A program made the translations under genes and the position numbers. Positions 1 through 39,036 of a stretch of 39,036 nt of DNA are shown here, in pieces. Origin of the DNA: an uncultured Eubacteriales bacterium (lineage in GTDB: Bacteria > Bacillota > Clostridia > Lachnospirales > Lachnospiraceae); contig ONED01000011.1 in assembly GCA_900316755.1 (NCBI GenBank), positions 1 through 39,036 of the forward strand, read 5' to 3'. Within the stretch, counting starts at the first letter, position 1. The number at the start of each line of letters is the position of its first letter. Below the pieces are notes generated by a model. The model was not told the DNA's origin and searched no databases. It was given only the letters and a program-made list of their open reading frames with translations.

Positions 1-147
1 ATGCATCCGTCTAGACTTTCTACAATCCTGAGCCTTGCCATTTGAGCATACGGTTTATCTGAAAATCTGAGGTTGCTCAGACAACTTTTTGATAGATGCC
101 TTTTCAAAAAACGGAGTGCAAGAAAATACAAGAAGATTGCAGATAAA

Positions 148-185
148 AGAAAAAGCCCTTGGCAGCGGCGTGTGTGCCGACTGCC
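148..185 (-). terminator. Intrinsic terminator ending the fucose uptake/isomerase operon
   Basis: Read on the minus strand, GGCAG and CGGC pair with GCCG and CTGCC around an ACACAC loop, with one bulged T. The stem is followed by AAGGGCTTTTTCTTTT. It lies about 65 bp past the fucU stop codon, the expected place for the end of the operon. I recognise nothing further between position 1 and about 147. Confidence 0.7.
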
Positions 186-250
186 TCAGGCTCAGTGAGA
201 CCGTTTTCGCTATTGCGACAGCTCTTTTTTGTTTCTTCTTTCTGCTTACA

Positions 251-697
251 TCAGTCTGTTACAACACCCTTTTGCAGCATTACATTTGCGTAAATCGCAG
301 ATTCGCCCGTGGCAATAATCGCATAGGCTGTTTTTGCTTCCTCATAAAAAGCAAACCGCTCAATATTTCCGATTGCCTCACTGCCGCGCGCATCATGCTT
401 TGTCACGATTTCGCGATACGTATCCCAAATCGGCGTCTCTACTTTTCCCACATCATTTGGCATTAACTGCATCAGGTTCACCGGTTTTTCCACATAAGTA
501 TCCAGTGGGAATACCTGCAGAATCGCATCCAGAATTTCCGGCACGCCATGTCCGTCACAACGGATTACAATTGCATCTTTTCCCATGGATTCAGACGGAA
601 AATTGCCGTCCGCAATCACCAGACGGTCGCTGTGTCCCATTTCACACAACACCTTTAATAATTCCGGCGATAAAATCTTTGGAATTCCTTTTAACAT
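251..697 (-). CDS. fucU: L-fucose mutarotase (RbsD/FucU family)
   Basis: Interconverts alpha and beta anomers of L-fucose in the cytoplasm so that the isomerase receives its preferred form. The 148-residue length fits the RbsD/FucU family. The N-terminal MLKGIPKILSPELL and the conserved GHSDRLVIADGNFP segment (about residues 21-34, containing the family's catalytic His and Asp) are typical of FucU rather than RbsD. The ATG is preceded by AAGGAG at normal spacing. It is the last gene of the operon, 21 bp after fucI, which supports fucose rather than ribose as substrate. Nothing is odd about the gene. Confidence is high from motif and context together. Confidence 0.93.
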   Translation of the reverse strand: MLKGIPKILSPELLKVLCEMGHSDRLVIADGNFPSESMGKDAIVIRCDGHGVPEILDAILQVFPLDTYVEKPVNLMQLMPNDVGKVETPIWDTYREIVTKHDARGSEAIGNIERFAFYEEAKTAYAIIATGESAIYANVMLQKGVVTD

Positions 698-718
698 TTC
701 TTATCTCCTTCTCATTTC

Positions 719-2518
719 TTATTTATAGAATGGTCCGTATGCCTTGCATGCTCTGTAATCTGCAGCTTCCTTGTCCATACCGAATGCATTCCAAGCTGCC
801 GGTCTGAAAATCTTTTCATCCGGAACATTGTGCATACATACCGGAATACGAAGCATAGAGCACATCGTAATCAAGTCAGCGCCAATGTGTCCGTAAGAAA
901 TTGCACCGTGGTTTGCACCCCAGTTATTCATAACATCAAATGCAGTCTTGAATGGGCTTCCTTCCTTGCCATCGCATCTCGGAGCGAACCAGGTACATGG
1001 CCATGTATAGTCTGTTCTCTTCCACAATACATCGGATACTTTGTCCGGTAAGTTTACCGTCCATCCTTCTGCAATCTGAAGAACCGGTCCCAATCCTTTT
1101 ACCAGATTCAGACGAATCATCGTTGCCGGCATTTCTGCTCTTGTAAGGAAACGAGAAGAGAATCCGCCTCCTCGGAAATATCCGTTGTCGGCTGCGTTCC
1201 ACGTAGTAGCTGCCATAACCGTATCCTGGTCTGCTTTTGTCATTTCATACCACGGTTTCATAACTGCGTTTCCGTCAGCGTCTTTTACTTCTCCACAAGC
1301 ATCCAGACAGCATGCACCGGAGTTAATCAGGTGAATAAATCCATCTGCTTCTTTTGCCTTTCCTGCAATCTCATATCCGGTGACTCTCTTTACTGCGTCT
1401 CCACTCCAATATGTACGAACGTCTGCGAACATCTGTGCACGGTTTGTCAAAAGTTTCATGAACAGCATGCCAAGGCCGTTTAATACGTCATTCTCGGTTG
1501 CAAGGATGTATGGTTCTCTTGCGCCATTCCAGTCAAAGGAAGTATTTAAAACTGCCTCTGCAAAGTCCCCGTTCGGATAGAAGTCCGTCCATTGTCTCTG
1601 TCCCTGGAAACCACCTGCGATGGCATTGTGTCCAACCATTTCTTCTTCGCGGCCTTCCGGAAGGTTCGGATTTCCGTTCATCAGGTCTTTGATAATCACT
1701 GCCATCTTTACTACAAACTCGAATTGTTCTTCTTTCACTTCGTCGCTCTTTCTTACAGAGTCCGGATTCTTGTCAAATCCCATGTTACATTTTTCTTTTG
1801 CCCATGCAAGTGCTTTCTGGAATTCTGCCTCATCGTAAATTCCTTCTGTCATACGACGGATAATCTCTACCTCATCCACAGATTCTACACGCATTCCCAG
1901 ATAGCTCTCCATGAAATCAGAATCAATAATAGATCCGCCGATACCCATACAGATAGAACCAATCTGCAGGTATGATTTTCCTCTCATCGTAGCCGCTGCT
2001 ACAGCAGCACGTCCGAATCTTAATAATTTCTCTTTAATGTCATCGCCAATGGTATCATCATCTGCATCCACTACGTCATGTCCGTAGATACCGAATGCCG
2101 GAAGTCCCTTTTGTGCATGTGTAGCAAGCACAGAAGCAAGGTATACTGCTCCCGGTCTTTCTGTTGCATTCAATCCCCAAACGCCTTTAATCGTCGTCGG
2201 ATCCATGTCCATTGTCTCAGATCCATAGCACCAGCATGGTGTTACGGTCAGCGTGATAGCAACTCCTTCTTTTCGGAACTTTGCTTCGCAGGCTGCAGCC
2301 TCTGCAACACGTCCGATTGTCGTATCTGCGATTACTACTTTTACCGGTTCCCCGTTTGAGTACTTTAAGTTCTCTTCAAACAGTTTTGCAGCTGCCTTTG
2401 CCATGCCCATCGTCTGATCTTCCAGACTCTCACGCACCTTCAAAGGTCCTCTTCTCCCATCAATTGTCGGTCTGATTCCGATTACCGGATAATCCCCAAT
2501 AAGTCTACTTTTTGCCAT
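719..2518 (-). CDS. fucI: L-fucose isomerase
   Basis: Converts L-fucose to L-fuculose, the first catabolic step, using Mn2+. The protein is 599 residues, close to the roughly 590 of the E. coli enzyme. It begins with the family-typical [17 protein letters not shown] stretch. Probable metal ligands lie in [11 protein letters not shown] (Glu) and FADVRTYW (Asp), with a His in the late [11 protein letters not shown] segment, as in characterised FucI. AAGGAGG precedes the ATG. It is transcribed with the upstream kinase (14-bp gap to its stop) and with downstream fucU. The residue assignments are by analogy with the family; the family call itself is secure. Confidence 0.96.
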
Positions 2519-2532
2519 TTTTGTTTCCTCCT

Positions 2533-4011
2533 TTATTCTTGTATAATGGTTTTAAATTTTTCATATGCAACATCCCATTTTTCCTTGTCTTGTGGGAAAT
2601 ACTCATATGTTTGTTCTGATTTTGCAACGATTTGGCGAGCTTCTTTTACATCTTTGATTTCGCCAAGTGAAATAAGCTGTACTGCAATGTTACCCAGTGC
2701 TGTCGCTTCTACCGGTCCCGCTAATACTTTACGGTTACTTGCGCTGGCAGTCATCTGACAGAGCAGCCTGCTCTGGATGCCGCCTCCTATCATGTTTATC
2801 ATGTTGAAGTGCTTACCGGTACATGCTTCTATCTGCTCCAGTGTATAGCGGTATTTGAGTGCCAGACTCTGATTGATACAGCACATGATATCGCCTATGG
2901 TCTCCGGCACTTTTTGTCCGGTTCTCTCACAGAATTTACGTATTCTGCCCGGAATATCACCGGCAGTATTAAATTCCGGTGAATCCGGATCAATAAAGCT
3001 AGGGAAAGGCTCCGCCTGCTGTGCCATAACCTCAAGTTCTCCAAACCCGTATTCTTTTCCTTCGCGAATCCATTGTCGCCGGCTTTCCTGTGCCAGCCAT
3101 AATCCAATGATGTTTTTCAGGAAGGTATAGGTATCGCCGTATCCTCCCTCATTGCTCACATCAAATGCAAAGGATGTCTCATTGATGACCGGTTTTTTCA
3201 ACTCAGTTCCAAACAAACTCCATGTACCGCAGCTGATGAACATAAAGTCTTCTTCCTCTGTCGGAACTGCCACGACTGCACTCTGCGTATCATGACTTGC
3301 CACTGCGACCACTTTCGCCGGTTTGATTCCCAGCTCTTCGCAGATTTTTTCACTGATTTCTCCTACCACTGTACCGCTTGATACAATTTCAGGGAAAATC
3401 CCCTTTGGAATCGAAAGCGCGTCCAGAATCTCTTCTGACCACTTTTGCTTTTTTGCATCCATCAACTGGGTGGTTGTTACCATTGTATATTCGGCTTTCT
3501 TTTCCCCTGTGAGAAAATAATTGAATAAATCGGGGGTTAAGAGCATTGTTTTTGCTCTTTCTAAAAGCCAAGGTCTGTCTTGTACTAAAGAATACAACTG
3601 GAATATGGTATTGAAATTATTAAACTGAATTCCTGTCAGATGATAAAGCTCCTCTTTTGGAATTTTCTGAAATACCTCTTCCTGTCGTCCCACTGTTCTG
3701 TCATCCCGATAGTGTACGGCACTTTCCAATAGCACACCTTGTTCATCCAAGAGACCAAAGTCAACTCCCCAGGTGTCGATTCCAACACTTTCAAATCCAC
3801 CCCTCTGTTTGGCTTTGATGATTCCCTGTTTAATTTCAAAGAACTGCCTCAGAGTATCCCAGTACATCGTGTCCCCAATCATAACCGGGTCGTTTGAAAA
3901 TCTGTGGACTTCCTCCATCACGATTTTCCCATCTTCCAATCTTCCCAGGATGGCTCTTCCGCTGGAAGCTCCAAAATCAAACGCGAGAACCTGTTTTTTT
4001 TCTTCTTTCAA
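2533..4011 (-). CDS. FGGY-family sugar kinase, RhaB-like, probable L-fuculokinase
   Basis: Predicted to phosphorylate L-fuculose at O1 to L-fuculose-1-phosphate with ATP. The 492-residue protein resembles rhamnulokinase: an N-terminal [12 protein letters not shown] phosphate loop, [13 protein letters not shown], a mid-protein CGTWSLFG, and a C-terminal [14 protein letters not shown]. Its place between the fucose transporter and fucI suggests fuculose as the real substrate. The start is probably TTG at 4011: AAAGGAGG lies 7 bp upstream, whereas an earlier in-frame TTG at 4029 overlaps that ribosome site. The rare start may keep expression low. A second RhaB-type kinase sits at 25203-26603 next to rhaA, so the two paralogues appear to have divided the work. 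Fuculose specificity is inferred from context. Confidence 0.85.
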
Positions 4012-4032
4012 ACCTGTTCCTCCTTTCAAGAT

Positions 4033-4072
4033 AGAATGGAGTGGGATTAGTTAAACCCCACTCCACCATTCT
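4033..4072 (-). promoter_or_regulatory. Intercistronic stem-loop between binding protein and kinase genes
   Basis: Arms AGAATGGAGTGGG (4033-4045) and CCCACTCCACCATTCT (4057-4072) pair with a 3-nt bulge to make a long GC-rich hairpin. No T-run follows on the minus strand, so it looks like an mRNA-stabilising or processing element rather than a full terminator. Such hairpins commonly keep binding-protein mRNA more abundant than the distal genes. The structure is seen; the role is inferred. Confidence 0.55.
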
Positions 4073-4128
4073 TTAGAATCTAAGTCATCCCATTCTCTTA
4101 TTCAATCTTATAAAATCGTTAATGCAAA

Positions 4129-5199
4129 TTATCCTTCGTAAACGAGGTTCTTCTTAACCATATCGTCTACGTTCGTTGCATCCCACCAAGCACCCGGAAT
4201 TGCAACGTTCTTCTCTACAGTTTTTCCTTCAATTGCATTGATACACTGAAGAACTGCATTGTATCCAATCTGGAAAGAATCCTGAGCTACAGAACCAACT
4301 AACTTAGCTCCGCTTGTAGCCTTCATCCATTCAATCTGCTTTGTACCTGCGTCAAATCCACAGAATTTTACTGCATCATATTTTCCGCCTGCTGCTGCAA
4401 TTGCATCAGAAACCTGTTTTACAACACCTTCATTTGACATAAAGATTGCTTTTGCACCTTTTTCATAGAGAGCTTCCAGAGCGTCTTTGTATGCGTTGTT
4501 TGCATCACCCGGTTTTACTTCTTTTGCAATTGTGTATTTGCCCTTTGTTGCTTCATCAGCATCTGCAAGTTCTTTGAATTTTTCTTCAAATCCGCCTGCA
4601 CGGTCGATACCTGTCTGAGTTTCATCATGCTGGATGATACCTACTACATAGTTTCCGTCAGAACTTGCAATTTCATCTTTAATTGCTTTGAAGAAATTCT
4701 CAGCTGCAACACCTGCTGCCAATGTGTTACTTGTAGCAACAGAAGCCTCAATCGGGTTCTTTCCTTTTGCATCAAGAGCATCTACGTCTGCTGCCCAGAT
4801 ACCTGAGTCAAACTGAACTACAGGAATCTTCTTGTCATAAGCCTGAGAAAGCAGGTCTGTGAAACCTTCACCGATGGTTGCAAGTACAAGACCATCTACA
4901 TTGTTAGAAAGAGCTGTCTGAACCATCTCTACCTGAGACGGAAGATCTTTTGCGCTTTCACTTGCAGGTCCACGGAATGTAATTGTGTAGCCATTCTCTT
5001 CTGCAGCTGCCTCAGCTCCTGCCTTTACTGACTGCCAGAATGCATGTGATTCACCCTTTGCTACTACAGCAATTGTTTTTCCACCTGTCTTATCTCCGCC
5101 GCCTTCGTTAGAAGTTTCCTTGCTTCCACAAGCTGCAAGCATTCCTACTGCAAGCGTTGCTGAAAGAACTACTGTTACCACTTTCTTTAAATTTTTCAT
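4129..5199 (-). CDS. Sugar ABC transporter substrate-binding lipoprotein (RbsB-like), probable fucose
   Basis: Extracytoplasmic binding protein tethered by a lipid. The 356-residue product starts with a Lys-containing signal peptide ending in a lipobox MLAAC (Cys at residue 24), followed by a Ser/Gly/Glu linker. The mature part has the periplasmic-binding-protein type I layout (Peripla_BP_4 family), including TIAVVAKGESHAFWQSVKAGA and a hinge-strand pattern typical of RbsB-like proteins. Start ATG follows AGGAGG. It sits downstream of the permease and upstream of the kinase and fucI, so L-fucose is the likely ligand, though rhamnose or a related 6-deoxysugar cannot be excluded. A palindromic stem-loop precedes the gene and another follows it. 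Confidence 0.9.
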   Translation of the reverse strand: MKNLKKVVTVVLSATLAVGMLAACGSKETSNEGGGDKTGGKTIAVVAKGESHAFWQSVKAGAEAAAEENGYTITFRGPASESAKDLPSQVEMVQTALSNNVDGLVLATIGEGFTDLLSQAYDKKIPVVQFDSGIWAADVDALDAKGKNPIEASVATSNTLAAGVAAENFFKAIKDEIASSDGNYVVGIIQHDETQTGIDRAGGFEEKFKELADADEATKGKYTIAKEVKPGDANNAYKDALEALYEKGAKAIFMSNEGVVKQVSDAIAAAGGKYDAVKFCGFDAGTKQIEWMKATSGAKLVGSVAQDSFQIGYNAVLQCINAIEGKTVEKNVAIPGAWWDATNVDDMVKKNLVYEG

Positions 5200-5226
5200 A
5201 ATTATATTACCTCCTGTTTTTTATTT

Positions 5227-5247
5227 ATAACCTTTTAAAAAGGTTAT
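5227..5247 (-). promoter_or_regulatory. Near-perfect palindrome upstream of the binding-protein gene
   Basis: ATAACCTTTT and AAAAGGTTAT flank a single base, making a 10-bp inverted repeat in the permease/binding-protein gap, just before the AGGAGG ribosome site. It may be an RNA stem that protects the 5' end of the binding-protein message, or a weak attenuator. The gap (5200-5288) holds no other recognised feature. Confidence 0.4.
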
Positions 5248-5288
5248 TTTCTTATTTAGTTGTATTCAAGAATGAGATTCCATAGTAC

Positions 5289-6311
5289 TTAGCCTTTTTT
5301 TTCTGCTTTCACAGGTTTTTCTACTTTAACCTTGTTCTGGTTTTTTGTTTTGAGGATATCCATCAATACTGCCACAACAACAATGATACCAGTCAATACA
5401 TATGTAACATAAGTAGAGTTAAGATTCAGGTTAAACTTCGCAAGAACCATATTCAATCCGTTACGGATGACAACCAGAAGAGCTGCACCAATTACAGAAC
5501 CTGAAACAGATGCAACACCACCTGCGGCACTGGTACCACCGATATAAACGCCTGCGATTGCATCCAGTTCCATTCCGTTTCCGGTTGCTGCTGCAACGGT
5601 CGGGAATGCTGCGGACCAGAAAATTGCTGCAACACCGGCTGCTAGTCCGGAAATTGTATAAGCAAGAATCTTATACCGATCCGTATTGATACCGGAAAGT
5701 CTCGTCGCCTCTTCATTACTTCCAATTGCAAGAATATATCTTCCTGCCTTATTCTTGTACATCACATACATGCAGATGAGCATCAGTCCGATTACCCAGA
5801 TGATTCCGGTCGGAATTCCGTTTGCATTTGAGAATAAGTGATTATACCATGTATTGGATGGGAAGAAGATATTCGGGTCTGCCACGATTAATGCGGAAAG
5901 ACCTCTGGAGAACATCATCGTTCCCAAAGTAGCTATAAAGTTCGGTACTTTCAGTTTTGCCACCAAAAGTCCGTTAACAAATCCGAAAAATAAACCAATT
6001 GTAATCATAATCGGAATCGTTGCCCAAAGCGGAACCAGACCTGATGTATACATCTTACCGGAAACAACTGCAGATGCAATACAAACTGTTCCGATGGAGA
6101 GGTCAATACCTCCCGTAGCAATTACAAAAGTAACACCAAGGCTCATGATTGCATAAGGTGCAAGAGACTGAGCCATACTTATAATATTATACTTGTCAAT
6201 AAAGTTTGGGTTGAACGCACAAAATACGGCAACCAGTACCAGCATCGCAAACAGAATGATAATGTTTTGCTGAAGCTTGAAGTGTTTATGTGCTTTATCG
6301 TTAGATTTCAT
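5289..6311 (-). CDS. Sugar ABC transporter permease (RbsC/AraH type)
   Basis: Membrane-spanning part of the sugar importer. The 340-residue protein is strongly hydrophobic with about eight to ten predicted membrane segments, starting at IIILFAMLVLVAVFCAF. It contains the family-typical APYAIMSLGVTFVIATGGIDLS segment (the BPD_transp_2 signature) and the cytoplasmic ATPase-contact loop IGSNEEATRLSGI. The C-terminus is Lys-rich. AAAGGA precedes the ATG. It lies between the ATPase gene and the binding-protein gene of the same operon. Substrate specificity comes only from the neighbours. Confidence 0.93.
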   Translation of the reverse strand: MKSNDKAHKHFKLQQNIIILFAMLVLVAVFCAFNPNFIDKYNIISMAQSLAPYAIMSLGVTFVIATGGIDLSIGTVCIASAVVSGKMYTSGLVPLWATIPIMITIGLFFGFVNGLLVAKLKVPNFIATLGTMMFSRGLSALIVADPNIFFPSNTWYNHLFSNANGIPTGIIWVIGLMLICMYVMYKNKAGRYILAIGSNEEATRLSGINTDRYKILAYTISGLAAGVAAIFWSAAFPTVAAATGNGMELDAIAGVYIGGTSAAGGVASVSGSVIGAALLVVIRNGLNMVLAKFNLNLNSTYVTYVLTGIIVVVAVLMDILKTKNQNKVKVEKPVKAEKKG

Positions 6312-6366
6312 AACTAATCTGTCCTTTCTTAAACAAATTTTGGTTTGGAAAATGCCTTATGCACGC

Positions 6367-7860
6367 TCAATCACGCATGGTAGCATATTTCATAATTTCT
6401 TCCTGAGTAGCATCTTTGATGTCAAGATTTCCGGTTACCCGGCCTTCACACATCACCACTACCCTGTCACTCAATCGTTGGATTTCCGCAAGTTCTGAAG
6501 AAATCATAATGATTGATTTTCCTTCCTCGGCAAGTTTCTCCATCAACTCGTACATCTCACTTTTTGCGCCGATATCAATTCCTCTGGTCGGTTCATCAAA
6601 AATAAAAATATCTGAGTCTTTCATAAGCCATCTTGCAACAATTACCTTCTGCTGATTTCCTCCGGAAAGGTTCTTAAGCAGCTGCTCCATGGAAGGTGTC
6701 TTGGTCTTAAGCATCTGATTATATTCTGCAGAAGACTCTCTCATCTTATCATCCTGAATCCATCCGTTATTCACAAAGTTATCGACAGAAGCAATCGTCG
6801 TATTCTCGGAAACCGATTTCATCAGCATCAGGCCATACCGTTTTCTGTCCTCAGAGAGATAACAGATACCATTCTTTACTGCCTGCTCCGGCGTCTTGAT
6901 ATCTACTTTCTCGCCATTGATATAGATTTCTCCGCTGTCCTTTGCGTCTGCACCATAAATTGCTCTTGCCACTTCTGTTCTGCCGGCACCCATCAGACCT
7001 GCAAATCCTAAAATCTCACCTTTGTGCAATTTAAAGCTGACATCCTTCACTTCTTTTCCGGCATTCAGATGTTTTACTTCAAGCACAACCGGTGCATCTT
7101 TCTTTACGTTGCTCTCTTCTTTCTTGTCTCCGTAAATCACACGACCTACCATCATCTTCACGATGTCTTCTTTGGTAGTCTCTGCAGTATTTACTGTGTT
7201 AATGTACTCTCCGTCACGCATAACCGTCACTCTGTCCGAAATACGGTTAATCTCATCCATACGATGAGAAATATAAATCATACCGATTCCTTTTTTCTTG
7301 AGGTCATTCATAATCTTGAAGAGTTCCTCTACCTCCGGCTGCGTCAATGCTGCAGTAGGCTCATCCAACACTAACAGCTTACAGTCGTGGGAAACCGCCT
7401 TGGCAATCTCTACCATCTGCTGTTTTCCGACCGTCAGCGTTCCAAGCTGAACAGAAGGCTCGATGTTTACACCGATCTTTTCAAACAGTGCCGCAGCATC
7501 TCTTTCCATCTTTTTGTCGTCAATCATGATACCTTTTTTCGGCTCACGCCCGATGTAAATGTTTTGCGCAACCGTGAGATGATTCATCATGTTCAATTCT
7601 TGATGAATCACACTGATTCCGGCTTTCTGTGACTCTGCAATGTTCGAAAAGTTCACCGGCTCAGAAAAATAAATAATCTCTCCACCGTCTCTCTTATGAA
7701 TCCCGCAAAGAACTTTCACAAGGGTAGACTTGCCGGCTCCGTTCTCTCCCATCAGGGCATGAACCTCGCCTGCGCGTAGTTCAAATTGCACCGATTTCAA
7801 AGCATGAACGCCGGAAAACCGCTTTTCGATATCCTTCATCTGTAAGATAACTTCACTCAT
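6367..7860 (-). CDS. Sugar ABC transporter ATP-binding protein, two ABC domains (RbsA/MglA type)
   Basis: Energises sugar import. The 497-residue protein has two fused nucleotide-binding domains. Domain 1 has Walker A GENGAGKST, a divergent signature TVGKQQ and Walker B LLVLDEPTAAL. Domain 2 has a degenerate Walker A GLMGAGRTE, signature LSGGNQQK and Walker B IFIFDEPTRGID. This asymmetry is normal for monosaccharide importers of this class. The ATG at 7860 is favoured because AGGAG lies 9 bp upstream; an in-frame TTG six bases earlier is too close to it. First gene of the fucose operon, behind the promoter at 7946-7974. Confidence 0.94.
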   Translation of the reverse strand: MSEVILQMKDIEKRFSGVHALKSVQFELRAGEVHALMGENGAGKSTLVKVLCGIHKRDGGEIIYFSEPVNFSNIAESQKAGISVIHQELNMMNHLTVAQNIYIGREPKKGIMIDDKKMERDAAALFEKIGVNIEPSVQLGTLTVGKQQMVEIAKAVSHDCKLLVLDEPTAALTQPEVEELFKIMNDLKKKGIGMIYISHRMDEINRISDRVTVMRDGEYINTVNTAETTKEDIVKMMVGRVIYGDKKEESNVKKDAPVVLEVKHLNAGKEVKDVSFKLHKGEILGFAGLMGAGRTEVARAIYGADAKDSGEIYINGEKVDIKTPEQAVKNGICYLSEDRKRYGLMLMKSVSENTTIASVDNFVNNGWIQDDKMRESSAEYNQMLKTKTPSMEQLLKNLSGGNQQKVIVARWLMKDSDIFIFDEPTRGIDIGAKSEMYELMEKLAEEGKSIIMISSELAEIQRLSDRVVVMCEGRVTGNLDIKDATQEEIMKYATMRD

Positions 7861-7892
7861 ATCCAAAAGCTCCTTTCCTTATTTGTTACATT

Positions 7893-7967
7893 TTGCACAA
7901 TAATGCGTTTTCAAACAATTCTTTATTGTTTGTTTTCATGATAGTATCATACCACTTTATTGTGCAA
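7893..7967. promoter_or_regulatory. Inverted operator-like repeats in the transporter control region
   Basis: TTGCACAATAA (7893-7903) is repeated exactly in inverted orientation as TTATTGTGCAA (7957-7967). The second copy lies inside the promoter spacer and the first lies in the leader, 64 bp apart. A smaller inverted pair, CAAACAAT/ATTGTTTG, sits between them (7912-7932). The arrangement suits a regulator that bridges two sites, probably the adjacent AraC protein or the DeoR protein. The binding factor is not known. Confidence 0.5.
7900..7914 (-). promoter_or_regulatory. cre-like catabolite repression site in the transporter leader
   Basis: The minus-strand sequence TTGAAAACGCATTAT matches the Gram-positive cre consensus WTGNAANCGNWNNCW at all but one position (A for the late C). 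It lies downstream of the predicted transcription start, a position compatible with CcpA roadblock repression. Confidence 0.35.
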
Positions 7968-7974
7968 TTTGCAA
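7946..7974 (-). promoter_or_regulatory. Promoter of the fucose transporter operon
   Basis: On the minus strand, -35 TTGCAA (7969-7974) and -10 TATGAT (7946-7951) are separated by exactly 17 bp. It points into the ABC ATPase gene, leaving a leader of roughly 80 nt with the hairpin and cre-like site. Confidence 0.6.
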
Positions 7975-8032
7975 GAACTACAAATTGCCTTGTTTGTAGA
8001 GCAAGATTATTCAATTTTTTTCACTATAAAGA

Positions 8033-8061
8033 TTGACATATCCCTTTTTTCCCTTTAATAT
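8033..8061 (+). promoter_or_regulatory. Promoter of the AraC-family regulator gene
   Basis: A consensus -35 TTGACA (8033-8038), 17-bp spacer and -10 TAATAT (8056-8061) lie 26 bp before the ATG at 8088. It diverges from the transporter promoter. Confidence 0.7.
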
Positions 8062-8087
8062 AGAAAAAAACAGAAAGAGGGAACACC

Positions 8088-8960
8088 ATGGAAATTCTTC
8101 ATCGTTATGACAGCGCTGAGCGTCAGCATTATCTCTTCCGACATCATTATGCATTCAAATTAAAGCCACGACTTTTATACACCGGCGACTTAAAAAAAAG
8201 AGAAGGATGGTCTGAAAAACCGCACAGGCACGCATTTTGTGAAATCATATTTATCGCAGACGGGAGCGGACACGTCATAATCGAAAAAGAAGAATATGAT
8301 GTCAAACGCGGGGATATCATTATCTATAATCCCGGAGTTCTTCATGCAGAAAAAAGTAGCGAGAGCGAACCATTGGAAATAAAATTCATGGCCTTGGACC
8401 GTCTGGAGATTACGGATTTACCTAAAAATCATCTCTTACCTCCGGAATATGATTTTATCTATTCTGCCGGGGAATATGCCGATTTGTTTCAGGAAAAATT
8501 CAACCAGATGAGTGCTGAATTTGAAATTTCCGATGTCTTTTATGTGGAAATTGCAGAAAGCATCGCACGGACACTGGTGATGTACATTCTTCGAATCATT
8601 GACCACTGTAAAGAAAATTCTTCCCTGTTCGGCAGCAACAAGAATTTCAATCTTGCATTGCAGTATATCAACGAAAATTACCGCAACGAACTATCTCTGG
8701 AAACCATTGCCTCTAATTGCTTTTTGAACAAGTACTATCTTTCCCACCTGTTCACTCGACTGCAAGGAATGAGCATTGGAAAATATATTCTGAGTCTGCG
8801 CATGAGCGAAGCCAAACGACGGCTTCTAAACACTAATGATTCTGTGGCTCTTATCGGAAACAGCGTTGGATTTCACGATACAGGGCATTTTTGCAGAATT
8901 TTCAAAAAGGAAACCGGGTTAACTCCATTGCAATACCGGAAGCATAATGTAAATCAATAA
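8088..8960 (+). CDS. AraC-family transcriptional regulator, cupin sensor, next to the fucose transporter
   Basis: Predicted DNA-binding regulator. The 290-residue protein has an N-terminal cupin-like ligand domain (KPHRHAFCEIIFIADGSG with metal/sugar-pocket-type His residues, then GDIIIYNPGVLH) and a C-terminal double helix-turn-helix (about residues 190-285) ending GFHDTGHFCRIFKKETGLTP, the AraC signature. The ATG is preceded by AGAGGG. It is divergent from the transporter operon across about 225 bp that contain inverted repeats, so it likely responds to fucose or a derivative and controls uptake. Whether it activates or represses cannot be read from the sequence. Confidence 0.9.
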   Translation: MEILHRYDSAERQHYLFRHHYAFKLKPRLLYTGDLKKREGWSEKPHRHAFCEIIFIADGSGHVIIEKEEYDVKRGDIIIYNPGVLHAEKSSESEPLEIKFMALDRLEITDLPKNHLLPPEYDFIYSAGEYADLFQEKFNQMSAEFEISDVFYVEIAESIARTLVMYILRIIDHCKENSSLFGSNKNFNLALQYINENYRNELSLETIASNCFLNKYYLSHLFTRLQGMSIGKYILSLRMSEAKRRLLNTNDSVALIGNSVGFHDTGHFCRIFKKETGLTPLQYRKHNVNQ

Positions 8961-9010
8961 ATGTCCCATTTTTGCTACTGATGTGACCCGTCAGATAGGA
9001 AGAATAAAAA

Positions 9011-9046
9011 GCCTCTGTGAATCTGCTGAATTCACAGAGGCGTTTT
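9011..9046. terminator. Bidirectional terminator between the AraC gene and the BMC operon
   Basis: Perfect 12-bp arms GCCTCTGTGAAT (9011-9022) and ATTCACAGAGGC (9030-9041) enclose a 7-nt loop. The plus strand continues GTTTTAG and the minus strand has AAAAA/TTTTT next to the stem. It can serve both the AraC gene and the convergent BMC operon ending in the DeoR gene. Confidence 0.85.
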
Positions 9047-9058
9047 AGTTATTCACTT

Positions 9059-9823
9059 TTATTCCGGAAATACACACTCCACACCTAATTCTTCGAACTT
9101 CTGGAGCCACTCAGCTCCCGGTTTCTTATCCGTTACAACAACCGAAATATCCTTCAAATCCCCGATTTTCGCAAACGCAATTCGGTTGAACTTCGAGCTG
9201 TCCACTGCCAGAATCTTTCTTTTTGCCATATATAGCATGGAAGCCTTGTTGTTTGCATGCCTTTCATCACTCTCCGTGATGCCTGCATACAAATCTACTC
9301 CTTTACACGATACGACTGCCGTATCCACATAATAAGAGCGAATCGTCCGGTCTGTTACCGCACCCACCAGCGCAAAGGAGCTTCCGGTTGCCAGCCCCCC
9401 CGTTGAAATCACATGACAGTTTGGTGCCTCGACAAATTCCAAGGCAATCTTCAGCGAGTTAGTGATAACCGTCAAATCCCTTTTGTTCTTAATCATTTTT
9501 GCAATCGCTGCCGTAGTGGAGCTTGCATCCAGCATGATATTCTCTCCATCGCCTATCATCTCACTCACCAACGCCGCAATCTTCTGCTTACCGAGAACAT
9601 TTCTGTTCTTTCTCACATCAAACGGCAGGTCGATGTTGATATTTTCGTTGATAACAGCACCACCGTAACTTTTGATTGCATACCCGTCATTCTCGAGCTT
9701 GTCTAAATCTCTTCGGATGGTCTCTTCCGACACTTCAAAAAGTTCACTGAGTTCGCTAACAACGACGCGTCTTTCCACTTGAAGCTTTTCTAATATCGCA
9801 TTACGTCTTTCTATTGCAAGCAT
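9059..9823 (-). CDS. DeoR-family transcriptional regulator closing the BMC operon
   Basis: Predicted repressor responding to a phosphorylated sugar. The 254-residue protein has the DeoR helix-turn-helix at residues 1-57 (RRNAILEKL, then VSEETIRRDLDKLENDG) and a C-terminal sugar-phosphate-sensing domain with ITNSLKIALEF and ISTGG. GGAGG precedes the ATG. It is the last gene of the minus-strand BMC operon, 21 bp after the PduT-like gene, so autoregulation of the compartment is likely. Candidate operators are the TGTTGTTT repeats near 18163-18241 and 21675-21712. The effector might be fuculose-1-P or rhamnulose-1-P; that is inference. Confidence 0.9.
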   Translation of the reverse strand: MLAIERRNAILEKLQVERRVVVSELSELFEVSEETIRRDLDKLENDGYAIKSYGGAVINENINIDLPFDVRKNRNVLGKQKIAALVSEMIGDGENIMLDASSTTAAIAKMIKNKRDLTVITNSLKIALEFVEAPNCHVISTGGLATGSSFALVGAVTDRTIRSYYVDTAVVSCKGVDLYAGITESDERHANNKASMLYMAKRKILAVDSSKFNRIAFAKIGDLKDISVVVTDKKPGAEWLQKFEELGVECVFPE

Positions 9824-9844
9824 ACTCTTTCCTCCAATGCTTCT

Positions 9845-10393
9845 TTACAGAATTGCCCGGCGTATTTGTTCGTCCGGATGAGCAATAACGGAAGAATCCA
9901 GATACATTCCTTCTTTTGCCACCGTTTTTTTTGCACGGTCGATTGCCGCCTCGACTGCTGCAACCTCTCCGGTCAGAAACATATAGGATTTCCCACACAT
10001 TCCCCTTGCCAGACGAAGTTCAATCAAATCTACGATTGCCGTCTTTGCAGCCTCATCTGCTGCTACAATCATAGACGCCGCATCGTATGTCTCGAGGATT
10101 CCCAGAGCCGATACTTCTCCAATCTCAGTTGCCCCATAAATTGCAGGGAAAATCGATTCATGCGGATTTCCCAACACAAAACTGCTAATTAACTGTTCCC
10201 CATGCTGTACCTTTGCAGTATGGATTGCCGCATCCACCGCACTTAAATCTCCGGTAACGATCACAATATATTTACCGGGACATACTGTCTGCGCTTCGAT
10301 AATGCTGACATCAGAAGTCTTTACGATTGCATCTGCCGCTACAACTCCTGCGGAAACAGTTTTATATTCTACCATTCCTATTGCCTTACTCAT
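9845..10393 (-). CDS. pduT: Tandem-domain BMC shell protein, PduT-like
   Basis: Pseudohexameric trimer-forming shell protein with two BMC domains (about residues 3-88 and 92-180). The first domain contains TVCPGKY with Cys at residue 38, the position of the cysteine that holds a pore [4Fe-4S] cluster in characterised PduT. The 182-residue length also fits. The second domain has GKSYMFLTGEVAAV. It lies directly downstream of the PduS-like gene, its usual partner. Together they suggest electron transfer across the shell. The ribosome site AGGAGG is slightly far from the ATG (12 bp). Confidence 0.9.
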   Translation of the reverse strand: MSKAIGMVEYKTVSAGVVAADAIVKTSDVSIIEAQTVCPGKYIVIVTGDLSAVDAAIHTAKVQHGEQLISSFVLGNPHESIFPAIYGATEIGEVSALGILETYDAASMIVAADEAAKTAIVDLIELRLARGMCGKSYMFLTGEVAAVEAAIDRAKKTVAKEGMYLDSSVIAHPDEQIRRAIL

Positions 10394-10409
10394 TTGATGC
10401 GTATCCCTC

Positions 10410-11735
10410 CTACTTCTCTATTAGAACATACTTCTCATTGACTTCCGTTACAATACCGCTGATGGAAGCGTGAATTGCAACACTAAGTCCTTTTCCCGGT
10501 TCCGCAATCATCTGTCCTCGTTCTACCGTATCTCCTACGTTCACGACTGCGACCGCCGGAGCACCAATGTGCTGACTGAGCAGAATGCGAACCTTCTTCA
10601 TATCCACTGCTTCATCATTTATTGGTGCTTCTTTATTATATTTCGTCAAATCAAGACGCGCCATCAATCGTTCCATAGGAACCTTCCGGTATTCTCGTTC
10701 GCTGCCGACCGGCTTTGGAATCACACCCTGAGGAGGTTTGATGCCATGCGCACGAAGTCCAACCTTGTATTCCGCCATCAGCGATCTTGGAGACAATCCC
10801 TGCATGCAGGAATACAGCTCACAAAGTCCGCAGGAACAGCAAAACATGGTATTAATAAACGCGTCTGTGTCCTGAATATCCTTACAGGTTGCAGCACGCA
10901 TAAACAGATGCGGTTCTATCGGATGCCCCAGCCGATTACGCGGACACAAATCCGTACACATGGTACACTGACAGCAGGATGCTGCCGCACGTTTCAAATC
11001 GATAGAGGCTTTACTTCTCTTTCTCTGCACAAGCAGATGATCTTCCGGCAGAACTAAAACCGCATTGGTCGTCTTGGTCACCGGCTGTGCACCTGTACCG
11101 ATGTATCCCATCATTGGACCGCCGATAAAGTAAACCGGATTCTTTGCGGTCACGCCTCCTGCCATCTGTACTACATCTTCTATGCTGGTTCCAATCGGAA
11201 CCCGGACGGTCACCGGATGCTCCACCTCGGCCACAACCGATACCAGTTTATCAACAACCGGTGTATTCTTCTTCAGTGCGCGGTATACATTATAAACCGT
11301 CTCCACATTAAACACTGCAACACCGATTTGAATCGGGATGCCTCCCGGCGGCACTACCTTCCCCGTCACTTCATAAATCAGAACCACTTCATCTCCTGCC
11401 GGATACACCTCATCCAGAAGCCCCAGCCTGACTCCTTCGTAGTCGCTGATGCACTCTTCCAATGCTGCAATCGTCTTTTTATAGGCTTTCTTGATACCGA
11501 TTACGATATCCTTCACTCCCATAAGCTGCCCCATCATATAAAAGGTTCCGACGATTTCCCGGGCGTGCTTTTCTAAAAGCTGTCTATGTAATCTTAGTAG
11601 CGGCTCACACTCTGCACAATTCATAATGATTGTATCAGCATTTTCACTTAATTTTGCATAACTTGGAAATCCGGCACCACCTGCACCAACAATTCCATTT
11701 TGCTGCATTATGTTGCTCAACTCTTTCATTTCCAT
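10410..11735 (-). CDS. pduS: PduS-like RnfC-related iron-sulfur flavoprotein
   Basis: Predicted electron-transfer protein at or in the compartment. The 441 residues carry an N-terminal RnfC-type nucleotide/FMN domain (GIVGAGGAGFPSYAKL, residues 14-29), then two [4Fe-4S] motifs: Cys254-x2-Cys257-x2-Cys260-x3-Cys264-Pro and Cys299-x2-Cys302-x2-Cys305-x4-Cys310. A C-terminal barrel-sandwich-like domain ends in HIGAPAVAVVNVGDTVERG. In B12-dependent Pdu systems PduS reduces cobalamin. No B12 enzyme is present here, so a role in NAD(H) recycling or electron export with the PduT-like pore is more likely. It sits between the vertex-protein and PduT-like genes. Confidence 0.9.
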   Translation of the reverse strand: MEMKELSNIMQQNGIVGAGGAGFPSYAKLSENADTIIMNCAECEPLLRLHRQLLEKHAREIVGTFYMMGQLMGVKDIVIGIKKAYKKTIAALEECISDYEGVRLGLLDEVYPAGDEVVLIYEVTGKVVPPGGIPIQIGVAVFNVETVYNVYRALKKNTPVVDKLVSVVAEVEHPVTVRVPIGTSIEDVVQMAGGVTAKNPVYFIGGPMMGYIGTGAQPVTKTTNAVLVLPEDHLLVQRKRSKASIDLKRAAASCCQCTMCTDLCPRNRLGHPIEPHLFMRAATCKDIQDTDAFINTMFCCSCGLCELYSCMQGLSPRSLMAEYKVGLRAHGIKPPQGVIPKPVGSEREYRKVPMERLMARLDLTKYNKEAPINDEAVDMKKVRILLSQHIGAPAVAVVNVGDTVERGQMIAEPGKGLSVAIHASISGIVTEVNEKYVLIEK

Positions 11736-11744
11736 AAGCTCTCA

Positions 11745-12011
11745 CTACTCCAGTCTTGTTCCATCATCAATAATTCCAACTATGGCTGCATCCACAGGTG
11801 CATCTTTCATATCGCATCCGATACGTGCAGCGCTTCCCTGAGCCACAAGAACATATTCTCCAATTCCTGCGCCGATATTGTCAACCGCAATCAATTGTTG
11901 TTCTGTTGCTCTCATCCGTTCTACGACTTCCACAATCATGAACTTGTTTCCTATTAACTTGTCATTTTTTCTTGTGGCGACGATACTTCCCACTACTTTT
12001 CCTGCGAGCAT
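11745..12011 (-). CDS. BMC vertex protein, EutN/CcmL (PduN) family
   Basis: Pentameric protein that caps the vertices of the shell. The 88 residues show the family pattern MLAGKVVGSIVATRK, LIAVDNIGAGIGEYVLVAQGSAAR and a late DAAIVGIIDD. I chose ATG at 12011 because GGAGG lies 5 bp upstream; an in-frame TTG at 12023 overlaps that site. It is the only vertex protein in the window, which suffices to close one shell type. Flanked by PduL and PduS-like genes. Confidence 0.93.
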   Translation of the reverse strand: MLAGKVVGSIVATRKNDKLIGNKFMIVEVVERMRATEQQLIAVDNIGAGIGEYVLVAQGSAARIGCDMKDAPVDAAIVGIIDDGTRLE

Positions 12012-12075
12012 AATTTCCTCCAAACTTGTACGGTTATTCTTTCTGTGACATCATGGGTCGCAAGGTCATGCCGTC

Positions 12076-12102
12076 TTATGAAACATTCTCCATAAAACGC
12101 AT
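12076..12102 (-). other. Tiny 8-codon ORF with a strong ribosome site, function unknown
   Basis: Between PduL and the vertex gene, GGGGGAGGAGGTC is followed by an ATG and the eight codons MRFMENVS before TAA. The ribosome site is among the strongest in the operon, yet the product is minimal. It may be the remnant of a lost gene or a coupling element. Nothing else is recognised in this 109-bp gap. Confidence 0.25.
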
Positions 12103-12120
12103 GACCTCCTCCCCCTTAAA

Positions 12121-12765
12121 CTACTTCATAATCGTCACTGTCTGACCGGTAGAAATCTTTGCTGCATTTGCTTCGTCTGTGTCAATATGCATTTCCAGCG
12201 TAAAGCTGTCATCAACTCTGATTTGTACGTGGTTAAATACAGTGCCCCTTTCATTATCCGCCTTTACGGATACGATATCCTTGTCTTTCACTCCTGCTGC
12301 CATTGCATCCTTTGGAGACATATGGATGTGTCTCTGTGCTATAATGCATCCTTCTTCCAGATACACTACCCCTTTTGGTCCCACTACTGCAATCGGTGCG
12401 GAGCCTTTCAGGTCTCCCGACAGCCGAATCGGAGCTTTTACCCCAAGCTTGATTGCATCTGTAGCAGAAATTTCCACTTGTGACTTACTTCTGACCGGAC
12501 CTAACACTCTAACGTTTTCAATTGCACGGAGTTTTAAACCTACGATGGTAACCAGTTCGTTTGATGCGAACTGACCGCCCATCAGTTCTTTTTTCTTCGT
12601 CAATTGATAGCCCTTGCCAAATAAGATTTCAACATGTTCTTGTGTCAGATGAATATGTCTGGCAGAAACACCGATTGGAACAAGATAACCTTTTCCGGTA
12701 TCTTCCTTTTCTTCCAGTGCCTCCATCACAAGTCTTGTGATTAACTCAATATTGTTATTTTCCAT
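12121..12765 (-). CDS. pduL: Phosphate propanoyltransferase PduL with N-terminal encapsulation tag
   Basis: Transfers the acyl group from propionyl-CoA to phosphate, recycling CoA inside the compartment and giving propionyl-phosphate for ATP production elsewhere. The 214 residues contain two related barrels with zinc-binding motifs SARHIHL (His37, His39) and QRHIHMSPKDA. Residues 6-19 (IELITRLVMEALEE) form an amphipathic tag like those on the other cargo enzymes. ATG at 12765 is preferred because it stands 8 bp from AGG, whereas the in-frame TTG at 12771 is too close. It lies just after a shell gene. No propionate kinase is found in the window. Confidence 0.94.
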   Translation of the reverse strand: MENNNIELITRLVMEALEEKEDTGKGYLVPIGVSARHIHLTQEHVEILFGKGYQLTKKKELMGGQFASNELVTIVGLKLRAIENVRVLGPVRSKSQVEISATDAIKLGVKAPIRLSGDLKGSAPIAVVGPKGVVYLEEGCIIAQRHIHMSPKDAMAAGVKDKDIVSVKADNERGTVFNHVQIRVDDSFTLEMHIDTDEANAAKISTGQTVTIMK

Positions 12766-12792
12766 ATTCAAACCTGCCTTTGGTTTCTCTTA

Positions 12793-13209
12793 TTATTTTA
12801 ATGTTGGAAGAATCTTTTCTACATCATCATGTGGTCTTGGGATGACGTGTGTAGCAACTAATTCGCCAAGTCTTGATGCTGCGTCTGCACCGGCTTCTAC
12901 TGCTGATTTAACGGCTCCTACATCACCGCGAACCATTACAGATACCAATCCGGAACCAATCTTCTCTGTTCCTACCAATACGACGTTTGCTGCTTTCAGC
13001 ATCGTATCTGCTGCCTCAATTGAAGCTACTAAACCTCTTGTTTCTACCATTCCTAATGCTTGTTGTACCATTACAAAATCCTCCTTTTGTGTTTGTTTTG
13101 TTGTTTGTTTTGTGTTTACTCTTTCTATTGTTTTTGTTGGTGCCTTTGCAGCCTGTTTGGCTGTCGTCTTTGCTGCAGGCTGTGCTGCGGTTTTCTTTTC
13201 TTCTGCCAT
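12793..13209 (-). CDS. Hexameric BMC shell protein with Lys/Thr/Ala-rich N-terminal extension
   Basis: A PduA/PduJ-like BMC domain (residues 47-137) with the pore segment KIGSGLV is preceded by a 46-residue extension rich in Lys, Ala, Thr and Gln and lacking obvious fold. The ATG at 13209 has AGGAGG 9 bp upstream. A second start also looks good: ATG at 13071 (residue 47) preceded by AAAGGAGG with 8-bp spacing, giving a normal 92-residue shell protein almost identical to that of 13535-13810 (12 differences over 91 positions by eye). The gene could make long and short forms, as PduB and PduB' do. The extension may reach into the lumen and bind cargo or nucleic acid; this is inference. Confidence 0.9.
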
Positions 13210-13221
13210 CTTTGCTGCCTC

Positions 13222-13506
13222 CTATTTTAATCGGCTTGCGCTTTGATTTACGATTCTTACAATCTCTTCATGGGGATTCGCAATGATCGCGGTGGCAACC
13301 GGTTTTTTAATCGCCTGTTCTGACGCCGCTTCCACTGCCGCTGTTACTGCCGAAATGCTCCCCTGCACAATCACTGTGACAAGTCTGCCACCGAGTTTTT
13401 TCTCCCAAGTGACAAATTCCACATCGGCTGCCTTACACATGATGTCAAGTGCGTCAAGCGCTGCCGTCGTACTAGGAATCTCGATAAATCCATATGATTT
13501 TCCCAT
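13222..13506 (-). CDS. Hexameric BMC shell protein with a variant pore
   Basis: A single-domain shell protein of 94 residues. It starts MGKSYGFIEIPSTTAALDALD and has a different pore-loop from its neighbours: KLGGRLVTVIVQG, with Gly-Gly-Arg in place of the Gly-Ser-Gly of PduA-type proteins. An arginine at the pore would alter which metabolites cross. AAGGAG precedes the ATG. It lies between the two near-identical PduA-like genes, so the shell is a mixture of at least three types of hexamer. It may help exchange charged cofactors or phosphates, but that is inferred only from the residue change. Confidence 0.92.
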   Translation of the reverse strand: MGKSYGFIEIPSTTAALDALDIMCKAADVEFVTWEKKLGGRLVTVIVQGSISAVTAAVEAASEQAIKKPVATAIIANPHEEIVRIVNQSASRLK

Positions 13507-13534
13507 GAAACCGACTCCTTCTTCTTACCCGAGA

Positions 13535-13810
13535 CTAGATTGTCGGAAGAATCTTCTCAACATCGTTGTGTGGTCTCGGAATTACGTGTGTAGCAACTAA
13601 TTCGCCAAGTCTTGATGCAGCATCTGATCCTGCTTCTACTGCTGCCTTTACAGCTCCGACATCACCACGAACCATAACTGTTACCAGCCCGGAACCAATC
13701 TTCTCTGTTCCCACTAAAGTAACCTCTGCTGACTTTGTCATTGCATCTGCCGCTTCGATTGCAGCTGTAAGTCCTCTTGTTTCTACCATTCCTAATGCCT
13801 GTTGTACCAT
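13535..13810 (-). CDS. Hexameric BMC shell protein, PduA/PduJ-like
   Basis: Canonical 91-residue shell protein that tiles the facets. It has [14 protein letters not shown] at the start, pore loop [18 protein letters not shown] and C-terminal [15 protein letters not shown]. The Gly-Ser-Gly pore resembles that of PduA, which passes 1,2-propanediol. AGGAGG lies 7 bp before the ATG. Its paralogue at 12793-13209 shares all but 12 of 91 aligned residues and adds an extension, which marks a recent duplication. Confidence 0.95.
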
Positions 13811-13844
13811 TTTTAAATCCTCCTAAAATTTTGATTTGTATTTT

Positions 13845-14162
13845 TTATTTTGTCTTGTCTAAACCACTGAGCTTCAACATCTTTTCTGTATCACCCTCTG
13901 GTCTCGGAATTATGTAAGTTGTAATGACTCCGGTAATTTCATTAGCTCTCTTTACAGCCGCTTCTACTGCTGCTTCCACATCTGTAACACTGCCTCTGAA
14001 TTTGACTGCCACAATAAGTGGTACCGGTAATTCGTCTGCGTTTGCAGGTTTATTCTTATCAAAGTTTTCCAGGGTCACGTTTGCTGCCTTACATCCGGCA
14101 TCTGCCGCTGCGAACGCCGCCACCAACCCGAATAATTCTACAATACCGACTGCTTCTCCCAT
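13845..14162 (-). CDS. BMC shell protein with an enlarged loop
   Basis: Single BMC domain of 105 residues, longer than the usual 90-95 because of an inserted Pro/Asn/Glu-rich loop (NFDKNKPANADELPVPLIV, about residues 33-51) before the pore strand VKFRGSVTDVEAAVEAA. The C-terminus YIIPRPEGDTEKML is typical. The insertion falls where the facet or pore surface would be, so it may form a minor hexamer with a special face. GAGG precedes the ATG. First shell gene after the alcohol dehydrogenase. Confidence 0.9.
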   Translation of the reverse strand: MGEAVGIVELFGLVAAFAAADAGCKAANVTLENFDKNKPANADELPVPLIVAVKFRGSVTDVEAAVEAAVKRANEITGVITTYIIPRPEGDTEKMLKLSGLDKTK

Positions 14163-14180
14163 AATCTACCTCACTGGCTG

Positions 14181-15392
14181 CTACTGATTGACAATCGCAA
14201 TCTTCAAGCCTTCCATCTTCAGATTGGTCTGATGAGCCTCATTAATCTGCTCAAGCGGGAACCTGTGCGTAATCAGTTTTGCCATCGGAAGCCCGATTCC
14301 CTTTGCTCTCTTCAAGAAATCAAAGGTTGTTGCATAATCTCTCAAGGTGTATACCCATGAGCCAACAATGGTGATTTCTTTGGAACAAATATCAAAGTGT
14401 GGATTGATGGTAGCATCTCCACCATTGATAAAGAAGCCAAGTTCGCAAAGTCCACCACCGTTTCTGATAAATTTGTAAATATTCGCATGAGCAATCGGAG
14501 AACCTGTGCACTGGAAAGCGAAATCTGCAAGATATCCGCCAAATGCATCTTTTACTCCCTCTGTTAATGCTTCAATTCCTTTGTGATCCTTGAAGTTTAC
14601 AGATTTTGTAGCGCCCATTTCCTTTGCAAAATCCAATCTCTTCTGTTCACCGTCTACAGCAACGATGTTCTCAATTCCCATCGTGCGCAGGATTGCGATA
14701 CAGATAAGACCGATTGGTCCACATCCCTGAACGACTACTCTGCTGTTGAATCTTAAGATTCCGGTCGTCTTTGCACGCTCTACCGCATGAATCAATACGG
14801 CACACGGTTCAATCAAAATACGGGAATCCAAATCCAAATCGCTTACATTAAATACGGTCGAACCGCCACGGATTACGATGTAGTCCGAGAACCATCCATT
14901 GAGATGAATGTCATCATCCGGAAGTAAACCGTATACATCAGCGCCGCCCACGTTCTGCTTGTTCAGGTCGAACATGGTAATGTCCGGATTGTCCTTGAAA
15001 ATCATACAGGTTACTACCTTGTCTCCAACCTTCAAATCTTTTCCTGCGCTGTCTTTCTTTACATTTTTTCCCATCTTCACGATTTCTCCGGTTCCCTCAT
15101 GTCCGAGAACGACCGGAATCAATCCGAACGGGTCTCTCTTGAATTCGTGTGCATCTGTTCCGCAGACACCACATCCTTCTACCTTTACTAAGATATCATC
15201 ATCTCCCAGCTCCGGAATCGGATACTCTTTGATATCATAGTGTTCTAATGCTGTAAGCATTGCGACTCTCGCTGTCTTCGGAATTGCGCCGCCCACTGTT
15301 GTTGTACTTGCTGTAGGAGCTGCTTGTTTTTCCAGCATACCTTCCAGTACCTGTTTTACAATTGCTTCCACATTTACTTGATTCATATCCAT
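14181..15392 (-). CDS. Zinc-dependent medium-chain alcohol dehydrogenase with N-terminal encapsulation tag
   Basis: Predicted to reduce propionaldehyde to 1-propanol, and possibly lactaldehyde to 1,2-propanediol, regenerating NAD+ in the lumen. Residues 1-22 (NVEAIVKQVLEGMLEKQ core) form an amphipathic tag followed by an Ala/Thr/Ser linker. Catalytic zinc ligands are probably Cys77, His98 and Glu99 (GVCGTDAHE, GHEG). I do not see the four-Cys structural zinc lobe. A Rossmann motif GCGPIG with Asp at the end of the second strand (VAVDG) favours NAD(H). GGAGG precedes the ATG. B12-type Pdu loci normally use an iron-dependent enzyme (PduQ) for this step, so the MDR-type enzyme is a substitution. 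Exact substrate is uncertain. Confidence 0.88.
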   Translation of the reverse strand: MDMNQVNVEAIVKQVLEGMLEKQAAPTASTTTVGGAIPKTARVAMLTALEHYDIKEYPIPELGDDDILVKVEGCGVCGTDAHEFKRDPFGLIPVVLGHEGTGEIVKMGKNVKKDSAGKDLKVGDKVVTCMIFKDNPDITMFDLNKQNVGGADVYGLLPDDDIHLNGWFSDYIVIRGGSTVFNVSDLDLDSRILIEPCAVLIHAVERAKTTGILRFNSRVVVQGCGPIGLICIAILRTMGIENIVAVDGEQKRLDFAKEMGATKSVNFKDHKGIEALTEGVKDAFGGYLADFAFQCTGSPIAHANIYKFIRNGGGLCELGFFINGGDATINPHFDICSKEITIVGSWVYTLRDYATTFDFLKRAKGIGLPMAKLITHRFPLEQINEAHQTNLKMEGLKIAIVNQ

Positions 15393-15407
15393 ATTTCTTT
15401 CCTCCTG

Positions 15408-16796
15408 TCAACGAATGCACAAGCTGTCTGACATTACGCAGCGTCTTCTCTTGGTAAATGTGCTTGCACTTGTAAGACCCTCGCCGGTTCTGCTGGCAAT
15501 CGTGAATGTACAGAAGCCTTCTCCACCGAAGCCAAGCGCTGCATAAGACGGTGCATTCTTTACCAGAATTGCTGTGTCAATTGCTTTTGCATAAGCTGTA
15601 ATATGATCTATATTCTTTGAATGAATATGAGCCGAATGCCGGTTACCGTGTTCCAGCCATACCGCTTTTTCCACTGCATCTTCGAAGTCTTTTGCTCTTA
15701 CCACTCCAAGGATTGGCATCATCAGTTCTTCTGCAATCAGTGGATGTTCTTTCTCGCCTTCGAAGGTGATACATCTGATGTTATCCGGTACGTCTACACC
15801 AATCATCGCCAAAAGTGCTTTCGCGCTGCGGCCGACACATTTCCGATTCAGTCCCTTCGGGGTCAGAACGGTATTTACCAGTTTCTGTACCTCTTCATCA
15901 GAAGCAAGGTAACATCCCTGCTCCGTAACCATATAATGCATCAGTTCGGAAACCACGGAGTCAACCGCTACAATCTCTTTTTCTGCAATACATGGTAAAT
16001 TGTTATCAAACGTACATCCGTTTACGATATCTTCTGCTGCTTTTCTGATATCTGCTGTCTCATCTACCAGTGCAGGAGGATTTCCTGCTCCGGCTCCGAT
16101 TCCTCGTCTTCCGGAAGATAATACTGCCGTCACTACACCGGGACCTCCGGTCGCCGCAATCAATTGAATGTCTTTATGAGACATCATAATATTGCTGGTT
16201 TCCAGTGTCGGTTTCGTTACGGTACATGCAATATTTTCCGGACCACCAGCCTCGAGAGAAGCCTCATTCAGCATATTAATGGCATATAAAGATGTCTTAA
16301 TTGCTGCCGGATGCGGATTAAATACTACGGTATTTCCGCCTGCCAACATTCCAATCGTGTTGCAGATAATCGTCTCACTCGGGTTCGTACACGGGGTAAT
16401 CGCTCCGATGACACCAAAAGGTCCCATCTCAATCAGCGTCAATCCTCTGTCACCTGACCATGCAGTCGTTGTAATATCCTCTGTACCCGGAGTCTTTTCT
16501 GCAACCAGCTGATGTTTTAAAATTTTATGCGGAACGTTTCCCATTCCGGTCTCTTCAACACCCATACGCGCTAAAATTTCTGCGTTCTCACGTGTTTTTT
16601 TACGAATGTTGGAGATGATTTGTTCTCTTTGGTCCATGGACATTCTATGTATGTACTGCTGTGCTTTCTTCGCCGCTGCAATCGCATCGTTCATATCTTC
16701 AAATACGCCTTTTGCTTTCACAGGTGCTGACTGAAGTTGAAGCTTCGCCATCACTTCTTTTACGACGTCCTGAACCAGTTGTTCGTTTACTGACAC
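15408..16796 (-). CDS. pduP: CoA-acylating propionaldehyde dehydrogenase with N-terminal encapsulation tag
   Basis: Oxidises propionaldehyde to propionyl-CoA with NAD+. The 462 residues begin with the tag MSVNEQLVQDVVKEVMAKLQ, followed by a short linker and an aldehyde dehydrogenase fold. The catalytic Cys is Cys269 in NNLPCIAEKE, and cofactor-binding segments include GPFGVIGAITPCTNP and AATGGPGVV. The start is GTG at 16796, with AAGGAGG 7 bp upstream. It overlaps the stop of the GlcG-like gene by 10 bp, which implies translational coupling. It competes with the alcohol dehydrogenase for the same aldehyde, balancing NADH in the compartment. Confidence 0.95.
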   Translation of the reverse strand: MSVNEQLVQDVVKEVMAKLQLQSAPVKAKGVFEDMNDAIAAAKKAQQYIHRMSMDQREQIISNIRKKTRENAEILARMGVEETGMGNVPHKILKHQLVAEKTPGTEDITTTAWSGDRGLTLIEMGPFGVIGAITPCTNPSETIICNTIGMLAGGNTVVFNPHPAAIKTSLYAINMLNEASLEAGGPENIACTVTKPTLETSNIMMSHKDIQLIAATGGPGVVTAVLSSGRRGIGAGAGNPPALVDETADIRKAAEDIVNGCTFDNNLPCIAEKEIVAVDSVVSELMHYMVTEQGCYLASDEEVQKLVNTVLTPKGLNRKCVGRSAKALLAMIGVDVPDNIRCITFEGEKEHPLIAEELMMPILGVVRAKDFEDAVEKAVWLEHGNRHSAHIHSKNIDHITAYAKAIDTAILVKNAPSYAALGFGGEGFCTFTIASRTGEGLTSASTFTKRRRCVMSDSLCIR

Positions 16797-17302
16797 GAAA
16801 TTACCTCCTTAAGTATCTCTTTGCCGTAGGCTGCCAGCATCGTATCCTGCTCTGCAGTACCGCCGCTCACGCCCAAAGCTCCGATTATTTTTCCTTCTGC
16901 TTCCAGCGGTTCCCCTCCGCCGAAAATGACAATCTTTCCTTCGTTCGTATGTTGGATTCCATACAACGGCTGTCCCGGCTGGCTCAGCTTTGCAAGCTCT
17001 GCCGTGGACATCTTAAGTCCGGCCGAAGTGAAGGTTTTATGAACCGCAATATCATAGCTTGCCATAAATGCATCGTCCATGCAGTGGACTGCTACGATTC
17101 TTCCTGCCTGATCTGAAACTGCAATGACAACAGCCAGATCAATTTCTTTTGCTTTCTGCTCTACTTTTTCGATTAAGGATTTTGCCAGCGCCAGTGTCAT
17201 CTTATGCTTACTGCACTTACACACATGACCCTGCTTCCCATGTTCGGACGACATCTCACGGAGCACTTCCTCAACCGCTTTTGAAATCATCTGCTCGTCC
17301 AT
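16787..17302 (-). CDS. GlcG/HbpS-family protein (PduO C-terminal-like) with N-terminal tag and Cys motif
   Basis: A 171-residue protein of the GlcG/DUF336 family, which includes the C-terminal half of PduO and haem-binding HbpS. Residues 1-16 (MISKAVEEVLREM) resemble an encapsulation tag, followed by a short Cys/His patch HVCKCSKHK (about 27-35). The main domain spans about 37-168, with VIAVSDQAGRIVAVHCMDDAF and IFGGGEPL. Proteins of this type are frequent in glycyl-radical compartments but their reaction is unproven. No adenosyltransferase domain is present, in line with a B12-free pathway. It is coupled to the downstream pduP. Confidence 0.85.
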   Translation of the reverse strand: MDEQMISKAVEEVLREMSSEHGKQGHVCKCSKHKMTLALAKSLIEKVEQKAKEIDLAVVIAVSDQAGRIVAVHCMDDAFMASYDIAVHKTFTSAGLKMSTAELAKLSQPGQPLYGIQHTNEGKIVIFGGGEPLEAEGKIIGALGVSGGTAEQDTMLAAYGKEILKEVISCQ

Positions 17303-17307
17303 AGAAA

Positions 17308-18117
17308 TTATAATCCTAACTGTGCCATCACTTTCTTTGTGATTTCAGAAACCAACTCTGCATCCGGTTTTCCGGTTGAGCCACATGAGCAGGAACCACC
17401 ACAGCTATGGCAGCTTTCTTTTCCGGCTTTTGCATTCGGACAAACGTTTGCAGGATGTTTTCCCGGAAGTCCCATTTGTCTTCTGATTTCATATAATTTT
17501 GCAATCTGCTCTTTGTCGAATTCCTTCGGTCCGCCAAGCATCTTTGACTTGTACAATAACTCTGCATAGAATTCAACGGATTCCATCTTGTGGTATGCGT
17601 TCATCAAATCCGGACCCCATGTCAATGCTCCGTGGTTCTCCAGCAATACCTGGTCGAAGTATGGTAAGTATTCCTCAATCGCATCCGGAATCTCCACTGT
17701 AGAAGGAGTACCGTATTTTGCAATCGGAACACATCCCAGTGCAATAACTGCTTCCGGCATAATCGGCTGTGTCAATGGAATCCCTGCAATTGCAAATGAA
17801 GTAGCAAAGCTCGGGTGAGCATGTACGACTGCTCCAACGTCCGGTCTCTTTTCATAAACACGCATATGCATCTTAATTTCAGAAGATGGCTTGAATCCCG
17901 GATTTGCCTGAATTACATTTCCCTTTGCGTCTACCTTACAGATATATTCCGGTGTCATGAATCCTTTGCTGACTCCTGTAGGTGTACATAAAAACTCGTT
18001 GTCATTCAATTTTACTGAGAAGTTACCGTCGTTTGCAGCAACCATTCCCCTGTTGTAAACTCTTCTTCCGATGTCACACATCATTTTTTTAATCTCGAAT
18101 TCGTTCAGCTTTTGCAT
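17308..18117 (-). CDS. fucA: L-fuculose-1-phosphate (class II) aldolase with Cys-rich linker and C-terminal encapsulation tag
   Basis: Cleaves L-fuculose-1-phosphate, and possibly L-rhamnulose-1-phosphate, to DHAP and L-lactaldehyde. Residues 1-215 are the class II aldolase domain with zinc-site pieces SSEIKMHM, VHAHPSF and LENHGAL. Then comes an unusual linker with Cys at 226, 236, 239, 243 and 245, followed by the tag AELVSEITKKVMAQLGL at the C-terminus. Placement of the tag at the C-terminus of the aldolase is the hallmark of the fucose/rhamnose-type radical compartment. AGGAGG lies 8 bp before the ATG. It is first after the internal promoter at 18189-18217. Confidence 0.93.
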   Translation of the reverse strand: MQKLNEFEIKKMMCDIGRRVYNRGMVAANDGNFSVKLNDNEFLCTPTGVSKGFMTPEYICKVDAKGNVIQANPGFKPSSEIKMHMRVYEKRPDVGAVVHAHPSFATSFAIAGIPLTQPIMPEAVIALGCVPIAKYGTPSTVEIPDAIEEYLPYFDQVLLENHGALTWGPDLMNAYHKMESVEFYAELLYKSKMLGGPKEFDKEQIAKLYEIRRQMGLPGKHPANVCPNAKAGKESCHSCGGSCSCGSTGKPDAELVSEITKKVMAQLGL

Positions 18118-18162
18118 TCCTAATTCCTCCTTGCATTTTGGGCAGCTCTCCGGCCGCCTCCT

Positions 18163-18241
18163 TGTTGTTTTTTGTTGTTTCTATTGCAATATTAACACTC
18201 AATCCCACAAGTGTCAATATGAACAGCTGTTGTTTCTATTG
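18163..18241. promoter_or_regulatory. Three TGTTGTTT direct repeats around the fucA promoter
   Basis: TGTTGTTT occurs at 18163-18170, 18173-18180 and 18228-18235. The last two extend to an identical 14-mer TGTTGTTTCTATTG. Spacings are 10 and 55 bp, near whole helical turns, and they flank the promoter. They are candidate sites for the DeoR protein encoded at the end of the operon. Confidence 0.5.
18189..18217 (-). promoter_or_regulatory. Internal consensus promoter driving fucA and downstream BMC genes
   Basis: On the minus strand, TTGACA (18212-18217) and TAATAT (18189-18194) are separated by 17 bp, in the 138-bp gap between the activase stop and the fucA start. It splits the locus into a radical-enzyme unit and a shell/cargo unit that could be expressed separately. 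Confidence 0.7.
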
Positions 18242-18255
18242 GTTTTTTCCAGTTT

Positions 18256-19047
18256 TTACCCGCCAATCTGGCAGTCCAGCCCCGAAACCTTTTCGGCGGC
18301 CTCTTTTAACATCTGCATATGCTCCTCCGTAGGCGGAAGCACACCCGCCATTCGGTATTCTCTCCCAAGTCCTTCGTATTTGTCCTGTCCCAGTCTGTGG
18401 TATGGAAGCAGATGCAGTTTTTGCACTCCCGGAAGCCCTGATGCAAATCCGGCGATTGCCTCTATCTCTTCCCGGCTGTCGTTAAAGCCCGGAATCACCG
18501 GAACCCGGATAATAAGCTCTGTCATACCGGATGCGGCAATCTTTTTTGCATTTTCCAGAATCAGTTCATTGGAACGTCCAGTATATTCCCGGTGCTTTGC
18601 CGGGTTGATATGTTTGATATCCATCAGGTACCGGTCAAGATAAGGCAAAATCGTCTCAATCACTTTGTACTCTGCACATGCGGTGCTTTCCAGCGCAGTG
18701 TTGATGCCGGATTCTTTGGCAGCTCTCAAAAGGTCTCTTGCAAATTCCGGCTGCGTCAGACTTTCCCCTCCGGACAGCGTCAGTCCGCCGCCGGATCGTC
18801 TGTAATAGGGTCGATCCTTCTCCACCGTCTCCATGACCTTTTCTACCGTGGTGTCCTCACCGATGGTTTTTGGTTTCCCATTCACCATCATTGTCTGGAT
18901 CGCATAGCTTTGCGACTCCGGGTTACAACACCACCGGCACCGAAGAACACATCCCTTCAAAAACACAATGGTACGAATCCCGGGACCGTCATGTATGGAA
19001 AAACGCTGTATGTCAAAGATACGGCCCTTCGTTTTCAAATAATCCAT
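18256..19047 (-). CDS. Glycyl radical enzyme activase (radical SAM), short form
   Basis: Generates the glycyl radical in the adjacent dehydratase using S-adenosylmethionine. The 263-residue protein has the radical SAM cluster motif Cys33-x3-Cys37-x2-Cys40 (GCVLRCRWC), preceded by SIHDGPGIRTIVFLKGC. The SAM-contact segment is LTLSGGESLTQPEF. Only Cys41 lies between Cys40 and that segment, so the eight-Cys ferredoxin insert of many dehydratase activases (glycerol, choline lyase types of about 300 residues) is absent; it resembles the pyruvate-formate-lyase activase in length. GGAAGG lies before the ATG. It follows the dehydratase by 15 bp. Confidence 0.93.
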   Translation of the reverse strand: MDYLKTKGRIFDIQRFSIHDGPGIRTIVFLKGCVLRCRWCCNPESQSYAIQTMMVNGKPKTIGEDTTVEKVMETVEKDRPYYRRSGGGLTLSGGESLTQPEFARDLLRAAKESGINTALESTACAEYKVIETILPYLDRYLMDIKHINPAKHREYTGRSNELILENAKKIAASGMTELIIRVPVIPGFNDSREEIEAIAGFASGLPGVQKLHLLPYHRLGQDKYEGLGREYRMAGVLPPTEEHMQMLKEAAEKVSGLDCQIGG

Positions 19048-19062
19048 GGCGTCACCCTTCCT

Positions 19063-21594
19063 CTACCATCCCTGCTGGGTACGGTTGATAATATCGTCCT
19101 GAAGCGCTCTGGATAATGTGGTAAACAGTGCACTGTATCCTGCAACACGCACCACCAGATGTTTGTATTTTTCCGGGTGCTTCTGCGCATCCAAAAGCGT
19201 CTCCCTGCTGACTACATTGAACTGCATATGACTGCCCTTCTGATCAAAATAAGAGCGAATCAATGCCACGAAGTTTTCCAGTCCGTTTCTTCCGCTTAAT
19301 GCAGACGGATGGAATTTCTGATTAAACAGCGTTCCGTTAGACGCTATATAATGGTCCAGTCTGGAAACCGAGTTGGCTGCTGCGGTAGGACCATGCACAT
19401 CCTTTCCTGCCGTCGGTGAAACGCCGTCGGCTACCGGGGTGTGTGCCAGCCTTCCGTCCGGTGTAGCGCCGGTCTGCGATCCCAGCGGAACATTTGCCGA
19501 TACCGGATAAAGTCCGGCCTGAAAACTTCCGTCCCTTGGGTTTTTGAAGGTCTCCAGCGGCTTCGTATAGGTATACGCTACATCTCTTGCAAACGCATCC
19601 ACCTCTGCAATATCATTTCCGAATTTCGGAACCGCTTCTATCATCTCCAGAAGTTTTTCTCCTCTTTCCCGGATGTCTGCCGACTGTGCAGTTTCCTGAA
19701 TTGCTTTTATAATTGCTGCAATCTCTTTCTCCCCAACAGGGCGTCCTGCCGTCTGCATCTCTTTTGCCACGTCTTCCGTCAGCTCCAGAATACTTTCTGC
19801 GTCCAGACCCTTTCCATAATTATAAGCAAGCAGTTCCTTATATTCCGCCAGGGAAATCTTCTTTTCCTCAAAGACAAGTTTCTTCACCGCATACAGCGAA
19901 TCCGCCATATTTGCGACTCCAAATCCCTGCGGTCCGGTGAAATTATAAACCGCACCGCCTTCCTGCACGGTCTTGCCCTGTTTAATACAATCGTCTACCA
20001 TGCATGATAAAAACGGAAGCGGGCACCGTTCGGCGTGCGCCACATCAATCGCATTGTCTGCATTTACCAGAAGCTCCAGATTATAATTCATCTGCGCTTT
20101 GTATGCATCGTAAAATTCCTCAAAGGTATGCATTTCTTCCACTTTACCGGTTCGGGGGCTAATCTGCTCACCCTTATCCACACCGTTTGAAAATACCAGC
20201 TCCAGCGGTCTGCACATATTGAAGAATGCTGCATCATGCCACCCTTCTGTCTTCCCTGCCTTCTGCGGTTCTACACAGCCGATGATATTGTATTCCCTCG
20301 CATCCTCCAAGGTCAGTCCCCTGCTAATCAAAGAAGGAATAATCACTTCATCATTATAATATGCCGGCTGTCCAAGTCCGGTACGGGTAAGCTCTGCCGC
20401 ACGAATCATAAACTCATGTGGTGTTCCGTTCCAGACACGCACTGAGAATGACGGTTGCGGAAGCATAACATGCATGGAAGCCTGAATGCACATAAACGAC
20501 AAATCATTTGTCACATCCACGCCATCCTTATTCTGTCCGCCTGCAATCAGATTCTGGAAGAGGCTGTAGCCTGCAAATCCTTCTGCAGATGCCGCGTCAC
20601 GACATTTATTCAAATCATTTAATTTTACCCAGATACAGTCCATAATCTCCTGCGCAAATTCGCGGGTAATCCTGCCGCTGTCTCTGTCAGCCGCATAATA
20701 CGGGTACATATACTGGTCAAAGCGTCCGGGCGAAATCGAATGTCCGCTGGATTCAATCTGTAAAAGCTGCTGTACAAACCAGAATGACTGGCACGCTTCA
20801 TAGAAGCTGGAAGCTCCCTTCGCAGGAACCCTCTCACAATTCTTTGCAATCTGCAAAAGCTCTGCTTTTCTTTTCGGGTCACTGCATATTTCTGCCTCTT
20901 TTTCAGCCAGACGTGCATATCTCTTCGCATAGGTAATCGCCGCCCTACAGCTTATGATAACCGCTTCATAGAAGTGTGCACGCCTTACATAATCCTCGTC
21001 ACTGACATGACACTTAGAAAGCTCCGCTTCCACTTCCGCGATGATTCCTTCATACCCGACCGACAATACCTTTTCGTACTGAACCGTCACATGCCCTACT
21101 CCATTATAAAAATAGTTGCCCGGGGTGAAAATATTGTGCTCAATGGCGCGGAGTGTCTCCGGTGCCATATAGGCAGTTGCCAGTTCACTCGTGGTCTTTC
21201 CCTTCCAATACTTATGTACTTCCCGAAGTTCCCGTTTGGTCTGTTCTGAAATGTAGAACGGGTCTGCACTTCTTTTTTCCAGAGTATCAAACTCTGCTTC
21301 CAACCATTCAAAGGAAAATTCCGGATAAGTCTGGCAACCTCTGGGAGCGATGGTCGTACTGCCCACAATCAGTTCTTCGTCACGGATAATAATCGGAATC
21401 TGTTCCAGAACATATGCAAATGCTTTCGCCCGCCGAATCACCATCGGTTCCTGTTCCGTGACCTTGTATGACTCCGTCAACAGTACGGCACGGGCTGACT
21501 CCACTTCCGGCATTTTCGCAAACAAGTGATCTATCAGGCGGGAAATCCGATCCGGCTTTGGAATCTTTTCACTATTGTAAGTATAAAGTCCCAT
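19063..21594 (-). CDS. Glycyl radical 1,2-propanediol dehydratase (B12-independent)
   Basis: Eliminates water from 1,2-propanediol to propionaldehyde through a protein radical. The 843 residues include the thiyl-radical Cys440 with its catalytic Glu442 (IIGCVEPQK) and the glycyl-radical loop RVAGYSA with Gly819. The GCVEP form is shared by diol dehydratases, glycerol dehydratase and CutC, not pyruvate formate-lyase. ATG at 21594 is preferred: AAAGGAG stands 8 bp before it and the promoter at 21626-21654 leaves the upstream ATG (21624) at or before the transcript start. I see no encapsulation tag at either end. The substrate is assigned from the fucose context; glycerol or choline is less likely. 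Confidence 0.92.
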   Translation of the reverse strand: MGLYTYNSEKIPKPDRISRLIDHLFAKMPEVESARAVLLTESYKVTEQEPMVIRRAKAFAYVLEQIPIIIRDEELIVGSTTIAPRGCQTYPEFSFEWLEAEFDTLEKRSADPFYISEQTKRELREVHKYWKGKTTSELATAYMAPETLRAIEHNIFTPGNYFYNGVGHVTVQYEKVLSVGYEGIIAEVEAELSKCHVSDEDYVRRAHFYEAVIISCRAAITYAKRYARLAEKEAEICSDPKRKAELLQIAKNCERVPAKGASSFYEACQSFWFVQQLLQIESSGHSISPGRFDQYMYPYYAADRDSGRITREFAQEIMDCIWVKLNDLNKCRDAASAEGFAGYSLFQNLIAGGQNKDGVDVTNDLSFMCIQASMHVMLPQPSFSVRVWNGTPHEFMIRAAELTRTGLGQPAYYNDEVIIPSLISRGLTLEDAREYNIIGCVEPQKAGKTEGWHDAAFFNMCRPLELVFSNGVDKGEQISPRTGKVEEMHTFEEFYDAYKAQMNYNLELLVNADNAIDVAHAERCPLPFLSCMVDDCIKQGKTVQEGGAVYNFTGPQGFGVANMADSLYAVKKLVFEEKKISLAEYKELLAYNYGKGLDAESILELTEDVAKEMQTAGRPVGEKEIAAIIKAIQETAQSADIRERGEKLLEMIEAVPKFGNDIAEVDAFARDVAYTYTKPLETFKNPRDGSFQAGLYPVSANVPLGSQTGATPDGRLAHTPVADGVSPTAGKDVHGPTAAANSVSRLDHYIASNGTLFNQKFHPSALSGRNGLENFVALIRSYFDQKGSHMQFNVVSRETLLDAQKHPEKYKHLVVRVAGYSALFTTLSRALQDDIINRTQQGW

Positions 21595-21625
21595 GGGTTT
21601 TTCTCCTTTCTTTTCTTTTTGCATT

Positions 21626-21654
21626 ATTATATACCACTTTCCTCATAAAAGCAA
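21626..21654 (-). promoter_or_regulatory. Promoter of the dehydratase-activase unit
   Basis: Minus-strand -35 TTGCTT (21649-21654), 17-bp spacer, -10 TATAAT (21626-21631). The predicted start falls about 25 nt before the chosen ATG of the dehydratase. Confidence 0.65.
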
Positions 21655-21674
21655 TATGTTTTGCTCCAATTTTT

Positions 21675-21712
21675 TGTTGTTTTTTTTGGTTTTTATTTGT
21701 TTTGTGTTGTTT
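21675..21712. promoter_or_regulatory. TGTTGTTT repeats upstream of the dehydratase promoter
   Basis: TGTTGTTT occurs at 21675-21682 and 21705-21712, exactly 30 bp apart, in a T-rich (minus strand A/C-rich) stretch just upstream of the -35. The same 8-mer surrounds the fucA promoter, which suggests one regulator for both. Confidence 0.45.
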
Positions 21713-21728
21713 TTTCTTTTTTAACCTA

Positions 21729-21757
21729 TTGACTTTTCCATTCTCTTCCGCCATAAT
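21729..21757 (+). promoter_or_regulatory. Promoter of the PHP-domain gene
   Basis: Plus-strand TTGACT (21729-21734), 17-bp spacer, CATAAT (21752-21757), then AAGGAGGGGG before the ATG at 21795. It diverges from the dehydratase promoter. Confidence 0.55.
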
Positions 21758-21794
21758 AAGGGTATATAAGAAGTAAAAGAAGGAGGGGGACTGC

Positions 21795-22508
21795 ATGTTT
21801 GAATTTGACCCACACCTGCACTGCATCGCAAGCGGACACGGAACAAAAGATACCATTACTGACCTTGCGAAGCAGGCTGCCAAAAGGCATTTCAACATGA
21901 TTGGTCTTACTGACCACGGTCCTGCTACCATGCATTCCGGGCGGGCATCCTACTTCCGAAACTTAAGATACGCCCCGAAAAGTCGCTGTGGAGTGGAGAT
22001 TCTCTACGGAGTGGAGTTGAATATTTTAGATTTCCACGGAAAAGTGGATTTGAGCGATGAGATTTTGGAAGGACTGGACTATGCGATTATTAGTCTCCAT
22101 CTTCCGAATATAAAGCCCGGCACCATGGAGGAAAATACATTCGCCTATGTCAATGCCATGAACCACCCCAAGGTTCGCATCCTCGGTCACTGTGATGACG
22201 TAAAATACCCGGTGGACTATGAAGCGCTGATGGTTGCTACAAAATATTATGATGTGATTTTCGAAATCAATAACAGTTCCCTAAGCCCCGACGGTTACCG
22301 CGGAGATACACGGGCAAATGTACGGAAGATTTTGGAGCTTTGTAAAAAGCACTGCCGGCCGGTGGTTCTCTCCAGTGACAGTCACGGAAAAAAACAGGTT
22401 GGAAATTTCAAATACGCCTTGGAGATGGTGAAAGAAACCGAATTTCCGGAGGAACTTATTCTAAACCGGGATTCCCTCGAATTTAAGAAGTGGATACACA
22501 AAAAATAG
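21795..22508 (+). CDS. PHP-domain phosphoesterase (YcdX-like)
   Basis: Predicted metal-dependent phosphatase. The 237 residues show the PHP metal-binding pattern: DPHLHC (His pair), LTDHGPA, a Glu in YGVELNIL, HCDDVKYP, and a C-terminal SSDSHGKK. The size and motif order match YcdX-type trinuclear-metal enzymes rather than histidinol phosphatases. It is divergent from the BMC locus and has its own promoter and terminator, so a link to fucose metabolism is not shown. AAGGAGG precedes the ATG. Its substrate is unknown. Confidence 0.85.
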   Translation: MFEFDPHLHCIASGHGTKDTITDLAKQAAKRHFNMIGLTDHGPATMHSGRASYFRNLRYAPKSRCGVEILYGVELNILDFHGKVDLSDEILEGLDYAIISLHLPNIKPGTMEENTFAYVNAMNHPKVRILGHCDDVKYPVDYEALMVATKYYDVIFEINNSSLSPDGYRGDTRANVRKILELCKKHCRPVVLSSDSHGKKQVGNFKYALEMVKETEFPEELILNRDSLEFKKWIHKK

Positions 22509-22548
22509 AAACGGGATTCATAGGACATGCCTTTCGAATCCCGTTTTT
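22509..22548 (+). terminator. Intrinsic terminator after the PHP-domain gene
   Basis: Perfect 11-bp arms AAACGGGATTC (22509-22519) and GAATCCCGTTT (22536-22546) are followed by a T-run. It begins directly after the stop codon. The leading A residues mean it might also work on the minus strand for the convergent gene. Confidence 0.85.
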
Positions 22549-22605
22549 CTTTACAATGTCACTCCATCTTTAAAAATTGCCATATGTGTATCGCTAAATC
22601 TTCCA

Positions 22606-23463
22606 TCAAAAGTAATGTTTTATCATTGTTTCTACGATTGCAGAATCTAATGGCTGTTCTTTCGTTTCATAAGTCGTGATTAATTGTATGGAAGGATAAA
22701 TTTCATTTGATGCATAGAGTTGCAATTTGGAGAATGTTTTTTTCGCATACGTGGGATTATCCATCATTCCGAAATGTTCCCAGTAGAAATACTGTCCTGT
22801 CAGAGGATGCCGCAATGTAAAATCAGGAAAAAGAGTGGCTTCACCTAACTGCAGCGCGCATTCATATCGAAACGGAATTTTGTGAATATGTAAAAGCATC
22901 GCAATAATTGCTTCTGATTTGGAGCGAACCAGAATTCCGGAACTGGTTTTGTGAACGAGCTGCTCCGGATAATTAAGATTCTGCTGATAAGCTGCGTGCA
23001 TCCACTCTTCTAGTTCTTGGGATTCCGGAATCCAAGATGGGGAAAGTAATTCTGAGTATTCCGGCAAAGCCAGAAGTTTTTCCGCTTCATTTTTTACTTT
23101 ATCCTGCTGCAAATAAGTATCGACAGCAGTTCGCTTCTTTACCAGTTCTTCCTGTTTTAAAGACAAATATTTCTTCATAGCTAATTGTTCTGCCAGTTTT
23201 CGATTTTTTTTGGGAATATAGGAAAGATGGTGTCCGTCACTTTGATACCATTTATGGTATTTTCCGTTGTGTACACAGACAAGTTTGCCCTCTGGCAAAT
23301 CACATATTTTACTTTGAATAGACCGGATTTCTTTTTCCAAACGATTTTTTTCAGAAATCATAGCATTATGAATCGTAATATCAACCTCCTTATTTTCTTT
23401 TAACATATACATGGGAATCAAAATAAAGATCAACCGAAAATCGCGATTGCGTTTTGTTATCAT
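22606..23463 (-). CDS. Lachnospiraceae-type protein with coiled N-terminus and PD-(D/E)XK-like nuclease core
   Basis: I recognise this as a type of protein seen in gut Lachnospiraceae, of unproven function. The N-terminal half (about residues 35-155) is charged and helical. A Lys/Tyr-rich patch follows (VHNGKYHKWYQSDG). The C-terminal half has an arrangement like a restriction-endonuclease fold: Glu in VRSKSEAIIAMLL, then LFPDFTLRHP, then YWEHFGMMD, with a later QLITTYET. The ExK position reads Glu-His, so activity is doubtful. The start is unclear: no ribosome site fits the ATGs at 23463, 23412 or 23406, while AAGGAGG lies 5 bp before an in-frame ATT (23379); the next ATG is at 23361. Confidence 0.7.
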   Translation of the reverse strand: MITKRNRDFRLIFILIPMYMLKENKEVDITIHNAMISEKNRLEKEIRSIQSKICDLPEGKLVCVHNGKYHKWYQSDGHHLSYIPKKNRKLAEQLAMKKYLSLKQEELVKKRTAVDTYLQQDKVKNEAEKLLALPEYSELLSPSWIPESQELEEWMHAAYQQNLNYPEQLVHKTSSGILVRSKSEAIIAMLLHIHKIPFRYECALQLGEATLFPDFTLRHPLTGQYFYWEHFGMMDNPTYAKKTFSKLQLYASNEIYPSIQLITTYETKEQPLDSAIVETMIKHYF

Positions 23464-23678
23464 AACACGTTCTACTCTTACGAGTCAACATGAAATAGCA
23501 CTTTGGAATCTGAACATTTAATGATGGAATATCTTTTTGGACATTACATTCCAAATAAATGCCACACACATCCACTTTCTTTTATGAGTGGCTCCAAAAA
23601 TCTCTGTTTTAAAAGGAAATTTACTTCTTATAACTAGTTGATTCACTCAATTTTACATAGAACACTTTAAAATCAATG

Positions 23679-23714
23679 CTAATGTCCAAAATTTTGTAAA
23701 CCTTTGGACATTAG
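23679..23714. repeat. Perfect 12-bp inverted repeat built from TTTGGACAT copies
   Basis: CTAATGTCCAAA (23679-23690) and TTTGGACATTAG (23703-23714) surround a 12-nt loop. On the plus strand it is followed by AGTCCTTTTT, so it could act as a weak terminator or a small-RNA stem, but no plus-strand gene leads into it. Confidence 0.6.
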
Positions 23715-23891
23715 AGTCCTTTTTCACATCACAACATCCAATCGAATGAAATTGTCATCAAATAAACTGATTTTTTAGTCTCATGATGATCTTTTTGGAT
23801 ATTTCAAGAAAAATACGCACCTATATGTCCAAACAGATGAACCATAACCGGTAAAAAGAGCTTCTGTCATACACCAAGTGTCCACAAAACA

Positions 23892-23913
23892 CCCCGGATC
23901 ATGCGACCCGGGG
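23892..23913 (-). terminator. Terminator after rhaA
   Basis: On the minus strand CCCCGGGT pairs with ATCCGGGG (one G-T pair) round a 6-nt loop, followed by TGTTTTGTGG. The stem is strong and the T tail is broken by G. It lies 10 bp past the rhaA stop. Confidence 0.65.
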
Positions 23914-23922
23914 GTTCAAATT

Positions 23923-25173
23923 TTACACTCTCTTTAAAAGTACTTCTTTCTCATATGCCTCAATATCATCATAGTAGTTATCTGCTGCCACACCACACTG
24001 TCTGCAGTATTCTGCCCAGACATCTCCGATTGGAAGCATCTTGCAGTCTTCCATAGCAACCATCTTGCGTGAGAACTGGTTCGTATCCTGTAATTCTTTC
24101 AGCAGAGCACTCGGAGTACAAAGCGCATTAAGCAGAGCTTTCTGCATACTTCTGAATCCGGTTACCCATGCAGAGATACGATTGATAGAAGCATCGAAAT
24201 AATCCAATGCAATGTCTACACGGTCGATTGCATCGCAGCGCACGATTTCCTGTGCAATTTCCTTTGTTTCATCATCCAGAACGACTACATGGTCAGAATC
24301 CCAACGGATACCACGTGTTACATGGAGTGCTACTTCCGGGAAGAAGCAAAGAAGTGCCGGAATCTTGTCTGAAACTACTTCTGTCGGATGATAATGTCCG
24401 TTATCCATCAGCGGAAGGCATTTATCTTTATGTTCGGCTGCATAGCTAAGTGTAAACTCAGCAGAACCTACCGTGTATGCTTCCACGCCAATTCCAAACA
24501 CCTTGGATTCTACACAAGGTTTTACTTTGTTAAAATCGTATGGTTCAGAAAGGATTGCATCAATGGATTCTTTATAACGCATTCTTGGTCCCATGCGGTC
24601 TGCCGGAACATCCTTGTATCCGTCTCCGGTCCAGATATTCATAACACATGGAATACCTGTCTCTTCTGCAAAATAGGTAGCGATGCGGATACATGCTTTT
24701 CCGTGTTCAATCCAGAAGTTTCTCGTCTCCTCGTCCGGACTTGAGAGAGTCAGACCGTCCTTTACCTTTGGATGAGAGAAGAATGTTGGGTTGAAGTCCA
24801 GACCCATTCCTCTTTCCTTTGCAAAGTCCACCCATTTCTGAAAATGCTTTGGTTCTAACTTATCACGGTCAGCAAACTCCCCATCTTCAAAAATTGCGTA
24901 GCAGGCATGTACATTGATTTTTTTCTTTCCCGGCATATAGCTCATGGCTTTATCCATATCTGCCAGTAATTCTTCCGGAGTTCTTGCTTTTCCGGGATAG
25001 TTTCCGGTTGTCTGGATACCGCCTGTAAGACCGCCGTCATGGTCAAAACCAATAACGTCATCGCCCTGCCAACAATGCAGGGAAACCGGAATTTCCTTAC
25101 ACTTCGCAATCGCTGCGTCTGTGTCTACTCCATACTTTGCGTAAATTTCTTTTGCTGATTCATATCTTGTCAT
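23923..25173 (-). CDS. rhaA: L-rhamnose isomerase
   Basis: Converts L-rhamnose to L-rhamnulose. The 416-residue length matches E. coli RhaA (419). Typical stretches include PVSLHCWQGDDVIGFD near the start, MNIWTGDGYKDVPADR, the metal-site segment LPLMDNGHYHPTEVVSDK and WDSDHVVVLDDE. GGAGG stands before the ATG. It follows rhaB by 29 bp in the same operon. No rhamnulose-1-phosphate aldolase (rhaD) is nearby, so its product presumably reaches the BMC aldolase after phosphorylation. Confidence 0.97.
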   Translation of the reverse strand: MTRYESAKEIYAKYGVDTDAAIAKCKEIPVSLHCWQGDDVIGFDHDGGLTGGIQTTGNYPGKARTPEELLADMDKAMSYMPGKKKINVHACYAIFEDGEFADRDKLEPKHFQKWVDFAKERGMGLDFNPTFFSHPKVKDGLTLSSPDEETRNFWIEHGKACIRIATYFAEETGIPCVMNIWTGDGYKDVPADRMGPRMRYKESIDAILSEPYDFNKVKPCVESKVFGIGVEAYTVGSAEFTLSYAAEHKDKCLPLMDNGHYHPTEVVSDKIPALLCFFPEVALHVTRGIRWDSDHVVVLDDETKEIAQEIVRCDAIDRVDIALDYFDASINRISAWVTGFRSMQKALLNALCTPSALLKELQDTNQFSRKMVAMEDCKMLPIGDVWAEYCRQCGVAADNYYDDIEAYEKEVLLKRV

Positions 25174-25202
25174 GTTTTTTCCTCCTAAAATAAATCTTTG
25201 TT

Positions 25203-26603
25203 TTAATTTAAATATTCTACGATTTCAAATGAATTACGAATACAGTTTCTTGCCTCCACAAGACTTCCCAGCTCTCCTGCATACATCATCTGCACAGCCA
25301 GATTACCAAGTGCGGTTGCTTCCGTAGGTCCGGCATATACCGGTTTTTGGGTATACTTCGCAGTTAATTCATTTAAATATCCTGCGTTTGCGCCACCGCC
25401 CACCACATGGATTCTGTCATACGTTTTTCCTGTGACTTTTTCCAGACCTTCAATGGTGTCTCCGTAGCATTTTGCAAGGCTGTTGTAAATAACAGATGCA
25501 ATCTCACCCACCGTCTTCGGAACCTGCTGATTTGTATTTGCGCAGAAATCCTGTACAGCCTGAATCATGCTCTTCGGTGCAAGGAAACAGTCGTCATTGC
25601 AGTCCACAATAGATGTAATGGTTTCTTTTGAAGCTCTCGCGCAGATTTCTCCGAAGGACAAATCCTCCTCAAACTCTCTCTTCACTGACTGTATCATCCA
25701 AAGTCCCATAATATTCTTAAGGTAACGGAAACGATAATCGTATCCGCCTTCATTTGTAAAGTTCTGCTTCATGCTTTCTAACGAGCAGTCCGCCTCCATC
25801 CGTTCCACACCCATAAGTGACCATGTACCGGAACTGATGTAGATTGCATTATCATCATTCGTCGGAACAGCAAGAACGGCAGAACCTGTATCGTGAGTCG
25901 CCGGAAGAATGACTTCACAGTCAAATCCAACTTCTTTTTGAATGGCTTCCGTAAAGTTTCCTACCTTGGTGCCCGGTTTGGTCACCTTGCAGAACATTCT
26001 GCGGTTATAGCCAAGCATGTCAATGAGTTCGTAATCCCAATCTTTTGTCTCCGGATTCAAAAGCTGCCCGGTAGAAGCTTCCGTGTATTCATTCACCTTC
26101 GTTCCTGTCAACTTGAAATTGAAATAATCCGGAATAAAGAGCAGCGTTTCTGCTGCTTCCATGTCTTTGGGATGGTTGAGCTTCACATCCATGAGCTGAT
26201 AAATGGTGTTGAAAATGGCTTTCTGGATTCCGGTCCTTTTGTAAAGTTCTTCCTCCGAAATCATTTCATACACCTTTTCATCCATACCGTTGGTGCGGCT
26301 GTCGCGGTATCCGTATGTATTCCCAAGAATGTTGTCATCCTTGTCCAACAACACATAGTCCACGCCCCAAGTATCGATTCCCATGTAAGACGGAATCTTG
26401 CCGATTTCTTTACATTTCTTAAGCCCTGTAAGAATCTCCCGGAACAGTCTGTCCACATCCCAGCAAAGAGAACCGTCCTTATTATCCATTCCGTTCCAGA
26501 ACCGGTACACTTCCTCCAGGCGAATCTTGCCATCTACAATTTCGGCAAGAATATGACGCCCGCTGGATGCCCCAATATCAATGGCTAAATAGTATTTTGA
26601 CAT
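25203..26603 (-). CDS. rhaB: Rhamnulokinase
   Basis: Phosphorylates L-rhamnulose to L-rhamnulose-1-phosphate. The 466 residues carry the FGGY motifs [41 protein letters not shown] and VVGGGANAGYLNEL. ATG at 26603 is preferred: AAGGAGAGG stands upstream, while the longer in-frame ATG has no site. Immediately upstream of rhaA. It is paralogous to the kinase at 2533-4011; here the neighbour makes the rhamnulose assignment firm. The promoter has TATAAT at 26640-26645 but only a poor -35, as expected for a gene that needs an activator such as the AraC protein encoded just upstream. Confidence 0.94.
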   Translation of the reverse strand: MSKYYLAIDIGASSGRHILAEIVDGKIRLEEVYRFWNGMDNKDGSLCWDVDRLFREILTGLKKCKEIGKIPSYMGIDTWGVDYVLLDKDDNILGNTYGYRDSRTNGMDEKVYEMISEEELYKRTGIQKAIFNTIYQLMDVKLNHPKDMEAAETLLFIPDYFNFKLTGTKVNEYTEASTGQLLNPETKDWDYELIDMLGYNRRMFCKVTKPGTKVGNFTEAIQKEVGFDCEVILPATHDTGSAVLAVPTNDDNAIYISSGTWSLMGVERMEADCSLESMKQNFTNEGGYDYRFRYLKNIMGLWMIQSVKREFEEDLSFGEICARASKETITSIVDCNDDCFLAPKSMIQAVQDFCANTNQQVPKTVGEIASVIYNSLAKCYGDTIEGLEKVTGKTYDRIHVVGGGANAGYLNELTAKYTQKPVYAGPTEATALGNLAVQMMYAGELGSLVEARNCIRNSFEIVEYLN

Positions 26604-26661
26604 CTTTTTCCCTCTCCTTATTTGTATTTTATACCAAATATTATATAAAGTTTTCCGGCGC

Positions 26662-26697
26662 AAAAAAAGGACGCTATTTATTTAAAATACCGTCCTT
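26662..26697 (-). terminator. Terminator of the amidase-sigma-ParA-AraC operon
   Basis: On the minus strand AAGGACG (from 26697) pairs with CGTCCTT (to 26667) around a 17-nt AT-rich loop, followed by TTTTT. It separates the AraC gene from rhaB and lies just upstream of the rhaB promoter. Confidence 0.75.
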
Positions 26698-26742
26698 ATT
26701 TGCACTTACTTCTATTTACAATTTCTCCGTCATGCTCATATC

Positions 26743-27714
26743 TTAACCACTACCACTTTGCCCCGCACGAAACTCTTTGGGAGACACTCCGTACCGTTCT
26801 TTAAATTTTCGATAAAAATAGCTGGAATTATCGTATCCCACCATCTGTATAATCTCCGATACCGGTATTTTGGTGTTGGTCAGCATATAGGCTGCCTGAT
26901 TCATCCGCTTTGTCTGGAGAAGTTCTTTATAGGTTTTCCCCGTCTTCTTTTTAATCTCCCGGCTCATCCAGTAGAGGTCATATCCCATCAGCTCCGAAAG
27001 CTCCGATAAGCTCCCGTCCTTATACTTTGTTTCTATGTAATTCAGGACACTGATTACGAATTCCTGATCTACCTGCTTCTCACCTGTCTCCATCTTATCC
27101 ATATAATTTAAAAGCTGCAGAATCAAAAGCCCCATTGTAATCTGATTGCTGCTGCGCTTATTCAGGGTATTGTGAAGGACCGACCATACCATATTTTCCA
27201 CCAGGTTCTGGATAGGCAGCACCTCGGCCACATGAAAATACAGGTAAGAGACCGCTTGGTTGTTCCTGCAAAGACTCCCGACCAGAAAATCCCGGAGCAG
27301 GTTGTCATCTGCACCAATCATTTCAAATGCGGTATCAAAAAACTGAGGAAGGATAATAAAATTAACCGCAATATCCTCTTCTCCTGCCGGCAGGATTTCC
27401 TGTACAGCATTCTGGTTCAGGAACAGCAAATCCCCTTCCTGAAGCACCACCCGGTTTCCGTCCACAATATGCACGGTAGAGCCTTTGCACATATAAATCA
27501 CTTCAATATAGTTGTGACGGTGTTTCGGAAAATGCACAAACCGAGTATGGGGACGCACCTGAATCAGTTTTCCTTTCTGAAGGAGCTTGTCACAGTCGAT
27601 GACCATCTCTTTTTTTTCGGTATAAATGGTTTTATTGATATCTTTCTGTCCGTTCAGAATCTTCTGTTCTTCATCGGTAATCACGGACAACTGTCTGATG
27701 ATTTCCTCATTCAT
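26743..27714 (-). CDS. AraC-family transcriptional regulator, probable rhamnose regulator
   Basis: The 323-residue protein has an N-terminal cupin domain (HTRFVHFPKHRHNYIEVIYM, then GDLLFLNQNA) and a C-terminal AraC double helix-turn-helix (about residues 220-318) with LSELSELMGYDLYWMSREIKKKTG and VGYDNSSYFYRKFKERYGVSP. It lies just upstream of rhaB-rhaA with an intervening terminator, so control of rhamnose genes is a reasonable guess. Its start overlaps the end of the ParA gene by 8 bp, which couples it to the preceding operon. That linkage to ParA is unusual for a sugar regulator. Confidence 0.88.
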   Translation of the reverse strand: MNEEIIRQLSVITDEEQKILNGQKDINKTIYTEKKEMVIDCDKLLQKGKLIQVRPHTRFVHFPKHRHNYIEVIYMCKGSTVHIVDGNRVVLQEGDLLFLNQNAVQEILPAGEEDIAVNFIILPQFFDTAFEMIGADDNLLRDFLVGSLCRNNQAVSYLYFHVAEVLPIQNLVENMVWSVLHNTLNKRSSNQITMGLLILQLLNYMDKMETGEKQVDQEFVISVLNYIETKYKDGSLSELSELMGYDLYWMSREIKKKTGKTYKELLQTKRMNQAAYMLTNTKIPVSEIIQMVGYDNSSYFYRKFKERYGVSPKEFRAGQSGSG

Positions 27715-28504
27715 TGGTATCCTGCTTTCGATTCACAATCTCCTCTGTGAGCGCCATGTATTCCTGCGCACTCCGACAGCTTTTGCGATAAGCCATAATC
27801 GGCATATTATTATCCTGGGACCATTCCACGCTGCTGTCCACGCGGATAAAGGTTTCAAACACGTTTACCGCTTCCAGTTCATGCAGAGAATCAATCGTCT
27901 GCTTAAAATAGTTCTTTCTGGTATCCACCTTGGTCACCACGATTCCAAGCACCTCCAAATCGGGAGCAATCTGCCTTACCTCCTCCAGAAATTCAAACAT
28001 ATTTCCAAGGCCGAAAAGTCCCCATGGAGTCGCTTCCACCGGAATCATCACGCAGTCCGATGCACACAGGATATTCATCACCCAGCCGCCCAGTGTCGGT
28101 GGGGCGTCAATTAAAATGTAGTCGTATTCTCCCGACTCCCGAATGCTGCTAAGACATCTCTTCAGGATAAATTCCCGCTGCCATTTGGTAAACAATTCAA
28201 ACTCAATAGAGCTCATCAAAGTAGACGACGGAATCATATCCAGATTTTCATAGGAGGTATGTACAATATAATCTTTCAAATCCTTCTGGTTCTTGATGGC
28301 ATAATAGAGGTTGTCCTCACTCTGTGCGAACCCAAGCACCTCATCCTCCGAGAAAAAAGAGAGCGATAGATTGAGCTGCATATCCCCGTCAATCAAAAGT
28401 ACCTTTTTCCCAAGCTGCGTCAAACCATATCCCACATTTGCACAGGTGGTTGACTTTCCGCTCCCGCCTTTATTGTTTGCAAAACAAATTACCTGTGTCT
28501 TCAT
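27707..28504 (-). CDS. ParA/Soj-family ATPase
   Basis: Deviant Walker ATPase of the partitioning/positioning family. The 265 residues begin with NNKGGSGKSTTCANVGYGL (deviant Walker A, residues 10-17), followed by LLIDGDMQLNLS (Walker A') and DYILIDAPPTLGG (Walker B). This is the MinD/ParA fold that forms ATP-bound dimers. No ParB gene is adjacent, so it is probably not the chromosomal segregation pair; a role in positioning a cargo is possible. It starts 1 bp after the stop of the sigma-like gene and overlaps the AraC gene, so the three are translated as a unit. The cargo is unknown. Confidence 0.9.
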   Translation of the reverse strand: MKTQVICFANNKGGSGKSTTCANVGYGLTQLGKKVLLIDGDMQLNLSLSFFSEDEVLGFAQSEDNLYYAIKNQKDLKDYIVHTSYENLDMIPSSTLMSSIEFELFTKWQREFILKRCLSSIRESGEYDYILIDAPPTLGGWVMNILCASDCVMIPVEATPWGLFGLGNMFEFLEEVRQIAPDLEVLGIVVTKVDTRKNYFKQTIDSLHELEAVNVFETFIRVDSSVEWSQDNNMPIMAYRKSCRSAQEYMALTEEIVNRKQDTNE

Positions 28505-28505
28505 C

Positions 28506-29294
28506 TTACGTTTCCTCCTCTTCTGATTCTGAATCTTCTCCTGCGAGTTTTAAAATGTCTTCAATCTCCTGTATCTCCATTCCCATATGGACAGCCAGTT
28601 CATCCATCGTGACCTTTCTGCCCAGCTCTTCCGTTAATTCCCGGATGCTGCGATCCAGCATTTCCACCTTTTCTACCATCTTCTGATCTTTGTGGTGCAG
28701 TTCCTTCTGCTCCTCCAAAAGCATCTGCATGCTTTGCCGAATCTGTGTCATGAGCAGCGAGTGAAATGTATCTGCGTCTGAATCTTTTCCTCCTGTAGTC
28801 ATCTCCATGCCCGCATCACCCAGCATCTCTACTCCCAGCATCAATCCGAGATTTCCTTCCTGAATCAAATCCCCCAGAAACACCTCCGGTATGTGCAGTT
28901 CTTTTGCAATCTCCACCACTTCTTTTAGATAAACCTCTGTAAGCCGGGCTTTCGCCCCACTCCCCTTTGCCGCAGCCTGCGCAAAAAGATTAGAAAGCTC
29001 TTCCTCATCCGCGGGTCTGATTGCTTCCAAATCACTTAAGTAGGCTTTTAAGTAGCCTCTCTCTTCCTCGGAAAACATTTCCTGTTCTTCCGCTTTGGAA
29101 TCCATTTTTAGATAGCCCTGTACCGCCACTTTTTGTGCTAAAAGATAGTCAAAGACCAGGGCAATCTGTTCTTCAGTCAAAGCATCCTCCGAAAAGTATG
29201 CTTTGACTTCCTCGGTCGTAATCCGGTTTCCCTGCTCCTTCGCTTTTTTTCGTAGTCCGTTTAGTTTTTCCAGAAATTCTGCTTTTCCGTCCAT
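28506..29294 (-). CDS. Truncated sigma-70-like protein lacking the promoter -35-binding region
   Basis: The 262-residue protein resembles parts of a primary sigma factor. Residues about 77-125 match region 1.2-2.1 (EEERGYLKAYLSDLEAI; AKARLTEVYLKEVVEIAKEL). DLIQEGNLGLM (142-152) matches region 2.2, which binds core RNA polymerase. The segment that should contain the aromatic -10-melting residues of regions 2.3-2.4 (about 160-195) is replaced by sequence without them, except a relic QIRQS. Residues 207-248 look like region 3 (TEELGRKVTMDELAVHMGM). It ends in an acidic tail with no region 4. ATG at 29294 has GGAGG 5 bp upstream; the GTG at 29306 overlaps it. The role is unknown. Confidence 0.75.
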   Translation of the reverse strand: MDGKAEFLEKLNGLRKKAKEQGNRITTEEVKAYFSEDALTEEQIALVFDYLLAQKVAVQGYLKMDSKAEEQEMFSEEERGYLKAYLSDLEAIRPADEEELSNLFAQAAAKGSGAKARLTEVYLKEVVEIAKELHIPEVFLGDLIQEGNLGLMLGVEMLGDAGMEMTTGGKDSDADTFHSLLMTQIRQSMQMLLEEQKELHHKDQKMVEKVEMLDRSIRELTEELGRKVTMDELAVHMGMEIQEIEDILKLAGEDSESEEEET

Positions 29295-29325
29295 ATCGCC
29301 CTCCACGTTTTCTCTTGTACCTCTA

Positions 29326-30087
29326 TTATGTCACGATTACGGTCGGATATCCAGCCCTTTTTAATCTTTGTTCCATAGCGGTCGCTTCATTTAAGGTTTC
29401 GAAATTCCCGACCCGCACCCGGTAATACCCGTCGCCCATCTCAATCCGCGCCGGAAAGTCCATTTCCAAAAGCTCCTCAAGAAGCGCCTGTGCATATCTC
29501 CGGTTCCGGTATGCACCTGTCTGCACGGAGTAGCGCACAGCTTCCTCCGGCGCCGGATGATTCAAAGTATCCAGAATCCCATCGGCAATCGCCTGCGCAA
29601 TATCATTAAAATTCGCATCAAACAGCCTGTTATCCACATCTGAATTCATGAAGCCGACCTCTACCAGCACTGCCGGCATTTTCGTTCTTCTCAGCACCAC
29701 TAAGTTCGGGCGCGCCTGCACACCTAAATTGACAAATCCAACCGTCTCCAGCTGCGCGTTGATGTTCTGCGCCATCTCATATTTAATGCCTTCTTTATTG
29801 TAAACAAGACTCTCCACACCGGAAACCACATTGTCCTGCGGAAACGAATTCCGGTGAATGGAAATAAAGAAATCCACTCCTGCCTCATTTGCTTCCATCG
29901 CTTTCTGATACGGGGATTCGTAAACATCCGTCGTTCTTGTATATTCTACATCAATTCCGTTGTTTTGTAAAATTTCTCCGACTGCAAGAGTTAATTTTAA
30001 TGTATCATCCTTCTCCTGTCTTCCAGTATATACTGCTCCCGGGTCACGGCCGCCATGACCGGCATCAAGCATAATTGAGTATGGCAT
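29326..30087 (-). CDS. N-acetylmuramoyl-L-alanine amidase with C-terminal SPOR domain, no signal peptide
   Basis: Predicted zinc peptidoglycan amidase. The catalytic domain (residues 1-175) has LDAGHGGRDPG (His ligand), Glu in KAMEANEAGVDFF, SIHRNSF (His) and VLVEVGFMNS (catalytic Glu), typical of Amidase_3. Residues about 185-253 form a SPOR domain (YSVQTGAYRNRRYAQ, VRVGNFETLNEA), which binds denuded glycan strands. There is no signal peptide or membrane helix at the N-terminus, so the enzyme may act on the mother cell wall from within, be released by lysis, or be exported by another route. First gene of the operon with the sigma-like, ParA and AraC genes; 31 bp separate it from the next. 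Confidence 0.88.
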   Translation of the reverse strand: MPYSIMLDAGHGGRDPGAVYTGRQEKDDTLKLTLAVGEILQNNGIDVEYTRTTDVYESPYQKAMEANEAGVDFFISIHRNSFPQDNVVSGVESLVYNKEGIKYEMAQNINAQLETVGFVNLGVQARPNLVVLRRTKMPAVLVEVGFMNSDVDNRLFDANFNDIAQAIADGILDTLNHPAPEEAVRYSVQTGAYRNRRYAQALLEELLEMDFPARIEMGDGYYRVRVGNFETLNEATAMEQRLKRAGYPTVIVT

Positions 30088-30151
30088 CGTATGCCTCCCT
30101 TTTTGATGGTTATGATTTAAGATATGATAAAAAAGGGGATTGGTTCACACC

Positions 30152-30193
30152 AAAAAGACGAATGAAACGCACTTGGTACTGTCATTCGTCTTT
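30152..30193 (-). terminator. Terminator after the ABC fusion gene
   Basis: A perfect 12-bp stem AAAGACGAATGA/TCATTCGTCTTT (30154-30165 and 30182-30193), followed on the minus strand by TTTTTGG, sits just past the ABC transporter stop. It separates this gene from the amidase operon. Confidence 0.8.
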
Positions 30194-30205
30194 CAAATAT
30201 TATCC

Positions 30206-33200
30206 TTATTCACTCCTCAGCGCCAATACCGGATCCTTCTTCGCTGCCTGTTTCGACGGAATCAATCCTCCGATCAGTGTCAGAATCACACTCAGAATAA
30301 CCAATATCGCTCCGCCTTTCACCGGAAGTGCTGCACTGATTCCCAGATTATCCGTCAGTGCATGAATGATATGGTTAATCGGCGTCAGCAATACAAGCGT
30401 CACCAAAATCCCTATCAATCCGGAGCAAAGTCCTACGATAAAAGTTTCCGCGTTAAAAATAGAAGAAATATTCCGTTTGGAAGCCCCGATTGCACGGAGT
30501 ACCCCGATTTCCTTGGTCCGTTCAAAGACAGAAATATAGGTAATAATCCCAATCATAATCGAAGATACCACCAAGGAGATGCTCACAAACGCAATCAACA
30601 CATAACTTACACTGTCCACAATCGTTTTCACGGATGACATCAAAATCCCGGTAAGGTCCGTATATTTGATTACTTTTTCATCGTCCTCCTTTTCCATCTT
30701 TTCATTGTATTCTTCCAGAAAATCCAAGAACACTTCCTTCGAGTCAAAATCCCGGAAATAGAAGGAAATGGAAGTCGGCCCTTCTAAATCCTGATACCCC
30801 AGTGCCAATAAGTTGGTCTCTGCGTTCTTCTCCGTACCGGAAGATGTCATCGTCTTCATCAGACGTGTCAATTCTTCCTCACTCATCTCAAATTGGAACG
30901 CCGCCGCAATCTTGCTTTCATCTACATGGAAGGAATTCGCCATGTTGCTCACCAGACTGCTGCTCAGCTCTCCCACCTTCGTCAGAATCGTCTTCTGCAT
31001 CACGGCTTCCGTCATCTTTCCGGCAATCGCCTTAGAGGTGGAATCTACGGTAGGCTGAGACAAAAATTGTGCTACCAAAGGTTCCAGCATCTCGGAAGAT
31101 AAAGGTGCGCTCGGGTCCGTTTCTTCACCTGTGCTGTCTGCATCTCCCGGATCTTCCGGAGTAGCGGAATACATACTGATATATCCCTGCAGCATCCCTT
31201 TTAACAGTCCGTTATACATAGACGAAAAGGTCTCCTGCGGAATCAGATAGTCTGCCGTAAGCTTCGAAAGAAGTGCCTGACTGGTATCCTTTGCCATAAA
31301 GGCGCTTACCACATTTTCCACATCACTCTGCTTGATGACAGCCACATTCTGTAAAAGCGGATTTTTGTGCTCTTCAATATATCCATTCAGCATATCTGTT
31401 GCCAATGTCTTCAGTGTCCCCTGAAATGCAGCTTCTGCCGGAGCCGTATCAGTGGTAACCGCCTTCGAAATTTCCTCCATATACCCTTGTGTCATGTTGG
31501 AAATATCGTTCTCACTGATATTGACACCAAACGCGAAAGACAGTAATTCCTTGTCAATCGAAATTAAATTATTAAAATCTAGACCGGACTCTTCACTGTC
31601 ATCATTAAACCGTTTATTGCTGAACACATCCACCTCTTCATTTGCCAACTGTTTTTTGACAATTGCTGAGTCCTTCGCCTGCGAAATCACATGCTCTGTC
31701 AGTTCTTTTGTATATACAATACCGGTCGATAACGTCGTCGAAGTAGAACTTTCTTTCGGACACAGAATCCCAACAATGTTCAATTCCTGCGCATTTGTAT
31801 ATACCTCCTGCATAAATGCCTCATCGGAGGTCATGCTTTCATAAACATCATAACTTTCGTTATATTTGTAAGTGTCGGTCGGATTTACAAGCCTTAAGGG
31901 AATATCCATCAATTCTTCATAGGTAAACGTAAGCGGCTCACTCTCACTTTCCACTGCCTCTCCCTTCATAATCTTGGCAAGCATCTCCTGCAATTCACTG
32001 CCATCGCGCAGACCAAGACTGTAAAGCAGCAAATCCGAAATTCCGTTTGCCTCCGGCAGTACCAGAACCACTTCATCGTACTTCTCCGGCCATGTTCCCG
32101 CCAGAACGTCATATTGATCCTCCAGCATCTCGCGGTCATCCACCATTTCGTTAAACACGGATGTACTTGGACCCATCATCATAGAGCTGCCGCCCAGAGA
32201 TGACAGGAGGGTGCTTGGATTTAACTGGGTAATCTTTCCTGTGACATCCGTTGTATAGACAAGGGGATTCACACTGTACCCGTAGCTTACAAGGGATACC
32301 ATATCGTCTACTTTATCCGAATTCTTTTCTAAATACTGTTTCAACGACTTCAGGTCATTGCTCCCTATCTTGGAAAACATGGTAGCAAGATATTGGTTTT
32401 CGGACACCACATCGTCCTCTTTTCCCTCCCCGGTCTGCGTCGCCATGGAAAGCAGCATGGAAGTCGCGTCCGCTGTCTCCGCCGTGATGGTAAGCGGATA
32501 AGATGACAGGGTATCTTCCTGTATCTGGTCAATGTAATTCTGAAATCCGGTCGATAAAGACAGAATCAAAGCAATCCCGATAATGCCGATGGAGCCCGCA
32601 AATGCCGTCAAAAGTGTACGTCCTTTCTTTGTCAGCAGGTTGTTAAAGCTCAGCGACAATGCCGTCAGGATTGACATGGAAGCTTTCCCGAGATTCTTAT
32701 GCTCCGGCTTTTGCAGATTCTTTTCCTCCGGCACAAACGGGTCAGAGTCATTGATAATCTTCCCGTCTTTTAATCTGACAATACGGGTAGAATAGGCTTC
32801 TGCCAGCTCCGGATTGTGGGTGACCATGATGACAAGGCGGTCGCTTGCAACCTTCTTTAATAATTCCATGACCTGCACACTGGTCTCCGTGTCCAGCGCC
32901 CCCGTCGGTTCATCGGCAAGCAGAATGTCCGGATTATTCACCAATGCTCTGGCAATCGCCACTCTCTGCATCTGTCCTCCGGACATCTGATTTGGACGCT
33001 TGTGCGCCTGTTCTTTTAATCCCACTTCATCCAGCGCCTGCAGCGCTCTTTTCTTCCGTTCTTTCTTGGAAATACCGCCAATGGTCAAGGCCAATTCCAC
33101 ATTTGCCAACACGGTCTGATGCGGAATCAGATTGTAACTCTGGAACACAAACCCAATGGTATGGTTGCGGTAAGAATCCCAATCCCGATCCTTATAACGC

Positions 33201-33409
33201 TTTGTTGACACATTATTGATGATTAAATCTCCACTGTCATAGCGGTCTAAGCCTCCGATAATATTAAGCAGCGTCGTTTTCCCGGAACCGGAGGGTCCCA
33301 GAATGGACACGAACTCGTTATCCCGAAAATTGAGGCTGACATCATTTAACGCCTGCTGCACCAAATCTCCTGTTTTATATTGTTTGGAAATGTTTTTTAT
33401 CTGTAACAT
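30206..33409 (-). CDS. MacB-type ABC transporter fusion, ATPase plus FtsX permease with large extracellular domain
   Basis: A 1067-residue ATPase-permease fusion. Residues 1-230 are the ABC domain (Walker A GPSGSGKTT, signature MSGGQMQRVAIARA, Walker B ILLADEPTGALD). A membrane helix near 265-285 (SIGIIGIALILSLSTG) leads into a large extracellular part of about 640 residues, with many predicted helices. The C-terminal end has three membrane helices and the FtsX motif ERTKEIGVLRAIGASKRNISS. The MacB-like class uses mechanotransmission rather than transport across the membrane, often for peptide antimicrobial defence or lipoprotein/virulence-factor release. A single-gene ATPase-FtsX fusion with such a large ectodomain is less common than a separate permease. 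Its substrate is unknown. Confidence 0.9.
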   Translation of the reverse strand: MLQIKNISKQYKTGDLVQQALNDVSLNFRDNEFVSILGPSGSGKTTLLNIIGGLDRYDSGDLIINNVSTKRYKDRDWDSYRNHTIGFVFQSYNLIPHQTVLANVELALTIGGISKKERKKRALQALDEVGLKEQAHKRPNQMSGGQMQRVAIARALVNNPDILLADEPTGALDTETSVQVMELLKKVASDRLVIMVTHNPELAEAYSTRIVRLKDGKIINDSDPFVPEEKNLQKPEHKNLGKASMSILTALSLSFNNLLTKKGRTLLTAFAGSIGIIGIALILSLSTGFQNYIDQIQEDTLSSYPLTITAETADATSMLLSMATQTGEGKEDDVVSENQYLATMFSKIGSNDLKSLKQYLEKNSDKVDDMVSLVSYGYSVNPLVYTTDVTGKITQLNPSTLLSSLGGSSMMMGPSTSVFNEMVDDREMLEDQYDVLAGTWPEKYDEVVLVLPEANGISDLLLYSLGLRDGSELQEMLAKIMKGEAVESESEPLTFTYEELMDIPLRLVNPTDTYKYNESYDVYESMTSDEAFMQEVYTNAQELNIVGILCPKESSTSTTLSTGIVYTKELTEHVISQAKDSAIVKKQLANEEVDVFSNKRFNDDSEESGLDFNNLISIDKELLSFAFGVNISENDISNMTQGYMEEISKAVTTDTAPAEAAFQGTLKTLATDMLNGYIEEHKNPLLQNVAVIKQSDVENVVSAFMAKDTSQALLSKLTADYLIPQETFSSMYNGLLKGMLQGYISMYSATPEDPGDADSTGEETDPSAPLSSEMLEPLVAQFLSQPTVDSTSKAIAGKMTEAVMQKTILTKVGELSSSLVSNMANSFHVDESKIAAAFQFEMSEEELTRLMKTMTSSGTEKNAETNLLALGYQDLEGPTSISFYFRDFDSKEVFLDFLEEYNEKMEKEDDEKVIKYTDLTGILMSSVKTIVDSVSYVLIAFVSISLVVSSIMIGIITYISVFERTKEIGVLRAIGASKRNISSIFNAETFIVGLCSGLIGILVTLVLLTPINHIIHALTDNLGISAALPVKGGAILVILSVILTLIGGLIPSKQAAKKDPVLALRSE

Positions 33410-33531
33410 TTCATACCTGCCTTTCCATGCTATATCTTATAATATTTACTAATGTTACAACACACATTCCAGATTTTCAACATTGGGCAGGTTTATTTTA
33501 CGGATTTTATGGATTCTTTAGAATCGTAACT

Positions 33532-33560
33532 TTGACATACCAATAAGCCCAATATATAAT
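33532..33560 (+). promoter_or_regulatory. Full-consensus promoter of the HAD phosphatase gene
   Basis: TTGACA (33532-33537), 17-bp spacer, TATAAT (33555-33560): an exact sigma-70-type match, reading into the HAD gene. Confidence 0.8.
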
Positions 33561-33607
33561 AATAGAAAACATCCGAAATGAATATAAGAGAGAAAGAAGA
33601 TTTGACT

Positions 33608-34408
33608 ATGATAAAACTAATTGCAAGTGACTTAGACGGAACATTACTTTTACACGGAGCGCAGACTCTAAACCCGGAAATCTTCGACCTGATACAGAAG
33701 CTGCAGGAAAAGGGCATTCTGTTTGTTTCTGCAAGCGGAAGGCAGATTGCCAGCCAGCGGAATTTATTTCGTCCCATCGCAGATGAGATTTCTTACGTTG
33801 CGGAAAATGGTGCCGTGTGTATCTATCAGAAGGAAATTATTGCCACCTTTGCCATGGACAAGGATTTGGCATTTCGGATTCTGGACAGTATCAAAGAGCA
33901 TCCGGACTGCCTTGCTCTGGTATCCGGCGCCACAACCTGTTACATCGAATCCGGCAACGTTGCCTTTTTACATCACATCCGGGACGTGCTGCATAACACA
34001 ACGACGGTGGTTCGCGATTTTTCGGAAATCCGGGAACCGATTGTCAAAATTGCATTCTTTGATGGCTCGGGGACTTATGCTTCCTTAGGGGATTTTAAAA
34101 AGAGATTTGAAAAAGAGATTAAGGTGGTCACTTCCGGAAATGACTGGATAGACTTCGTGCCATTTGGCAGCAACAAAGGAAATGCGCTCCGCATTTTGCT
34201 GCATAAACTCGGGATTCTGCCGGAAGAAATGATTGCATTCGGCGATCAGGAAAATGATTTGGAAATGCTGACACTCGCAGGTACCAGCTATGCCATGGCA
34301 ACCGCTTCCCCGGAGGTAAAAAAGCACGCTACCGGGGTCACGGAAACCGTTGAGGAGGTTTTGCGAAAGCTGCTCGCATCTCTTTCTACTGAGACAGTCC
34401 CGCACTGA
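33608..34408 (+). CDS. HAD-superfamily Cof-type phosphatase
   Basis: Predicted cytoplasmic sugar- or nucleotide-phosphate phosphatase of the Cof family. The 266 residues begin with IASDLDGTLL (nucleophile Asp), and further motifs are VSASGRQ, the Lys in GSNKGNALRILL, and FGDQENDLEML with the acidic pair. A cap domain fills residues 80-190. I chose ATG 33608, where the DLDGT motif begins at residue 7 as usual; an ATG at 33578 is also in frame. A weak GAAAGAAG stands upstream. It converges with, and overlaps by 23 bp, the 3' end of the CapA-like gene. Substrate unknown. Confidence 0.87.
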   Translation: MIKLIASDLDGTLLLHGAQTLNPEIFDLIQKLQEKGILFVSASGRQIASQRNLFRPIADEISYVAENGAVCIYQKEIIATFAMDKDLAFRILDSIKEHPDCLALVSGATTCYIESGNVAFLHHIRDVLHNTTTVVRDFSEIREPIVKIAFFDGSGTYASLGDFKKRFEKEIKVVTSGNDWIDFVPFGSNKGNALRILLHKLGILPEEMIAFGDQENDLEMLTLAGTSYAMATASPEVKKHATGVTETVEEVLRKLLASLSTETVPH

Positions 34409-35528
34409 TTTCGTTTATTTTATTCATAACTCTTTCCGCCTCTGCTCCCTCTAATATCGTCGGCTGATAATCATTGACATTTGTCACCGACGAAATGGAG
34501 CACGGAATTACGTTTACATCATCATAAGACAGGATTTTTCCGTCTCGCACCGTAAAGGTTTGTTGAAAAATCATACTGTCTTTATCGCTTGGATTCTTAT
34601 TGCCGCCAAAGCAGAAATTCCCAAGGCTGTAGACAATCTTTTTCCCCTGATACGTTTCAATGCCCTGAAGTACATGGGGATGTTCCCCGATGACCAAATC
34701 GGCTCCATTCTCAATCGCTGCATGCGCAAGCTGTTTCTGTACATCGTTGGGATAGTATTCCCGCTCGATTCCCCAGTGGAAATTGACGATGGTAATGACC
34801 GCACCTTCTGATTTCACCTTCTGAATATGATCTTTGAGCTGCTGCATCCGTCCCAATCCATCCGGGAGCACATAGATACCGATAAGTCCGATTTTCACAC
34901 CCTTGCATTCCACTATAGCAGTCTCTTCATAGCCAAAATGCGTAATTCCTGCTTCACTTAAGTACTGTTTTGTATCCGCAAGGCTCTGCATACCATAATC
35001 CCTGCTGTGATTGTTTGCAAGGTTTGCCGCCTCCACAGAGCCTTGCGTCAGAATCTTCACGTACTCCGGGTCTCCCCGGAAGGCAAATTGCTTATCCTGA
35101 CGGGTCGTCAGATTCGTAAGGGTTCCCTCAAAATTCACAATCGTCAGGTCATCATTTGCAAATACGGACTGAACCCCTGCGAGAAAATAGGATGGATCCT
35201 GCACCTCATTGTACTTCGCCACAAAGGTCGGTCCTCCTGCATAATTCACATCTGTCGCCAAAGTACAGTCTCCCGCCGCACTGATGGTGATGGAAATATC
35301 CTTCTTTGTTTCAATCTCGATTGGGGGAAGCGTCTCAGACGGCATATCGTTTTTCGTCTCCGTTACCGTCTGACTTCCTTCCTTGGCATCGTTTTCCCCG
35401 TCCACTGCAAATTGAATCACAACAAAGAGGAAGATTGCAATGGATAGAAAACCCACGATTACAACTGCATTTTTCAAAAGCTTTCTTTTTCTTCTGTTCT
35501 TTTTATGGTGCGCTCTTCGTTGTTCCAT
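34386..35528 (-). CDS. CapA-family membrane-anchored metallophosphatase-like protein
   Basis: A 380-residue CapA/PgsA-type protein. An N-terminal, very basic segment (RRAHHKKNRRKRK) precedes one membrane helix (VVIVGFLSIAIFLFVVIQFAV) and a Glu/Thr-rich linker. The calcineurin-like domain starts with ISAAGDCTLATD, and further motifs are IVNFEGTLT, ANNHSRDYGM, NFHWGIE and GEHPHVLQGIE. Proteins of the family are linked to polyglutamate capsule, but many clostridial members sit alone with unknown function, as here. The other capsule genes are absent nearby. Its 3' end overlaps the convergent HAD gene. Confidence 0.88.
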   Translation of the reverse strand: MEQRRAHHKKNRRKRKLLKNAVVIVGFLSIAIFLFVVIQFAVDGENDAKEGSQTVTETKNDMPSETLPPIEIETKKDISITISAAGDCTLATDVNYAGGPTFVAKYNEVQDPSYFLAGVQSVFANDDLTIVNFEGTLTNLTTRQDKQFAFRGDPEYVKILTQGSVEAANLANNHSRDYGMQSLADTKQYLSEAGITHFGYEETAIVECKGVKIGLIGIYVLPDGLGRMQQLKDHIQKVKSEGAVITIVNFHWGIEREYYPNDVQKQLAHAAIENGADLVIGEHPHVLQGIETYQGKKIVYSLGNFCFGGNKNPSDKDSMIFQQTFTVRDGKILSYDDVNVIPCSISSVTNVNDYQPTILEGAEAERVMNKINEISAGLSQ

Positions 35529-35545
35529 TTGGCATCACTCCACAA

Positions 35546-37345
35546 TTATTCCACAATTTCCTCAAAATCAGCTGCGCCATGTTTGCAAAGCGGGCAGACA
35601 ATGTCATCGGGAAGTTCCTCTCCCTCGTATATCCATCCGCAGACCTTGCAAACAAATCCTTTTTTCCCTTTTGTCTCCGGCTTCGGCTTCACATTGTTCT
35701 GATAATAAGTATAAGTCATCGTCTCTCTGTCAGAAAGTACTCTTGCCTCTGTCACAGAACAGATAAACATTCCGTGTGTATCGAGATCCACATACTGTTC
35801 CACCTTCAGCGACATAAAGGAGTTGATATACCGCGGAAGAAAAGCAAGACCGTTATCGCTGTGAAGCGGCTCCACATCCGCAAACTTATCCACGGTGCGG
35901 CCACTCTGGAAACCAAATGTTTCAAACACACTAAAAGGCGCATCTACAGAGAGGCAGTTCACATTCATTTTTCCTGTCTGTTCGATAATATGGTGCGAAT
36001 AATTCTGCTTATTGATGGTCACAGCAATGCGGTTCGGTGTGTTCGTCACCTGTGTCACCGTATTCACGATAAGGCCATTATCCTTCTTGCCATCGTTGGA
36101 AGTCACCACATACAAACCATATCCAATGTTAAACAGTGCATTCAAATCGTTCTTATTTGCCGTCTCATCACTCTGCGCCAGATAATCCTGACAAAGCTCA
36201 TTTGCCAGAGCTTCTATCTGATTTTTACTTTCTTCATTCAGAGCGGATTTGATTTTCACTGTCGTATCCGCAAATGTAATATTTTTGCTGTTTTCGAACA
36301 TTCCTTTCATCACCTTGGCAGCCAGCGGTGCCCAGCTTCCGTTTTCCATAAAAGCAATGGTGCGATTCTGGAAATTCCGCTCGGTCAAGTGTTCAATAAA
36401 GGTTCGCATAAATGGGAAAATGTCCGCATTGTAAGTCGTCGTTGCCAGTACCAGCCTTCCGTAACGGAACGCATCCTCCACTGCTTCTGCCATATCACAG
36501 CGGGCAAGGTCATTGACAACCACCTTTGGGCAGCCTTTCTCCCTCAGCTTTTCTGCAAGCAATTCTACTGCTTTCTTTGTGTTGCCGTAAACAGAAGTAT
36601 AGGCAATCAGAATCCCCTCACTTTCCACGCCGTAAGAAGACCATATATTGTAAAGATTCAAATAGTATCCGAGGTTCTCTGTCAAAATCGGACCATGCAG
36701 CGGACAAATCTTCTCAATCTCAAGAGTCGCTGCTTTTTTCAAGAGCGCCTGCACCTGTGCACCATATTTTCCAACAATCCCGATATAATAACGCCGTGCT
36801 TCGCAAGCCCAGTCTTCCTCGGCGTCAAGCGCCCCGAATTTGCCGAATCCATCCGCTGAAAACAGTACCTTGTCATGACTGTCATATGTTACAATGACCT
36901 CCGGCCAGTGAACCATCGGCGCGGTCACAAACGTCAGCGTATGAGCTCCCAGAGAAAGTGTGTCCCCTTCTCCTACCACTACCTTTCTCTCAGCATAGTC
37001 TGTGCCAAAGAAATTCTGCATCATCGTAAACGCCTTCACGGAAGACACAATCTTTGCATCCGGGTATGCTTTCATAAAGTTGTCAATATTTGCAGAGTGG
37101 TCCGGCTCCATATGCTGAATAACAAGATAGTCCGGTTTTCTCCCTCCAAGCGCACTCTCAATATTATCTAACCACTGGTGGGTAAATCTTGCATCTACCG
37201 TATCCATAACAGCCGTTTTTTCATCCAGAATCACGTAAGAATTGTATGCCATACCATTCGGAACTACATACTGTCCTTCAAACAAATCAATCTCCCGATC
37301 ATTGACTCCTACATAGCGAATATCTCTTGTTATATCCATATTCAT
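35546..37345 (-). CDS. Flavodiiron protein with flavin reductase and rubredoxin modules
   Basis: Reduces oxygen (or NO) to water as a defence of an anaerobe. The 599-residue protein has four modules in order: a metallo-beta-lactamase-like diiron core (about 1-245; HMEPDHSAN, VHWPEV, ADGFG, LHGPI), a flavodoxin module (about 250-395; IAYTSVYGNTKKAVELL), a flavin-reductase module (about 425-550), and C-terminal rubredoxin (CKVCGWIYEG and CPLCKHG). A single chain can therefore take electrons from NAD(P)H to O2 without separate partners. Start ATG at 37345 has AAAGAGGG upstream; an in-frame ATG at 37393 has no such site. The promoter lies at 37447-37475. Confidence 0.93.
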   Translation of the reverse strand: MNMDITRDIRYVGVNDREIDLFEGQYVVPNGMAYNSYVILDEKTAVMDTVDARFTHQWLDNIESALGGRKPDYLVIQHMEPDHSANIDNFMKAYPDAKIVSSVKAFTMMQNFFGTDYAERKVVVGEGDTLSLGAHTLTFVTAPMVHWPEVIVTYDSHDKVLFSADGFGKFGALDAEEDWACEARRYYIGIVGKYGAQVQALLKKAATLEIEKICPLHGPILTENLGYYLNLYNIWSSYGVESEGILIAYTSVYGNTKKAVELLAEKLREKGCPKVVVNDLARCDMAEAVEDAFRYGRLVLATTTYNADIFPFMRTFIEHLTERNFQNRTIAFMENGSWAPLAAKVMKGMFENSKNITFADTTVKIKSALNEESKNQIEALANELCQDYLAQSDETANKNDLNALFNIGYGLYVVTSNDGKKDNGLIVNTVTQVTNTPNRIAVTINKQNYSHHIIEQTGKMNVNCLSVDAPFSVFETFGFQSGRTVDKFADVEPLHSDNGLAFLPRYINSFMSLKVEQYVDLDTHGMFICSVTEARVLSDRETMTYTYYQNNVKPKPETKGKKGFVCKVCGWIYEGEELPDDIVCPLCKHGAADFEEIVE

Positions 37346-37446
37346 TTTCCCTCTTTCCCCGCTCTTTGCGGTCATCCTATTCTCCGGCAGCATACCACTT
37401 TTTCAGAAGGCGTGAGCCTTAAAAAAGTGTCACTGTGTCTTAGACT

Positions 37447-37475
37447 ACTGTATCATATTTGAAAGGTTCTTTCAA
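37447..37475 (-). promoter_or_regulatory. Promoter of the flavodiiron gene, next to the intron end
   Basis: Minus-strand TTGAAA (37470-37475), 17-bp spacer and TACAGT (37447-37452). The intron's 3' end lies only about 13 bp upstream of the -35. Confidence 0.5.
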
Positions 37476-37532
37476 CTTCTTGCATAGAATCGAGTAGGAG
37501 GAATTTCTCTTGAATGAGAAATTCCGACCTCT

Positions 37533-37569
37533 CACACCACCGTGCGTACCGTTCGGTACACGGCGGTTC
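37533..37569 (-). ncRNA. Group II intron domain V
   Basis: Thirty-odd bases fold into the conserved hairpin with a 2-nt GC bulge and a GAAC loop; CGC stands where the catalytic triad is expected. This is the catalytic heart of the ribozyme, and the CGC triad is a trait of class C introns. Confidence 0.85.
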
Positions 37570-37576
37570 AATCAAC

Positions 37577-38857
37577 TTAACAAGTAACACACCACTTGGT
37601 GTAGTAATCTAACATAGAGATTAGTCCAAATGAGGCTAATCTTTTATTGCTTATGGCAATCTGTACGTCACCACATCTAGCAGGCTTTGCATAGCCGTGC
37701 AAATATGCAGTTCTCCATGCGCTCCATTTTGGTACGCCAAGTTTTATCAGATTCCTTGCTCTGTTCTGTGGAGTTTTCCAATGTTTCCAAATGCACATGC
37801 GAAGTCTGTATCTGATATTTCGGTCGAGTTCTCTACAAAGTGTTTTCATACGACCTATTTTGAAGTAGTTAATCCATCCTCTGATGAGCTGATTGAGTTT
37901 CTCCACTTTATAGTTGTTGCTAACGCCCCAGCTACGGCAAGTAAGTTCTTTCATTCTCTTCTTAAATTTTGCTACTGATTTTGCATGTGGTTTTGCCTTA
38001 AACTGGTGTGCTCTTGTGTCATAGAAGAATCCGAATCCAAGGTATTTAAGTCCGCTTGGTCTATCTACTTTGCTCTTAGTCATGTTGACTTTAAGCCCTA
38101 GTTTCTCTTCAATAAAGCGAGATATATTTCTCATTACCCGTTTTGCAGACATTTCACTCCCGACCATGATGATACAGTCGTCCGCGTATCGCACAAAGTT
38201 AAGCCCTCGCTTATCCATTTCCTTATCAAGTTCATTGAGCATGATGTTCGCCAACAACGGCGAGAGATTTCCACCTTGCGGTGTTCCCACAATGGAATCC
38301 TCATACTCATTGTCAATCATGATTCCACTGACTAGGTATTTTCTGACGATAGAGATAACATCCCCATCTTTAATAGTTCTACCTACGATAGTCATAAGCT
38401 TGTCATGATTTACTGTGTCGAAGAACTTTTCTAAGTCAATGTCTACAATCCAATCATTTCCGTCATTCATCATATCAAGTGCTGTTAGGATTGCTTGCTG
38501 TGCACACCTATTCGGTCTGAATCCATAACTATGGTCATGGAACCGTTCATCATAGATTGGTGTTAAGACCTGTGCAATAGCTTGTTGTATGAATCTATCT
38601 GTTACTGTTGGTACTCCTAGGTTTCTGACACCGCCATCAGGCTTTGGTATCTCCACTCTTCGTACTGGTTGAGGTTTGTATTTTCTTGTCCTCAACTGTT
38701 CCTTGATGATTTCGCCGTTCTTTTCAAGATGTTCCTTGAGTTCTGTGTACTTCATTCCGTCCACTCCTTCCGCACCTTTATTCCGTACGACTTGCAGATA
38801 TGCTCTTTTGAGATTATCGCTAGAGAGTATCTGCTCCATTAGACTACTTGTGCCCAT
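37577..38857 (-). CDS. ltrA: Group II intron reverse transcriptase/maturase
   Basis: Splices and mobilises its own intron. The 426 residues have RT blocks in order: NKGAEGVDGMKY, RRVEIPKPDGGVRNLGVPT, HSYGFRPNRCAQQA, IVDIDLEKFFDTVNHD, GTPQGGNLSPLLANIMLNELD and the catalytic RYADD (Asp225-Asp226 approx.). A maturase domain X follows (LNQLIRGWINYFKIGRM). There is no HNH endonuclease domain, usual for class-C-like introns. ATG at 38857 is preferred with GGAAAGGAAAG upstream, as the GTG at 38893 lacks a proper site. The RT is apparently intact. Confidence 0.95.
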   Translation of the reverse strand: MGTSSLMEQILSSDNLKRAYLQVVRNKGAEGVDGMKYTELKEHLEKNGEIIKEQLRTRKYKPQPVRRVEIPKPDGGVRNLGVPTVTDRFIQQAIAQVLTPIYDERFHDHSYGFRPNRCAQQAILTALDMMNDGNDWIVDIDLEKFFDTVNHDKLMTIVGRTIKDGDVISIVRKYLVSGIMIDNEYEDSIVGTPQGGNLSPLLANIMLNELDKEMDKRGLNFVRYADDCIIMVGSEMSAKRVMRNISRFIEEKLGLKVNMTKSKVDRPSGLKYLGFGFFYDTRAHQFKAKPHAKSVAKFKKRMKELTCRSWGVSNNYKVEKLNQLIRGWINYFKIGRMKTLCRELDRNIRYRLRMCIWKHWKTPQNRARNLIKLGVPKWSAWRTAYLHGYAKPARCGDVQIAISNKRLASFGLISMLDYYTKWCVTC

Positions 38858-39036
38858 GCGTTCTTTCCTTTCCGCCTCGCTTGATTTGACCACCCTTTAC
38901 CCGATTGGTTACGGCAGATGTTGTCATTTCTGCAATGCTGTTGCTCTTCACATTATTTACGACTTTATGTTGCACATTATTTACAACCATTTTCGAGATT
39001 ATCCCGAATGCCACATCACATTATTCAAGTCCAATT

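Follow-up and report, generated by a model that had tools for sequence, protein, structure and literature searches.

Sigma factors are defined by their ability to read promoters, and the locus described here raises the question of what a sigma-derived protein does once that ability appears to have been given up. The locus lies in a 39,036-nucleotide stretch of DNA from an uncultured Eubacteriales bacterium of the Lachnospiraceae (the window; Table 1). An initial annotation had described one of its open reading frames as a sigma-70-derived protein that could bind RNA polymerase core without recognising promoters, acting as a sigma competitor, an anti-sigma-like decoy or a factor working with a second subunit. 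The sigma-70 derivation was borne out by the Pfam sigma regions and by the nearest NCBIfam model, RpoD (NF006666, E 3.7e-17, 62.7 bits where the cut-off is 572). At the level of sequence, the analysis supports a sigma-70-derived protein that has most of the predicted clamp-binding residues, lacks region 4 and most promoter-recognition residues, and is conserved throughout its family. The same genome also encodes an ordinary RpoD (379-residue frame) and nine more region-2 sigma domains; the sigma-like protein is acidic, with a computed pI of 4.5.

Table 1. Coordinates of the sigma-like gene, its parts and its neighbours in the window
Feature	Coordinates	Strand	Basis or remark
Predicted promoter-blind sigma-A paralog, 262 aa	28506..29294	-	ATG at 29294, stop at 28506
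RBS GGAGGG of the sigma-like gene	29299..29304	-	Read directly; precedes the ATG
Region 1.1-like domain, aa 9-66	29097..29270	-	Pfam PF03979, E 2.5e-5
Regions 1.2-2.1, aa 77-133	28896..29066	-	Alignments; Y85 is Y in 83/86 relatives
DLIQEGN, putative region 2.2 clamp-binding motif, aa 142-148	28851..28871	-	Joint alignment
10-residue insert, aa 161-170	28785..28814	-	By column, 74 to 85 of 86 relatives have a gap
Degenerate regions 2.3-2.4, aa 171-200	28695..28784	-	Helix in model; most promoter contacts gone
Region 3, aa 208-251, last conserved part	28542..28673	-	PF04539, E 2.4e-7; no 3.2, no region 4
Acidic tail, aa 252-262	28509..28541	-	Not conserved in alignments
N-acetylmuramoyl-L-alanine amidase with SPOR domain, upstream neighbour	29326..30087	-	Pfam
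ParA-like ATPase, downstream neighbour	27707..28504	-	Pfam

Sigma regions and residues kept and lost

Like RpoD/SigA, the protein has the region order 1.1-1.2-2-3, a sigma-2 fold and the DLIQEGN motif; unlike them, it is acidic in 2.3-2.4 and has lost most promoter contacts along with region 4 and the 3.2 finger. The initial annotation was silent on the region 1.1-like domain, which scored 24.6 bits over a cut-off of 22.5 (Sigma70_r1_1) and was matched in 29 of 42 scanned family members (E<=0.01). Sigma70_r3 matched above its cut-off over the first 44 of 78 positions, and the Pfam match to Sigma70_r2 was weak (0.081). The housekeeping-like regions 1.2-2.2 and 3 that had been noted are both present, and the structure model has the expected fold of sigma domain 2, with helix 2.3-2.4 retained. 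The 10-residue insert stands directly ahead of this degenerate promoter-contact helix in the window protein.

Residues were scored in a joint alignment of 87 sigma-like members and 21 RpoD, the window genome's own RpoD included, at what we take to be the core-binding and promoter-contact positions of sigma factors. E. coli numbering was anchored on DLIQEGN as 403-409 and holds only downstream of the non-conserved region. At the core-binding positions the RpoD residue was carried by 76 (L384), 86 (D403), 54 (Q406), 85 (E407), 85 (N409) and 3 (I413) of the 87 members, the window protein having L, D, Q, E, N and M; position 410 was hydrophobic (V, I, L or M) in all 87, and RpoD has I at 413 in this alignment. 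Sigma-32 interface residues listed in a passage of PMC10216364 (D77, E81, I84 and M87) fall on the same stretch, two at 403 and 407, one at 413 and I84 at 410; H107 of sigma-32 equals W433 in that passage, which fixes the numbering offset. The RpoD residue at the twelve promoter positions examined was found in 7 (N383), 0 (Y425), 4 (F427), 14 (Y430), 1 (W433), 0 (W434), 12 (Q437), 0 (T440), 2 (R441), 14 (R451), 1 (H455) and 22 (E458) members. Among 20,000 random draws from the 96 positions invariant in the RpoD, core retention this high occurred in 0.07% and DNA-contact retention this low in 0.19%.

The reported loss of the -10-melting aromatic residues holds for most of them, as Y425, Y430, W433 and W434 are replaced by D, L, T and Q in the window protein, but F427 is kept, one of three retained promoter positions with Q437 and E458. 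Mean net charge over 420-449 changes from +3.7 in RpoD (2 to 4) to -5.2 in the family (-10 to 0); it is -5 in the window protein and 0 or negative in 87 of 87 members. This charge argues against a divergent alternative sigma in which new residues would recognise a -10-like element of their own. The retained helix 2.3-2.4, a W somewhere in 425-441 in 8 of the 87 members and the three positions kept in the window protein would suit such a factor; however, the finger and region 4 are absent, and the former W433 and W434 places are variable in the 58 members that lack the linked protein described below, E being commonest at each (16 of 58). We consider it very improbable.

The absence of region 4, also claimed initially, was confirmed. 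The Pfam scan of the window protein reported none, and a region-4 model built from the 21 RpoD gave partial matches only, of 6.8 bits or less, across the family. Pfam Sigma70_r4 was reported in 3 of 42 members, and in one of ten rescanned members (L117), where it spans aa 216-244 and overlies region 3. The C-terminus lies no more than 33 residues past position 503 in 86 of the 87 members, and the remaining member has a 69-residue His/Cys-rich tail past that position. His-rich, partly Cys-rich C-termini occur in 10 of the 87, scattered over the family (e.g., L092, L061 and L094), and look metal-binding.

As the best reading, offered tentatively and at somewhat less than even chances, we propose that the protein is a promoter-blind sigma mimic which arose by duplication of the housekeeping sigma and which binds the clamp of core polymerase in competition with sigma-A. 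Core binding is predicted from residue conservation and fold: region 2.2 of domain 2 would contact the beta' clamp helices, as it does in sigma-A, and the review PMC4598750 describes sigma-2 contacting the beta' coiled coil through that region. The resulting complex would be unable to find or open a promoter, because other residues, often acidic ones, stand in place of most 2.3-2.4 and 3.0 contacts and there is neither a sigma finger nor a region 4. The DNA channel may be occupied by the region 1.1-like domain; the same review describes region 1.1 of sigma factors as a DNA mimic in that channel. The net effect would be that core polymerase is withheld or recycled in competition with sigma-A, and an abundant protein might lower sigma-A transcription or favour alternative sigmas. 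The proposed effect resembles that of SigN of the B. subtilis plasmid pBS32, described in PMC10601692 as a core competitor able to depress SigA transcription; unlike the protein studied here, SigN functions as a sigma and has promoters of its own. If the proposal is true, the protein would offer a clear example from nature of a sigma acting as a polymerase regulator, with docking kept and DNA reading dropped, in gut bacteria of a kind whose transcription control is little studied.

Distribution, relationships and selection

The window protein matched 297 of 298 genomes of its bacterial family, many of the matches being RpoD. From the short-frame matches listed, 80 loci (a subset) were fetched together with seven loci of named records; one of these 87 (L039) is RpoD and was removed before counting, leaving 86 relatives and, with the window, 87 members. 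Twenty further loci served only the selection test and the study of gene context. In a sample of the order, frames of 235-308 aa gave a match in at least 65 of the 121 genomes from family f1, taken as Lachnospiraceae, a count that excludes one 312-aa frame (G153). The 173 genomes of 19 other families had no short-frame match among the matches listed, and their listed matches lay in frames of at least 334 aa. In a sample of the class (118 genomes, 5 of them from f1), full-length short-frame matches were all in f1 among the matches listed; other families gave two partial frames of 312-314 aa (G610, E 8e-27; G535, E 2e-23).

A single branch (SH-aLRT 100) separated the 87 members from the 21 RpoD. 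Across 14 pairs of relatives sharing enough DNA words for comparison, dN/dS was 0.006-0.117; the window copy is in none of these pairs because its nearest relatives are just 47-49% identical. These low values indicate that the gene is functional in its family, and together with the single branch they argue that the observation is not due to chance. They also contradict, for the family, a decaying duplicate without function. Decay would account for the lost promoter contacts, for the 56 of 121 family genomes without a short-frame match among the matches listed and for the stop codons inside 5 of the 65 listed matches, but residues remain strictly conserved among members only 25-48% identical to the window protein, and we find this explanation scarcely credible.

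Among the papers listed in searches of the open-licence PMC literature, we recognised no account of this sigma-like family. Sigma mimics and sigma competition are already known; to our knowledge, a primary-sigma paralog that is conserved yet blind to promoters adds a new variant to them.

Two clades and a linked protein

A branch with support 100 parts 31 members from the other 56, among which is the window protein. Position 406 is G in 31 of 31 members of the smaller clade and Q in 54 of 56 in the window's clade; M189 and E190 are present in all 31. The 31-member clade also has a common gene order, with the same upstream gene (read by eye as a rhomboid protease) in 29 loci, a protein of about 140 aa directly downstream (+1) in 29, and both in 27. 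Further downstream, an M16 peptidase was seen by eye in 25 loci, Era in 21 and RecO in 13. The gene for the 140-aa protein (for example L035:6781-7200) overlaps the sigma-like gene by a few bases in several loci. In the 29 members with this linked protein, K433 is found in 20, M434 in 16 and D437 in 25.

A profile of the 140-aa protein matched 15 of 150 genomes and gave no match in the window genome. In 14 of the 15 the two genes adjoin; in the fifteenth (G028) they lie on different contigs, the sigma-like match breaking off at residue 159 and the 140-aa gene beginning 386 bases into the other contig, a separation that is likely an assembly break. The protein gave no match to Pfam (L035) or to PDB sequences, and nothing in a fold search at E<0.001. 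Two weak leads were set aside: kinship with glyceraldehyde oxidoreductase and its relatives, the best fold match of its model (mean pLDDT 68.1; E 0.003), was distrusted, and a match to PADLOC PDC-S01 (E 0.0013) was not used.

Judged by these residues and neighbours, the 31-member clade thus appears to have a partner and a changed interface, and the window's clade appears to retain the housekeeping interface. This bears on the main rival to core docking, a mimic that binds a non-core partner, either an anti-sigma-like regulator or the linked 140-aa protein, and is switched through the former sigma surface. The new conserved 2.3-2.4 surface, the change of Q406 to G and the close linkage of the 140-aa gene all point that way, and we favour this rival for the 31-member clade. 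As an account of the protein in general it is unlikely, since Q406 is retained in nearly all of the window's clade, the 140-aa family lacks a match in the window genome and the window protein has no receiver domain by Pfam. The model for such a mimic is PhyR of Alphaproteobacteria, given in a section of PMC4598750 as an ECF-like protein with a receiver domain that binds NepR; the likeness proposed here is a sigma-like domain without sigma action. Unlike PhyR, the window protein derives from a primary sigma, RpoD being its nearest NCBIfam model.

The second subunit suggested by the initial annotation can be considered in the same light. One clade does have a linked protein, but no region-4 match was found on the window contig (C58). 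In the split sigma SigO-RsoA of B. subtilis, the SigO part is without region 4 and RsoA supplies promoter contacts. A comparable half, binding core here and receiving region 4 promoter contacts from a separate protein, would fit a family that ends ahead of region 3.2/4, and three short frames elsewhere in the window's own genome have weak region-4 matches (C10, 116 aa; C87, 61 aa; C89, 135 aa). Unlike SigO, however, the window protein has also lost the -10 contacts, which would be needed in this half, and the +1 protein of the other clade, as a candidate for the RsoA part, is without any of the matches sought above. We regard a split sigma as quite improbable.

A broader form of core docking can also be drawn, though we think it doubtful: a dedicated core-polymerase regulator found across the bacterial family, in which an acid-faced domain 2 would block the sigma site and region 1.1 would serve as a plug, with the 140-aa partner making it a two-protein system in one clade. 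Such a regulator may do the work of delta. The HARE-HTH domain of the delta subunit of RNA polymerase was found in only 1 of 150 family genomes (E<=1e-5, a frame of 284 aa), which suggests that delta is lacking in these bacteria.

Neighbouring genes and other origins considered

Phage origin was rejected. The T4 late sigma gp55 is likewise a small, sigma-70-like protein without region 4, but it still reads a -10-like element. Among the best 80 of 387 viral loci, each scored at least as well against the RpoD model as against that of the family, and WW is retained in all 13 that gave no region-4 match. A PADLOC scan gave no match for the sigma-like protein. Of 67 genomes with the gene (at least; G099, for example, was missed), 54 have SpoIVA, against 52 of 83 without the gene (Fisher p 0.019, uncorrected for kinship and based on a gene-presence list that is a lower bound). 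SpoIVA was missing from 13 genomes that carry the gene, and a strict role as a sporulation factor was therefore ruled out.

The initial annotation had remarked on a shared operon with ParA. In the window, ParA does begin one base past the sigma-like stop, but it is not a conserved neighbour. The window ParA found no relative among the open reading frames of the 87 fetched loci (86 sigma-like and one RpoD; flanks of up to 6 kb, some limited by contig ends), and by eye no sigma-like neighbour was seen in the loci read around its close relatives, which occur in 16 of 149 other genomes (63-79% identical). With 0 of 86 other family loci holding it, a ParA partnership was rejected. The acidic tail, likewise noted initially, is present, but no meaning for it was supported. 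Its end codons, GAA GAG GAG GAA ACG, hold the ParA RBS (28518-28514), and as a functional element it was rejected.

Relatives of the amidase were found in 16 of 87 loci, and the amidase lies directly upstream in both other genomes of the window's genus that were examined (L041 and L160). On the other side (26743-28504), the ParA-like ATPase overlaps an AraC regulator, beside a kinase read as rhamnulokinase, and by eye ParA is followed by a like AraC-type regulator in four other genomes (L141, L142, L145 and L151). We infer that a ParA-AraC-rhamnose block came to adjoin the sigma-like gene in the window's lineage. Next to the ParA relatives in L143, L146, L147, L148, L150, L152, L155 and L156, the following open reading frame starts alike (for example GSIIRA, ESILRA or SSIQRV), and its product is perhaps the partner of ParA.
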